Positions 1 to 59,395 of a DNA stretch of 59,395 bases are shown one piece after another. Origin of the DNA: Deltaproteobacteria bacterium (lineage in GTDB: Bacteria; Desulfobacterota; DSM-4660; Desulfatiglandales; HGW-15); assembly GCA_019310525.1 (NCBI GenBank), contig JAFDEE010000003.1, positions 1 to 59,395 of the forward strand, written 5' to 3'. The position numbers were made by a program, and so were the translations under genes. How positions within the stretch are numbered: the first letter of the stretch is position 1; each line of letters begins with the position of its first letter. Under the pieces are notes generated by a model. It did not search any database. It had not been told where the DNA came from and saw only the letters and a list, made by a program, of their open reading frames with translations.

Positions 1-112
1 TTAAAATTTGAGTCTGACCTGTCTGCCGTGCCTGCCTGCCCCTTGGAATGGCAGATAGGCCCGGCACAGGCAGGCGCAGAGATTGGGCAAAAGGGGGCGT
101 TTTTCAAAGGTC
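1..112. repeat. Right end of dispersed repeat R1, cut by window edge
   Basis: The block ends in CGTTTTTCAAAGG (98-110), the same end as the complete copy at 51727-52026. Its first bases (TTAAAATTTGAGTCTGAC) match the inner core of that copy. Between these lies a GC-rich inverted pair, GCCTGCCTGCC and GGCACAGGCAGGC. No transposase is seen, so it is read as a non-autonomous element. The left end lies outside the window. Confidence 0.6.
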
Positions 113-163
113 TCTAGACAATCAAACCTGGAGTTACCGATAAAACAGGAGGTTTTAGAAACA

Positions 164-1429
164 ATGACCCAGCAAAATCACGAACCGGGAAGCTGCGGCG
201 GAAGTTGCGGGACCCGGGAGGACAAGCATGAGATACAGAATGCTGAAATCAAACAAACCTTGTCCCATATCAAAAACAAAATACTTGTCATGAGCGGAAA
301 GGGGGGGGTAGGTAAAAGCAGTGTCGCCGCTTACCTCTCAATTCACCTCGCCGAGATGGGGTATCGGGTGGGTCTCATGGATGTGGATCTTCACGGCCCG
401 AGTATCCCCAGGTTGCTCAACCTCAAAGGAATGATCCGGCCCGCTCCCCAGGAAGGGAAGATCCTTCCCTTGGAGACCCTTCCGAATCTACACGTCATTT
501 CCATCGAACCTTTGATGGGTGAAAACAAGGATGCGGCGACCATCTGGAGGGGGCCCCTCAAGATCGGCGTCATCCGCCAGTTCATCTCGGATGTGCAATG
601 GCCCGACCTGGACTATCTCATCGTGGACTCCCCCCCGGGGACCGGAGACGAACCTTTGACCATCGCCCAAACCATACCCGATGCCAAAGCCCTGATCGTA
701 ACCACCCCCCAGGAGATCTCTTTGGCCGATGTCCGTAAATCCATAAACTTCTGCCGACAGGTAAAGATGTCCATTCTCGGGTTGGTCGAAAACATGAGCG
801 GATTACGATGTCCCCACTGCGGCGAAAAAATCTATCTTTTCTCATCCCAAGGGGGAGAAGAACTGGCAAAGAGGGAGCAATTACCCCTACTGGCCAGTCT
901 ACCGATCGATCCCGAGTTCGTCCGGTACGGCGATAGGGGAGACCTGATCGAATATCGGAACGAGAAAGCCCCCTTCAACCTGGAATTCAAAGAAATGGCA
1001 AAGAAAATCGCTGCTGATCACACGGCGGGAGAGGAACGTGAAATAAAACCCCCGAAAAAGGAGGAAACGAATAAGATGAACGAATCGGCTGACAAACTCA
1101 GGTTTGCAATCCCTCTGGCGGCTGGAAAACTCTGCGCCCATTTCGGGCATTGCGAGCAATTCGCCCTGATCGACACGGAAAACGGTGAAATCAAGGGAAA
1201 AACCCTGGAGACTCCTCCCCCCCATGAACCGGGTGTGTTGCCGCGATGGCTCCATGAGATTGGTGCTGATGTGATCATCGCAGGCGGCATGGGAGCAAGG
1301 GCCCAGCAACTCTTCCAGGAAAACGGCATCAAGGTCGTGATTGGGGCCCCCTCCGAAACACCCGAAACCCTGGTGGGGCAATACCTCTCCGATTCCCTGA
1401 TCACCGGGGCCAACATCTGCGACCACTGA
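164..1429 (+). CDS. mrp: MrpORP: Mrp/NBP35 P-loop ATPase with C-terminal NifX/ORP-like domain
   Basis: Cytoplasmic Fe-S carrier ATPase of the Mrp/NBP35 family (421 aa). Seen: an N-terminal Cys pair (C11, C15), a deviant Walker A GKGGVGKSS near residues 45-53, the family's CPHC motif near residue 217 (Fe-S bridging site of the Mrp dimer), a Lys/Glu-rich linker near 295-305, and a C-terminal domain (about 310-415) resembling NifX/NafY and the orange protein ORP, starting LRFAIP and containing CAHFGHCEQF. The ATG at 164 is chosen because AGGAGG (147-152) lies 11 nt upstream; the longer open frame to 83 runs into a repeat. Two ferredoxin-bearing MinD ATPases follow, the same set as around MrpORP of Desulfovibrio, so an ORP-type complex is inferred. 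A possible internal start is listed separately. Confidence 0.92.
   Translation: MTQQNHEPGSCGGSCGTREDKHEIQNAEIKQTLSHIKNKILVMSGKGGVGKSSVAAYLSIHLAEMGYRVGLMDVDLHGPSIPRLLNLKGMIRPAPQEGKILPLETLPNLHVISIEPLMGENKDAATIWRGPLKIGVIRQFISDVQWPDLDYLIVDSPPGTGDEPLTIAQTIPDAKALIVTTPQEISLADVRKSINFCRQVKMSILGLVENMSGLRCPHCGEKIYLFSSQGGEELAKREQLPLLASLPIDPEFVRYGDRGDLIEYRNEKAPFNLEFKEMAKKIAADHTAGEEREIKPPKKEETNKMNESADKLRFAIPLAAGKLCAHFGHCEQFALIDTENGEIKGKTLETPPPHEPGVLPRWLHEIGADVIIAGGMGARAQQLFQENGIKVVIGAPSETPETLVGQYLSDSLITGANICDH
1059..1078 (+). promoter_or_regulatory. Possible internal ribosome binding site and in-frame ATG inside mrp
   Basis: Within the linker between the ATPase and the ORP-like domain, AGGAGG (1059-1064) stands 11 nt before an in-frame ATG (1076-1078), the same motif and spacing as the main start. 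Initiation here would give a free ORP-like domain of about 117 aa. The linker is rich in Lys and Glu codons, which can create AGGAGG by chance, so this is a hypothesis. Confidence 0.35.
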
Positions 1430-1572
1430 CGCAGCATTGGCAAGGGATCCCGACCGTAGGCATCCATACCCTATCAAGGGGACCGGGAATAGGGAGCCTT
1501 GGTGCCGGCCTCTTTTTGTCGGGCTCAACCGGGAATCCCTTGGTGGCAGGATCCAGGTCGATCTCATCTTGA

Positions 1573-1597
1573 GCGGTTCTCCGGTACCGGAGTGCCG
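1573..1597. other. Hairpin between mrp and the first MinD ATPase
   Basis: GCGG and CTCCGG pair with CCGGAG and CCGC around a two-base internal mismatch, giving a ten-pair stem with almost no loop. No T-tract follows on either strand, so it is not a standard terminator. It sits in the 196-nt gap before the GTG start at 1626 and might be an mRNA processing or stability element. Confidence 0.3.
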
Positions 1598-1625
1598 CCA
1601 GAAAACAAAGGGAGGAGAATCCAAG

Positions 1626-2462
1626 GTGATTATCAGTATTGCCAGCGGGAAGGGAGGGACCGGAAAGACCACGGTGGCGACCAATCTGGCCCTGTCCCTG
1701 GATCCCCCTGTGCGGGTGCTTGACTGTGACGTGGAGGAGCCGAACGCCCATCTCTTCCTAAAACCACGGTTTGAGGCATCCCATACCGTTACCACCCCCG
1801 TTCCATCCGTAGACGAAGGGAAATGCAGTCTTTGCGGGAAGTGCGGGGAAATCTGCCAGTTCAAGGCTATCCTGGTGATCGGCCAAACCGTGCTGACCTT
1901 TCCCGAGATGTGCCACAGTTGCGGTGGATGCGTGGAGGTGTGCCCGGAAAAGGCCATTACGGAGACCGGGAGAGAACTGGGGATCATCGAGGAAGGGCGG
2001 CGGGACGGCGTTGAGTTCGTCCACGGGCGTTTGAAGGTTGGAGAGGCCATGGCCCCTCCCCTCATCCGGAAGGTGCGGGCTTACGAGAAAGCCGATGGCC
2101 TGACCATCATCGATGCCCCGCCGGGTACTTCCTGCCCGGTAATCACATCCATGAAGCAAACGGATTTCGTGATCCTCGTGACCGAACCCACCCCCTTCGG
2201 GCTCCATGATCTCGAACTGGCCGTGGGTGCGGTCGAAACCCTCGGGATTCCCTGCGGCTTGGTCATCAACCGTTCGGACCTGGGCGATGACAGGGTGAGG
2301 GAATTCGCCCGCACGAAACAGATCCCCCTGCTCATGGAAATACCCTTTGATCGGGGTATCGCCGAGGCCTACTCCAGGGGTATCCCCTTTGTAGAAGAGC
2401 GTCCCGAATGGAAGGAGAAATTCAGGGCCCTTTATCAATCGATTCAAAAAATCGTCCACTGA
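1626..2462 (+). CDS. MinD-type ATPase with inserted 2x[4Fe-4S] ferredoxin domain (ORP complex partner)
   Basis: P-loop ATPase of the MinD/ParA family with a bacterial ferredoxin domain inserted after the first strand block (278 aa). Seen: deviant Walker A GKGGTGKTT at residues 8-16, two four-Cys clusters (CSLCGKCGEIC near 66 and CHSCGGCVEVCPEKAI near 97), and DAPPGTSCPV as switch/Walker B region. Cluster-binding MinD proteins of this layout occur in pairs in anaerobes and are part of the ORP complex in Desulfovibrio. GTG at 1626 is chosen because GGAGGAGAAT precedes it and homology to the P-loop begins at once; 63 more open codons upstream look non-coding. The next gene follows after 17 nt and is a paralogue. 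Confidence 0.85.
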   Translation: MIISIASGKGGTGKTTVATNLALSLDPPVRVLDCDVEEPNAHLFLKPRFEASHTVTTPVPSVDEGKCSLCGKCGEICQFKAILVIGQTVLTFPEMCHSCGGCVEVCPEKAITETGRELGIIEEGRRDGVEFVHGRLKVGEAMAPPLIRKVRAYEKADGLTIIDAPPGTSCPVITSMKQTDFVILVTEPTPFGLHDLELAVGAVETLGIPCGLVINRSDLGDDRVREFARTKQIPLLMEIPFDRGIAEAYSRGIPFVEERPEWKEKFRALYQSIQKIVH

Positions 2463-2479
2463 CGGGAGATGGAGCAGAA

Positions 2480-3346
2480 ATGAAGGAACTGGTCGTGATC
2501 AGCGGAAAGGGGGGAACCGGAAAGACAAGCCTGATCGGCGCCTTCGCTTACCTGGCCGAGAACAAGGTGCTGTGTGACGCCGACGTGGATGCCGCAGACC
2601 TGCACCTGCTCACGAAGCCGGAAATCATGGAACACCACGATTTTCAGGGAGGCAGCCTCGCGAAAATCAACAGGGAGAAGTGCACCGAGTGCGGCCTTTG
2701 CAGAGAACTATGCCGGTGGGAAGCCATAAGCGAGGAGTTCCAGGTTGACCCGCTGGAATGTGAGGGATGCGGGGTATGCGTCTACTTCTGCCCGGAAAAG
2801 GCCATCGATTTCCCGCTTAGTACCAACGGAGAATGGTATCTCTCAGAGACCCGGTTCGGTCCCATGGTCCATGCGAGACTGGGCATAGCGGAGGAAAACT
2901 CGGGGAAACTCGTGACCCTGGTACGGCAGGAGGCCAAAAAACTCGCCGAAAAGGATCACCGTGACTTGATCCTCACGGACGGCCCCCCGGGGGTCGGATG
3001 CCCCGTCATCGCCTCAATCGGCGGGGCCACTGCCGTTCTGATCGTATCGGAACCCACGGTTTCAGGGATGCACGACATGGAGCGGGTGGCGGACCTGGCT
3101 GCTTTTTTCAAGGTACCGGCCCTGCTCTGCGTCAACAAGGCTGACCTCAATCCCGAAAAGGCCCGCGCCATCGAGGAACACGCAGAGGCTAAGGGCGTCA
3201 CGATTCTGGGCAGAATTCCCTTCGACCCGTTGTTCACCCATGCCATGGTCCAGGGGAAAACCCTGTTTGAACTGGATGGGGCCTCCCGGACGGGTGAAAC
3301 CGTGCGAACGATCTGGGAAGACCTGCTCAGGACCTTGAACCGCTGA
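2480..3346 (+). CDS. Second MinD-type ATPase with ferredoxin domain
   Basis: Paralogue of the preceding gene (288 aa). Walker A GKGGTGKTS is at residues 8-16; the ferredoxin insert has CTECGLCRELC and CEGCGVCVYFCPEKAI near residues 66-103; TDGPPGVGCPVIAS is the Walker B/switch stretch. Both ATPases lack any membrane segment, so the complex is cytoplasmic. ATG at 2480 follows GGAG with 5 nt spacing and begins right at the P-loop strand; an upstream in-frame ATG at 2408 lies inside the previous gene and is not favoured. The pair may form a heterodimer that, with Mrp, loads or remodels metal or Fe-S centres; this role is inferred from the family. The free-standing ORP protein found beside these genes in Desulfovibrio is not present in the window. 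Confidence 0.85.
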   Translation: MKELVVISGKGGTGKTSLIGAFAYLAENKVLCDADVDAADLHLLTKPEIMEHHDFQGGSLAKINREKCTECGLCRELCRWEAISEEFQVDPLECEGCGVCVYFCPEKAIDFPLSTNGEWYLSETRFGPMVHARLGIAEENSGKLVTLVRQEAKKLAEKDHRDLILTDGPPGVGCPVIASIGGATAVLIVSEPTVSGMHDMERVADLAAFFKVPALLCVNKADLNPEKARAIEEHAEAKGVTILGRIPFDPLFTHAMVQGKTLFELDGASRTGETVRTIWEDLLRTLNR

Positions 3347-3360
3347 GGGCCGCACTGTCC

Positions 3361-3699
3361 TCATGCCCAGCCGACTTTCTCGGGCGGCCTCCTCTCGGGA
3401 ACGTATACATGGGGGATTCCACCCTCGTTCCATTCACGGGATACATACAGATTGCAATAACAGCTCCCGTATTCCCTCACATCCTGCTCCCGGTAGCGGC
3501 AGGGACAGATGATGTCCGTATCCTTCGCCCGATCGCCCGAAGCCAGCCTGCAGGGACAACTCATATAGCCGTAGCGGTCTTTGTTCAACAGGAGCGCCTC
3601 CAGGAGATCGAAAACCCGCTCCCGGTCGTTATTGAAGAAATAACCTTCAGGCTCCTGCAACTTTCTGAGTCTCTGGTATAGTTCTTCCACCTTGTTCAT
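3361..3699 (-). CDS. ftrB: Ferredoxin:thioredoxin reductase catalytic-subunit-like protein
   Basis: Small Fe-S disulfide reductase (112 aa). Three Cys pairs, CPC (48-50), CPC (65-67) and CYC (80-82), match the CPC/CPC/CHC signature of FTR catalytic subunits: by analogy C48, C65, C67 and C80 would hold the [4Fe-4S] cluster and C50 with C82 would form the active disulfide. It would use reduced ferredoxin to reduce a thioredoxin or glutaredoxin. No FTR variable subunit is nearby, as is usual outside phototrophs. Its start overlaps the stop of the glutaredoxin gene by 4 nt, so the two are translationally coupled and probably functional partners. It is the last gene of the HEAT/octahaem cytochrome operon and converges on the MinD gene with a 14-nt gap. 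Confidence 0.85.
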   Translation of the reverse strand: MNKVEELYQRLRKLQEPEGYFFNNDRERVFDLLEALLLNKDRYGYMSCPCRLASGDRAKDTDIICPCRYREQDVREYGSCYCNLYVSREWNEGGIPHVYVPERRPPEKVGWA

Positions 3700-3950
3700 A
3701 ATCCCAGGGCCTCTCTGATTTCATTCTCCCTGAAGCCCACGATGACCTTGTCTCCAATAATGATCGTGGGAAAGGAGCAGTTGGGATTCAACTTCCGCAC
3801 TTCTTCCAGGATCGCCTCCCGTTCCTTCCCCTCGAGGAGATCGACGTCCGTGAATTCGTACTCGACCCTGCAGTCATCCATGAATTTCTTTGTGGCCTTG
3901 CAATGGCTGCAAGTACTGAGGGTATACATCTTCACCTTTTTGTCTGCCAT
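3696..3950 (-). CDS. Glutaredoxin family protein
   Basis: Thioredoxin-fold redox protein of 84 aa. The active-site motif CSHC lies near the N-terminus after a beta strand (KMYTLSTCSHC), the cis-Pro stretch is SFPTIII, and GFRENEIREAL is the C-terminal helix: a NrdH/YruB-like glutaredoxin. Start at 3950 (MADKK) is chosen because AAGGAG lies 9 nt upstream; a frame to 3977 has no such site. It overlaps the FTR-type gene by 4 nt downstream and follows the octahaem cytochrome after 23 nt. A ferredoxin-FTR-glutaredoxin chain is the simplest reading; target proteins are unknown. Confidence 0.88.
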   Translation of the reverse strand: MADKKVKMYTLSTCSHCKATKKFMDDCRVEYEFTDVDLLEGKEREAILEEVRKLNPNCSFPTIIIGDKVIVGFRENEIREALGL

Positions 3951-3973
3951 TCCGTTCATCTCCTTTTCCGCAG

Positions 3974-5466
3974 TCACTCTTTCTGCTCCATGAGGTCGTT
4001 GAACCTCTCCATCATTTCATGGATATTCCGGGACAGGTGCCAACGTCCTCCTGAAAATACACCGTAATCAGCTCCGGCCATGGCCGAGGCATACCTCGTA
4101 GAATTTGCGAAAAAGAGCCATTGCTCCACCCACTTCTTCTCGATGACCTCGTTGAAGATCCCGTCCCCTTGGGCCAATCCCCCGGCTACTCCCTCCTCCC
4201 AGGCGTTCATGAGGATTCGGGTGGCGGTCCTGGTTATCTCGTTGGTGGTCCGAATGGTGTTTTCCAATCTGGCGAAATGCCCCTTCACCCATCCGGTGGC
4301 GTGACAGGACAAGCAGATCCGCTCCATCCGCTCCTGCCTGGCCTCCATCGTTCGGGTGTCGATAAGCCCTTTGGAGACAGGCTCTCCGGTGAGTTCCGTG
4401 GGCAAGGGCAAGTCCAGGCGATTTCGTAACACGGTGGTGTCGGGAGACCTGGGTTGAGGGTGGGCGTAAATCAGGCCCAGGATCCGCCATGCCAGGCGAT
4501 CGTTCATCCGGTGGGTCCGCCCGGCAATTACGTTTCCATCCTCGTCCGCGATCCCGCTCACGTGGCAGGCGGCGCAGGTCGGCGCCGTGAAGTCCCTTCC
4601 CACCACCCAGGGAACAGCATCGAAGTTCCAGGTTTTCCCGAGAGCACAATAGGTGTTCCCGTGCTTACTCACGTTGTAAACCTTATAGGCCGGGACATCC
4701 GGACCTTTGTGGCACTCTGAACAGGTATGGGGTTTTCGGGCCATTTCTATAGAGAAGGTGTGCCGTGTATGACAAGCGCTGCAGGCCCCTTTGCTGCCGT
4801 CGGGATTCACCCGGCCGACCCCCTGGGAAGGCCATCCCTGGAGGACCGGGAACGTCATCTCCCCCATTTCCGTTTCCCTGGTCTCCTTCCCCTCCACGAG
4901 CACCTTTGTCCCGTGGCAATAAAGGCAGGAATCGGCCTCTGTCCCCAGATCGGGCCTCCCGGTGACAATCTCCACCCCCTTCAGCGTATGGGGCCCGTTA
5001 ACTGAATCCGACAAGCTACGGTAGATGGAGTTCTCCCGGAGATTCCCGTAGGCCCGGGACATCAGGTTTTCCCTGAACTGTGACATCTCCACGGGGTGGC
5101 AGGTGGCACAATCCGTCGGGGTCACCACGACATGGACCCGGTGGCCGTTGTGTTCGAAGGTGTCCTTGTGGGTTTCCGGGTGAAGGGTATGGCATTCCGC
5201 GCACCCAACCACGACCCGGCCCAGGGCCTCGGGGACTCCCTTGAAAGAGACCCTCCGCTCTTCTTCGGGTAAGGCCACGGCACACCTGCCGGGGTCATCC
5301 GGGCCATCCGGCTCCTTTCCCAGGCCCTGACTATCCCTGGATGGATTGCAGTGTGACATTCCAGGCACTCTTGTGTCCTGTCGCTTACCCGTGCACCAGC
5401 CATTGAAGGAGCCGGGCAAAGCGCAGTCAGAAACAAAGCCATAAAAAAGGCCATGCCTTTAATCAT
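3974..5466 (-). CDS. Octahaem cytochrome c, hydroxylamine-oxidoreductase-like, with frameshift
   Basis: Periplasmic multihaem cytochrome. The signal peptide (MIKGMAFFMALF..., cleaved near SMAGA) and first haem motif CLECH are read from 5466; the other seven CxxCH motifs (CAECH, CATCH, CLYCH, CSACH, CSECH, CAACH, CLSCH) lie in another frame that stays open to 3974. Joined they give exactly eight haems and a layout like the HAO family, including a CSACHTRH stretch, an MARKP..CSECH..GPD block and a KHGN segment. The frames must switch around 5270-5299, by loss of one base or gain of two. This may be a sequencing error, a real lesion or, less likely, programmed shifting. HAO-like proteins outside nitrifiers mostly reduce nitrite or hydroxylamine. 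Its ATG overlaps the HEAT gene by 4 nt. A Tyr in ADYGVF near the C-terminus lies where HAO carries its haem-linked Tyr, but alignment is needed. Confidence 0.85.
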
Positions 5467-6173
5467 ACGGCCTCCAACCCTTTCAGGGCCTGGGCGGCCA
5501 CTTCCCGCACCTTCCTGGTTTGAAGGCGCTGCCCCTCGTAAAGCCGAAATTCTGAATCATCCCCTGTGAGACGCTCCAGGTGGGATCGGACTTTCGGAAA
5601 CGGGACCATTCCGGCGACCCATGCCGCATGCCCTCGCACCCCGGCATCGGGGGATTCGAAATAGCGGAACAGATGCGGTTCAAGGGACTGGATATGTTCG
5701 GGCCTCACTTGGGCCAGCCTCCCAATTCCCCAAAGGAGTCCCCGCTGGAGCATGTCATATTCCAGGTAATTCCCTTTCTCATCTGCATAGGAGAGCAGGA
5801 TAGGGGAAAACTCCTCGGCCAGGACGTCGACTCGGGCAAGGATCTCTCCCATCACCTCCGGTAATCCCCAGCCGATCCCCCCCGACTCATCGTTCAGGTT
5901 CCACATTATACGGCGCAGGATGATTCGGGCCCCTTCAATATCCAGCTCCGCAAGACGCGCCACCACGGCCCCCGAGGCGGTCACGGCGGCCCAACGGATA
6001 TCCGGGTCCTTGTGATTGAGGAGGGAGAAAAGAGGGTTGATCACTCGCTTGGGCGGGAATCCGTAAAGTTCCTCGACGGCTCTATCAATCTCCAGGGTGT
6101 GCAGAAGATCGAAGACCTGCCTTTTCAGGGCGCGCCCCCCTGCTCTTAGGGGTTTCGGTAGAGTATCCGTCAA
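5463..6173 (-). CDS. HEAT-repeat protein, first gene of the octahaem cytochrome operon
   Basis: All-helical repeat protein (236 aa from this start) with successive pairs such as INPLFSLLNHKDPDIRWAAV, and later FRYFESPDAGVRGHAAWVAG: HEAT-like scaffolds that bind other proteins. It lacks a signal peptide and membrane segment, so it appears cytoplasmic. It resembles the DVU0298-type HEAT proteins of Desulfovibrio as far as I can recall. TTG at 6173 is preferred because AGAAGG lies 9 nt before it; the frame stays open to a TTG at 6260 that has no clear ribosome site. The stop overlaps the octahaem cytochrome start (ATGA), so the two are co-translated. A role in assembly or quality control of the cytochrome or of the thiol proteins is only a guess. 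Confidence 0.75.
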   Translation of the reverse strand: MTDTLPKPLRAGGRALKRQVFDLLHTLEIDRAVEELYGFPPKRVINPLFSLLNHKDPDIRWAAVTASGAVVARLAELDIEGARIILRRIMWNLNDESGGIGWGLPEVMGEILARVDVLAEEFSPILLSYADEKGNYLEYDMLQRGLLWGIGRLAQVRPEHIQSLEPHLFRYFESPDAGVRGHAAWVAGMVPFPKVRSHLERLTGDDSEFRLYEGQRLQTRKVREVAAQALKGLEAV

Positions 6174-6260
6174 GGGAAAAATCCTTCTGCATGGTTCCGG
6201 GCCTAACCCCGTTACCGGTTTGTCTCTCGGAATTATTATTGGCTCGATCCTCGATTCCAA

Positions 6261-6876
6261 GACCCAACAATTAATATCATCTTTCCTTAGATCCCGATTC
6301 TCACTCGAACCCCGGATCCCCAGGATCCCTGGACCCTGACTTATACAAGGGTCTGAGGGGCCAAGGGGTCAAGTGAAAAGCATTGAGGCGGGCTTATATC
6401 AGGGTCTATGGAGCCCCACGGGTAAACCCGTAGTTACTCGCCTTAGGCTTTAGGAGACATCTCGCCGTAGCACAACAATTGTTCGCACATTCATTCAAGG
6501 CCAAACCCGCGATCTTCTGCAAATGCGGACAATAATCACTCGGCCACTTGAATCCTTGGATCCTTGAACCCTGTTATAAAAACGATCCGATTAAAGTCTT
6601 CGCCTGAAGGCCCAAGGCTCTCCCATTCCCAGATCGGGGCATTAATATAGTATCATAGGTTTCGGGTCAGTCCGATGTCAAGAAAGACGGGCCCATCTTC
6701 GGGTCGGACCGCTACGCTCAGGCCGGGCTTCCCGAATCTTCAGGCAAAATCCATTCGAATGATTGATTTCCCTTCTCAGTCGCGCTACATTTGGAGATAG
6801 TCTTGGGGCGAGAATCCCACCCCAGGCTCAGGGACAACGGACCGCTCTATACATCGCCGTAGACAGCAAATTTTTC
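6261..6876. other. Gap with no gene recognised
   Basis: About 600 bp of mixed composition. The first 100 bp hold tandem-like pieces of a GGATCCnnGGACCCTTGAACCC type pattern, also seen near 6545-6575 and 45305-45350. Short palindromes occur (ACGGGTAAACCCGT near 6419-6432; AACAATTGTT near 6473-6482). No start with a ribosome site, no tRNA fold and no clear terminator was found on either strand. Confidence 0.5.
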
Positions 6877-7187
6877 CCTAAACTGAGGGTTTCAAAATTT
6901 TGATGAGATTCTTTTATTTAGATATGTCAAAAGAGTACATGGTAGTGTCCTATAAGGTATCATAACCTGTAAGGTCAAGGGCATGCCATATGTATCTTTT
7001 TCAAATCATCAAATTTTGAAACCCTTCGGGATTTCCGATTTTACAGGATCTGCTGCGTTGCCTGCCTGTGCGGTGCCTGTCTGCCGTCCCAACGGGACAG
7101 GTACGTCTCATTCCTGAATCCTCGCGCGCTTTGCACTTGTCTGCCTCAGGCAGGTCTCCTGAAAACTCGAAAATCGCTCAATTTAGG
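6877..7187. repeat. Inverted-repeat element family B, long copy
   Basis: Ends are CCTAAACTGAG (6877-6887) and CTCAATTTAGG (7177-7187), near-perfect inverted repeats. The first 110 bp match, in reverse orientation, the copy at 14466-14686 at roughly 90 percent by eye, and the last 45 bp match the other end of that copy. Inside, AGGGTTTCAAAATTTTGAT near 6885 is repeated inverted near 7008-7026, giving a large hairpin. A GC-rich insert with CTGCCTGTGC and ACAGGCAG-like words (about 7056-7160) is absent or different in the second copy. No coding capacity. Confidence 0.65.
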
Positions 7188-7280
7188 TTTTCTGTAAACG
7201 GGCCGTTTTTTACCCCAGGGAAAAGTTCTTTGCGGCTGCATATTTTCCGGCGGATTACCAAAAGGAGGGGGTGGTTTATC

Positions 7281-7946
7281 TTGCCTTTACCTCCCAATAG
7301 ACGATTTGCTCTCTCTTCCACGTCCACATTCAACCTCCCGGCCGTTGTGCTGGTGTCAGCGCTCCTTCTGCTTCTACCTGCAAGGGCATCCTATCCGGAA
7401 GGGAAATATTTTTCCATCCAGGTGGGCGCCTATCATGAGGAGAAAGGTGCGAAGCGCATGGTCGCTGATCTCCGGCGGCTGGGACACGATGCCTTTTACC
7501 GAGAAGAAACCGGACGGGGAGGTGTCAAGTTTTACAGGGTGTACATCGAGCGATTCAGGAGCAGGAGGGAGGCCCTGAGGGAAGGCAGGATTTTAAAGAA
7601 CCTCGGGCTTATCGCCGACTTCACGGTGAAGGCCCCTGAAGATCATGCTCCTCTGCGGGCTTCCCCCGGGAAAGACATGGACAGGGTCACCTTTCTCCAT
7701 GTCGGCTCCTTCATGGAGAAAGAAAACGCCGAAAGGATGGTAAGCCTGTTGGTCTCCGAAGGGGTCAAAGCCGTTTGGGTTCCGGAGATCGTATCAGGCA
7801 AAAGGTGGTACCGTGTCTATATCGGTAAATTCCGAAATGAGAAGGAAGCACGGAAGGAAGGAGAATACCTCAAGAAAAAAGGCGTAATCGGCTACTTCAA
7901 GCCCCTCACAATAGACAAAAAGGTCCTCGCCAAGGACACTCAGTAA
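7281..7946 (+). CDS. Exported protein with two SPOR domains
   Basis: Envelope protein of 221 aa. An N-terminal hydrophobic stretch (FNLPAVVLVSALLLLLPARAS) is a signal peptide or anchor. Two SPOR domains follow, about residues 37-105 (YFSIQVGAYHEEKGAKRMV...) and 130-205 (FLHVGSFMEKENAERMVSLL...), each about 70 aa and ending in a YRVYIG-type strand. SPOR domains bind denuded glycan strands of septal peptidoglycan, so a role in division or cell-wall remodelling is likely. TTG at 7281 is chosen: AGGAGGGG lies 10 nt upstream, and the longer frame to 7068 runs into the repeat element. It stands alone, facing away from the neighbouring minus-strand genes. Confidence 0.8.
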   Translation: MPLPPNRRFALSSTSTFNLPAVVLVSALLLLLPARASYPEGKYFSIQVGAYHEEKGAKRMVADLRRLGHDAFYREETGRGGVKFYRVYIERFRSRREALREGRILKNLGLIADFTVKAPEDHAPLRASPGKDMDRVTFLHVGSFMEKENAERMVSLLVSEGVKAVWVPEIVSGKRWYRVYIGKFRNEKEARKEGEYLKKKGVIGYFKPLTIDKKVLAKDTQ

Positions 7947-8033
7947 TCCTGCACAGTTGCATTCCCTTTCCAGAGTTGCCCTTTCCTGGTTCGAGAAGGC
8001 TCTTCACGAAAACTTGTGGGTTTAAAAATGTCT

Positions 8034-8933
8034 TTACCTCCGCTTAAGGTAAAAGGTGGTCAGTTCGTCCAACTTGGTGAGGTATTCCTTCTGAAAAAGA
8101 AATCCGGGATAAAAACTCATCTCCTCTTTCAAGGGGGCGATGTATGGAAAGACATCTACTCCGTAATTGTTGATTCCTTTCTTATCAGCTTCATGAATAA
8201 TCAGGAGTGAGTAATAACTGACCAGGATCCTGACTGCGGAAGGCCTCCGGAACAGATAGGCCCTTCCACCGATCGTATTCAAGAAAAAACCGGCGTATTT
8301 GTAAAGAACCCCCAAGGAGGGTCTGATTCCTTTGGGATCCGGGCAACGGTTTCCAAGCATGAGCCAACGATAGAAGAGATCCAGGTTCATCTCCAGGGTG
8401 TCTCCTTCGTTCCTCATGATTTCCTTGATCAACCGGAGATCCTCTTTGTCGAGAACCCGGAAAAAGTGAAAGATATTTTTCGCCAGGGTTATCGAATCGA
8501 TCCCTTCACCGGCCGGGATAGGTGGGCTGGCGGAAAGCCTTTTGAGGATCCGCCGAAAACGCGTATAGGAAGATATACCTTCCCCTAAGTGCTGGACATA
8601 TGGTCGCTCGTCAAGGTACTTAAAAAATTCACGTACGTCCCTTTCGATTTCTTCACAACGTTCTTCCCGTGTGCCAAGGACCCCTTCCACAGAAGATTCA
8701 TTTTCCAATCGGCCCTGGGAAGTCTCCGCACTCTCTACTATCGGCGCCTTGACCTCGCCTTTGGAAGCAGGCGATACTCCGGATTCCGAAGAGGAAACCA
8801 TGTTTTCGAATCCCCTGCCCTTTTCATTCAAGGCCCTCTGAAATCCCAGGTAGTAAGCCCCGAAAATTGCGGCCAAGACCAGAACGAGGAGGAGCAGCCG
8901 CGACCAAATGGACCCGATCTTTTTCTTCCTCAT
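8034..8933 (-). CDS. Membrane-anchored protein of unknown function
   Basis: Not recognised. The 299-aa product has a basic start (MRKKK), one transmembrane segment (about residues 9-28, LLLLVLVLAAIFGAYYLGF), a Ser/Glu-rich low-complexity linker (about 45-85), and a C-terminal helical domain of about 200 aa with many aromatic residues (for example FFKYLDERPYVQHL and FYRWLMLGNRCPDP). Topology suggests a type II anchored periplasmic protein. Start at 8933 is chosen because ACAGGAG lies 5 nt upstream; a frame open to 9020 runs into repeat sequence. It faces surE divergently across a repeat-bearing gap. No enzyme motif was found. Confidence 0.6.
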   Translation of the reverse strand: MRKKKIGSIWSRLLLLVLVLAAIFGAYYLGFQRALNEKGRGFENMVSSSESGVSPASKGEVKAPIVESAETSQGRLENESSVEGVLGTREERCEEIERDVREFFKYLDERPYVQHLGEGISSYTRFRRILKRLSASPPIPAGEGIDSITLAKNIFHFFRVLDKEDLRLIKEIMRNEGDTLEMNLDLFYRWLMLGNRCPDPKGIRPSLGVLYKYAGFFLNTIGGRAYLFRRPSAVRILVSYYSLLIIHEADKKGINNYGVDVFPYIAPLKEEMSFYPGFLFQKEYLTKLDELTTFYLKRR

Positions 8934-8997
8934 TTTGACTCCTGTCATCTCAAGCAATGAATAAAACGGCGTGGGGAGAAGACACGGCCCCGTGGCA

Positions 8998-9160
8998 ACA
9001 TTGCCCTGAGACCCTTGCAAAACGCCTGACTTTGCCCAATCTCAGCGCCTCCCTGTCCGTGCCCGCCTGCAGACAGGTCAACCTCAAACCGGGAATCCTC
9101 CCGGAAGGTGAGGGGTATAAGCCTTACGGACCGGGAGGAGACCTTTGAAAAACGCCCTCT
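8998..9160. repeat. R1-related repeat ends between the unknown gene and surE
   Basis: GAGACCCTTGCAAAACGCC (9008-9026) and GAGACCTTTGAAAAACGCC (9138-9156) are direct copies of the R1 end. The 55 bp after the first match the reverse complement of the window's first 112 bp, including TTTGCCCAATCTC. The copies sit in direct, not inverted, order, so this may be two overlapping or decayed elements. The rest of the gap up to 9352 shows nothing further except the surE ribosome site. Confidence 0.5.
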
Positions 9161-9352
9161 CGGGTTTCGAACCAACACCAAAGTCACACTGGACCTCCTT
9201 TCCCGTAAACCGCAGGCCGCTGATAGGTTTATACTGCAGATCCCGTCGAGAAGCAACGAAAACCACGGAGACCCAGGATCCGGCGGAAGAAAAGGCCTTC
9301 AAACTTTCCCTTCCGAATGATATGAAGAGGTATCCCTCGAGAAGGAAAAGAA

Positions 9353-10138
9353 TTGAGAATCCTCTTGACCAACGACGACGGCATCTATGCCCCGGGATTG
9401 AAGGCCCTATACGATGAACTGAGTTCGGAGCACGAAATCCATATCGTTGCTCCGGAATCCGAGAGAAGCGCTGTGGGGCATGCCATCACCCTTACCAGGC
9501 CCCTGAGGGTCAAGCCGGTTTCAAGGAACGGCATGTTCTACGGTTATGCCGTCTCCGGGACCCCGGCAGACTGTGTCAAGATCGCGCTGCAAGAAATCCT
9601 GAACAACCCTCCCGACATGGTCCTTTCAGGTATTAACCTGGGCGCCAATGTCGGTGTCAATGTGCTTTATTCCGGTACCGTCTCTGCAGCCACCGAAGGG
9701 GCTTTTCTCGGAATCCGTTCGGCGGCCATTTCCCTTGCCACCAGGGAGAATCCCGATTTTCGGTTCGCCGCCCGCTTCAGCCGGGAGATCATCCGTTTCG
9801 CCTTTGAAAACGAATTATCTCAGGGAGTCGCGCTTAACGTCAACATACCAGCCCTTCCTCCCGAAAAAATCGAGGGGGTCGTTATTACAAGGCAGGGAAT
9901 AGGGAGACACCTGGAGAGATTTGAACGTCGTGTCGACCCCAGAGGAAATATCTATTATTGGCTTTCGGAAGAGACCCCCATCACCAACAATGCAATAGAT
10001 ACGGATGCCCGGCTCCTCAGAGAAAACCGAATCACTATCACACCAATAAGCTACGACCTTACCTCACACCAGGAACTTGAGAGGCTGAAGGCTTGCGCTC
10101 CCCCATCCCTTCATTCCCGGGATGCAGGTAAAGAATAG
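9353..10138 (+). CDS. surE: 5'-nucleotidase SurE
   Basis: Metal-dependent phosphatase of 261 aa that removes phosphate from nucleoside 5'- and 3'-monophosphates, with a stationary-phase or stress role in many bacteria. Seen: the N-terminal metal-binding TNDDGIYAPG with the two Asp at 8-9, SERSAVGHAIT (Ser ligand region), SGINLGANVG and GTVSAATEGAFLG, all in family order. Start is TTG at 9353 with GAAGGA 7 nt upstream; translation begins exactly at the MRILLTNDD consensus. It converges on the PFOR gene across a 130-nt gap that contains a strong hairpin. In gamma- and deltaproteobacteria surE often neighbours pcm/nlpD/rpoS, which is not so here. Confidence 0.95.
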   Translation: MRILLTNDDGIYAPGLKALYDELSSEHEIHIVAPESERSAVGHAITLTRPLRVKPVSRNGMFYGYAVSGTPADCVKIALQEILNNPPDMVLSGINLGANVGVNVLYSGTVSAATEGAFLGIRSAAISLATRENPDFRFAARFSREIIRFAFENELSQGVALNVNIPALPPEKIEGVVITRQGIGRHLERFERRVDPRGNIYYWLSEETPITNNAIDTDARLLRENRITITPISYDLTSHQELERLKACAPPSLHSRDAGKE

Positions 10139-10220
10139 AAGATCTCTCTCCAAAAAGAAGCCCCCGAAGCGGGTCGATCCCGCAACAGAGGCTTCCGAAT
10201 ATCTACAGATCCCGCCAGGG

Positions 10221-10260
10221 TTCCGGCAGGGGCATCTCCCAGGGGAGCCCCCTGCCGGAA
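10221..10260. terminator. Hairpin between convergent surE and nifJ
   Basis: TTCCGGCAGGGGC pairs with GCCCCCTGCCGGAA around a 14-nt loop, a stem of about 12-13 GC-rich pairs. It lies between two converging genes and could stop transcription from both sides, but neither strand has a following T-run, so a classical intrinsic terminator is not shown. Confidence 0.45.
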
Positions 10261-10268
10261 GAACGGGA

Positions 10269-13823
<3,555 letters not shown>

Positions 13824-14166
13824 TCACAACTTCGTTATTCTTCACTGAAACGACAAGAGACTCGGGGTGTCCGGTCTCCCGCCCGATTCCAGGGGTTGCC
13901 CTGAGGGTAAATCATAAAACCGGGCATCCTGCTTCATCACCCGGTCAGGGTGAATACTGAATACGAAAAAACAGGCGCCCGAAGCAAAATCCCTTCTTGC
14001 CCGGGGCCTAAAGGGTATCATGTCGGGAGAGCTGAAGAGATTATTAGGTCACAGATGAGAGGGCAGGACCAGGATTATTTCATCACCCGCATAGTAAAAA
14101 GGACCGCATGACCCGATGTAACCGGCACAAAAATCTCCAATTCCCCGAAGTTCCACTAAACGAAAA

Positions 14167-14195
14167 ATTTTGCCCCACTAGCTCTGGCCTGTCAA
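14167..14195 (-). promoter_or_regulatory. Possible sigma-70-type promoter upstream of nifJ
   Basis: On the minus strand TTGACA (14190-14195), 17 nt, then CAAAAT (14167-14172). The -35 is perfect, the -10 is poor. It would give a leader of about 370 nt before nifJ. The remaining gap (13794-14320) shows no gene; GAAGGAGGAGG (14226-14236) and CCTTCCTCCTTT (about 14260-14271) can form a hairpin upstream of the promoter. Confidence 0.35.
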
Positions 14196-14320
14196 CACCT
14201 TTTGCACTTCTCAACGTCCGGTGCTTGAAGGAGGAGGCAACCTTTGTCCCGGACCGACCTTCCTCCTTTACTTGCCACAATACGGAAAAACATGATAGGA
14301 AACGGTCATAACTTTTACCT

Positions 14321-14464
14321 AGTGTCCATCCATAAATGGCCCTTTTACCCAATCTCTGCGTCAGGCTCAGATTTTAATCCTCGAAATAGTTTAATGTATT
14401 CCTGTGGTTAAAATCTTCGCCTTCCTTGACGTTGAACAAAATTGCCTATTTATGGATGGACACT
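14321..14464. repeat. Miniature inverted-repeat element M1 (144 bp)
   Basis: Ends are AGTGTCCATCCATAAAT (from 14321) and its inverse ATTTATGGATGGACACT (to 14464). The element is flanked on both sides by ACCT (14317-14320 and 14465-14468), a likely 4-bp target duplication. Its inner 87 bp match, reversed, the core of the R1 copy at 51742-51832 at about 90 percent. No open frame. It abuts element B, and the right ACCT is also the end of element B, so M1 seems to have jumped into the tip of B. Confidence 0.7.
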
Positions 14465-14465
14465 A

Positions 14466-14686
14466 CCTAAATTGAGCGATTTCCGAGTTTTTAGGAGACC
14501 TGCCTGAGGCAGGCAAACCCGCTAAACGGCTGGCGGGCAACTGCAAGGTGCGCGAGCCGCGCCAAACAACCGGCGGGCATGCCCTTGACCTTACAGGTTT
14601 GATACCTTATCGGGACACTACTATGTACCCTTTTGATACATCTAAATAAAAGGATCTCATCAAAATTTTGAAATGCTCAGTTTAGG
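14466..14686. repeat. Inverted-repeat element family B, short copy
   Basis: Ends are CCTAAATTGAG (14466-14476) and CTCAGTTTAGG (14676-14686). In reverse orientation it matches the first 110 bp and last 45 bp of the element at 6877-7187. The middle 70 bp (about 14515-14580) are GC-rich and differ from the other copy. The NUDIX gene starts right after it, and the longest open frame of that gene begins inside it. Confidence 0.65.
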
Positions 14687-14714
14687 TTTTATTATCAAGA
14701 CCTTGGGAATGATC

Positions 14715-15170
14715 ATGAAAAGGGAATATCCCTCTCACCCAGTGGTTGGTGTGGCAGGGGTCATCTTTCAAGGGCCAAGGGTACTCCTGGCCAAAAGGAG
14801 TAAGGATCCCGGCAAAGGGACATGGAGTCTCCCCGGGGGAGGTGTCGAACTCGGTGAAACCCTGGAAGAGGCCCTGAAGCGTGAGATCCTCGAAGAAACA
14901 GCCCTTGAAATCCGAATCGGGGGTTTGGTCAGGGTCCTAGATAGAATCATGCGTGATGAAAAGGGTGCGGTTCGGTTTCACTATGTCTTGGTGGATTACT
15001 GGGGCTGGGTTCGGGGGGGAAGCCCGCGGGCGGGTTCGGACGCAAGCCAGATCCGCTTCGTGGACGTGACGGAACTCGACGTCCTCGACATCCATAAAGA
15101 GGTGAAGGACACGATTTTCCAGGCCATAAAAAAGAGAAACACAGGAAGAGGAGATCGTGTGGAAAATTAA
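14715..15170 (+). CDS. NUDIX hydrolase
   Basis: Small pyrophosphohydrolase (151 aa) acting on nucleoside diphosphates linked to another moiety. The Nudix box is complete: GGGVELGETLEEALKREILEET, with the REILEE metal-binding helix near residues 56-70 and the preceding strand WSLPGG. The start region PVVGVAGVIFQGPRVLLAKRS is like MutT/ADP-ribose pyrophosphatase-type NUDIX proteins; the substrate cannot be told. ATG at 14715 is chosen (GGGA upstream, and strand one begins soon after); in-frame ATGs at 14709 and 14673 are possible, the latter inside a repeat. The gene is squeezed between element B and a solo M-type end, which starts 1 nt after its stop. Confidence 0.85.
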   Translation: MKREYPSHPVVGVAGVIFQGPRVLLAKRSKDPGKGTWSLPGGGVELGETLEEALKREILEETALEIRIGGLVRVLDRIMRDEKGAVRFHYVLVDYWGWVRGGSPRAGSDASQIRFVDVTELDVLDIHKEVKDTIFQAIKKRNTGRGDRVEN

Positions 15171-15171
15171 T

Positions 15172-15192
15172 GGCCGTTTATAGATGGGCACT
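15172..15192. repeat. Solo M-type terminal sequence after NUDIX
   Basis: GGCCGTTTATAGATGGGCAC followed by T is a right-end version of the M element terminus (compare the M1 right end, ATTTATGGATGGACACT). No matching left end with the same flanks was found close by. It shares the GGGCACT variant with the left end of M2 at 15814, and the lepB stop codon overlaps its last bases. Confidence 0.55.
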
Positions 15193-15826
15193 AATGAATC
15201 AAATGAAGAAATCTATTCCAGTGGGGCCATGACCAGTAAACGATGAAGGCCTTTCCCTTGATGTCCCTTTCCGGAACAAATCCCCAGAACCGGCTGTCAT
15301 TACTGTTATCACGATTGTCACCCATTACGAAGTAATGCCCTGGAGGAACAGTGACCGGTCCATATCCTGGCCTTTCACCTTGTCCTTCTTTGATGGCGTA
15401 ATAGCCATGCTCATCTTTTATAGGTTTCCCATCGATCAGGATACGAGTTCCTTCGATCTTCACCGTTTCTCCGGGAAGGCCTATAACCCTTTTTATAAAA
15501 TCCATGCTCCTGTCTTTTGGGAAAATAAACACAATCACGTCATTTCTCTTAGGCTTGCTTACAGGGATGATCGTTGTGCGGAGCAAGGGGAGCTTCACCC
15601 CATAAATAAACTTGTTGACAAGGATACGGTCTCCCACCAGGAGCGTGGGCTTCATGGAACCGGATGGGATCTTGAAAGGCTGGACCACGAAAGTCCGAAT
15701 AAGCAGTGCGAGCAAAACAGCGATTGCCGCCGCCTCGAAATATTCCCTGAAAGTACTCTTCTTTTTGATAGGACGACTGTCTCTGGGTCTTTCCAATGCC
15801 ACACTCCCAAGGTAGTGCCCATCCAT
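15191..15826 (-). CDS. lepB: Signal peptidase I
   Basis: Membrane-bound serine/lysine protease (211 aa) that removes signal peptides from exported proteins. Seen: one N-terminal membrane segment (AAAIAVLLALLIRTFVV, about 30-46), the catalytic Ser in IPSGSMKPTL, the catalytic Lys in DFIKRVIGLPGETV, and the box MGDNRDNSNDSRFWG near the C-terminus. This is the short family form. The first ATG (15826) lies inside an M-type repeat end, and the repeat also supplies GAAGG 9 nt upstream; translation from a later codon such as GTG near 15803 is possible. Both gene ends touch M-type termini, so the gene could have moved with, or been trapped between, these elements. It is a single gene here, not beside lepA or rnc. 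Confidence 0.93.
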   Translation of the reverse strand: MDGHYLGSVALERPRDSRPIKKKSTFREYFEAAAIAVLLALLIRTFVVQPFKIPSGSMKPTLLVGDRILVNKFIYGVKLPLLRTTIIPVSKPKRNDVIVFIFPKDRSMDFIKRVIGLPGETVKIEGTRILIDGKPIKDEHGYYAIKEGQGERPGYGPVTVPPGHYFVMGDNRDNSNDSRFWGFVPERDIKGKAFIVYWSWPHWNRFLHLIH

Positions 15827-15967
15827 AAACAGCCCTTCTCCGGGTCAAACTCAAACCGGGGGCCTGCCAGAAGGGTAGGGAGGCCGCCAGGCGTGGAGAA
15901 ATTTTAATCCTCGAAATACTTCAGTCTGTTCCTGCGAATAAAAATTTCCTGCTTTATGGATGGACAT
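15814..15967. repeat. Miniature inverted-repeat element M2 (154 bp)
   Basis: Left end AGTGCCCATCCATAAAC (from 15814), right end TTTATGGATGGACATG (to about 15967). AGGT flanks both sides (15810-15813 and 15968-15971 allowing one base of play), again a 4-bp duplication. The inner ATTTTAATCCTCGAAATACTT word is shared with M1 and R1. Its left end overlaps the first codons of lepB. Confidence 0.65.
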
Positions 15968-16267
15968 GAGGTAGTAAAACTTTTTATCCAGCGAAAAACA
16001 TGAAAAGTCTTCGAAACACTCTGCAGGCCTGACCAAAAAACCGCAAAGCCGAAGGCGAGGGTGAATATAATCGCTATACACAAACATTGTAAAGAAAAAT
16101 TTCATGCATCCCCAAAAAAATAGCCTGATCAGGCCTATCCGCGGCCGTATTGGCATAGATTTAGCATTAAAAATGGAAAATTCCACAAAAAATCCGGACA
16201 AACATTACCCAAATATACACTTTTATATATAAATTATATAAAATAGAGTTAATTTATAAAAAATATC

Positions 16268-16296
16268 TTGACAAAATTGCACACTTATTCAAAAAT
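16268..16296 (+). promoter_or_regulatory. Possible promoter for the XRE-pilMNOPQ operon
   Basis: TTGACA (16268-16273), 17 nt, then AAAAAT (16291-16296), at the end of an unusually AT-rich stretch (16200-16267). Transcription would start almost at the ATG at 16304, giving a leaderless message; no ribosome site is visible there. The AT-rich DNA upstream offers several other TATAAA-like boxes. The rest of the gap 15968-16267 has no gene. Confidence 0.4.
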
Positions 16297-16303
16297 AACT
16301 CAA

Positions 16304-16549
16304 ATGGAAGAAAGTATTAGCAGTCGAATTTACCCTTTGGAGGGAGCATTGGGCAGGAACAGAGTGAAAGAACTCAGAGAGAGGCTCTTGATGAGCAAGG
16401 CGGAATTGGCCAGAAAGGCGGGGGTTTCTCCTCTAACCATAGACCGGATAGAGAAGGGGAAGAATTGCCGGATGGAAACCAGGAGAAAGGTTATCCTGGC
16501 CCTCGGATATGACCTCTCCGACAAGGACAAGATCTTTCCCGAACCGTAA
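16304..16549 (+). CDS. Small XRE-family DNA-binding protein heading the pil operon
   Basis: 81-aa helix-turn-helix protein. The domain NRVKELRERLLMSKAELARKAG...TIDRIEKG spans about residues 19-55, with SPLTIDRIE as recognition helix; after it a short helix METRRKVILALGYDL. There is no second domain, so it is a stand-alone Cro/C1-type regulator. It is 12 nt ahead of pilM and co-directional, so it probably belongs to the pil transcript and may be autoregulatory. ATG at 16304 has no Shine-Dalgarno; a later ATG (16391) has GAGAGAGG nearby but would remove the first helix. A regulator fixed at this spot is seen in several deltaproteobacterial pil loci as far as I recall. Confidence 0.8.
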   Translation: MEESISSRIYPLEGALGRNRVKELRERLLMSKAELARKAGVSPLTIDRIEKGKNCRMETRRKVILALGYDLSDKDKIFPEP

Positions 16550-16561
16550 GAAGGAACCACA

Positions 16562-17644
16562 ATGCCTATCTCCAAGCGCAATCAGCTCATCGGCCTTGAC
16601 ATCGGATCCCACTCCATCAAGCTGGTCGAGATCGACCACACCAAGAAGGGCATGGTCCTGAAAAACTTCGGTGTGATCGGCCTGCCCGAGGACGCCATAT
16701 CAGAAGGCACGATCAAGGAAATGGAGATCGTGGCCTCCTCCATCAAGACCCTGTATAAAAATTTAAAAATCAAAAATAAAAATGTAGCCACCTCTATTTC
16801 CGGTTATTCCGTGATCGTGAAGAGAATCAGTATTCCCAAGAGGGAAGAAACGGAACTGGAATCCACAATACAGGACGAGGCGGAACAATACATTCCTTTT
16901 GATATCAACGATGTCAACCTCGATTATGACATCCTGTCGGTTTCTGAGGAATCCCCTGAAGACAAAGAAGAGGGTGAAAAAGGCGACCTCATGGACATAA
17001 TGCTGGTGGCTGCCAAGAAAGACATTGTAGATGACTATGTGGGCCTCCTTCACTTGGCTGGATTAAATCCCGCCGTGCTCGATGTGGACGCTTTCTCCCT
17101 TCAAAACGCCTTCGAGGCGAGTTACGAGGACATCACGGGTTGTTATGCCATCGTGAATGTCGGAGCTGAAGAATTGGGAATCAATGCCATTAAGGACGGC
17201 ATTTCTCTCTTTACCAGGGATTCCTCTTATGGAGGCTTTCAGATCAATCAGGCCATTATGGAGAAATTTGATGTCACGTACGAAGAAGCTGAAAGGATCA
17301 AATTAGGCGAGCAAAGAGAAGACCTTGACCTGGAGGCCTTAGAAGAAATATTTACATCAGTTACCGCCGAATGGGTTAGTGAAATAAAGCGCGCCCTTGA
17401 TTTTCTCTCCACAACCTATCCGGACGAATCCATAGAAAAAATTTTTCTTTGCGGCGGTTCCTGTCGATTGCCGGGTTTTCGAAAATACTTGGCCATAGAA
17501 ACTGAAATCCCCGTGGAGGAATTCAATCCCTTTGTCAATCTCAGCATCAAAGAAAAAAACTTCGATCCCAAATACCTGACTTACGTGGCTCCCCAAGCCG
17601 CCGTTGCAGTTGGTCTCGCGTTGAGGAGTGTGGGGGACAAATGA
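16562..17644 (+). CDS. pilM: Type IV pilus inner-membrane platform protein PilM
   Basis: Actin-like ATPase (360 aa) on the cytoplasmic side of the pilus alignment complex, where it binds the PilN N-terminus. Seen: phosphate-1 motif GLDIGSHSIKLVEI at residues 10-23, an EEAE/ERIKLGE helix mid-protein, and the adenosine-site motif IFLCGGSCRLPGF near residue 300. Length is typical. ATG at 16562 follows AGAAGGAACC. The gene overlaps pilN by 4 nt (ATGA), so stoichiometric translation is expected. Confidence 0.95.
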   Translation: MPISKRNQLIGLDIGSHSIKLVEIDHTKKGMVLKNFGVIGLPEDAISEGTIKEMEIVASSIKTLYKNLKIKNKNVATSISGYSVIVKRISIPKREETELESTIQDEAEQYIPFDINDVNLDYDILSVSEESPEDKEEGEKGDLMDIMLVAAKKDIVDDYVGLLHLAGLNPAVLDVDAFSLQNAFEASYEDITGCYAIVNVGAEELGINAIKDGISLFTRDSSYGGFQINQAIMEKFDVTYEEAERIKLGEQREDLDLEALEEIFTSVTAEWVSEIKRALDFLSTTYPDESIEKIFLCGGSCRLPGFRKYLAIETEIPVEEFNPFVNLSIKEKNFDPKYLTYVAPQAAVAVGLALRSVGDK

Positions 17645-18240
17645 TACGAATCAACCTGTTGCCCTTCAGGGCCGCCAGAAAAAGGGAAAATATCAAGAGA
17701 CAGATCACGGTCTTCATCCTTTGCGTGGTCTTGGTCCTGTGCGGGTTCACCTATTTTTACCTGGGATTGAGGGGTGAAATATCGGATTTACAGAAAAAAA
17801 GGGACGGACTTCAGGCGGAGCTTTCAAAACACCAGGCCACCTTGAAGAAGATCACCCAACTTGAAAAGAAAACCAAAGAGCTGAAGCAGATGCTGAATGT
17901 CATCCGGGATCTGGAAAAGGCCAAGACCGGACCGGTCATGCTCCTCGACGAGATTGCATCTGCCGTGCCGAAAGGAAAATTGTTCCTCACTTCTCTCAAG
18001 GAATCCAAAGGGATTCTAACCCTTTCGGGGACGGCCATGGACAATGAAACCGTCGCCCTTTTCATGACCAGGCTGAAGGCAATGGATCACATCCTGGACG
18101 TGGACCTGAATACCACTCGCATGAAAGATCTCCCCAAGTACGGCCTGAGAGTCTCGGAATTCGAACTGAAATGTAAAACTTATATTTTTAAAGAAGAACA
18201 AAAAGTAGCGAAGAAAAGCAAAAGAAAAAGAAGAAAATAG
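17641..18240 (+). CDS. pilN: Type IV pilus assembly protein PilN
   Basis: 199-aa inner-membrane protein of the alignment complex. It starts with the conserved MIRINLLPFR that docks to PilM, then a membrane segment (about residues 21-41, TVFILCVVLVLCGFTYFYLGL), a coiled coil (about 45-90, rich in LQKK/LEKKTKELKQ) and a periplasmic ferredoxin-like fold. It ends in a Lys/Arg run (KKSKRKRRK). It lies between pilM (4-nt overlap) and pilO (27-nt gap). Confidence 0.93.
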   Translation: MIRINLLPFRAARKRENIKRQITVFILCVVLVLCGFTYFYLGLRGEISDLQKKRDGLQAELSKHQATLKKITQLEKKTKELKQMLNVIRDLEKAKTGPVMLLDEIASAVPKGKLFLTSLKESKGILTLSGTAMDNETVALFMTRLKAMDHILDVDLNTTRMKDLPKYGLRVSEFELKCKTYIFKEEQKVAKKSKRKRRK

Positions 18241-18267
18241 AAAAGGCATTGTGTAAAAGCTGAGGAT

Positions 18268-18873
18268 ATGGGCACGATGGACTCTGGTGGTATCATAGAA
18301 AAAATCGGAAACATTAAGATGCCGATACGGGTGGGCATCTTCCTGGGCACCCTCGTGCTGCTCACAGGTGCCTTCCTCATGCTTTTCTACTTTCCCATGA
18401 AGGAAGACATAAAAAAGGGCGAGCAGGAGATCAGGAGTCTTGAAAACAAGTTACGAAAAACCTTGATCAAGGCGAAAAAAATTAAAGAATTCGAGGCTGA
18501 ATTTGCGCGTGCCGAGGCCCGGTTCCAGGAAGCCTTGCGGCTCCTTCCCAAGGAGAAGGAGATACCGAGCCTCCTTAAGACTATCACCCAACTGGGAAGT
18601 GATTCCAGGTTGCAGTTCCGCCTCTTCAGCCCGCGAAAAGAAACCTCAAAGGGCTTTTACATGGAAATTCCCGTCTCCATTGAAGTGAGTGGATCCTATC
18701 ACGATGTAGCAGTATTCTTTGACAAAGTGGGACGGATGGACAGAATCGTCAACATACTTAACGTATCCATGAAGCCGGTCAAAAAACTGTCGACCACCCT
18801 TCTTACGACTTGTGATGCGGTAACCTATCGGTTCACGGGTAAGGTCAATGAAAAAAAGAAAAAGGGCAAATAA
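18268..18873 (+). CDS. pilO: Type IV pilus assembly protein PilO
   Basis: 201-aa partner of PilN. One membrane segment (about residues 19-40, RVGIFLGTLVLLTGAFLMLFYF), a coiled coil (about 45-95), and a periplasmic domain with the strand RLFSPRKETSKGFYMEIPVSIEVSGSYHDVAVFFDKV typical of PilO. ATG at 18268 has GAGGAT just upstream. The end overlaps pilP by 26 nt. Confidence 0.93.
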   Translation: MGTMDSGGIIEKIGNIKMPIRVGIFLGTLVLLTGAFLMLFYFPMKEDIKKGEQEIRSLENKLRKTLIKAKKIKEFEAEFARAEARFQEALRLLPKEKEIPSLLKTITQLGSDSRLQFRLFSPRKETSKGFYMEIPVSIEVSGSYHDVAVFFDKVGRMDRIVNILNVSMKPVKKLSTTLLTTCDAVTYRFTGKVNEKKKKGK

Positions 18874-19366
18874 AGTTTTACTTCTTTTAATATTATGTAT
18901 CGTGCCCCTTCTACAGGTTAAGGCCGCTCAGGTCATCTACAAGCCACCCCGGCCGATGAAAAATGCGGGAGATACCGGGATTACGGCCAAGGTGGAGGAA
19001 CCGAAAAAACACGTTGCCTACTTCTATGATCCGAGGGGGAAAACGGATCCTTTCAAGCCTTTTATTGCCGAAAAGGAAGAGGTTGCCGCCGAAAAGAAAC
19101 AAAGGCCTAAAACTTATCTCGAAACAGTCGACCTGTCCCAATTGGAGCTTATAGCCGTCATCGTGAGCTCTAAGGGGAAATGGGCCATGGTACGTGATTC
19201 CAAGGGAACAGGTCACGTGATCCGGGAAGGGACACCGATCGGAACCAACGGGGGAAAGGTTGCCCTGATAACTGACAGGGGAGTCGTAATCCGGGAAAAA
19301 TACAGGGATTTCAGAGGGAACACGAAATACCGGGAAATAGCCAAGAAGGTTCCCGAAATACGATAG
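18848..19366 (+). CDS. pilP: Type IV pilus assembly protein PilP
   Basis: 172-aa protein connecting the PilN/PilO ring to the secretin. An N-terminal hydrophobic stretch (VLLLLILCIVPLLQVKAA) acts as signal peptide or anchor; there is no clean lipobox, unlike many PilP proteins. A flexible Pro/Lys-rich linker follows, then the PilP core with YDPRGKTDPFKPF and LSQLELIAVIVSSKGKWAMVRDSKGTGHVIREG. It overlaps pilO by 26 nt and precedes pilQ by 89 nt. Confidence 0.9.
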   Translation: MKKRKRANKVLLLLILCIVPLLQVKAAQVIYKPPRPMKNAGDTGITAKVEEPKKHVAYFYDPRGKTDPFKPFIAEKEEVAAEKKQRPKTYLETVDLSQLELIAVIVSSKGKWAMVRDSKGTGHVIREGTPIGTNGGKVALITDRGVVIREKYRDFRGNTKYREIAKKVPEIR

Positions 19367-19455
19367 TTCTTAATCCGAATAAACCCCTTGATATATGATC
19401 ATGGGGAAGCAGTTCGGAAAATTTTCAGCCATTTCCAATTTGAAGGAGATCGTCC

Positions 19456-21804
19456 ATGGGAAACATAATGTGCCTGCGTAAAGTGAGATCATCTTGTCTC
19501 ATGGGCCTAATTATATGCCTCGTGGTCCTGAATTCCTGCGCCTCGACCGGGACCAAGAAAAAAGCCGCTGAAGGCCCTGCAGTGCCTGTGGTCAAGTCGA
19601 TCGACGTTGTCACCCCTGAAGGGAAAACCCTCGTCCAGATTCAGAACTCCGGGGATGCGCGGTTCACGGCCTTTCACCTGGCAAACCCTCCCAAGGTGAT
19701 TGTGGACATCCGGGGAGTCAAGGGGGATGGCCTACCCAGCCGAATGGACGTAGGAAAAGGCGTGATAAAGAGCATTGAAACCATGAAGAGCGAATCCCAG
19801 AGCATGACCACACGAGTCCAAATCGACCTCAAAGAACCCGTCGATTACAGGGTGGAATCCTCGGACAACCTGATCCGGGTCTCCCTTGCGCCGAAACGGA
19901 CCGTTTCACCGGGCACCATGGCTACCCTCCCGGTCACACCAACCCCCACTGAAGAAGAAAAAGAAAGGGAGCCCGCCTCCCCTAGGATCTTTGTAAGCGC
20001 AAAAAAATCCCCTTTGAACCAGATCCTCGGAATCGATTTTGTCATGCTCGAGCGGGGAAAATCCAGGATCGTTGTCACTACGGATAAAAAAGTTCCCTAT
20101 CACTTAGACAGTGTGGCCCCTCTGGATCTTCTTTTGAGGCTGGAAAATGCGACAATCCCTCCCCAGCTCTTAAGGGAGATCGATTCTTCCCAGTTTAAGA
20201 GCGCCGTCACAAAGATCCGACCTTCTTATTCCGAGAAGGAAAAGAAAGTCGATATCGCAATCACCCTGAGGGAAAGAGTCCCATACCACATCGATCAAAA
20301 GGATGACGAGATTCAAATCGACTTTGAACGGTCCAACATCCTTCCCGCCGAGAAAAAAATCGTGCCCTTGAAATTGACCCAAGCCTCTCCAGGGAATGGG
20401 GACACAGAAGGAAAGACGGCCAGGCAGGCCTCTGAAGCGATAACTCCCGGGGAACCTGAGGCGATGCCCGGTTTCCTTAAAAAGGCCTATACGGGCACAC
20501 CCATGACCATGGACTTTGTGAACGCCGATGTCACCAACGTACTCCGGTTGATCGCGGAGGTGAGCAACCTGAACATAGTGTGGGGTCCCGAGGTCCAGGG
20601 TACGGTCTCCATGCGCCTTAAAAACGTTCCCTGGGACCAGGCCCTTGACCTCATCCTGGCCAACAACAACCTGGCCAAAAGGGAATCGGGGAACGTGGTA
20701 TGGATCACCACCAGGGCACAGATGGCTCAGATCGAAGCAGAGGAAAAACGAAAACGCAAGGAATACGAGGCCGAGAAGAAGCGAAGGGAGGAAGAAGAGT
20801 TAAGGCTGAAGGAAAAGAAAAAGAAACTGGCGCCCATAGAGACGGCCTATATCGGTGTTGACTTTGCATCCGTGGATGATATCAAGTCCCACATTGAGGC
20901 CATCTTGACCGAACGGGGCAAGGTGAGCGTGGACAATCGGACGAGCACGGTGATCGTTCAGGATATCAAACCGGTCATAGAAAAGGCCAAGGAACTGGCC
21001 GAAAAATTTGACACCCCCGTAAAACAGGTCATGATCGAGGCCCGTATCGTGGACGCCACGACGGATTTCGCCCGGGATCTGGGGATCAAGTGGGATAAGT
21101 TCCAGTTCCAGAACCGGAACTCCCTTGACGCCCTTTTCGCGAGCTTCGGGGGAACACCCGGCTCGGTGACGCCAACTGATCCCAATCCCGACGATGCGAC
21201 GATCCAATGGCCCCACGGGGGTAAGCTATACAGCCCCACCTTCACCAGCCCTGCTCCTTCAACATGGAGTCCTAACATGGGCCTGGCCTTTGCCAACCTG
21301 AGCGCCCTTGGTTACACAGCTACCATTCTCGACGCCAAGCTCGCTTTGGCGGAAACTGAAGGGAAATCCAGGACCATCTCCGCTCCCAAGGTCCTGGCAA
21401 GCAACGGGGAAAAGGCCGTCATCAGCCGGGGAGACACGTTTTACTTACAGGCCGCAGAGAACGTGGAGCCCAAGGAAGTAGTTGCCACCCTGAGGCTGGA
21501 AGTCACTCCGGTAGTGAGTTACAATAATTACATCACAATGAAGATCGCCCTTAAAGACGAACAGCAAACGGGATTGTCATCAAAGACCGGAAAAGAGCTG
21601 GAGACCCAACTGATGGTCAAAAGCGGAGAGACCATCGTGATCGGAGGTATTTACACAGAGGACAGTTCCTTGCATGAAGGGGGCATCCCAGGTCTGCGGC
21701 GAATCCCGATCCTCGGGTGGCTCTTCAATGCCAGGAAGAAAACTACCCAGAAAACAGAGCTTCTCATATTCCTTACGCCGACTGTAGTCACGAACCAGAC
21801 GTAA
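19456..21804 (+). CDS. pilQ: Type IV pilus secretin PilQ
   Basis: Outer-membrane channel for the pilus (782 aa). Order seen: lipoprotein-type signal peptide with lipobox LNSC near residue 27; two AMIN domains (about 45-140 and 185-280) that bind peptidoglycan; an N0/STN domain (about 345-410, MTMDFVNADVTNVLRLIAEVSNLNIVWG); a charged Lys/Glu helix (about 430-460); an N1 domain (about 465-530, YIGVDFASVDDIKSHIEAIL); and the secretin barrel ending ETIVIGGIYTEDSSLHEGGIPGL...LLIFLTPTVV. ATG at 19456 follows GAAGGAGAT. Its last 17 bases overlap the end of the convergent HAD gene. Confidence 0.96.
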   Translation: MGNIMCLRKVRSSCLMGLIICLVVLNSCASTGTKKKAAEGPAVPVVKSIDVVTPEGKTLVQIQNSGDARFTAFHLANPPKVIVDIRGVKGDGLPSRMDVGKGVIKSIETMKSESQSMTTRVQIDLKEPVDYRVESSDNLIRVSLAPKRTVSPGTMATLPVTPTPTEEEKEREPASPRIFVSAKKSPLNQILGIDFVMLERGKSRIVVTTDKKVPYHLDSVAPLDLLLRLENATIPPQLLREIDSSQFKSAVTKIRPSYSEKEKKVDIAITLRERVPYHIDQKDDEIQIDFERSNILPAEKKIVPLKLTQASPGNGDTEGKTARQASEAITPGEPEAMPGFLKKAYTGTPMTMDFVNADVTNVLRLIAEVSNLNIVWGPEVQGTVSMRLKNVPWDQALDLILANNNLAKRESGNVVWITTRAQMAQIEAEEKRKRKEYEAEKKRREEEELRLKEKKKKLAPIETAYIGVDFASVDDIKSHIEAILTERGKVSVDNRTSTVIVQDIKPVIEKAKELAEKFDTPVKQVMIEARIVDATTDFARDLGIKWDKFQFQNRNSLDALFASFGGTPGSVTPTDPNPDDATIQWPHGGKLYSPTFTSPAPSTWSPNMGLAFANLSALGYTATILDAKLALAETEGKSRTISAPKVLASNGEKAVISRGDTFYLQAAENVEPKEVVATLRLEVTPVVSYNNYITMKIALKDEQQTGLSSKTGKELETQLMVKSGETIVIGGIYTEDSSLHEGGIPGLRRIPILGWLFNARKKTTQKTELLIFLTPTVVTNQT

Positions 21805-22438
21805 AAAAGTCCCCCCTGTACAGGGAATCGGCAACATCGATGATCTCCAAGAGGCGGTTTACGTGGTGGTCGGCATCAAGTTGCCTGTTCTTATATGCCA
21901 CGAAGGGAACTCCCGCCGCCCTTGCCGTTTCCTGGTCCACCGCAGAATCGCCCACATAGAGTGCCTGCCGGGAGCCTATTCCAAAATGATTCAAGATTTT
22001 TTGGAGGCATTCGGGGTGGGGTTTCGGGCGCTTCACGTCCAGGGATGAGACCACGATATCGAAAAAGTCCTCCAGCCCATTACTCTCAAGGACCCGACCG
22101 ATGGTGTTACTCCGGTTGGTCGCGACGGCCAGGCCGAAACGGCCCTTGAGCCTACCAAGCAATTCCCTCAGTCCCGGCTCCATCTCCATGTCCCTGATGA
22201 ACGGGCCGTAGTCCATCTCCATCCTGTAAGTCAGGGCCGCTTCCAGGTAAGGTGTTCCCTCAAAGATGGATCGAACGGATTCATCGGCCGTCGCCATGTG
22301 CACAAAAGCGATCTTGTCCTCCGTCATTGGCGGGAGGCCGAAGTGGGCCAGGAGGTGGTTGTAGAAATTAATATTGGCACGGCGGGAATCAAACATCACG
22401 CCGTCACAATCGAATATCACCGCGCATCTTTTTTTCAT
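21788..22438 (-). CDS. HAD-superfamily phosphatase, phosphoglycolate-phosphatase-like
   Basis: 216-aa hydrolase. Motif I FDCDGVMFDS (nucleophile and acid/base Asp at 10 and 12), motif II in LAVATNRS, motif III KRPKPHPE, motif IV VGDSAVDQETARAAG; a helical cap (about 17-85) makes it subclass I. Similar proteins hydrolyse phosphoglycolate or other small phosphate esters, but here motif II has TNRS rather than TNK, so the substrate is uncertain. It converges on pilQ with a 17-bp overlap and is divergent from nadB, with a 166-nt gap between them. Confidence 0.85.
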   Translation of the reverse strand: MKKRCAVIFDCDGVMFDSRRANINFYNHLLAHFGLPPMTEDKIAFVHMATADESVRSIFEGTPYLEAALTYRMEMDYGPFIRDMEMEPGLRELLGRLKGRFGLAVATNRSNTIGRVLESNGLEDFFDIVVSSLDVKRPKPHPECLQKILNHFGIGSRQALYVGDSAVDQETARAAGVPFVAYKNRQLDADHHVNRLLEIIDVADSLYRGDFFTSGS

Positions 22439-22604
22439 GATGATCTGTTGACGGACCCCCGAAGAATTTTCAATAATGAGGCACCTTAAGGGAAATGGGT
22501 GATCCTGTCAATCGGTATCAAGGGCGGAGAAGGTGATCTCTGAATCCCATTCCCGGGTATCTGACCAGTTCCAAAAGCCCAGACCAGTGGACGAGAGGAG
22601 ACAC

Positions 22605-24245
22605 ATGGCTTCTGAAAGAAAATCTTCAACATCCGAGATTGAAACCGATTACCTAGTCATCGGCAGTGGGATTGCAGGCTTGTTTTTCGCCCTTCATGCC
22701 GCCCGGACCGGAACGGTGGCCATCGTAACCAAGAAGGAGGTGATGGATGCCTCCACCAATTACGCCCAGGGGGGCATAGCCTCGGTCCTGGATCCCGAGG
22801 ACAGCCCCGAGCTTCACATCAAGGACACCCTTGAATCAGGGTGCGGTCTCTGCCATGAAGACGTCGTAAGGATGGTTGTGGAGGATGGACCCGCAAGGAT
22901 TCAGGACCTGATCGACCTGGGTGTCGCCTTCTCCAGGCAGGAGGGAGACAGCTATACACTCGACCTCGGGATGGAAGGGGGACACAGCAGGAGGCGGATC
23001 GTCCATACAAAGGATCTCACCGGCCATGAAGTGGAGCGGGTGCTTTTGGAAAGGGTCCGGGAAAATGACAACGTCACGATTTACGAAAACCACATGGCCA
23101 TCGATCTCATCACCACCTCCAAGATATTGAAACGGGGCATCGTCAACTCCGAATCCAGGGAGACCTGCTGGGGCGCATACGTATTTGATGCGATAGGCAA
23201 ACGAGTCATCACCGTCCTTGCCCGCACAACGGTCATGGCCACAGGGGGTGCCGGGAAGGTATATCTTTATACCAGCAATCCAGACATTGCCTCAGGGGAT
23301 GGTGTGGCAATGGGATATCGGGCGGGAGTAAAGGTCGCCAACATGGAATTTGTCCAGTTTCACCCCACTTGCCTTTACCATCCCGAGGCCAAAAATTTCC
23401 TTATCTCGGAAGCCGTACGTGGGGAAGGCGGAATCCTCCTGGATAAAAAGGGGAATCCTTTCATGGAGAAATACCATCCGCTCAAGGATTTGGCCTTCCG
23501 GGACGTAGTGGCCCGATCGATTGATATGGAATTGAAAAAGAGCGGTGAGGAATGTGTCTACCTGGACATCAGCCACCGGCCGGCGGATTTCATAAAGAAG
23601 CGGTTCCCCCATATATACAACACCTGTCTCAACTTCGGGATCGATATCACTAAGGAACCGATCCCGGTGGTCCCCGCTGCCCATTACATGTGTGGCGGTC
23701 TTTTGACGGACAAGGACGGCCTTACTAATATCGACAATCTATATGCGATCGGGGAAGTGGCCTGCACTGGTTTGCACGGAGCGAACCGCCTGGCCAGCAA
23801 TTCTCTTCTGGAGGCCCTGGTTTTTGCCAGGAGGGCCGCAGACAAGGCCTCCCGGACGCTGGAGGAAAAGCGGGATAAACCGTTGCCCAAAGCGCCCCTG
23901 TGGGATCCCGGTACGGCCACCGACAGCGAAGAACTGGTGATCGTGACCCACAACTGGGACGAAATCAGGCGGTTCATGTGGAACTATGTGGGCATTGTAA
24001 GGTCGAACAATCGGTTGGCGAGGGCGAGAAGCCGGGTGGAAATCATTCAGAATGAGATCAGAGAATACTATTGGAACTTTACCGTTACAAGGGATCTCCT
24101 GGAGTTGAGAAACCTCGCCCAGGTAGCCGAACTCATCATCACCTGCGCTTCCCTCAGGAAAGAAAGCCGAGGGCTGCAATACAACCTGGACTATCCTGCG
24201 CAAGACGACGTGCACTGGAAAAGGGATACGGTCATCTGGCGCTAG
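22605..24245 (+). CDS. nadB: L-aspartate oxidase (quinolinate synthetase B)
   Basis: FAD enzyme (546 aa) oxidising L-aspartate to iminoaspartate, the first step of NAD synthesis; anaerobes use fumarate or quinone as acceptor. Seen: the dinucleotide site [18 protein letters not shown] at residues 14-31, the SxxYAQGGIA stretch ([12 protein letters not shown]), [10 protein letters not shown] (substrate site), EFVQFHPT, and the C-terminal [27 protein letters not shown] helical C-terminal domain has the NRLARA segment. ATG at 22605 follows GAGGAGACAC; an upstream in-frame GTG at 22533 is less likely. nadA and nadC are not adjacent. Confidence 0.95.
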
Positions 24246-24287
24246 CGCACCCCCGGGCCGATCCTTTTTGGTCCGATAATGACTCAA

Positions 24288-24497
24288 TCAATATTCGGCA
24301 TACCTTCTCCGGGAGGCCAATGGGGAAGAAGCCTTTTCCTCCCCGTGGTCATGTACCTCTCCGGTCTCGACATCCATCCAGGACTTGATATAGGCCACGA
24401 TGAGCCCGCATACCACCACCGTCAGGGCGAGGTATAGAAAGCCCATGAAGATCAGATAGTCAATATTCCATTGCCATTCAAATGAAAACGGGGTCAT
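24288..24497 (-). CDS. Small one-span membrane protein, fifth gene of the Qrc-like operon
   Basis: Not recognised by name. 69 aa, with one membrane helix (about residues 14-37, YLIFMGFLYLALTVVVCGLIVAY) and a charged C-terminal tail containing a His/Glu cluster (VHDHGEEK). It lies 81 nt downstream of the NrfD-like gene on the same strand and is the last gene of the operon. Its size and shape are like small accessory subunits of cytochrome oxidases or quinone reductases. Canonical qrcABCD loci are described with four genes, so this may be an extra subunit. Confidence 0.65.
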   Translation of the reverse strand: MTPFSFEWQWNIDYLIFMGFLYLALTVVVCGLIVAYIKSWMDVETGEVHDHGEEKASSPLASRRRYAEY

Positions 24498-24578
24498 ATC
24501 TTCTCGTCTCCCTGATCGCGCGTTCCGTCCCTATGGTTCAAGAGAACCCGGGATCCGGGACACGTCTCTATTTCAGGT

Positions 24579-25817
24579 TTAGGAATGGTCCGGGTTCAAG
24601 GTTCTTTCCATCGGAAAGACCGGCAAGTACCGGTATGCGGCGCTGAAGAGCAAAAACCCGTAACCGATCACCGCCATCGCAATCCCCCACTCCTGCCAGC
24701 TTGGGAGGTAACTCCAGAATCGATCAAAGGGCATCACGGGGATGGCAAGGGTGACGATGACGAAAAAGAACCGGTTGAAAACGATCCCGGTGCAATTCAG
24801 GAGGCAACCGGTTATCAGCCATTTCCCGTTCTGTCTCGCTTTAGGTGTTATCAGGATCACCGCTGGGACCACGCCGAACAACAACAATTCCGCCACGAGA
24901 AGCCAGGCGCCGTAAGGCCCTTCCTTAAAAAAATCCATAAAGGTGAGACCGGCAGAGGGGACGATACCTTTAGCCCAACCCAGAGTATCGATGAATTTCA
25001 GGATCAGGTATCCGCTCAGGAGCCATCCGGAAATCTTGGCCAAAAGCTGAACAGCATTGTCCGGAACGAGTTTTTTCCTGGCAATGGCCTCGGTCAGTTT
25101 GGTGCAAAGAATCGTAAAACTCGGCCCTGCTGCTATGGCGGAAAAGACAAAGAGGAAAAACGTGCTGGGCCAAACGTAAAATCCCCATCGATCTGCAAAG
25201 GGCCTGGCATACATTACTCCGAACATCCCACCTAAAGATCCCTGGTGGAAGAAGGAAAGAAAGGTCCCCGTTGCGGCAAACAGGGCCATGATGTGGTGGA
25301 GGTTGTGCCCGAAAAAATGGAATTCTTTGATCTTATCGAGCTTTCTGTTTTCCAGGATGAGAGGGAGAAATTCGATGGCGAGAACCCCCAGATAGCAGGT
25401 GATACAAAAGGAGACCTCCGTGAGCATGGAGTGTACATTGGCATGCCAGAAAATGAACCAACCCCGGATCGGCTGTCCGATATCTATCCCCAACATCGCC
25501 ACAGCGCCCGAATAGCAGATGAACCCTATGATAACCGCTGCATTGATGATATTGCGAAGTTCCTTACGACCGATAATGTAAGTCAGGAAACCCGTGAAAA
25601 AGGCCCCAGCCCCAAGGGCGATAACCGCCAGATCAAACACAATCCAAAGGGCAAAGGCGAAGATATTGCTCATATTGGTCTGGTTGAGACCTTTCCAAAG
25701 AACCAGGAAAGCAGAAACGCCGCCCCAGGCGAGGAGGGCAAGCCAGGGCAAGGTCCAGAGGAAAAAGGTCCCTGGGGAACATCGCTTTACGCCGTCAGGT
25801 AAAAGTGCGGAATCCAT
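24579..25817 (-). CDS. qrcD: NrfD/PsrC-type integral membrane quinone-binding subunit (QrcD-like)
   Basis: 412-aa protein with about ten hydrophobic helices and no haem or Fe-S motif. It is the quinone-reducing membrane subunit of complexes with an Fe-S partner. Recognisable stretches include WHANVHSMLTEVSFC, EFHFFGHNLHHIMALFAATGTFLSFFHQGSLGG and YARPFADRWGFYVWPSTFF, with conserved His and acidic residues in the membrane as in NrfD proteins. ATG at 25817 follows GGAGGATGA. It follows the four-cluster Fe-S gene after 67 nt. In Desulfovibrio QrcD completes electron transfer from cytochrome c3 to menaquinone. Confidence 0.88.
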   Translation of the reverse strand: MDSALLPDGVKRCSPGTFFLWTLPWLALLAWGGVSAFLVLWKGLNQTNMSNIFAFALWIVFDLAVIALGAGAFFTGFLTYIIGRKELRNIINAAVIIGFICYSGAVAMLGIDIGQPIRGWFIFWHANVHSMLTEVSFCITCYLGVLAIEFLPLILENRKLDKIKEFHFFGHNLHHIMALFAATGTFLSFFHQGSLGGMFGVMYARPFADRWGFYVWPSTFFLFVFSAIAAGPSFTILCTKLTEAIARKKLVPDNAVQLLAKISGWLLSGYLILKFIDTLGWAKGIVPSAGLTFMDFFKEGPYGAWLLVAELLLFGVVPAVILITPKARQNGKWLITGCLLNCTGIVFNRFFFVIVTLAIPVMPFDRFWSYLPSWQEWGIAMAVIGYGFLLFSAAYRYLPVFPMERTLNPDHS

Positions 25818-25884
25818 TCATCCATCCTCCAAAGAAAACGGTCAAATGATCGTATTGAGGAAGGGGTTTGAAGCTGCTCAGCCT

Positions 25885-26655
25885 TCAAGCCTTCATTACA
25901 GGTTTGAACTCTCCGGGCAAATAGTTATCCCCCATCTTCCGGACCCAATCCTTGCTCGAAAGGTAGTACACCTTCGGATCCGTGCCGAGTCGTTCGAGAA
26001 GCCGGAAGGCACGGGGGCTCTTGCTCAGCTTAGTGACCTTGTGTTCGGGATTGTTCAGATCACCGAAGGTAATAGCCTGTGCAGGGCAAACCTCAGCACA
26101 AGCAGTCACGTATTCCCCTTCTTCCAATTCCCGCCTCCCCTCCGCGTATGCCTGGTTTTTGGCCCGCATGAGGCGATGATGGCAGAAGGTGCATTTCTCG
26201 ATAACACCCCTCATCCTCGGAGACACCTCCGGTGAAAGGTAGCGTTCCATCCCTTTGGGAAACACACCGTCCCACCAGTTGAAGTACCTTGCATGGTAAG
26301 GACAGGCGGCCTGGCAGTACCGGCACCCTATACACCTTGTATAGATCTGGCTGACGATGCCGGTGTTGTAATCCATTCTCGTAGCGGTAGCCGGACAAAC
26401 CGACACGCAGGGCGTATGATGGTGGCAATGCATACAAGGTCTCGGAAGATAACAGACCTCTGTCTCGGGAAAAGGCTTCCCGTTGGTTATCTCGTATACA
26501 CACATCCAGGTGATGTTCCGCGACTTGTCGGATTCATCAGGTCTGGTGGTGACGTTATTCTCGGCCGCACAGGCCACTACACAGGCCCCGCATCCGGTAC
26601 ATTTGTCCAGATCGATCACCATTCCGTACTTGTGTTTTCCGTGCTCCTCTTTCAT
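25885..26655 (-). CDS. qrcC: Periplasmic-side Fe-S subunit (QrcC-like)
   Basis: 256-aa ferredoxin-type subunit of the NrfC/HybA family. Cys groups in order: CTGCGACVVACAAEN (18-32), CMHCHHHTPCVSVCP (72-86), CIGCRYCQAACPYHARYF (about 104-121), CTFCHHR and CAEVCPAQAI (about 147-190): four cluster sites. It carries no signal peptide, as is normal for partners exported by a Tat-bearing catalytic chain. It lies between the molybdopterin-type and NrfD-type genes and would relay electrons between them. Start at 26655 has a weak GG-rich site. Confidence 0.9.
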   Translation of the reverse strand: MKEEHGKHKYGMVIDLDKCTGCGACVVACAAENNVTTRPDESDKSRNITWMCVYEITNGKPFPETEVCYLPRPCMHCHHHTPCVSVCPATATRMDYNTGIVSQIYTRCIGCRYCQAACPYHARYFNWWDGVFPKGMERYLSPEVSPRMRGVIEKCTFCHHRLMRAKNQAYAEGRRELEEGEYVTACAEVCPAQAITFGDLNNPEHKVTKLSKSPRAFRLLERLGTDPKVYYLSSKDWVRKMGDNYLPGEFKPVMKA

Positions 26656-26701
26656 CCTTTACCCCGTCCTCAAGCGAACCTTAATTTTTCCGTGTCCACG
26701 A

Positions 26702-29200
26702 TTACGCCCTGGAGATCTTCACGCGAGTATTCCACCAGGCTGGCAGGCCGCTAAGAGGATCCCTCCGCGGGCTGATAAGATCGTTCGGATTGACGCCCTT
26801 GCCTTTCTGGTACTCGTCGTAGGCATGGTGACCGAATCCGAGGGGAAGAAACACGACTCCCGGCATCGCTCCTTCAAAAAGATGCACCCGTACCCGGACC
26901 CTGCCAGCAGGAGAGTCCACGTATATTCGATCACCCTCCTTGAGATGGTATGTCGAGGCGGTCCCGGGGTGGATCTCTGCAAAGGATTCATTCTCACTCA
27001 GCTGGTAGTCGAAGAGGGTTTTGTTCAAAAAGTGCGGGTTGGGCCAGGGGCCGCTCGATAGGTTGATCAATTCGTAAGGCACTAATAAAAGGGGATAGTC
27101 CCCGGAAACCTCTGCGGACTCGAAATGGGGCATAAAGGCCTCGTCTCCCGTCGAAGTGACGTCCGCACTCTTCAAGGCCTCTTCTATAGACGTCTTCCCG
27201 CCGTTACCCGGGAAGGCCTCCTGAAGGGAGGTACAGTAGAATTCAAACTTCCCAGAAGGGGTTTTGAATAAATCGGCCCAACCGCCGTATCTAACCAAAG
27301 GTCTATACCAGAATCCTCCCTTTCTAAGGCCCTTCCAAAAGTCCTGGAAGGACCCATAATCCGCCTTGTAAATGGCCGGCCGGGTAAGGCTCTTCCAAAC
27401 CGGTTTCCCCCCGTCATAGCGGGTAAGTCCCGGACCGGACTCGTAAAGCCCCCTCACCCGGGCCTGGAGAGCCTCTTCGAAATTCTTCCAGGGAAAGGAA
27501 TCCTTCATTTTCCCGCCCAGCCTTCGGGCGAGTTCGATCACCACATCCCCGCTATGCCTGGTATCGTAAAGCGGCTTCACGACCGGTTTCGTCACCCCAT
27601 AGAGGGGATACTGAAGACCCCTGGGCCGGGGGATATCCTCTACTTTTTCCAGAGGAGAATGATCAGGGAGGATCAAGTCCGCCATCAGGGCGGTATCATC
27701 CCGGAAAGGAGAAAAGCTCACGATAAAAGGAATCTTTTCCAATGCCCGCCTGAAAAGACCTCCATCTGGCAGGGTAAACACGGGATTTGCCCCGAAAACG
27801 AGTAACATATCAACAGCTGAGGGATCTTGAAGAAGGGCTTCGGAAAAACCGTTGATCAGGGAATCGGTAAAGGGGTATCTCTCTCCTGCCTGATCGAGGC
27901 GCCCTTTCGCCCATCCCGCCTCCGTGACCGCATCCGCCTCGATCTCGGGCCAGCCTCCCAGGGGCACAGGGTCCTGGAGAATGACGCCTCCGGGGCGGTT
28001 TATACGCCCGGCAAGGGCGTTCAATGCCTGGACGGCCATACATTCGAGCAGGTTTCCGTTCACATCCCCCTTCCCTTTGCCGAATAAGGCCACCGGTTTT
28101 TTTGCCCTTGCGAAATCTTCTGCAAGGGCCACGATCCGCCCCGCATCAACTCCCGTGATAGCCGAGACCTTTTCAGGCGTGTATTTATGTAACACAAGGG
28201 TCTTGAATCCCTGGTGTCTCGTCCCGTCATCGTCAAGCCAATCCTCGAAACCGAAAGCATAGTGGTCAATGAAGTCCCGGTGATAAAGACCTTTCTTCAC
28301 CATGACATGGGCCAGACCCAGCGCCAGGGCGGTCTCAGTTCCCGGCCTTACGGCCACCCACTGATCAGCCTTGGAGGCTGTCAGGGAAGCCTTGGATTCC
28401 ACCTGCACGACCTTCACTTTACGGTTCCCAGCCTCCCGGTCGTGCCAGATGCCCCATGCGTGAATCATCCGCCCCGGGGCCCCCCAGCCTTCGATGAGTC
28501 CGCATCCGAAACTGAGAACGAAATCTGAGTTTTCCAGGTCATAGGCCATGGACCTTGATGAACCCGTCATGAGCCTGTTGGCAATCCTGCAGGTATCGTC
28601 GGCATCAGGAATCCGGAGGTAATTGGGACTCCCCACAGATCGAATAAATCTTTCCACCAGATGGGCCATGGTTGATTCCCTGGGGTAACCGTTCACAGCC
28701 GCCAGGGCCTCCGGTCTTCCGTTTTTTCTCAAATCCCTGATGCGATCTAGGACTTCCCGAAGGGCCTCATCCCAGGATATGGGCACAAAATCTCCGGATC
28801 CCCGGGACCCCACGCGTTTCATGGGGCTGGTGAACCGAATGTTCTCATTGTAAAGAAGTTGGAGACCCCCGGCACCCAAAGGGCAAATCCCACCGGGATT
28901 AACTGGATAATCCGTCCGTCCTTCGATCTTGACGGCCCGCTCCTCCACCTTGCGAACCTCGATCCCGCACCCCCCGGGGCAAAGGGTGCAAAAGGTGCTC
29001 TCCAGGGTGACTTCCCCTACCGGCGGGACAGGGACCCAGGGCCAGTTCTGCGTCCAGATGGCCACATCATCAGTGAGTTTCCAGGGAAGCGGAGTCAGGT
29101 TGATCCCTACAGCGCCGCCGACGAGCAATTTGATAAAATTTCTCCGGTTGAGAGCGATCCTATCGGTGAGCTTTTTATCCTTCGATTCCATAATTCCCAT
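26702..29200 (-). CDS. qrcB: Molybdopterin-oxidoreductase-family large subunit (QrcB-like)
   Basis: 832-aa exported chain with a Tat-type signal (RRNFIKLLVGGAVG, residues 19-32) and an N-terminal [4Fe-4S] site CTLCPGGCGIEVR with a fourth Cys in GGICPLG. The rest follows the DMSO-reductase family fold (RGSGDFVPISWDEALREVLDRI, LVFGANPVFTLPDGG, the C-terminal ASTYHLKEGDRIYVDSPAGRVRVRV barrel). Known QrcB proteins keep this fold but bind no molybdenum cofactor; whether that holds here needs alignment. ATG at 29200 is 6 nt after the qrcA stop; ATG at 29191 is a close alternative with better spacing. Its operon place between a multihaem cytochrome and the Fe-S subunit is the reason for the Qrc reading. 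Confidence 0.88.
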   Translation of the reverse strand: MGIMESKDKKLTDRIALNRRNFIKLLVGGAVGINLTPLPWKLTDDVAIWTQNWPWVPVPPVGEVTLESTFCTLCPGGCGIEVRKVEERAVKIEGRTDYPVNPGGICPLGAGGLQLLYNENIRFTSPMKRVGSRGSGDFVPISWDEALREVLDRIRDLRKNGRPEALAAVNGYPRESTMAHLVERFIRSVGSPNYLRIPDADDTCRIANRLMTGSSRSMAYDLENSDFVLSFGCGLIEGWGAPGRMIHAWGIWHDREAGNRKVKVVQVESKASLTASKADQWVAVRPGTETALALGLAHVMVKKGLYHRDFIDHYAFGFEDWLDDDGTRHQGFKTLVLHKYTPEKVSAITGVDAGRIVALAEDFARAKKPVALFGKGKGDVNGNLLECMAVQALNALAGRINRPGGVILQDPVPLGGWPEIEADAVTEAGWAKGRLDQAGERYPFTDSLINGFSEALLQDPSAVDMLLVFGANPVFTLPDGGLFRRALEKIPFIVSFSPFRDDTALMADLILPDHSPLEKVEDIPRPRGLQYPLYGVTKPVVKPLYDTRHSGDVVIELARRLGGKMKDSFPWKNFEEALQARVRGLYESGPGLTRYDGGKPVWKSLTRPAIYKADYGSFQDFWKGLRKGGFWYRPLVRYGGWADLFKTPSGKFEFYCTSLQEAFPGNGGKTSIEEALKSADVTSTGDEAFMPHFESAEVSGDYPLLLVPYELINLSSGPWPNPHFLNKTLFDYQLSENESFAEIHPGTASTYHLKEGDRIYVDSPAGRVRVRVHLFEGAMPGVVFLPLGFGHHAYDEYQKGKGVNPNDLISPRRDPLSGLPAWWNTRVKISRA

Positions 29201-29206
29201 CCCTAT

Positions 29207-29932
29207 TTATTTGTGGCAGACAAAACAGGCGTTGTTCTGTTCCTGGCCCTTCCTGGTATGACATTCGGCACAGTCGTCCATCTTCATGCTGTCCCACGGA
29301 TTAGACTTGTAACCAGCGATATTTTTACCCCAGATGTTGATGCTGTACCCCGTTAGCCTATTCCGTCGATAGGGGGGCAAATCATCGCTCTTTCCATGAT
29401 CCCCATGGCATTCGCGACACTCCACTTTCCCCATCTTGACGTGTGCGATATGGGAAAAATAAACGCAATCAGGTTGCCTGTAATAAGAAAGCCAAGGGAC
29501 CTCTTTCCCCTCAGCCACGTATTCCTTGAGGAATCTCGCCTCCTCCGGGTCCTCACCCAAGGGGGACTCCGGATCGTCGTGGCATTCCATGCATTTCCCG
29601 ATCTTTGGGATTCCCTCGAAGGTCCCGTCCTCGCGAAAACCGTGGCAATAAAGGCACCTTTCGATTTCGGTCTCACCTTCGATCCCGATATCCGGCATGG
29701 AATGGATTGCATGGCTGAAACGAAGAGGTTGGAACTCCTTCGAATAAAGAGCCATGGGGAAAACCACCCATCCTATCAGGAGGGCGGGGACGAGGCCGGC
29801 CAAGAAGTAAACCAATCCGCTCCGCAAAGGATGGGTGACGAGATTCGAATAATAAGACAAGACCACGTGAACAAGCGTAGAGATCCACCCCCCCTTTGAA
29901 GATCCGTCAGAGGGCACTTTTTTGTTTTCCAT
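29207..29932 (-). CDS. qrcA: Membrane-anchored multihaem cytochrome c (QrcA-like)
   Basis: 241-aa cytochrome with one N-terminal membrane helix (about residues 33-57, SGLVYFLAGLVPALLIGWVVF) and five CxxCH sites: CLYCH, CMECH, CRECH, CAECH, CFVCH. Additional His pairs (FSHAIHSMP, YFSHIAHVKMG) can serve as distal ligands. The Qrc cytochrome studied in Desulfovibrio is reported with six haems, so one may be missing or bound by an atypical motif. It would accept electrons from a soluble periplasmic cytochrome c3 fed by hydrogenase or formate dehydrogenase. ATG at 29932 follows GAGGAC; a GTG at 29947 is the alternative. First gene of the operon, with a good promoter 62-90 nt upstream. Confidence 0.88.
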   Translation of the reverse strand: MENKKVPSDGSSKGGWISTLVHVVLSYYSNLVTHPLRSGLVYFLAGLVPALLIGWVVFPMALYSKEFQPLRFSHAIHSMPDIGIEGETEIERCLYCHGFREDGTFEGIPKIGKCMECHDDPESPLGEDPEEARFLKEYVAEGKEVPWLSYYRQPDCVYFSHIAHVKMGKVECRECHGDHGKSDDLPPYRRNRLTGYSINIWGKNIAGYKSNPWDSMKMDDCAECHTRKGQEQNNACFVCHK

Positions 29933-29993
29933 TGGGTTAGTCCTCACAGGCAGAAAAGGTTATTGCTCAACGGGTGGGTCAGCAATCCTTGCG

Positions 29994-30022
29994 TATTTAC
30001 CCATTCACCAATCCTTTGTCAA
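29994..30022 (-). promoter_or_regulatory. Promoter of the qrcABCD-like operon
   Basis: On the minus strand TTGACA (30017-30022), exactly 17 nt, then TAAATA (29994-29999), about 60 nt ahead of the qrcA start. Both boxes and spacing fit sigma-70. The rest of the gap to rpsU (30023-30246) shows no gene; a GC hairpin with GTCCCGG and CCGGGCAC lies near 30136-30163. Confidence 0.6.
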
Positions 30023-30246
30023 GGAAAAAGCCATGAATAAACCTGGAAAATCAAACAAATAAGGAGATTCCACTGCTCATCGGAGGAGGCCGCCCAGCAG
30101 CAGCCTTTCCACCGCCGCTTTTGTTGGATTTCGTCCCGGTTCGGCAGGGAGCCCGGGCACCAGTCATCTCACGGGCATTTGTGGGGTGAGTTGTCAGACT
30201 CTCCTTTCCTTTGGCGCCTCAACGACCTCCCATAGGCAAATGTCAA

Positions 30247-30435
30247 TCAAGAGAATTTCCTCATACGTTTCCGCCTTCTTTTCGCTGCCTTGGCCTGCTT
30301 CTTCTTCCTCTGGACACTTGGCTTGTCGTAGAAGCGTCGTTCCTTTATCTCGGAGAAAAACCCCTCCTTTGTCAATTTTTTCTTAAGATCTCTGATAGCC
30401 TTTTCTATCTGATTATCCTGTACGATTACTTTCAT
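30247..30435 (-). CDS. rpsU: 30S ribosomal protein bS21
   Basis: 62-aa basic protein of the small ribosomal subunit needed for initiation. The full S21 pattern is present: MKVIVQDNQ, then IEKAIRDLKKKLTKEG, the KERRFYDKPSVQRKKK core and an Arg/Lys-rich tail. It lacks the usual neighbours dnaG and rpoD. The start has only a weak ribosome site (GAAAGAGATTG). A small gene with its own promoter and terminator lies about 250 nt upstream on the same strand; read-through past that terminator could feed rpsU. Confidence 0.95.
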   Translation of the reverse strand: MKVIVQDNQIEKAIRDLKKKLTKEGFFSEIKERRFYDKPSVQRKKKQAKAAKRRRKRMRKFS

Positions 30436-30605
30436 GGTGCAATCTCTTTCATTCTAAAATCTGTTTGACGGACACCGGATCCATTCTTTTACATCTGTTC
30501 CATCCGGTATTTCTGCGGCACCGGCCGGAGGCTGAAAATGGGTACGTTTTTAAAACCCATGATGAATCTCTGCATCCGAGACCCGATCCCAAAGGCACAA
30601 ACAGA

Positions 30606-30632
30606 AAAGCATCTCTATCCCAGAGATGCTTT
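30606..30632 (-). terminator. Intrinsic terminator of the 46-residue gene
   Basis: On the minus strand AAAGCATCTCT, a five-base loop GGGAT, and AGAGATGCTTT form a perfect 11-bp stem; it is followed by TTCTGTTTG. This is the clearest rho-independent terminator in the window. It ends a transcript of about 310 nt starting near 30917. Confidence 0.75.
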
Positions 30633-30682
30633 CCCGGACCTTGCCTCAACGATTGTAACGGTGTCTTCCTAGACCATACCGA

Positions 30683-30823
30683 TTACACTCTCCTTGGGAT
30701 CGAAAGGGGCGGTTCCGCTTTCGCCCTCTTAAGGGCCGAGAAGCATTTCTCCCGTGTGGTGGACGGCTTGATAAAACCGCAGGGTCTTTTCCACCGGTCA
30801 AGTCGGTCGTTCCCTTTGGTCAC
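30683..30823 (-). CDS. Candidate small basic protein, 46 aa, own transcription unit
   Basis: Not recognised. GTG at 30823 is preceded by AAAAGGGGGTGATC, which differs at one central base from the full complement of the 16S rRNA end, 3 nt before the start codon. The product begins MTKGNDRLDRWKRPCGF and is strongly basic, with two Cys (15 and 27) and a Pro/Arg-rich end; there is no membrane segment. A TTGACA/TATATA promoter lies about 100 nt upstream and a perfect terminator 50 nt downstream. It lies between rlmD and rpsU on the same strand. It could be a ribosome-related small protein, a leader peptide acting on rpsU, or a chance frame in a regulatory RNA. The same extended ribosome site precedes rpsP, which supports real translation. 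Confidence 0.55.
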   Translation of the reverse strand: MTKGNDRLDRWKRPCGFIKPSTTREKCFSALKRAKAEPPLSIPRRV

Positions 30824-30923
30824 AGCGATCACCCCCTTTTCATACCCTGTTCCTTATTTCGCAACCAGCCTTCAGTATCTCAAACCCGCAATAACATGGG
30901 CCGGTAAAATCACAGGATTCACC

Positions 30924-30951
30924 TATATATAAAGCTCCCCCGGATTGTCAA
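30924..30951 (-). promoter_or_regulatory. Strong sigma-70-type promoter of the small gene
   Basis: On the minus strand TTGACA (30946-30951), 16 nt, TATATA (30924-30929). Predicted start near 30917, giving a 5' leader of about 95 nt before the GTG at 30823. It lies 62 nt after the end of the rlmD-type gene, so it is not that gene's promoter. Confidence 0.6.
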
Positions 30952-31012
30952 CCCTATTTGGAAAACCCGGTCGAAAGGACTCATTATTCCCCAGTCTATC
31001 AAGGGATCGGGA

Positions 31013-32407
31013 TCAACTCTTGCGGACCACGAGCTTGGCCACGGATTCCACATGGTAGGTATGGGGAAACATGTCGACCGGTTGGATTTCAAGCACTTCG
31101 TACCTGTCCGCCAGCAGGGAAAGGTCCCGTGCCATCGTGCCGGGGTTGCAACTGACATAAACCACCCTCTCGGCCCCCAGTTCCATCACCCTGGCGGCCA
31201 CCTTCTTATGCATACCCGCCCTCGGAGGATCAATGATCAATACATCCGGACTCCAATCCAAATTCTTCAGATTCTCCTTGATGTCCCCGAGGATGAAACG
31301 ACAACAATGGACATCGTTGTCCCGGCAGTTCTTCACAGCATCCATAACCGCACTCTCGGCGATCTCCATTCCGACCACAGACTCGGCCTCCTTAGAAAGA
31401 TAGATGGGAATGGTTCCCGTTCCACTGTAAAGGTCAAGGACCTTTTCAGAACCCGTAAGCTCTGCATATTCCGCAACCTTCCTGTAAAGACGATCAGCTC
31501 CGGATGTGTTGGTCTGAAAAAAAGAATTGGCCGAGACCTGGAAAGTATATGGGCCGATCCGGTCCCGTATGAAGCCGGGCCCGGAGATGCAGAGTTCTTT
31601 TTCTCCGACGGCGATTCCGGCTTTCCTGCTGTTGATATTGTTCACCACGGTGCGAACGGCGGGAAATGAACGGCCCAGCACATCGGCGATATGATTCAAA
31701 ACGGGTAGATTCTCGCTTGATGTCACAACGTTCACCATCCACTCGTCAAAGGCCGAGGAGTACCTGAGGGTCAGGTACCTCCAAAAACCTTGATGGCTTC
31801 GAATGCCGTAAGGAGGAAGGCCGGTTTCTCTGACGATCTCCCTGACCTTCCGAAGAATCCGGTTCCCGGTATCGTGCTGGAGAAGACATGCCTCGATATC
31901 AATCACCTTGTAAAATGTACCAGGGGCGTGAAGCCCGAGGGCGAAATCCGTCTCCAGGCCTTCCACTCCCATCTCATGGGGCAGGAGCCATCTTCTGTCG
32001 GAAAAAGAAAACTCCATTTTATTGCGGTAGGAATAGATGTTTTCAGATGGAATGGTGGCATGAACGGGGACGTGGGGAAGACCACCGATCCGCGCCACGG
32101 CCTCCATTACCTGTTGGCGCTTGAAATCGAGTTGGCGCCCGTACTGCACATGCTGCCACTGGCACCCCCCGCAGTGTCCGTGGTAAGGGCATGGGGCTGC
32201 GATCCTGTCCGGGGACGGCTCAATGAGTTCCACCACTCGGGCCTCGGCGTAATCCTTCTTTTTTCGGATTACTCTGGCAAGAAGCCGATCTCCGCGCACG
32301 CCCCCCCGAACAAAAAGGACAAAACCTTCAACCCTGGCTACTCCGTGCCCTCCGAAGGCCATGTTCTCGATAGCAAGTTCCAGCAGGGCGCCTTTCTTGA
32401 TATTCAT
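31013..32407 (-). CDS. rlmD: 23S rRNA (uracil-5)-methyltransferase, RlmD/TrmA family
   Basis: 464-aa S-adenosylmethionine-dependent RNA methyltransferase. N-terminal TRAM domain (about 1-55, KKGALLELAIENMAFGGHGVARVEGFVLFV), an Fe-S site with CPYHGHCGGCQWQH plus a later Cys, a SAM-binding domain with VLDLYSGTGTIPIYL, and the catalytic Cys in VSCNPGTMARDL near the C-terminus. RlmD methylates U1939 of 23S rRNA in E. coli; paralogues RlmC and TrmA differ little, so the exact uridine is not certain. ATG at 32407 follows TGGAGACTTC. A frame open further to 32635 has no translation signal. Confidence 0.92.
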   Translation of the reverse strand: MNIKKGALLELAIENMAFGGHGVARVEGFVLFVRGGVRGDRLLARVIRKKKDYAEARVVELIEPSPDRIAAPCPYHGHCGGCQWQHVQYGRQLDFKRQQVMEAVARIGGLPHVPVHATIPSENIYSYRNKMEFSFSDRRWLLPHEMGVEGLETDFALGLHAPGTFYKVIDIEACLLQHDTGNRILRKVREIVRETGLPPYGIRSHQGFWRYLTLRYSSAFDEWMVNVVTSSENLPVLNHIADVLGRSFPAVRTVVNNINSRKAGIAVGEKELCISGPGFIRDRIGPYTFQVSANSFFQTNTSGADRLYRKVAEYAELTGSEKVLDLYSGTGTIPIYLSKEAESVVGMEIAESAVMDAVKNCRDNDVHCCRFILGDIKENLKNLDWSPDVLIIDPPRAGMHKKVAARVMELGAERVVYVSCNPGTMARDLSLLADRYEVLEIQPVDMFPHTYHVESVAKLVVRKS

Positions 32408-32529
32408 ATTGAAGTCTCCAAAAGGATCTAAAAGGATTTCACCACGTAGGAATAAACACTGTAACAGAAAATCAATCCCTTGATTACGATATCGGAGTGA
32501 GGGATTGAAGAACCCCAGCGGTCGATGCC

Positions 32530-32592
32530 TTGCATCGTCGACAAACCCGCGGTTTGCATGACTCAAGTGATAGCTTATTTTACAAGTGATAG
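32530..32592 (+). promoter_or_regulatory. Likely control region of the minor-pilin operon
   Basis: The 350-bp gap 32408-32759 holds two short hairpins (GATGCCTTGCATC near 32523-32536; AAACCCGCGGTTT near 32543-32555) and a perfect direct repeat CAAGTGATAG at 32564-32573 and 32583-32592, 19 bp apart, about two helical turns. TTGCAT (32554-32559), 16 nt and TATTTT (32576-32581) could be a weak promoter overlapping the repeat. The layout suits an activator or repressor site. No gene is seen. Confidence 0.4.
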
Positions 32593-32759
32593 AAAATTTT
32601 ACAATATTTCCCGTCCAAACCACTCCAACCAACACCCCGGCCGGCCCAACCCCCCTGAAATCCTGGGAATTTCTTCAAAACCTGTTCCTGGCACACATCT
32701 TGCTTTATTTCTGGTAGCCAAACCAGAATTGGAGAACAAGCGGTCGTTGGAGGATGGGC

Positions 32760-33287
32760 ATGCAGCAACGGATGCGGTTTTTCAAAAAACAGGAAGGGTT
32801 CACTTTACTTGAGCTGATCATGACAATGGTCATCCTGGCCATCCTTGCCACTATCGCTATCCCGACCTTCTCGGTCTGGCTGCCCGAATATCGACTCAAG
32901 AAAGCGGCCAGGGACCTATACTCCAATATCCAACTGGCCAAGATGCAGGCGGTACGGACCAATCGGGATCATACCGTTTCCTTCAATACCGGGGCCGGGC
33001 TCTATCAGGTCCTTGACAGCGGCGTGACGGTGGTAAAGACCGTGAACCTTTCCAATTACGGGAGCGGCGTCAGTTACGGTTTCGGGAACGCAACCAAGAC
33101 AGTGCCCGGCGGGGTCCCGATCGACACCGTAAGCTATGCGGGAGACTCAGCGACCTTCAACCCGAGGGGTACGGGAGGCATGGGTTACGTATACCTTACC
33201 AACGAGAGAAGTACATCTTACGCCGTTGGAACGATCACCGCCGGGGCCGTGGTTCTGCGGAAATGGAACGGGGCCGACTGGGAATAA
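32760..33287 (+). CDS. fimT: Type IV minor pilin, FimT/GspH-like
   Basis: 175-aa prepilin. Class III signal QEGFTLLELIMTMVILAILATIAIP: Gly before the cleavage site, Phe+1, Glu+5, then the hydrophobic helix. After it comes a GspH/FimT-like body with LKKAARDLYSNIQLAKMQAVRTN. Prepilin peptidase (not in the window) would cut and methylate it. ATG at 32760 with GGAGG 6 nt upstream is preferred to 32754. First of a row of minor pilins that should prime the pilus tip together with PilY1. Confidence 0.88.
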   Translation: MQQRMRFFKKQEGFTLLELIMTMVILAILATIAIPTFSVWLPEYRLKKAARDLYSNIQLAKMQAVRTNRDHTVSFNTGAGLYQVLDSGVTVVKTVNLSNYGSGVSYGFGNATKTVPGGVPIDTVSYAGDSATFNPRGTGGMGYVYLTNERSTSYAVGTITAGAVVLRKWNGADWE

Positions 33288-33343
33288 GTCGTTGGTGAAG
33301 AACCTATGGGGCTGAAAACAAGGGATGAAAAAGGATTGAAACG

Positions 33344-33988
33344 ATGAATGCCAGGATACCCACGAATGAGGGATTCACGCTGGTCGAACTGCTGGTGGCG
33401 GTGGCCATTTCAGGGATCGTGATGGCCTCGGTTTATTCCAGTTATTATTCCCAGCAAAAGTCCTATATAGCCCAGGAACAGGTGGCGACGATGCAGCAGA
33501 ACCTGCGAAACGCCCTCTTCCATCTGGAACGGGACATCCGGATGGCCGGATATGATCCCACAATGATGGCAGGGGCCGGAATCGCAAACGCCGGGAGTGA
33601 TACCATGCAGATTACAATGGACCTGAACGGGGATGGGGATACCAGTGACACGAACGAGACGATCACCTATTCCCTCTACGTTTCCTCCGGAGTAACAAGG
33701 CTTGGAAAGTCATCCGGAGGAGGACCCAACTCGCCCGTTGCCGACAATATCGAGGCCCTTAATTTCGTATACCTGGATGGTGACCGAAACGTGACGTCCA
33801 CCCTTGGAAGCATCCGCTCGATCCAGGTCACCTTGGTGGCCACAGTGGGCCGCGGCGATCCCGGCTATGTGAACACCGATTCCTTCAGCAATCAGCAGGG
33901 AACCGTTATTTTGCCGGCCCGTAACGATAATCTACGCCGCCGGGCCCTCTCAACGGAGATTCGGTGCCGGAACCTAGGTCTCCACTAA
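33344..33988 (+). CDS. pilW: Type IV minor pilin PilW-like
   Basis: 214-aa prepilin with signal NEGFTLVELLVAVAISGIVMASVY near the start; the long body contains MQQNLRNALFHLERDIRMAGYDP, a stretch shared by PilW/GspJ-like minor pilins, and a DLNGDGDTSDTNET loop that could bind calcium. AAAGGATTG precedes the ATG. It lies 56 nt after the FimT-like gene, in the same transcript. Confidence 0.87.
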   Translation: MNARIPTNEGFTLVELLVAVAISGIVMASVYSSYYSQQKSYIAQEQVATMQQNLRNALFHLERDIRMAGYDPTMMAGAGIANAGSDTMQITMDLNGDGDTSDTNETITYSLYVSSGVTRLGKSSGGGPNSPVADNIEALNFVYLDGDRNVTSTLGSIRSIQVTLVATVGRGDPGYVNTDSFSNQQGTVILPARNDNLRRRALSTEIRCRNLGLH

Positions 33989-34020
33989 GGGCGCGAAGCT
34001 CGTAAAAATGGGGAGCGAGA

Positions 34021-34425
34021 ATGAAGAGGAAACAAACGTATATGACAGGGAACCGAAGAACCGAAGGGTTCACCCTCCTTGAAATACTGATAGCCATCTT
34101 CATCCTTTCCTTCGGAATCTTGGCCGTGGCCTCCATGCAGGTCTCTTCCATCCGTGGAAACGGCATGGCGGGACGGCTGACGGAAGGAACCCAGTTGGCC
34201 TGCGACCGAATGGAGGAATTAATGAGCCGGTCATACACCCATTCAGATCTTACCGCAGGGACCCACACAGACCCCTCACCACCTTCCGGGTATACCGTCA
34301 CCTGGAACGTGACAGACGACTCCCCGATCACCGATACCAAGACAGTGACCGTGACCGTGACATGGACGGACCACGGCGTTCAGAAAACGGCCACTCTTCA
34401 ACAAATCATTCCAAGGATCATTTAG
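34021..34425 (+). CDS. pilV: Type IV minor pilin PilV-like
   Basis: 134-aa prepilin with TEGFTLLEILIAIFILSFGILAVASMQ, including the ILSFGILAVASMQ helix pattern typical of PilV/GspI. The body is short, and ends in a Thr/Val-rich beta stretch (TKTVTVTVTWTDHGVQKTATLQQII). It follows pilW after 32 nt with GGGGAG at its start and precedes the PilX-like gene by 15 nt. Confidence 0.87.
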   Translation: MKRKQTYMTGNRRTEGFTLLEILIAIFILSFGILAVASMQVSSIRGNGMAGRLTEGTQLACDRMEELMSRSYTHSDLTAGTHTDPSPPSGYTVTWNVTDDSPITDTKTVTVTVTWTDHGVQKTATLQQIIPRII

Positions 34426-34440
34426 TACGCGGAGGCGGCC

Positions 34441-35007
34441 ATGAAGGTATCCAGTGAAAACAAATGGACGGAACAGGATGGATCGGTTCTGGTTGTCGCT
34501 TTGCTGCTCCTGGTCTTCCTGACCCTTATAGGAATCTCCGCAAGCACCACGACAGAGATCGAGATACAGGTGGCAGGCAACGAACAGGCCCACAAGACAG
34601 CCTTTTATCACGCGGATGCGGGAGTCTACACGACACCAAAAATAATACGTTCCTGCGTGGAGCAGGGGCTCCAGCCCTCTTACTCAACCATCACATACCT
34701 CGACACCCAGCCTCCGGACGCCTTTTTTCGCCAGATCATGGGATTTGACTCTTATGACAGTGATAAGGACATCCAGTTTACCCTCGGTGGATACACCGTG
34801 CAGGTAGACACCCAGCGAAACCGACAGGAAAGCATCGCCGGCGGCGGTGCCGAGTTTGCCAGCGGGGCGGAAGGTGCCGGAAGTGGTATGACCGGCGGGG
34901 TTGCCGTGATCTACGCCCTGGATTCCGTTGGAACCGGGCCCAGATCTTCCCAGTCCGAGGTCCTGGCCGAATACCGGCTGGTGCCCGGAATTGCAGGAGG
35001 ACTTTAA
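34441..35007 (+). CDS. pilX: PilX-like minor pilin / pilus assembly protein
   Basis: 188-aa protein with an N-terminal segment EQDGSVLVVALLLLVFLTLIGISAS, which has Gly before Ser rather than Phe, as is common in PilX, followed by TTEIEIQVAGNEQAHKTAFYHADAGV, the PilX/GspK-type motif. GGAGG lies 7 nt before the ATG. The stop and the pilY1 start are 2 nt apart, so the two are coupled; PilX and PilY1 form the tip complex in other species. Confidence 0.87.
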   Translation: MKVSSENKWTEQDGSVLVVALLLLVFLTLIGISASTTTEIEIQVAGNEQAHKTAFYHADAGVYTTPKIIRSCVEQGLQPSYSTITYLDTQPPDAFFRQIMGFDSYDSDKDIQFTLGGYTVQVDTQRNRQESIAGGGAEFASGAEGAGSGMTGGVAVIYALDSVGTGPRSSQSEVLAEYRLVPGIAGGL

Positions 35008-35009
35008 CC

Positions 35010-38000
35010 ATGAAAAAGACAACGATTCTACTGGTCATTTCCACCCTTTTCCTGGGTTTGTTTCCTGGTGGAGAACCTGCCCATTCTTCCGAGCCCAGCA
35101 TGTCCGATTATACCGCCACCCCTATTTTCATGACCACCTCCATAACCCCCAACATCCTGATCATCCTGGACAATTCCGGGAGCATGAACTATGCGGCTTA
35201 CGGAACCTGGGCCGGGGATAACGGGGCGGAGATCACCGATGAATTATATTCGGGCAACACCCCCTATTCCAATTCTACCACTGTACGGGTCTCACAAAGC
35301 CGGGACGACGCGGAGGAACGGCCGACTGACGACACGGCGTGGTATAACAGCAGTGACCTGGACCTGGGAGGATATTCCACCACCAGCAACGACGCCATTG
35401 TCGGGATCCGTTTCCAGAACGTAAACGTGCCTCAGGGAGCAACCATCACAAATGCATACATTGAGTTTACTGCCAAAGCAGATTCATCCACTGCCCCGGC
35501 CAATACCAACTTCACCATCAGGGGGCAACTCGATGACGATACAGATCAATTTTCCGCAACCCTCAACAACATAGATTCACGCCCTAGGACCGCCGCTTCG
35601 GTGGCCTGGAGCAACGTGTCCGCATGGACCCATGATACGACCTACCAAACCCCGGACATCAAGGAGATCGTTCAGGAGATCGTGAACCGCACCGGATGGG
35701 TCAAGGGCAACTCCATGGTCTTCATCTTCTCGGGCACGGGGAAAAGGGACGCCAAATCCTATGACAACTCCCATTCCGAAGCCCCTCTCCTCCACATCGA
35801 GTTCACTCCGGCCGAACGGACCCTTTACTACGGGCTCTTTGACCCGGATGCCCAGTACAAATATTCATCCAATAAGTTCGTGAGGGATCCGAACGGTGAA
35901 TGGAACGGGAATTGGCTCAACTGGCTCAGTATGCGAAGGATCGATGTAGCCAAGAAGGTCCTGGTGGGAGGGCTTGCCACGTCCAGGACTGGAGGTGGCA
36001 ACACCACCCTTTACGGGGATGATCACAACGCCCAGCCCAGCCGGTACTGGAAGCGTCAATTCGATTCCTCCCTATCCGGCGTGAGCGTCACACCTTACAA
36101 CGGAAATTACTGGTACGGCATAAAGGGAGGCTATATATACGTGGACGATGACAGCAACCCCTTCAGCGGATACATCGAACGATACAAGATCGCGGTCAAA
36201 AAGGACGAAGCAGACGAGCCGGATGAGTTCCTGGACGGGAACATCGCAGGGGTCATCCAGAGGGTGGGAAGCCGGGCCCGGTTCGGTCTCGAGTTCTATA
36301 ACAACGATGAGGGGGGCAGGATACAAGTGGCCGTAAAGGCCGGGAGCATGACCAATATGGTCACCCAGATCGAAAACATGAAGGCCGATACATGGACCCC
36401 CCTGGCGGAGGCCTTTTACGAGGGTGTGAGGTATTTCCAGCAGGTCAGCCCCTATTATTTCAACGGAGACTACCAGACCAACCACCAGAAAGACCCTTAC
36501 TACTGGGATGATCGGGGAGATTTTGTGGAGTGCGGCAAGAGTTTTATCCTCCTCATCACGGACGGAGAAAGCACCCAGGATAAAAATATCCCTACAGGTC
36601 TTCGGGACTATGACGGTGACGAGAACGACCCGGGATCTTATGATTACAACGGCTCCGACTATCTGGACGACGTGGCCCTGTGGGCACGGACAAACGACCT
36701 TAGAAGCGATCTCGATGGAGACCAAAACATCATTTTCTATACGGTCTTCGCCTTCGGTCAAGGCTCCACTCTCCTCCAGGATGCAGCGAAGAACGGGGGC
36801 TTTGAGGACAGGGACGGGGACGACCGGCCGAACCTGACCTCGGAATGGGACTCGGACGGAGACGGGACGCCTGACACATATTTCGAGGCGCCTAACGGCT
36901 ACCAGCTCGAGGCCCAACTCCTAAGGGCCATCACTGATATCCTGAAAAGGGCGGCGGCAGGGACTGCGGTGTCGGTCCTCGCCACCTCCGGGGAGGGAGA
37001 AGGCAATCTGGTCCAGGCCTACTTTCGCCCGACCGTGACCAGCGGTGTCACGGACGTCAAGTGGGTGGGGTATTTACAGTCCCTGTGGGTGGACTCTTAC
37101 GGGAACCTCCACGAAGACACCGACGGCGACCGGGCCCTTGATCCGGCGAACGACAAAGTCGTGGAGTATTACTTCGATTCCGCGACCGGCGACTCAAAGA
37201 TCCGGCGCTTTACCGACTTTGTCCCCAGTGGGACTACTCCGTACCCGGATGTTGGCAGTGACGCTTACGAGATCCTGGACCTTGAGGACATCAACCCCCT
37301 GTGGGAGGCGGGGGAGATCCTGTCCACCCGTGATCCGGATGAGCGAAAGATCTTCACCTACCTGGATATGGACAAGGACCAGCAGGTCGATGAACCCGTG
37401 GGAGACGACGATCCCTTTGATGATGACGGGGAGGTGGTCGCCTTTGATCTTTCGGGGGTCACCAAGATCAAACCCTACCTGGGTGTGAAGGATTTCAGCG
37501 CCTGGAACTACCTCGGGTGGTACCATGACGATCGGGCAAAGACCCTTATCGAGTACATACGGGGCAAAGACACAGGACTTTCAGGAACCACGACCTTACA
37601 GGTGAGATCCCGGACCCTGAACGGGAACGTATGGAAACTGGGCGACATAGTACATTCCACCCCGGTTTCCATCGCCAAGCCTCCGGACAACTACCACATC
37701 ATTTACGCAGACGAATCTTATATGGATTACCTCTCCGGGGTATCCAACAGGGAGACGGTGGTCTACGTGGGAGCCAACGACGGAATGCTTCATGCCTTTA
37801 CTTCCTGGTGTTACAGCGGGACTTCGAAACAGTATACGAAACCAAGCGCTGCCCCGAGCGGCGAACATATAGGTGAGGAGCTCTGGGCATACATTCCACA
37901 GGCCCTGCTCCCCCATCTAAAGTGGCTCCCAAAGGAAGACTACTCGCATGTCTATTACGTGGACCTCAAGCCGAAGATCTTCGACGCCAAGATCCTTCCG

Positions 38001-39377
38001 GATGACACCCATTACGTGGACGCGGACGGGGATGACAACTGGGGGACCATCCTCCTGGCCGGGTTGAATCTTGGTGGAAAACACATCTGGGCGGAAGGTG
38101 ACTTTGATGACGGTTCCGGGGTTACCGTATCCGAAACCCGCCACTTCTATCCCAGTTACTTCTGCATGGATGTCACAGACCCGAGGAACCCCAGGTTGCT
38201 CTGGGAAAGGACTTACCAGGATCTCGGTCTGACCACCTCCATACCCGCGATCGTGAAGGTGAAAGACAAGTGGTTTGCGGTGTTCGGTTCAGGACCCGAG
38301 ACCTTTGACGGTGAGAGCACCCAGAAGGCCCATGTATACGTTGTGGACCTTAAGACCGGAGATGCCTATCCCGACATATCCTCTTTCGCTTCAGGCACCA
38401 CGGACGCCTGGCTCTTCTCGGGAAGCGAGAATAACGCCTTCATGAATTCCCCAGTGTCCCTTGACAAGAACCTCAACTACAACGTAGACGCCATCTATTT
38501 AGGAGAAACTTATAAGCAGGGGAGTTCATGGAAGGGGAAAATATACAAAGTCATGATCCCCTGGGACTGGAGCGACGTCTCCTCTTATGAAGACAACCCC
38601 ATTCACTCCGGAAATGAATGGAAATTCAAACCCCTCTTTACCTCCGACAGGCCCATCACCTCTCCGCTCTCCCTATCGATCGATTTCTTTGACAACGTAT
38701 GGGTATATTTCGGGACCGGCCGATACCTCTCTGATTCCGACAAGTCCACCACCGATACCCAGTACCTTTACGGTCTAGTGGATCCCTTCTTCAACAGTTA
38801 CTACGATTCGGGCTCCGGGGGTTATTATCACAGCTATGCTTACAACAAGGAATTGAGCCGGAGTGACCTTTTCGAGGCCGACGATTACGTGATAACCTCA
38901 GGAGGAACGGTCTTCGTGGGATCCACGGAATTCGGGAACTGGAACGACCTCCTCGTAGAGGCCAGGAATTACGACGGCTGGTACAGGACCCTGCTCACCA
39001 CCCGGGAGCGGGCGATCACTAAGCCCAGCGTCTTCGGCGGCATCGTCTTCTTCCCCACATTCGTCCCCAACGACGATATCTGTGGGTTCGGCGGGGACAG
39101 TTACCTCTATGCCCTATACTTTGAGACGGGAACGGCCTATTACGAGCCTGTCTTCCCCGGTCAGACCCAGGATTTCACTGTGGGGTCTGAAACCTATCAG
39201 CAGGTCCTGGACAAGGTCAGCCTGGGATCGGGAAAGTCCTCTTCCCTCGGATTCCACGTCGGGCAGGAAGAGGGGACAAAGGCCTTCATTCAGCAAAGTA
39301 CCGGAACGGTTCTCGATGTGGATACCAATCCGGCATTCAATATAAAGAGTGGGCTTATCAACTGGAGGCAACCTTAG
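35010..39377 (+). CDS. pilY1: PilY1-type pilus tip adhesin with inserted DNRLRE-like domain
   Basis: 1455-aa exported protein. Signal peptide at 1-27; a vWA-type start ILIILDNSGSMN (MIDAS Asp-x-Ser-x-Ser at 54-58); then an unusual insert (about 90-268, from VRVSQSRDDAEE through EAPLLHIEFTP) that looks like the jelly-roll DNRLRE fold; then the family's own YYGLFDPDAQYKYSSNKFVRDPNGEWNGNWLNWLSMRRIDVAKKVL; several Asp-rich loops (DRDGDD, DSDGDGTPD, DTDGDRALD, DKDQQVD); and the C-terminal beta-propeller (VYVGANDGMLHAF onward). ATG follows AGGAGGACTTT. Such proteins sit at the pilus tip and control adhesion, surface sensing and retraction, mostly in a calcium-dependent way. Without the insert, the two flanking parts join as in ordinary deltaproteobacterial PilY1. 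Confidence 0.9.
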   Translation: MKKTTILLVISTLFLGLFPGGEPAHSSEPSMSDYTATPIFMTTSITPNILIILDNSGSMNYAAYGTWAGDNGAEITDELYSGNTPYSNSTTVRVSQSRDDAEERPTDDTAWYNSSDLDLGGYSTTSNDAIVGIRFQNVNVPQGATITNAYIEFTAKADSSTAPANTNFTIRGQLDDDTDQFSATLNNIDSRPRTAASVAWSNVSAWTHDTTYQTPDIKEIVQEIVNRTGWVKGNSMVFIFSGTGKRDAKSYDNSHSEAPLLHIEFTPAERTLYYGLFDPDAQYKYSSNKFVRDPNGEWNGNWLNWLSMRRIDVAKKVLVGGLATSRTGGGNTTLYGDDHNAQPSRYWKRQFDSSLSGVSVTPYNGNYWYGIKGGYIYVDDDSNPFSGYIERYKIAVKKDEADEPDEFLDGNIAGVIQRVGSRARFGLEFYNNDEGGRIQVAVKAGSMTNMVTQIENMKADTWTPLAEAFYEGVRYFQQVSPYYFNGDYQTNHQKDPYYWDDRGDFVECGKSFILLITDGESTQDKNIPTGLRDYDGDENDPGSYDYNGSDYLDDVALWARTNDLRSDLDGDQNIIFYTVFAFGQGSTLLQDAAKNGGFEDRDGDDRPNLTSEWDSDGDGTPDTYFEAPNGYQLEAQLLRAITDILKRAAAGTAVSVLATSGEGEGNLVQAYFRPTVTSGVTDVKWVGYLQSLWVDSYGNLHEDTDGDRALDPANDKVVEYYFDSATGDSKIRRFTDFVPSGTTPYPDVGSDAYEILDLEDINPLWEAGEILSTRDPDERKIFTYLDMDKDQQVDEPVGDDDPFDDDGEVVAFDLSGVTKIKPYLGVKDFSAWNYLGWYHDDRAKTLIEYIRGKDTGLSGTTTLQVRSRTLNGNVWKLGDIVHSTPVSIAKPPDNYHIIYADESYMDYLSGVSNRETVVYVGANDGMLHAFTSWCYSGTSKQYTKPSAAPSGEHIGEELWAYIPQALLPHLKWLPKEDYSHVYYVDLKPKIFDAKILPDDTHYVDADGDDNWGTILLAGLNLGGKHIWAEGDFDDGSGVTVSETRHFYPSYFCMDVTDPRNPRLLWERTYQDLGLTTSIPAIVKVKDKWFAVFGSGPETFDGESTQKAHVYVVDLKTGDAYPDISSFASGTTDAWLFSGSENNAFMNSPVSLDKNLNYNVDAIYLGETYKQGSSWKGKIYKVMIPWDWSDVSSYEDNPIHSGNEWKFKPLFTSDRPITSPLSLSIDFFDNVWVYFGTGRYLSDSDKSTTDTQYLYGLVDPFFNSYYDSGSGGYYHSYAYNKELSRSDLFEADDYVITSGGTVFVGSTEFGNWNDLLVEARNYDGWYRTLLTTRERAITKPSVFGGIVFFPTFVPNDDICGFGGDSYLYALYFETGTAYYEPVFPGQTQDFTVGSETYQQVLDKVSLGSGKSSSLGFHVGQEEGTKAFIQQSTGTVLDVDTNPAFNIKSGLINWRQP

Positions 39378-39430
39378 ATGAAGCCGATCGGTTTGTTCAC
39401 ACCCCCTCCAAACATGACAGGAGTGAAAAG

Positions 39431-39814
39431 ATGTGGAAATGGCTGAGAAAAACAGGAGGAACGGTCTTTTTCCCATTGATCGTAATCTGTCTTGTCTTCG
39501 CCGCTTCCGGGACCGCCCTTTCGGAGGATCCGGGGGAAGAGATCCAGGGAGATACGGGTAATACCGCAACGGTCAGGATCGATTCCAAGACGACCGACAA
39601 TCTCCTGACGGACCGCGGGATCTTCCGGGTGGATGAAATGACGGTATTCTATGATGAAGATGGGAAAAAAATGTCATTCTCGCTCCTCCCGGTCCCTTGC
39701 AAGGCCGAGATTTCTTACGAATCCGGCCTGGGAGACCCGGAGGCCCGCAGCGTCAAGCTTATAAAGGCGCTTCCCGGGGCCGTCACCTATTTTCAGCCCC
39801 CGACTCCCGAATAG
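39431..39814 (+). CDS. Small exported protein of the pilus operon
   Basis: Not recognised. 127 aa with a signal peptide (FFPLIVICLVFAASGTALS) and a mature part of about 95 aa rich in beta-type residues (MTVFYDEDGKKMSFSLLPVPCKAEISYES), ending in FQPPTPE. One Cys in the mature part. CAGGAG lies 7 nt before the ATG. It sits between pilY1 and the assembly ATPase, a place where deltaproteobacterial loci often carry a lineage-specific small protein. A periplasmic or pilus-associated role is inferred from position only. Confidence 0.7.
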   Translation: MWKWLRKTGGTVFFPLIVICLVFAASGTALSEDPGEEIQGDTGNTATVRIDSKTTDNLLTDRGIFRVDEMTVFYDEDGKKMSFSLLPVPCKAEISYESGLGDPEARSVKLIKALPGAVTYFQPPTPE

Positions 39815-39976
39815 GACCTGGATCTCGGCCCTTTCGCCTACTCACGGGAAGATGGACTCCCGTCGCATTTTCGGATACCAGGGGGCGGATGGGCCGAGGG
39901 AGGTTATTGTCTCCTGCTGGTGGACAGTCCCCGAAGCCGACACTCACAGCGCCCTTCATCGCGAGAGGAAAACCGG

Positions 39977-41806
39977 ATGCTTCAAAAAGAAACCCCTTCT
40001 GACCCCTTTTCCCCTGACAGGGTTACCAGGGTACTCTTGGAATACGGGTTGATCTCGGAGGGGCAAAGGGCGCAGATCCTCAAGCGCCGATCCCATATCC
40101 AAAAAAAACTTGAGCAGGTCCGCCCCCCACGCGGGAATCATGGGACTGAGAAAGGGAAAGTTCCCAACCCGGTGACCATCATTGATGTCATCACCTCCCT
40201 GCGGATCGCCCGAGCGGACGATCCGTCCAAGACCTTGGACGAAGAGACCATCTTCCAGACCCTCGCAAGGGACTGGGGGATCCCTTACAAGAAGATCGAT
40301 CCCTTGAAACTGGATCTCAATTTGGTGACCAGTACCATCCCCCATTCCTTTGCAAAAAAGCACCTGGTCCTTCCTGTGGATATGAAGGACGGGTGGCTCC
40401 ACGTGGCCACCCCGAATCCCTTCAACGTGGAAGTGATGGAAGATATCAGCCGGGTGAGTCACTGCAGGGTTCGCCCCCTCGTAAGCTGCAAGACGGATAT
40501 CATAAAACTCATAAACGAGTTTTTCGGTTTCAAGCGATCCATCGCGGCTGCGGAACACCAGTTTTCAGGTCCCGCCGTAGATCTGGGCAACCTGGAGCAA
40601 TACGTGCGCCTGGGGGTTTCCGACGAGCTCCCTTCCAATGACCAACACATTGTTAATGCCGTAGACCATCTTTTCAGCTACGCCTTTGACCAAAGGGCAA
40701 GCGATATCCACATCGAGCCCAAAAGGGACAAGAGCCTGGTGAGGCTACGCATCGACGGCGTCCTCCACACGGTCTACGAACTGCCCAAGAACGTCCATTC
40801 CGCCATAGTGAGCCGCATCAAGACCCTCAGCCGCCTGGATATGGCGGAGAAAAGACGGCCCCAGGACGGCCGCATCAAGATGGACAGGCAGGGCGTGGAA
40901 TCCGAGATCCGGGTCTCCTCCGTGCCGGTCGCCTTTGGAGAAAAACTGGTGATGAGAATCATGGATCCTGAGATCCTTTTCCAGGATCTGGAAAATCTCG
41001 GATTCTCCTCCACTGACCTTATCCGTTACCACCGGTTTATCGACATGCCCCACGGGATCGTTCTGGTATGTGGACCCACGGGAAGCGGGAAATCCACCAC
41101 CCTCTATTCCACCCTCCGCTACCTCTCTTCGCCCGCCATCAACATTACGACCGTGGAAGATCCGATCGAGATGGTCCACGAGGACTTCAACCAGATTGCG
41201 GTCCAACCCGCCGTCGGCATCACCTTTGGATCCATCCTGAGAAATATCCTCAGGCAAGACCCCGATATCATCATGATAGGGGAAATGCGGGACCTGGAAA
41301 CGGCCCAGAATGCCATCCAAGCCGCCTTGACCGGCCACCTGGTCCTCTCCACCCTGCATACCAACGACGCCCCTTCCGCTGTAACGCGTCTCCTGGATCT
41401 CGGGGTCCCTGCATTCCTCATACAGGCCACCCTGATCGGTATCGTATCCCAGAGACTGGTCCGAAAGATCTGTCCCCACTGCAAGGAGGCCTTCCGGATC
41501 GAGCAAGGGGAGTTGGCTTCCCTCGGCCTGGAATTAATGGAAAAGGGCCCCCTGGAGCTCCATCGGGGCAAGGGCTGCATGAAGTGCCGTAATACCGGGT
41601 ACCTCGGGAGAACCGGCATCTTTGAAGTGCTCCCTGTCACGGAATCCATTCGGAAAATCATCGTCCCGCAATGCGACGTGGAATCCGTGCGGAACCTGGC
41701 TCGAAAGGAGGGGATGGTAACCCTCAGGGAAAACGCCGTGAAGAAACTTCTCTCGGGTGTAACCTCTTATCAGGAGGTGCTGCGGGTGACCTGGGAGCGA
41801 AGCTAG
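39977..41806 (+). CDS. pilB: Type IV pilus / type II secretion assembly ATPase
   Basis: 609-aa hexameric motor that drives pilus extension. N-terminal MshEN/GspE-N domain (about 85-200, GIPYKKIDPLKLDLNLVTSTIP), then the motor: Walker A GPTGSGKSTT (about 375), Asp box with TVEDPIEM, Walker B region DPDIIMIGEMRDLETAQNA, His box LVLSTLHTNDAPSAVTRLLDLG, and a four-Cys zinc site CPHC...CMKC. GspE and PilB are hard to separate; the pilin neighbours favour PilB. ATG at 39977 follows GAGAGGAAAAC; a frame open to 39920 starts in the non-coding end of the previous gap. PilC and PilT are not adjacent. Confidence 0.9.
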   Translation: MLQKETPSDPFSPDRVTRVLLEYGLISEGQRAQILKRRSHIQKKLEQVRPPRGNHGTEKGKVPNPVTIIDVITSLRIARADDPSKTLDEETIFQTLARDWGIPYKKIDPLKLDLNLVTSTIPHSFAKKHLVLPVDMKDGWLHVATPNPFNVEVMEDISRVSHCRVRPLVSCKTDIIKLINEFFGFKRSIAAAEHQFSGPAVDLGNLEQYVRLGVSDELPSNDQHIVNAVDHLFSYAFDQRASDIHIEPKRDKSLVRLRIDGVLHTVYELPKNVHSAIVSRIKTLSRLDMAEKRRPQDGRIKMDRQGVESEIRVSSVPVAFGEKLVMRIMDPEILFQDLENLGFSSTDLIRYHRFIDMPHGIVLVCGPTGSGKSTTLYSTLRYLSSPAINITTVEDPIEMVHEDFNQIAVQPAVGITFGSILRNILRQDPDIIMIGEMRDLETAQNAIQAALTGHLVLSTLHTNDAPSAVTRLLDLGVPAFLIQATLIGIVSQRLVRKICPHCKEAFRIEQGELASLGLELMEKGPLELHRGKGCMKCRNTGYLGRTGIFEVLPVTESIRKIIVPQCDVESVRNLARKEGMVTLRENAVKKLLSGVTSYQEVLRVTWERS

Positions 41807-42108
41807 GGGGGTCCCAGAAGAACCTCCGGGCCGCCCACCGTCTCGGGATCCCCATGTCTTATTCACACCATACCGGCATTATCCGTCTTTCATTGGGATA
41901 GTCGAAGACCCATACCACCTTCCCCTTACCCTGATCTTTACAGATATTGCTACAATCCAGTAGACGACAGGAGGCGTCTAAAAACCCTTGAAGGCGACGG
42001 GAGAGCGGTTTAATATGGATGGCCGTTCCCCCTTGACCGACAAGGGAGATCACCACCAAATCAAGGCTGGTCGGCTGTGCCGATCCCCGACCTACTCCAC
42101 GGCAAGGC
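41807..42108. other. Gap before recN, nothing clear
   Basis: 302 bp. No frame with a ribosome site, no terminator after the ATPase gene and no LexA-like palindrome before recN that I can recognise. A 14-bp ACAGGAGGCGTCTA word near 41970 resembles a ribosome site but leads to no open frame of note. Confidence 0.4.
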
Positions 42109-43806
42109 ATGCTCGTTCAACTGACAATCTCAAATTTCGCCATCATCAATCACCTGGAGATTCATTTCAAGGAGGGGCTCAATATCCTTTCCGGGGAGAC
42201 CGGTGCCGGCAAATCCATTATCATCAATGCCGTAAACCTGATTCTGGGCGGGAGGGCATCAAGCGATCTCATCCGGACCGGTGCCCCTGAAGCCCGAGTC
42301 GAAGCCCTCTTCCACCTGCCCCGAAGCCATCCTGCTGGAGATCTTCTCAAGGAATTCGGAATTCCCTTTGATGAAGAAATTCTGGTCAAGCGAATCATAT
42401 CACGAGAAGGCCGAAACAGGATCGCGATCAACGGCTCCCTGGCCACCCTGCATATGCTGAGTCGAATCGGATCCCTTTTGGTCAGCATCTCCGGGCAACA
42501 TGAGCACCAGTCCCTCCTAAAACCGGAAAATCATCTTTACATCCTGGATGCCTTTGGTGGGCTCACGGATGAAAGGGAGGCCATTGGAGAAATTTTCGGG
42601 GATTACCGAAGGTTGAAAGAAACCATCCATTTGCTCGAAAAGGAAATAGAGCTGGGAGAAGAAAAGCTGGAATTGGCCCGATTTCAGGTTACCGAAATCG
42701 ATCGGGCGGAGATCCATGAAGGAGAGGACCAGGACCTTGAAGAGGAGAAAAAACGCCTGCGTTACGCTGAACAGCTCATGAATGCCATGGGTGAGGCCTA
42801 TCGTATCCTTTACGAAGACAAAGATGCGGTGATCTCCCGGCTTTCCCATTGCGTCAAGGAACTGGAAAAGGGATCCGAGATCGACGGGAGGCTCGAACCC
42901 ATAAGAGACGCCGTTGCCTCTGCCAGCGTGGAACTCGAAGAAGCGGCTTTCGATCTGAGAGAACTCCGGCAAAGGGTCTTCAACGATCCCCATCGCCTTG
43001 AGGAAGTGGAAGAACGTCTGCAAATCCTCAACAGGCTCAAGAGGAAATACGGCCCCACCCTCGGGGACGTGTTGCGGCACAGGGAGCGGATCTCCCTTTC
43101 CGAGGAAAACCTTGCCCGAAAAAAAGAGGAACTCCGGGAGATCCACCGGGAATCGGCGGATAGGGAACAGGAACTTCTCTCCCGGGCTGCTTCCATTTCC
43201 GAAAAGAGGAAGAAGGTCGCCATGGGAATCGAGAAAGCGGTAAAACGGGAACTCGCCATGCTGGGCATGAAAGGCACCCGTTTCCAGGTGGGTTTCGAAA
43301 CCTTGAAAGAGATTGGAGATCCGGGAGCCGGAAGTCGGATTGAAGCCATCGGGCCCGATGGTTGGGACAGGGTCGAATTCCTCATCTCTCCGAATATCGG
43401 GGAGGAGTTGAGGCCCCTGTCCAAGATCGCTTCAGGAGGAGAACTGTCCAGGGTCATGCTGGCCCTGAAGACGATCCTAGCCCGGAGCGCCTCAGTAGAA
43501 ACGATTATTTTCGATGAGGTGGATGCCGGTATCGGCGGAGCGACCGCGGAGGTCGTGGGGGAAAAACTGCAGTCTCTGGCCCGGTACCATCAACTGCTCT
43601 GCATCAGCCACCTCCATCAGATCGCGAGCAAGGGGACCACCCATTTCCTGGTGGAAAAAAAGGTGACGGCCGGCAGGACCCAGACCGTGATCTCGGAACT
43701 GGACGAGGAGGGCCGTGTAAAGGAGATCGCCCGGATGCTCGGAGGGAAAACCGTATCTTCAAGGGCCTTGGCCCATGCGAGGGAACTCCTGGATCAAGGC
43801 CATTGA
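42109..43806 (+). CDS. recN: DNA repair protein RecN
   Basis: 565-aa SMC-like ATPase of double-strand-break repair. Seen: N-terminal LTISNFAIINHLEIHFKEGLNILSGETGAGKS with Walker A, a Q/R-rich SGQHEHQSLLKPENHL stretch, long coiled coils (about 160-360), the ABC signature LSRVMLALKTILA preceded by KIASGGE, and Walker B TIIFDEVDAGIGGATAEVVGEKL followed by CISHLHQIAS. Length agrees with the family. AAGG precedes the ATG. Stands alone, converging on the lipoprotein gene. Confidence 0.95.
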   Translation: MLVQLTISNFAIINHLEIHFKEGLNILSGETGAGKSIIINAVNLILGGRASSDLIRTGAPEARVEALFHLPRSHPAGDLLKEFGIPFDEEILVKRIISREGRNRIAINGSLATLHMLSRIGSLLVSISGQHEHQSLLKPENHLYILDAFGGLTDEREAIGEIFGDYRRLKETIHLLEKEIELGEEKLELARFQVTEIDRAEIHEGEDQDLEEEKKRLRYAEQLMNAMGEAYRILYEDKDAVISRLSHCVKELEKGSEIDGRLEPIRDAVASASVELEEAAFDLRELRQRVFNDPHRLEEVEERLQILNRLKRKYGPTLGDVLRHRERISLSEENLARKKEELREIHRESADREQELLSRAASISEKRKKVAMGIEKAVKRELAMLGMKGTRFQVGFETLKEIGDPGAGSRIEAIGPDGWDRVEFLISPNIGEELRPLSKIASGGELSRVMLALKTILARSASVETIIFDEVDAGIGGATAEVVGEKLQSLARYHQLLCISHLHQIASKGTTHFLVEKKVTAGRTQTVISELDEEGRVKEIARMLGGKTVSSRALAHARELLDQGH

Positions 43807-43884
43807 AAAATGAATGGAAGGTGACAAAAAGGCGAATTCCCGCCCCTTGTGGATCAGGTCTTCCATTACTCCTAAAACAAAGGC

Positions 43885-44862
43885 TCAATTTTTTACGGGT
43901 CTTACGAGGTAGCCGGCCTGAAACTTCCCCTCGGACAAGGGCACGGCCGAGGCATAGGAATCCATTACCTTTTCCGCCTTCACTTCTCCTATTTTCGGCC
44001 CAAGGAGATAATAGGTCCTCCCGCTTGCCGAACGGACGGGATCCCCTCTCCCGTATACTTCAAAGACCTCTCCAGCCTCTATCCCCACATCCTTTCCCGC
44101 GCTGATGATCACCTTACCGTCATTGACGGACAGAATCCGGCCGGACCACGGATGACGGTCCAGGGCCTCCCTGAGGGCCTCGACATGGCCCTCAAGCATA
44201 TCGGCAAAGGCCTTCTGCAGTTCTTTTTCGTCGATACTCTTCCTCAGTTCCGCCTCGTCCTCTTCCTCCCATGCCATGAGGTCCTCTATGAGATCCAATT
44301 TTCGGGTCTCCAGATGGGACAGGATCAGGGTACCGTTCGTGATGTCCAGGGCATTCACGAACATGGAGATTTCTACCTCGCGGTTTGCCCCTCCAAACGG
44401 CCATATCACCCTCAAGGGCCAAAAACTCTTCTTTTTGGGGCGGAACTCTAAGGGATTGATGATTACTGTGAGCAGGACATTCATCCCCATTTCTTCGGCC
44501 TTCCTGGCACGGTCCGGGTCCGTTACAATGCCGAATTCCGGGTTGCGCAATTTCAGGGTCGTGGGGATCGGGTCCCTGGCAGGGTAAATGAGAAGCCGTT
44601 CATCCTTTGAAAGCATGGAAATAAAGGTATGGGAGATTTTTTCCAATTTTTGCTTTCCAAGCCTGGCCTGATCCAGGATGGGCAGCATGAGGACCCTTTT
44701 CTTCAAGGAATCCGTCTTTCCGGCCTGAAAGGTGACCTTCTTATAGATTTTTTCAGGGGAAATCTTCCGGTAAATGCCCTTGACGGTTCCGCAACCCGTC
44801 AAGCAAAGAATGAGAAAAAGGATGATAAATAGGCTACCCTGCCTCAATCGGCCTGTATTCAT
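43885..44862 (-). CDS. Lipoprotein of unknown function, possibly FlgT/CsgG-like
   Basis: 325-aa exported protein with a lipobox LTGC (Cys near residue 24) after a hydrophobic signal. The middle (about 55-170) has the order VLMLPILDQARLGKQ...MLSKDERLLIY...AEEMGMNVLLTVIINPLEF, which recalls CsgG/TolB-like amino-terminal folds; the last 90 aa (SGRILSVNDGKVIISAGKDVGIEAGEVFEVYGRG) resemble the C-terminal domain of flagellar protein FlgT. I do not recognise a closer name. No flagellar or curli gene is in the window. AAAGGATT precedes the ATG. Last gene of a minus-strand series nucleoside phosphorylase-like, ligA, acylphosphatase, lipoprotein, though gaps of 80-180 nt separate some. Confidence 0.75.
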   Translation of the reverse strand: MNTGRLRQGSLFIILFLILCLTGCGTVKGIYRKISPEKIYKKVTFQAGKTDSLKKRVLMLPILDQARLGKQKLEKISHTFISMLSKDERLLIYPARDPIPTTLKLRNPEFGIVTDPDRARKAEEMGMNVLLTVIINPLEFRPKKKSFWPLRVIWPFGGANREVEISMFVNALDITNGTLILSHLETRKLDLIEDLMAWEEEDEAELRKSIDEKELQKAFADMLEGHVEALREALDRHPWSGRILSVNDGKVIISAGKDVGIEAGEVFEVYGRGDPVRSASGRTYYLLGPKIGEVKAEKVMDSYASAVPLSEGKFQAGYLVRPVKN

Positions 44863-44943
44863 CGGGGGAATCCTTTCTCCGAAACAGTGGCCAAAAAATC
44901 ATAGCTTAGATAGGGCGTTCCGAGGTTATTAACATCCACCGGA

Positions 44944-45222
44944 TCAAAAGACAATATCAAAGGTGTCAAATTCCCCCTGCCAGGGCTCTTCCGTTTCATG
45001 AACCCGGGTGACCCGGGCATGGGACGGCCCACGATGGCACCATGAGACTAATTCCCTCACCTTTTCCGCTTCTCCTTCGGCCAGGACCTCCACAGTTCCA
45101 TCCGGTCTGTTCCTGACCCATCCCCGCACCCCCAGGGCCTCAGCCTTTCTGCGGGTGGAATCCCGAAACCACACCCCCTGTACACGGCCTTCGATCACAA
45201 GTCGAATCCTGATGTTTTCCAT
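44944..45222 (-). CDS. acyP: Acylphosphatase
   Basis: 92-aa enzyme that hydrolyses acyl phosphates such as acetyl phosphate or carbamoyl phosphate. The family pattern is complete: RLVIEGRVQGVWFRDSTRRKAEALGVRGWVRNRPDGTVE, with catalytic Arg in GVWFR and Asn in WVRN. One Cys near the C-terminal half. ATG at 45222 follows AGGAGAGGC; a frame to 45276 lacks a ribosome site. Placed 180 nt downstream of ligA on the same strand. Confidence 0.95.
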   Translation of the reverse strand: MENIRIRLVIEGRVQGVWFRDSTRRKAEALGVRGWVRNRPDGTVEVLAEGEAEKVRELVSWCHRGPSHARVTRVHETEEPWQGEFDTFDIVF

Positions 45223-45402
45223 GCCTCTCTCCTGAAATCGACGATCATTCCGATTCGGAATAGCTTGAAAGTTCAAGGAATCAAAGGGTTGAGAGATGAA
45301 ACCCGCTTCATAATTTATACCCTGGAACCCTTATCCCTCGAACCGTTATCAGATAATATTAGGATTGATGTACTCGCCTGAAGTCAGGCTTTCTCCCGGG
45401 GG

Positions 45403-47451
<2,049 letters not shown>

Positions 47452-47462
47452 TTATCAAGGTC

Positions 47463-48236
47463 TCACAAAGAGACTTCAAATGATTTTTCAAGCCCAGAGG
47501 GCCGTTCCAAAAGTTCCAAGAGCATGCCGCGGGCGAGTTTCAAAGACCCCTTGAACCGCGGCTCGTGAAATCCCCTGTGCCACTTAAGAGCAAAGAGTTC
47601 ATCCGACACCACGAGCAGGCCCCCAAGCTGCACGCCGCGAAACAGGGCCACACTCATCAGGGCCGTCATCTCCATGTCAACCGCAAGAACACCCATCTCG
47701 CCATAAGCCTTCACCTTGGAAGGCGTTTCCCTAAAAGGCGCATCCGTACTCCAGACCGCACCCTTTTTGTAATGGTATCCCCTTCCCTCCAGGGCTCCAG
47801 TGAGCAATCCCGTGAGTTCCGGGTCTGCCCTCGGGCCGCCCTCCCCCGCAGGATAGTGTTGGGATGTACCTTCCTCGGGGATCCCCTCAACGGGAACCAC
47901 AAGATCTCCGATACGCAATTCCGGACAAAGAGAGCCGCACCAGCCAAGGACCCAGATTCTCCGGGCCCCCAGGGCAATTAGCTTTTCAAGGCCCATGGCC
48001 GCCTGGGGAGCCCCTAAAAAGGGACCTGCAACGGGGAAGATTTTCCCCCTGATCCGATGACGGTACAATTTAAAGAAATCCAGATGAAAACATTCGCTGC
48101 CCTCGATTCCCTCAAGGCGGGTGAAGGCTCTGAGGTCCGGCCCTGTCAAGGCCATGAGGACCTCCTGCCCCAGGGAGGGATCGGTCCTGGATTTCCTTGG
48201 GGTGATAATGCCATCTTCAGCTGATGTTGTAATCAT
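47463..48236 (-). CDS. Nucleoside phosphorylase family protein
   Basis: 257-aa enzyme of the PNP/UDP (uridine and purine phosphorylase) family. Seen: GPFLGAPQAAMGLEKLIALGARRIWVLGWCGSL (phosphate and ribose site region, with the GxCGSL signature), and AVDMEMTALMSVALFRGVQLGGLLVVSDEL, the family's EMEAA-like motif (VDMEMTALM) and Asp near the base site (VSDEL). The base specificity is not evident. A related use is in menaquinone (futalosine) or MTA metabolism, but no supporting neighbour is present. ATG at 48236 with AGGGGGA 7 nt upstream is preferred over 48242 and 48278. Confidence 0.82.
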   Translation of the reverse strand: MITTSAEDGIITPRKSRTDPSLGQEVLMALTGPDLRAFTRLEGIEGSECFHLDFFKLYRHRIRGKIFPVAGPFLGAPQAAMGLEKLIALGARRIWVLGWCGSLCPELRIGDLVVPVEGIPEEGTSQHYPAGEGGPRADPELTGLLTGALEGRGYHYKKGAVWSTDAPFRETPSKVKAYGEMGVLAVDMEMTALMSVALFRGVQLGGLLVVSDELFALKWHRGFHEPRFKGSLKLARGMLLELLERPSGLEKSFEVSL

Positions 48237-48441
48237 ACACATTCCCCCTAAGGAAACCGGCCGAAACGGAACCTCCATATATTAGAGAGGGAGGGCCCTG
48301 ATGGCAACAATTAAAGAAACGGGGCGGGTCATACTGCCTAAAGGGAAAAAAGATTATACAACAGGCCATAATAATGTGATAAAGTTGGATTCAACGGTAA
48401 CAGAAAAAAGCAAGGAGACGAATGGAGCGGATCTTTTTCCT

Positions 48442-48470
48442 TGACATAATTTTTTTATTAGGATTAATTT
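48442..48470 (+). promoter_or_regulatory. Promoter of the ffh-rpsP-trmD operon
   Basis: TTGACA (48442-48447) followed after 17 nt by TTAATT (48465-48470), inside an AT-rich stretch 35-60 nt before ffh. The -35 is perfect and the spacing ideal; the -10 is a fair match. No ribosome site is obvious between it and the ATG at 48505. Confidence 0.5.
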
Positions 48471-48504
48471 AAAGGTTTATATCTTGATCTAAAATGTAGG
48501 CTCT

Positions 48505-49830
48505 ATGTTCGAAAGTCTTTCAGAAAAACTGAACAAGACCTTCAAGCAACTGAGAGGGCACGGGAGGCTAACCGAGAAGAACATCCAGGATGCCCTGAAA
48601 GAGGTCAGGCTTGCACTTCTTGAGGCGGATGTCAACTACAAGGTCGTCAAGAAGTTTGTGGAGGATATCCGACACAAGGCCCTCGGGCAAGAAGTCCTTG
48701 AGAGCCTGACCCCGGGACAGCAGGTCATCAAGATCGTCCATGGGGAACTGACCCGCTTGATGGGGGAGAGCCTGGTAGAGCTCAACCTTACGGGGAGGAC
48801 TCCGTTTCCCTTGATGCTGGTGGGGCTCCAGGGTTCGGGTAAAACCACCACGGCGGCCAAGATGGCCCTCTTCTTGCGGAAAAGGGGGAGGCATCCCTAC
48901 CTCGTACCGGCCGATGTTTATCGCCCGGCTGCGATCGACCAACTTTCAAAGCTGGGAGCCCAGCTTCAGGTGCCGGTTCATCCTTCGGAGACGGGAAAAA
49001 GGCCCGAGGATCTTTGTACCGAGGCCCTCAGCAGGTCAGGGAGTGTGGGAGCGGACGTCCTTCTTATCGACACAGCGGGCCGACTCCATATCGACGAAGC
49101 ACTTATGGCAGAACTGGAGAGGATCAGGGAGCGTATTCACCCCGTGGAGATCCTGCTCGTGGCTGATGCCATGACCGGTCAAGATGCGGTCAACGTAGCC
49201 AAGCGGTTCAACGAAGCCTTGGGGATCACCGGCGTCATCCTCACCAAGATGGAGGGAGATGCAAGGGGTGGAGCGGCCCTTTCCCTGAGAGCAGTGACCG
49301 GCAAGCCCGTCAAATTCATCGGAGTGGGGGAGAAACTCGATGCCCTCGAACCCTTTTTTCCCGATCGAATGGCCTCCAGGATCCTGGGGATGGGCGACGT
49401 TCTCACCCTGATCGAAAAGGCCCAAAGCGCCTTTGACGAAAAAGAGGCCAGGAGGTTAGAGAAAAGGCTAAAGAAAAGGGAATTCGACTTAGAGGACTTT
49501 CAAAAACAATTGAAGCAGATTAAGAAGCTGGGTTCACTGGAGCAAATCATCGGCATGATCCCGGGGATGGGGCAACTCAAACAACTGAAAAAGATGAAAC
49601 CCGACGAGAAGGAATTGGTCAAAATCGAGGCCATTATCAATTCCATGACCAAAGAGGAGAGGCGACATTTCAAAATCATAAATGGGAGCAGGAGAAAACG
49701 GATAGCACGTGGAAGTGGAACGACCGTCCAGGACGTGAATCGGCTTCTTAAAAACTTCGCTCAAACAAAGAAGATGATGGAACGATTCACCAAGAAGGGC
49801 ATTCCGGACATGACCGCGTTATTTCGATAA
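48505..49830 (+). CDS. ffh: Signal recognition particle protein Ffh
   Basis: 441-aa SRP GTPase that binds 4.5S RNA and targets nascent membrane proteins to FtsY. N domain (1-85), G domain with GLQGSGKTTTAAK (G1, about 106), DTAGR (G3, about 190), TKMEGDARGG (G4, about 247), GVGEKLDALEPF, and the Met-rich M domain (about 295-435, GMIPGMGQLKQLKKMKPDEKEL, RKRIARGSGTTVQDVNRLLK). First gene of the ribosome/translation operon, 37 nt before rpsP. Confidence 0.97.
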   Translation: MFESLSEKLNKTFKQLRGHGRLTEKNIQDALKEVRLALLEADVNYKVVKKFVEDIRHKALGQEVLESLTPGQQVIKIVHGELTRLMGESLVELNLTGRTPFPLMLVGLQGSGKTTTAAKMALFLRKRGRHPYLVPADVYRPAAIDQLSKLGAQLQVPVHPSETGKRPEDLCTEALSRSGSVGADVLLIDTAGRLHIDEALMAELERIRERIHPVEILLVADAMTGQDAVNVAKRFNEALGITGVILTKMEGDARGGAALSLRAVTGKPVKFIGVGEKLDALEPFFPDRMASRILGMGDVLTLIEKAQSAFDEKEARRLEKRLKKREFDLEDFQKQLKQIKKLGSLEQIIGMIPGMGQLKQLKKMKPDEKELVKIEAIINSMTKEERRHFKIINGSRRKRIARGSGTTVQDVNRLLKNFAQTKKMMERFTKKGIPDMTALFR

Positions 49831-49867
49831 CACTGAACAACCGAAATAGAAGGGGGTGATAGAGTTC

Positions 49868-50110
49868 ATGGCGGTTAGAATCAGACTGGCAAGAATGGGA
49901 GCCAAAAAGAGGCCGTTTTATCGCCTGGTTGCTGCCGATTCGGAAGCGCCTCGTGATGGCAAGTTCCTGGAAATACTGGGAACCTATGATCCGACCAAAG
50001 ACCCGGCCCAAGTATCGATCCATAAGGAGAAAGTGAAGGATTGGCTTGAAAAGGGGGCCGTCGTTTCCGGATCGGCCAAGGCCATCCTGAAAGCACAGGG
50101 GGTGGTTTAG
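49868..50110 (+). CDS. rpsP: 30S ribosomal protein bS16
   Basis: 80-aa ribosomal protein: MAVRIRLARMGAKKRPFYRLVAADS is diagnostic, followed by LEILGTYDP and KVKDWLEKGA. ATG at 49868 is used; the upstream AAGGGGGTGATAG is an extended ribosome site, and an upstream GTG within it would add only four residues. It lies between ffh and khpA in the conserved order. Confidence 0.97.
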   Translation: MAVRIRLARMGAKKRPFYRLVAADSEAPRDGKFLEILGTYDPTKDPAQVSIHKEKVKDWLEKGAVVSGSAKAILKAQGVV

Positions 50111-50173
50111 GGATCTCCAGGGAAAATGGCGTGAATTGGAGTGGTGGTGAACTCATGGATGGAGGTGATCAAG

Positions 50174-50404
50174 ATGAAGGAGCTGATTGGCTACATTGCA
50201 AGGGCGTTGGTGGACAAGCCAGAAGAGGTTGTCGTCACGGAGATAGAGGGTGAGCAGACTTCCGTCATCGAGTTGAAGGTGGCAAAGGAGGACTTGGGCA
50301 AGGTTATCGGAAAGCAGGGCAGGACGGCAAGGGCCATGCGGACCATACTGAGCGCGGCGTCCACCAAAATCAACAAGAGATCCGTTTTGGAGATAATCGA
50401 GTAG
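50174..50404 (+). CDS. khpA: KH-domain RNA-binding protein KhpA (YlqC)
   Basis: 76-aa single KH domain. Seen: [21 protein letters not shown], the KH signature [18 protein letters not shown] with GxxG loop KQGR, and a short C-terminal helix ([14 protein letters not shown]). It binds RNA with KhpB in other bacteria and affects division and translation. GGAGGTGATCAAG precedes ATG 50174. rimM begins 2 nt after the stop. Confidence 0.95.
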
Positions 50405-50406
50405 AT

Positions 50407-50943
50407 TTGAAGGATCTATCTCCTGACAGACTGCTCCTGATCGGGAAGGTGGTCCGGCCCCACGGAATCGAAGGGCTCATGAGGATCATATCCTATGCTG
50501 AATCCGAAGGGACCTTCATGAAAGCGGGCATCATCTTCCTACAATCTCCCTCAGGAGAACCCCACGAATTCGAATTCATATCCATAAGGCCCCATAAAAA
50601 CGCCCATTTGTTGCGTTTAAAAGGGGTGGCCTCCAGGGAGGAGGCCGAAAAATACAAGGGATGGGGTATCTTTATTAAAAAGGATACCTTGAAATCATTA
50701 GGAAACGACGAGTTTTACTGGCACGAGCTTATCGGCCTTAAAGTGTATTCTAATAGGGGTCGATTCCTGGGCACCCTGGATCACATCCTCCCGACCGGCG
50801 CCAACGACATTTACGTCGTTCGGGAAGAGGGAAAAGAGATCTTGATCCCCGCAATCCGTGATGTTGTGGAGGAAGTCAATCTCGCCGAACGGAAGATGAT
50901 CGTATCCGAGATGGAAGGATTGTTGGAATTGAATGAGGTTTGA
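50407..50943 (+). CDS. rimM: Ribosome maturation factor RimM
   Basis: 178-aa protein that helps assemble the 30S head by binding uS19. N-terminal beta barrel ([17 protein letters not shown], about 10-27) and C-terminal PRC barrel (about 98-178, [37 protein letters not shown]...LIPAI). Start is TTG at 50407 with GGAG about 13 nt upstream inside khpA; translation is likely coupled. The last 11 nt overlap trmD. Confidence 0.95.
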
Positions 50944-51697
50944 CGTTCTCACCCTCTTCCCAGGCCTCTTTTCTTCCTTTCTGGAGGAGAGCATCCTGGG
51001 CCGGGCCCTCAAGCGGGGAGTGCTGGATATCCGGATAATCAATATCCGGTCTTTCGCTCGGGGGCCTCACAAAAGCACGGATGATCGCCCGTACGGGGGC
51101 GGCAGCGGCATGGTGATGAAACCGGGGCCGGTGTTCCGGGCCCTTGAATCGATCCAGAGGGATCCCCGGGATTCGAGGGTGATCTTGCTCACCCCCCAGG
51201 GCAAAAGGTTTGAACAGTCCATCGCATGGGAGTTGTCCCGCCTGAACCATTTAATTCTTCTCTGCGGGCGCTATGAGGGAGTGGATGAGCGCATCAGGAC
51301 CGGCGCCGTTGAGATGGAGTTGTCGATCGGGGACTACGTATTGAGCGGCGGAGAACTCCCCGCGATGGTGGTTATAGACGCAATCTCCCGGCTCCTGCCT
51401 GGTGTACTGGGTTCCGAAGAGGCCGCCCTGGATGACACCTTTGAAGGGGGATTGCTGGAGTACCCTCACTATACGCGCCCCAGGGTCTTCCGGGGAATGG
51501 AAGTTCCAGAGGTATTGCTCTCGGGGAACCATGAAGAGATCCGACGGTGGCGAAGAAGGGAATCTCTTAAAAGAACACTCCTCAAAAGGCCGGATCTTTT
51601 GAAAAAGGCGGAACTCTCCGAGGAAGACCGAAAGGTCCTGGCCGGTTTGAAAGGGCGGCGTATTCCGGGTGAAAACGGTTCCGGCGATGCCGAGTGA
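50933..51697 (+). CDS. trmD: tRNA (guanine-N1-)-methyltransferase TrmD
   Basis: 254-aa SPOUT enzyme making m1G37 in tRNAs. Seen: [32 protein letters not shown], the trefoil knot with LLTPQGKRF and [43 protein letters not shown], and the C-terminal [10 protein letters not shown]. Overlaps rimM by 11 nt. A repeat element follows instead of the next operon gene. Confidence 0.97.
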
Positions 51698-51726
51698 TTT
51701 TCCCCGGGGGCATTGGGGATGGGAGG

Positions 51727-52026
51727 CCTTTGAAAAACGTTCAATTTTGTTCAAGGTCAAGGAAGGTGAAAATTTTAACCGCAGGAATACATTGAAGTAT
51801 TTCGAGGATTAAAATTTGAGCCTGACGCCGAGCGGAAGAGGCGTTCATGCTTTGCAGTATTTCAAGGATTGAAATTTGTCCGCGCCTCACTTGGACTCCC
51901 CACCCAACGGGTGGGTCCCCGGTTTGCGGCTGACGCAGCTTGCCTGCCGGGTGTTTGGCGGGCTTGTCACGCCTTAGCCATGGCGGAGGCGGAAGATTGG
52001 ACTAAGATAGGCGTTTTTCAAAGGTC
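51727..52026. repeat. Complete R1 element inserted in the trmD operon (300 bp)
   Basis: Ends CCTTTGAAAAACG (51727-51739) and CGTTTTTCAAAGG (52012-52024) are perfect inverses. The left third (51742-51832) matches M1 in reverse at about 90 percent. A second degenerate copy of the word TATTTCGAGGATTAAAATTTG occurs about 60 bp further (near 51858-51880). No frame with a start site. It parts trmD from the SPOUT gene; no terminator is seen inside, so read-through may continue. Confidence 0.65.
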
Positions 52027-52048
52027 TTGACGATGGATCGGGGCTTCC

Positions 52049-52654
52049 ATGCGCCTTTATCTCGGGCTGGTCCATTTTCCGGTTTACAACAAGAACCGTC
52101 GGGCGATCGCCTCAGCGGTCACGACCTTTGATCTCCACGATCTGTCGCGATTGGCGAAGACATACGGGGCGAAGGGGCTTTTTATCGTGACCCCGCTGAA
52201 GGACCAGCAGGAATTGGTCAAGCGGGTTATCCGCCACTGGGAGGAAGGATTCGGATCCGAATACAATCCAGACCGCAAAAAGGCCCTTGCCCTCGCCACG
52301 ATCTCGGAGTCAATCGGTTCCTCCATGGAACAGATTGAAGGGCGGGAGGGAGAACGCCCCCTTCTTATCGCCACCGCCGCTTCGTTTCGAAACGGGAAAC
52401 CAATCAGCTATCCCGAAGCCTCCGGGCTCCTGACGGAGGGGAAAGTGGTTTTTCTCGTCTTCGGAACCGCGTGGGGGTTGACACAAGAGGTGATCGAGAA
52501 CTCGGATTTCGTGCTCGATCCCATCCTCGGACGGACCGGTTACAATCACCTCTCAGTGCGGGCGGCTGCGGCGATCATTCTGGATCGACTCACGGGTTCC
52601 TATGGGAACAGCCCTCAGGTTCGTGCACCGGGACACGAGCCGAGCGTAAGATAG
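52049..52654 (+). CDS. SPOUT-superfamily RNA methyltransferase (COG4752-like)
   Basis: 201-aa protein of the small group that sits between trmD and rplS in deltaproteobacteria. [40 protein letters not shown] opens the Rossmann-like half; [27 protein letters not shown] and [16 protein letters not shown] form the knotted SAM site (FGTAWGL instead of the usual GGRYEG). The target is unknown, most likely tRNA or rRNA. The start has little ribosome signal; it follows the R1 element directly, so its upstream control sequence could be changed by the insertion. Confidence 0.85.
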
Positions 52655-52685
52655 AGGGCAAACCAAGTTTAAGGAGACAGTGAAT

Positions 52686-53036
52686 ATGAATATTATTGAC
52701 ATGTTGGAAAAAGAACAGATGCGGGTCGATATCCCTGATTTCAAGGCCGGTGATACCATTCGGGTCCATGCCAGGATCAAGGAGGGAGACAAGGAAAGGA
52801 TCCAGGTATTCCAGGGTGTGGTCATTCGGAAGAGAAAGGGAAACACCGGCGCAACCTTCACGGTGCGAAAGGTCTCTTACGGTATCGGCGTCGAGAGGAT
52901 ATTTCCCTTGCACTCCCCCTCTATTGAAAAAATTGAGGTCGTAACCAGGGGAAAGGTACGACAAGGGAGACTGTATTACATGCGCAAGCTGCGAGGCAAG
53001 GCTGCACGCATCAAAGAAAAGAGAGTCAAACCTTAA
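52686..53036 (+). CDS. rplS: 50S ribosomal protein bL19
   Basis: 116-aa protein: [38 protein letters not shown]...[23 protein letters not shown] is the family signature, with a basic C-terminus. ATG at 52686 with AGGAG 9 nt upstream is used; GTG at 52680 is an alternative. 31 nt after the SPOUT gene, 19 nt before rnhB. Confidence 0.97.
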
Positions 53037-53055
53037 TTTCCCTGTTGGAAATTCT

Positions 53056-53706
53056 TTGGCTGCCGCAGGCAAAAACTTTCCCCTTTTCCCCGAGCTCAAG
53101 GACCCCGCACGTGCCGATACGCTGTTTTATGAGGCCATGGCGAGGAAGGCCGGATACAAACGGATTGCTGGTGTCGACGAGGCGGGGCGAGGGCCTCTTG
53201 CGGGCCCTGTTGTGGCAGGGGCCGTCATTCTCAGGGAAGGCGTACCCCTGGAAGGCGTGACTGATTCCAAAAAAATGACCGAGAAGGCACGGACCGAGGC
53301 CTTTTCCCTTATTTCGCACGATGCGCTCGCCGTAAGCCTCGGAGTAGTATCCCCTGCCTTTATTGATCGACATAATATCTTGAGGGCCTCCCTGGAGGCC
53401 ATGCGGCGGGCCGTACTGTCGCTGGACCCGCCTCCCGACTTTCTCCTTGTGGATGGATTGCAAAAAGTTCCTGTTCCAATTCCGCAGAAGTGCCTGAAAA
53501 AAGGGGATCAAAGGAGCCTGAGCATCTCGGCCGCCTCCGTGATGGCCAAGGTTTACCGGGACCGTATCATGTGTTCCTTCCACTCCTCCTATCCCATGTA
53601 CGGATTCGATACCAACAAGGGGTACGGCACAGCGGTCCACCGGGAGGCCTTGAGGATTTACGGGCCCTGCCCCATCCACAGGATGACCTTCAGGGGGGTT
53701 CGGTGA
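53056..53706 (+). CDS. rnhB: Ribonuclease HII
   Basis: 216-aa enzyme cutting RNA in RNA-DNA hybrids and at single ribonucleotides in DNA. Motifs: IAGVDEAGRGPLAGPVVAGAV (Asp and Glu at 40-41), DSKKMT, a catalytic Asp in LLVDGLQ, and SISAASVMAKVYRDRIM with the last acidic residue. Start TTG 53056 is favoured because LFYEAMARKAGYKRIAGVD belongs to the family core; ATG 53138 would cut it. Its stop overlaps the region where yraN begins 1 nt later. Confidence 0.95.
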   Translation: MAAAGKNFPLFPELKDPARADTLFYEAMARKAGYKRIAGVDEAGRGPLAGPVVAGAVILREGVPLEGVTDSKKMTEKARTEAFSLISHDALAVSLGVVSPAFIDRHNILRASLEAMRRAVLSLDPPPDFLLVDGLQKVPVPIPQKCLKKGDQRSLSISAASVMAKVYRDRIMCSFHSSYPMYGFDTNKGYGTAVHREALRIYGPCPIHRMTFRGVR

Positions 53707-53707
53707 G

Positions 53708-54076
53708 GTGACGAGGGCGAGGCAGGAACTCGGAAAGGCGGGAGAAAACGTGGCCCTTCGGGCCCTGGAGAGCATGGGATATCGATGTATCACCCGCAAT
53801 TACAGGTGCCCTTTGGGCGAAATCGATATGGTTGCAAGGGACGGCGACACCCTTGTCTTCATCGAGATCAAAACCAGGAAGGGTAAATCCTTGGGGTATG
53901 CCAAAGAGGCCGTAGATTCTCGAAAGCAGAGACGAATTTCTATGGTCGCCCTGGCCTACATGAAGGCCAATCATTGCTGCGATGTCAAATCGCGGTTTGA
54001 CGTCGTGGCCGTCCACCTTGCAAACGGAAAGGAAGAGGTCGAAATCATCAAGAACGCCTTCGATCTGGCCTACTGA
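53708..54076 (+). CDS. yraN: UPF0102 / YraN-type putative endonuclease
   Basis: 122-aa protein of the restriction-endonuclease-like fold: GKAGENVALRALESMGYRCITRNYRCPLGEIDMVARDGDTLVFIEIKTR carries the E-x-D...E-x-K pattern (GEIDMV and VFIEIK). Cellular role is not settled. GTG start at 53708, 1 nt after the rnhB stop; the operon ends here or continues to rsmI after 78 nt. Confidence 0.95.
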   Translation: MTRARQELGKAGENVALRALESMGYRCITRNYRCPLGEIDMVARDGDTLVFIEIKTRKGKSLGYAKEAVDSRKQRRISMVALAYMKANHCCDVKSRFDVVAVHLANGKEEVEIIKNAFDLAY

Positions 54077-54154
54077 TAAAGGATCATAAGGTGAAAGCTT
54101 CGCATACTCTTTCACAAAACAGGATTTGCGATTTAAAGCAGGGGCCGGCACACA

Positions 54155-55042
54155 ATGGAGCCGGATGAACAGAACGAAATCAGGGGTAAAGGGAGGGGAA
54201 CCCTCTACGTTGTTTCCACGCCCATTGGAAACCTGGAGGATATCACCCTCCGCGCTCTCAAGGTCCTGGAACAGGTGGATCTCATCGCTGCTGAGAGTGT
54301 GAACCATACCAGGGGGCTTTGCCGTCATTACGGGATCCGCACAAAAATTATTCGATACAACCAGCACAATCAAAGAAGCAGAGGGCCCTTACTGATCGAT
54401 AAATTGAAAAATGGCGAGGATATCGCCCTCCTCACCAACGCCGGAACACCTGGAGTCTCCGACCCAGGGGTTGCATTGACCGCCCAGGCCTTGGAGGAAG
54501 GCCTGAGGGTCTCACCCGTTCCCGGGCCCTCATCCATTACAGCGGCCCTATCCGTTTCCGGGCTCAGGGGAGATAAATTTCTCTTCATGGGGTTTCCTCC
54601 AAACCGCTCCAATAAGAGGAAAACGGAATTCAGGGGGCTCGCTTCCGAAGGTCGGACCCTGGTGTTTTTTGAAGCCCCCCATCGCCTTCGGGAGATGCTT
54701 GTGGACCTCAAGGCCGTCCTTGGGGACCGAAGGATCGTGCTGGCCCGGGAGATGACCAAAATCCACGAGGAAATCATGACGGGGACCGTGAGTGAGGTCC
54801 TGGAACGCCTCGACGAAGACCGTGTCAAAGGAGAGTGCACCATCGTTGTTTCCGGGACCGAGGTTTTTCGACCTGAATCCATTCAGGATCCGGGGATAGG
54901 GGAAAAAATCCACCGAATGATGAAAAAGGGGGAAGGGAGTCTAAGGGACATTGCCGAGAGGATAGCCCGGGAGGAAGGTCTCCCCTATCGCAGGGTATAT
55001 CGGGCCTGCCTGGCTAACAAGAGGGAAACGGAAAGGAAGTAG
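54155..55042 (+). CDS. rsmI: 16S rRNA 2'-O-ribose C1402 methyltransferase RsmI
   Basis: 295-aa SAM enzyme. Signature LYVVSTPIGNLEDITLRALKVLEQVDLIAAES near the start, then LLTNAGTPGVSDPG, VSPVPGPSSITAALSVSGL and FMGFPPNRSNKRK, all typical of the tetrapyrrole-methylase-like RsmI fold. In E. coli it acts with RsmH on C1402. The ATG follows CAGGGG at some distance. Upstream yraN pairing is common. Confidence 0.96.
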   Translation: MEPDEQNEIRGKGRGTLYVVSTPIGNLEDITLRALKVLEQVDLIAAESVNHTRGLCRHYGIRTKIIRYNQHNQRSRGPLLIDKLKNGEDIALLTNAGTPGVSDPGVALTAQALEEGLRVSPVPGPSSITAALSVSGLRGDKFLFMGFPPNRSNKRKTEFRGLASEGRTLVFFEAPHRLREMLVDLKAVLGDRRIVLAREMTKIHEEIMTGTVSEVLERLDEDRVKGECTIVVSGTEVFRPESIQDPGIGEKIHRMMKKGEGSLRDIAERIAREEGLPYRRVYRACLANKRETERK

Positions 55043-55124
55043 AGGGGATCTGGACGATACCAACGATCGACAATACAGGATCTCAGATCCCCGAGGGTCA
55101 TAATCGGAGGCTCGTTTAGTTGAC

Positions 55125-55418
55125 ATGGAGAATCGATCGCATGATAACGAGCAAATCAGGACGCTGAGAATCGAAAACGAGCTCGGTTTACATGCGCGTT
55201 CGGCGGCCAAAATCGTGGCCCTTGCCAACCAGTTCAAGGCGGACCTATATTTCAAAAAGGAAGGTCAGGAGGTGGATGGATCCAGTATCCTGTCTATCCT
55301 GACCCTGGCATGTCCGAGGGGTACCGAAATCGAGGTTCGAACGGTGGGGGAAGAGTCGGTTGCGCTGATGGAAGCAGTGAGTGAACTTTTCAAGGAAAAA
55401 TTCGGTGAATTGAAGTGA
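55125..55418 (+). CDS. ptsH: Phosphocarrier protein HPr
   Basis: 97-aa PTS carrier. Active His is in ELGLHARSAAKIV (residue 24 of this frame); the regulatory Ser region is EVDGSSILSILTL. Its first 10 residues are longer than in E. coli. No PTS permease lies nearby; in deltaproteobacteria the HPr/EI pair may work in regulation. The gene overlaps ptsI by 4 nt (GTGA). The ribosome site CGGAGG is about 14 nt from ATG, rather far. Confidence 0.93.
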   Translation: MENRSHDNEQIRTLRIENELGLHARSAAKIVALANQFKADLYFKKEGQEVDGSSILSILTLACPRGTEIEVRTVGEESVALMEAVSELFKEKFGELK

Positions 55419-57205
55419 CAAAGGGGGATCCTCAAAACATAACCAAGCTCAGGGGAATCGCCGTATCCCCGGGGATCGTCATCGGGAAGGCCCACATCAT
55501 CGATCGATCCAGGGTCAGAATCCTTTATCAGTACATTATCGGCGATGAAAAGGTGAAAAACGAGGTCGAACGGTTCAAGGAGGCCCTCAACGCCGCCAAG
55601 GAACAGATAACGACCTTGAAGAACCGGATGCCGGATTCCATTAAGCAGCATGCCTTCATACTGGATGCCTACCTGATGATCCTCGAGGATACCATGTTCG
55701 CCGATGCAACGATCCAGAGGATTCTTGATGAGAAGATCAATGCCGAATGGGCCCTTAAAAAGTCGGTGCAAAGTATCGGACGGCTCTTTGACCAGATCGA
55801 CGATGCCTATATCAAGGAAAGATTCAATGATGTAGAAAACGTGGCGGAAAGAATCCTGAGATACCTTTCGGGCAAGGACCCGGACAGCTTTAACGAGATC
55901 AACGAGCGGGTCATTATTGTGGCCCACGATCTCTCCCCGGCGGATACGAGCGCTCTTAATACCGGGAAAATCATGGGATTCATCACCGACGTCGGGGGCC
56001 GAACCTCTCATACCGCGATCATGGCCAAATCCCTGAAGATACCGGCCGTGGTTGGACTGGAATCGGCCACCCTCAAGATACACGACGGGGAGATCCTGAT
56101 CGTGGACGGCAACAGTGGAGAAGTCATCGTAAACCCGGACGATGAAACCATCATCCATTACCAGGAAAGGCAGTTCCAGCACGAAAGGTATGAATCGAGC
56201 ATCGCCCGGGACAGCCATCTCCCTGCAAGGACAAAGGATGGACACCACGTGGCCACCATGGCCAACATCGAATTCGTGGAAGAAGTGGTCATGGCCAAAG
56301 ATCACGGGGCCGAGGGGATCGGACTTTACCGAACGGAGTACCATTACCTCAGGGGAGACAAGGTTCCTTCAGAGGAAGAACTGTTTGAGGCTTACAAACA
56401 GGTGGTTGAAATCATGGCGCCCGCGCCGGTCACCATCCGAACCCTGGATCTGGGAGGAGACAAGTTTTCGACCGGTATGACCCCTGCAAAGGAAGTAAAC
56501 CCCGCCCTTGGGCTTCGGGCAATCCGTTTTTGCCTCAAGGAAAGGGACATTTTCAAGGATCAGCTCCGGGCAATCCTGAGGGCAAGCGCCTTCGGGAACA
56601 TAAAAATCCTTATTCCCATGATTTCCGGTCTCCAGGAGGTGATGGAGACCAAGCAGATCTTGAACGAGGTGAAAGCGGATCTCGATGAACGGGGAATTCC
56701 TTATGATCGGAACATCAAATTGGGCTTGATGATTGAGGTCCCTTCCGCGGTGAGCGTTGCGGATATCCTGGCCAAAAACGTGGATTTTTTCAGTATCGGA
56801 ACCAATGATCTGATCCAATACGCCCTTGCCATCGACAGGATCAACGAGCACGTGGCGTACATGTATCAGCCCTTTCACCCCGCCATCCTCCGGATGATCC
56901 GCCAGGTCGTGGAAGGGGCCAAAACGGTGGGGATTCCTGTGGCCCTTTGCGGGGAGATGGCCGAAGACCCCTTTTGTACCGTGTGCCTGCTTGGACTCGG
57001 CATCGACGAGCTGAGCATGAATTCGGCAGGCATTCCCCTGATCAAGAAACTCATCCGGTCCCTGACCCTGTCCGAGGCCCGAAAGGATCTTCAAAAGATC
57101 TTTCTCCTGGATACGGCCGAGGAGGTGCGTGAGTACATGTTGAAGCGAATGGAGCCCTTCAAATCCGAACTGGGGAACAAACCCTTTTACCGCCTGATGC
57201 ACTGA
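55415..57205 (+). CDS. ptsI: Phosphoenolpyruvate-protein phosphotransferase (enzyme I)
   Basis: 596-aa enzyme that moves phosphate from PEP to its own His, then to HPr. N-terminal HPr-binding helices (about 40-150), phospho-His in GGRTSHTAIMAKSLKIPAVVG (about 193), and the PEP-binding barrel with GLYRTEYHYL, LGLRAIRFCL, IMIEVPSAV-like GLMIEVPSAVSVADIL, FFSIGTNDLIQYALAIDR and VALCGEMAEDP with the active Cys. Start is GTG overlapping the ptsH stop. Length is slightly above E. coli EI. Confidence 0.95.
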   Translation: MTKGDPQNITKLRGIAVSPGIVIGKAHIIDRSRVRILYQYIIGDEKVKNEVERFKEALNAAKEQITTLKNRMPDSIKQHAFILDAYLMILEDTMFADATIQRILDEKINAEWALKKSVQSIGRLFDQIDDAYIKERFNDVENVAERILRYLSGKDPDSFNEINERVIIVAHDLSPADTSALNTGKIMGFITDVGGRTSHTAIMAKSLKIPAVVGLESATLKIHDGEILIVDGNSGEVIVNPDDETIIHYQERQFQHERYESSIARDSHLPARTKDGHHVATMANIEFVEEVVMAKDHGAEGIGLYRTEYHYLRGDKVPSEEELFEAYKQVVEIMAPAPVTIRTLDLGGDKFSTGMTPAKEVNPALGLRAIRFCLKERDIFKDQLRAILRASAFGNIKILIPMISGLQEVMETKQILNEVKADLDERGIPYDRNIKLGLMIEVPSAVSVADILAKNVDFFSIGTNDLIQYALAIDRINEHVAYMYQPFHPAILRMIRQVVEGAKTVGIPVALCGEMAEDPFCTVCLLGLGIDELSMNSAGIPLIKKLIRSLTLSEARKDLQKIFLLDTAEEVREYMLKRMEPFKSELGNKPFYRLMH

Positions 57206-57268
57206 GGACATAGAGCCTCTTTCCTTGGGGCCATTCCTTCAGGATCGTGACGGCCTGGAGACCGAAAA

Positions 57269-57730
57269 ATGAAAAAGGGTAAAAAAATCGTATGCAAGAA
57301 CAAGAAGGCCCCTTACGACTACTTTATCGAAGAGGTCTATGACGCAGGGTTGGTCTTGCTCGGACCGGAGGTCAAGTCCCTCAGGGAAGGCAGGGCGAGC
57401 CTGGTCGACAGTTACGCCAAAGTCAAGAAAGGGGAAGTCTTCCTCTACAATATGCACATCAACCCCTATCCCTATGCCCGGTACATGAACCTGGACCCTG
57501 TGAGAACCCGGAAGCTCCTTCTCACCAAGAGGGAAATCAAGCGCCTGATCGGCAAGACCGAACAAAAGGGCTATTCCCTCATCCCTCTGGAGGTGTATTT
57601 TTCAGGCCCTTGGGCCAAGGTGGACCTGGCCCTGGCCAAGGGGAAAAGGAAAATCGACAAGCGGCAGGCCATAAAGGAGAGGGACTTGAAACGGGAAATG
57701 GACCAGGCCAGGAAGCGTGGGAAAGATTGA
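57269..57730 (+). CDS. smpB: SsrA-binding protein SmpB
   Basis: 153-aa RNA-binding partner of tmRNA in ribosome rescue. Seen: KIVCKNKKAPYDYFIEEVYDAGLVLLGPEVKSLREGRASL, HINPY..AR, and the basic tail KGKRKIDKRQAIKERDLKREMD that enters the decoding centre. GGAG lies 8 nt before the ATG. The tmRNA gene follows 92 nt later on the same strand, a frequent pairing. Confidence 0.97.
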   Translation: MKKGKKIVCKNKKAPYDYFIEEVYDAGLVLLGPEVKSLREGRASLVDSYAKVKKGEVFLYNMHINPYPYARYMNLDPVRTRKLLLTKREIKRLIGKTEQKGYSLIPLEVYFSGPWAKVDLALAKGKRKIDKRQAIKERDLKREMDQARKRGKD

Positions 57731-57822
57731 CTATCATGAAATACGTGCTTATAATTAAAATATAACCGAATCTTCGCGGGAAAGAGAATCATTTCGAATC
57801 CCGGCGAAAAACCAACTTGAAA

Positions 57823-58180
57823 GGGGGCGAAACGGGTTCGACGGGGATAGAGAAGCTTAGGTTGCATACCGAGGTTCCATCACCCTCGTAAATCAGGTGG
57901 GCAAAATATAGACGCAGACGATTATGCGTACGCTCTGGCCGCATAACGACGGCCAGCGTCCTCCCGGTCCTCTCCTGCGGGACCGGTAAGGGCGTCGACT
58001 CAGCGGGATAGCCGAACCGACCAACCTGTGGGTCGGGGACGCGAAACTATACACAGGTTAGTTTCCCGGAGACTTTGCCCGATAGGAACCCGGGAAGCGA
58101 AAACTTTATATCGGGCTAAGTATGTAGAGACCTAAGTGGAATATTTCCGGACGCGGGTTCGACTCCCGCCGCCTCCACCA
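57823..58180 (+). ncRNA. ssrA: Transfer-messenger RNA
   Basis: 358-nt tmRNA. The 5' end GGGGGCG (57823-57829) pairs with CGCCTCC (58170-58176), followed by A and encoded CCA. The tRNA-like part has GGTTCGACTC (T-arm) near the 3' end. The tag frame ends ATGCGTACGCTCTGGCCGCA-TAA, stop at 57944-57946; read from GGG at 57899 it encodes GQNIDADDYAYALAA, with the usual ALAA end for ClpXP. The resume codon is inferred by frame, not shown. Its 3' end is a common integration site for islands. Confidence 0.95.
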
Positions 58181-58384
58181 GGGGCTATGGTGCGGTGCCG
58201 CGCCGAAGTTGCGATATAGCCGAAGGCGAAGTCGAACGAAGGCGGGCTATAATGGCCTTAATCGCATTTCGTTCCAAAATATGGCTCTGCACACCCCACT
58301 AAAATCAATCCCGATAAAATTGGACATGCCGCCATATAATCCGCAAGACGAAGTCGGACCTGTCGCGGCGAGGCCAAAGGCGGA

Positions 58385-58630
58385 ATGAAATTTTATTATG
58401 TTTACATTCTGCAGTCCCAATCTACTCCAGAACATTATTACACAGGTTTTACCGAAGATCTTGATTCACGCCTGAAATCTCACAACTCCAGACAAGTTTC
58501 ACATACCTCAAAATACAAGCCGTGGCGTATAAAAACAGCCATTGTTTTTACTGATCGAAAAAGGGCATTGGATTTTGAGGCATATCTAAAGACTCCTTCC
58601 GGCCGAGCCTTTGCAAAAAAGCGACTCTGA
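58385..58630 (+). CDS. GIY-YIG nuclease superfamily protein
   Basis: 81-aa single-domain protein. The GIY-YIG elements are YYVYILQS (4-11) and YYTGFTEDLDSRLKSHN (18-34) with the catalytic Tyr and Arg, and a late Glu in DFEAYLKTPSGRAFAKK. Short forms like this are often mobile and have no proven role. AAAGGCGG is just ahead of the ATG. It is the first gene after the tmRNA, in a stretch with repeat-like words (for example GAAGGCGAAGTCG near 58220 and a related GACGAAGTCGGAC near 58347). Confidence 0.85.
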   Translation: MKFYYVYILQSQSTPEHYYTGFTEDLDSRLKSHNSRQVSHTSKYKPWRIKTAIVFTDRKRALDFEAYLKTPSGRAFAKKRL

Positions 58631-58633
58631 TTT

Positions 58634-58834
58634 TCAAGCCCAGACATACCGCGTTTTCGGGAAATCCCGGTAAATTTCTTTCTTTTTTCCATCTCCTTTC
58701 TCCGTTTTCTCAGATCTCACTTTCGGGCCTCGTCTGGTTTGTTGTCCCTTTTCCACCAACTTTTGCTCTGCAAGTTCCTCCGCAAACCGCTCGACAACTC
58801 TGGCGATTCCGTCAAAGAGTTCGTTGATGCCCAT
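58634..58834 (-). CDS. Small protein of unknown function
   Basis: Not recognised. 66 aa, with an N-terminal helix (MGINELFDGIARVVERFAEELAEQKL) and a basic, low-complexity tail (KVRSEKTEKGDGKKK) ending YRDFPKTRYVWA. AGGAGG with a 6-nt spacer before the ATG at 58834 is a perfect ribosome site and the main reason to accept it. It converges on the GIY-YIG gene with 3 nt between them. Possibly a DNA- or RNA-binding accessory protein or part of a toxin-antitoxin-like unit; no evidence decides. Confidence 0.55.
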   Translation of the reverse strand: MGINELFDGIARVVERFAEELAEQKLVEKGQQTRRGPKVRSEKTEKGDGKKKEIYRDFPKTRYVWA

Positions 58835-59067
58835 GGTAAACCTCCTGCATTTCTGCCTGCCTGCCGAAGCCTCGGCGCAGGCAGGTTCTCTGCCCCATAC
58901 CTACCTATCTGCCGACAGGCAGGACGCCCGCAGGGTGAGCGCCAAGGATGGGGCAAATCAAAGTGTCGGTGAAAAAGTGTGCTCGTCATGTTTTTCTGTT
59001 TGGAGCCTTGTTGAAATGTACTTACCGGGAGAATTGGTGAACTGTCGGAATTCAGGAGGAATTTTTC
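58835..59067. repeat. GC-rich inverted repeat in accessory gap
   Basis: GCCTGCCTGCC (58855-58865) and GGCGCAGGCAGG (58874-58885) form a hairpin; a second word pair (CTATCTGCCGACAGGCAGGA near 58906-58922) follows. The same words occur at 16-76 and in the B element near 7056-7160. No gene is seen in 58835-59209 apart from the promoter below. Confidence 0.4.
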
Positions 59068-59095
59068 TTGCACGTGACATGACACCTGTTATATT
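59068..59095 (+). promoter_or_regulatory. Possible promoter of the XRE gene
   Basis: TTGCAC (59068-59073), 16 nt, TATATT (59090-59095), in AT-rich DNA about 115 nt before the ATG at 59210. No strong ribosome site lies before the gene (AAAAGGATATTGTA). Confidence 0.4.
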
Positions 59096-59209
59096 ATATT
59101 TTGAATTTCAGGTTAGACGGATTGCCTGTGGCCGGTTGGCCATGGGTAAACACTTGCCTGCGTTTAGAGCAGAAACGGCAGTGTAAAGACACGACAAAAG
59201 GATATTGTA

Positions 59210-59395
59210 ATGACCGGAAGCTCCAAAACGTTCCCGGAATTGGTGAAGGAAGTCCGAAGGCAATTAGGAATCAGCCAGGAAGAGCTGGCCCATGAACTGG
59301 GGGTGAGCTTTGCCACCATCAACCGCTGGGAAAATGGCAAGACCACGCCGTTCAAGCTGGCCCGGGCGCAGTTTGACGCCTTTTGCAAGAAGATG
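59210..59395 (+). CDS. XRE-family regulator, cut by the window end
   Basis: Only 62 residues are inside the window and no stop is reached. The HTH covers about residues 8-60: FPELVKEVRRQLGISQEELA, then TINRWENGKTTPFKLARAQF. The motif SFATINRWENGK is typical of XRE proteins that accompany restriction-modification or DNA methylase genes; that neighbour, if any, lies to the right. AAAAGGA lies 8-14 nt before the ATG. Confidence 0.8.
   Translation, partial: MTGSSKTFPELVKEVRRQLGISQEELAHELGVSFATINRWENGKTTPFKLARAQFDAFCKKM

Follow-up and report, generated by a model that had tools for sequence, protein, structure and literature searches.

A candidate ribosome-controlled transcription attenuator in the leader of rpsU in Desulfobacterota

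We conclude that the compact unit directly upstream of rpsU is most plausibly the 5' leader of that gene, which would act as a ribosome-controlled transcription attenuator; judging from comparison with related sequences, we put the probability of this reading at about 0.8. Its features place it very probably among the leader-frame attenuators, with rpsU as the controlled gene: a terminator stands before the gene, an antiterminator is mutually exclusive with it, and a short frame led by a Shine-Dalgarno (SD) sequence overlaps the antiterminator, with a few loci deviating. The cell probably uses translation of this short frame to set the amount of bS21.

Parts of the leader and strength of its Shine-Dalgarno sequence

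The window (the whole 59,395-nt stretch of DNA analyzed here) carries every part of the leader on its minus strand. A −35 box read in the sequence, TTGACA (30946-30951), is paired across a 16-nt spacer with a −10 box, TATATA (30924-30929), which a strict promoter scanner did not report because it is atypical. The extended SD AAAAGGGGGTGATC (30827-30840) leads a frame of 46 codons with a GTG start (30683-30823), two of which encode cysteine; the list of open reading frames gives 49 amino acids for the same frame because its start is a GTG inside the SD. The unit ends in a terminator hairpin (30606-30632) with a perfect 11-bp stem (AAAGCATCTCT/AGAGATGCTTT) and a 5-nt loop, GGGAT, followed by an interrupted U-tract (TTTTCTGTTT). 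The proposed controlled gene, rpsU, lies at 30247-30435 on the same strand and was identified as encoding bS21 by its match to Pfam PF01165 (E = 5.6e-16). The gene upstream of the leader we take to be rlmD, a name assigned from its protein sequence. The first-pass annotation had described a minus-strand promoter, ribosome site, GTG-initiated 46-codon frame with two cysteines and 11-bp terminator adjoining rpsU on its upstream side; all of these parts were present where it had placed them, and the Pfam match agrees with its naming of the downstream gene.

The SD of the leader frame is exceptionally strong. Its predicted pairing with the 16S tail GGATCACCTCCTTT, a sequence that was found in 14 of the 41 genomes searched and had no exact match in the window's own assembly, amounted to −21.7 kcal/mol in the window and to −19.1 kcal/mol on average in the family. 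The corresponding energies for 41 longer genes of the window had a mean of −8.1 kcal/mol and a best value of −12.9 kcal/mol, and the SD region of rpsU itself reached −2.9 kcal/mol. The extended SD is not unique to the rpsU leader. Within the window, AAGGGGGTGAT also occurs before a gene reading as rpsP (49850-49870, plus strand), which was too short to enter the 41-gene comparison, and a pattern search of the genome placed the same SD at one further site.

Conservation of the module upstream of rpsU

Regions upstream of rpsU were gathered from the window's order for comparison. About 50 relatives in two families of that order, f1 (the window's own) and f3, carry the same module ahead of rpsU, consisting of a TTGACA promoter, the extended SD AAGGGGGTGAT, a frame and a terminator of the form GCATCTC..GAGATGC-TTTT. 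Of 46 relatives, 43 have a TTGACA promoter scoring at least 10 of 12 ahead of the SD, compared to 6.5% of shuffles, and the extended SD was retained in nearly all of 52 elements, with five sequences deviating from the exact AAGGGGGTGA. The spacing within the module is steady, the terminator following the SD by about 200 nt at most loci, whereas the terminator can lie as little as about 20 nt or more than 350 nt before the rpsU start. Comparison thus shows promoter, SD, frame and terminator to be conserved. Six loci (L059, L062, L066, L078, L081, L108) depart from this pattern, either because the typical motif is missing or because the frame is shifted. Two further variants were seen upstream of rpsU. 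L069 and L071 have the SD and a frame starting at ATT, and no typical terminator was found at either; the L071 genome also has a partial second copy of rpsU, which carries a complete element (L202). The element at L145 is shortened; it contains an ATG-TAG pair and two SD sequences, and its near-perfect antiterminator duplex reaches −36 kcal/mol.

The element is also linked to rpsU. A pattern search of 85 genomes placed it beside rpsU in about thirty, with a few scattered matches elsewhere, and it is a single copy in the window's genome. Upstream, rlmD was not detected at 10 of 46 element loci, some of which may be truncated contigs, and in family f4 rlmD is present while the attenuator element is absent; we therefore conclude that the element follows rpsU and not rlmD. 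A DNA search of 17 family genomes returned short matching pieces only, the best of them from the terminator region. The possibility that the hairpin is simply the terminator of the upstream gene was rejected, as promoter, SD and frame accompany it and the linkage to rpsU is kept. We likewise rejected a phylum-wide element: an extended SD in leader position was found neither in 60 further rpsU upstream regions, nearly all of them from other Desulfobacterota families, nor in one f4 genome; two of these loci matched an SD-like pattern some 20 nt ahead of the aligned rpsU start.

Family f4 presents a different arrangement. At 13 of its loci (L092, L093, L096, L097, L099-L102, L104-L106, L110, L114) an extended SD of about −18 kcal/mol lies 67-82 nt before the rpsU start and is followed by a hairpin and then the start codon, the start-adjacent SD being weak; several of these loci have a TTG-stop pair directly after the extended SD. 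This sister family may have arrived at an equivalent outcome through a different arrangement. Two f4 loci also have cobalamin riboswitches (RF00174) downstream of rpsU (L101, 2305-2516; L096, 2385-2685).

The leader frame opens a few nucleotides after GGTG at nearly all of 52 loci and is typically 44-48 codons long. Among 50 frames the start codons were ATG (25), TTG (11), ATA (8), GTG (3) and ATT (3); the 11 frames needing an ATA or ATT start were assigned it from position only. Such frames include those of several f1 relatives (e.g. L053, L056, L060, L065, L074, L125), which have no ATG, GTG or TTG at the right spacing.

RNA pairing and competing explanations

In the window, an antiterminator 5' strand within the leader frame (30745-30731, minus strand) can pair with 30642-30627, the strand that carries the terminator 5' arm, and this pairing excludes the terminator. 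When the terminator 5' arm and the 20 nt preceding it were searched against the leaders, the strongest partner lay near SD+100, inside the frame, at most loci, with energies of −14 to −36 kcal/mol. Over all loci, duplexes formed with a locus's own partner averaged −24.0 as compared to −20.2 with foreign partners, and 0 of 20,000 permutations was as good. The own-partner advantage was also seen in 13 diverged loci (<68% identity; 4 of 20,000 permutations). On the alignment, the 19 antiterminator pairs gave a covariation score of 0.199 versus 0.154 ± 0.010 for shuffles, above 500 of 500 shuffles, a test that is inflated by the relatedness of the sequences. Sliding the alignment by one column lowered the paired cells from 74% to 49%, in pair counts that, like those for helix P1 below, were made on structures hand-drawn from the same sequences and so lean towards those structures. 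Because of this circularity and the effect of relatedness on shuffles, the permutation result for the 13 diverged loci weighs most.

Folding of the window's leader is consistent with a switch. A segment ending before the terminator 3' arm folded as the antiterminator (z = −2.18), and the full-length leader folded with the terminator. The window's own antiterminator duplex is moderate when compared to shuffles (z = −1.4), less striking than that of the family. RNAalifold, run on the full alignment, returned the terminator alone, as expected if antiterminator and terminator exclude each other. A further helix, P1, joins the start region (30813-30821) to a stretch about 40 nt downstream (30775-30783); it covaries in relatives (0 of 500 shuffles). 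Family f3 shows P1 clearly and much of f1 weakly, and the window has 7 of its 9 pairs. Near SD+85, 36 of 47 relatives, versus 10.6 expected, have a CCCC element by which the SD could be sequestered. The window has none at that position and instead carries GCCCCTTT at 30710-30703, which is paired close to the SD when the full-length leader is folded and is a weak candidate for the same role. Searches with Rfam covariance models gave no match at gathering score in the leader of the window or of 20 relatives, and matches at relaxed thresholds were at chance level. Elsewhere in the window we noted a tmRNA gene (57823-58180, plus strand; tag ADDYAYALAA).

These observations suggest the following mechanism. 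RNA polymerase would start at the promoter (30951-30924) and make a leader in which the 46-codon frame stands behind its exceptionally strong SD. When initiation is good, a ribosome would sit on 30745-30731 while the polymerase makes 30642-30606; with the antiterminator blocked, the terminator hairpin would form, transcription would end before rpsU, and rpsU expression would fall. If ribosomes initiate poorly on the leader, 30745-30731 would be free to pair with 30642-30627, no terminator would form, and rpsU would be transcribed. We infer both that translation throws the switch and the direction in which it does so: the antiterminator 5' strand is covered by the frame, so that by geometry termination should be favored when a ribosome trails the polymerase. 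At 30 of 50 loci no more than 60 nt separate the end of the terminator from the rpsU start; this leaves little room for another promoter, and read-through is therefore the likely route to rpsU. The first-pass annotation had offered an attenuator controlling bS21 as one of two readings, and this is the one favored by an antiterminator:terminator pair with compensatory changes placed so close before rpsU.

Its other reading, a ribosome-linked small protein, fared poorly. A stand-alone gene for a functional 46-residue protein would account for the complete expression signals and for the frame length held in relatives, and we nevertheless consider it most improbable. The pooled pN/pS of the peptide was about 0.74, with pair ratios of 0.2 to 2.8, a test blurred by RNA constraint on the same bases; the open frame thus seems to be kept while the peptide, only weakly constrained on sequence evidence, is nearly free to change. 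No Pfam match was obtained for it, and a protein search with the 49 residues against 60 relatives gave no convincing homologue beyond the module (best foreign E = 0.02), which we attribute to drift of the peptide. Moreover, at L081 and L059 the RNA motif persists although the frame has changed, and an antiterminator would be purposeless for such a gene. It would be left equally unexplained by a discrete, hairpin-terminated RNA of about 310 nt acting in trans, which we also regard as very improbable despite its own promoter and terminator and its single copy in the genome; linkage to rpsU holds even where rlmD was not detected upstream, and the terminator lies near the rpsU start at most loci. 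The first-pass annotation had further proposed that synonymous changes would argue for a protein and compensatory changes for an RNA; the stems fall on the RNA side, with the qualification that the translated frame is still part of the mechanism.

If the unit is a ribosome-controlled attenuator, what it senses is less certain. Attenuation specific to one amino acid was rejected, as the frame has no codon run for a single amino acid and its peptides have no dominant residue (Cys 3.9%; the largest, Ser, 8.7%). The contrast between the SD of the leader and that of rpsU (−21.7 vs −2.9 kcal/mol) makes SD-dependent initiation the likely signal. We tentatively propose, at somewhat short of even odds, that the signal is bS21 status: 30S subunits would report their own bS21 content, bS21-replete ribosomes initiating on the leader and causing termination before rpsU, in a negative feedback on bS21. 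This would fit with reports that bS21 provides SD pairing in E. coli (PMC10931766) and that rpsU of Flavobacterium johnsoniae is autoregulated through an extended SD of below −13 kcal/mol (PMC9976891). Other inputs that alter leader translation may act as well. In a broader form this idea becomes a rival that is possible, if rather doubtful: any slowing of translation on the frame, by antibiotic, cold or starvation, could shift the switch without bS21 being sensed, much as in antibiotic-resistance genes controlled by upstream frames. The anatomy would be the same (strong SD, short frame, alternative hairpins), and no specific stalling sequence is evident because the peptide is not conserved; yet what is controlled here is a ribosomal protein with a part in initiation and not a resistance gene, and both the extended SD and the weak start codons speak for initiation over elongation. 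Neither point is decisive. Less probable, and in our judgment unlikely, is a classical ribosomal-protein leader, in which free bS21 would bind the RNA, for example at P1, and stabilize the terminator, the frame being incidental. Many such leaders act so, as with L10(L12)4 (PMC4538822), and P1 does covary, but its uneven presence across f3 and f1 speaks against such a role, and the best conserved parts are the frame and the SD.

Relation to known systems

The proposed attenuator of rpsU shares with the trp/his leaders and the antibiotic-induced erm and vmlR leaders a translated short frame overlapping an antiterminator strand that competes with an intrinsic terminator. Unlike those leaders, it has no codon run for a single amino acid and no conserved stalling peptide; it has instead an extended SD, and its target is rpsU. 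The B. subtilis rplJL leader (PMC4538822) and the rpsL leaders of PMC2965389 are similar in that a ribosomal-protein gene is attenuated in its own leader, but these are thought to sense a free, RNA-bound ribosomal protein, whereas the switch proposed here includes a translated frame. Neither rpsU nor S21 is mentioned in the main text of PMC2965389.

Closest in subject is F. johnsoniae, where the bS21 gene is likewise tied to an exceptionally strong SD, whose pairing reads out the bS21 status of ribosomes; sensing of bS21 in the present case is our proposal. In that species the strong SD is that of rpsU, and the step controlled is translation, which ribosomes lacking bS21 favor (PMC9976891). 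In contrast, the SD described here leads a separate frame ahead of rpsU, within a proposed transcription attenuator; rpsU has a weak SD of its own, and we propose the opposite sign. Our literature search, whose coverage excluded many subscription journals, found no published description of an rpsU attenuator. Leaders of this kind are known; what appears to be new is that rpsU is the target, that the SD is so prominent and that the system occurs in this taxonomic group.

We found no description of how bS21 is balanced outside Bacteroidota, and the leader offers a defined RNA switch for this protein in Desulfobacterota, one that predicts that translation of the leader lowers rpsU. It also suggests that a tie between the bS21 gene and extended SDs has arisen more than once in distant bacteria. 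A small frame that could be annotated as a hypothetical protein can belong to an RNA switch, and, if feedback on bS21 content is true, the switch would be the opposite-sign counterpart of the Flavobacterium circuit.
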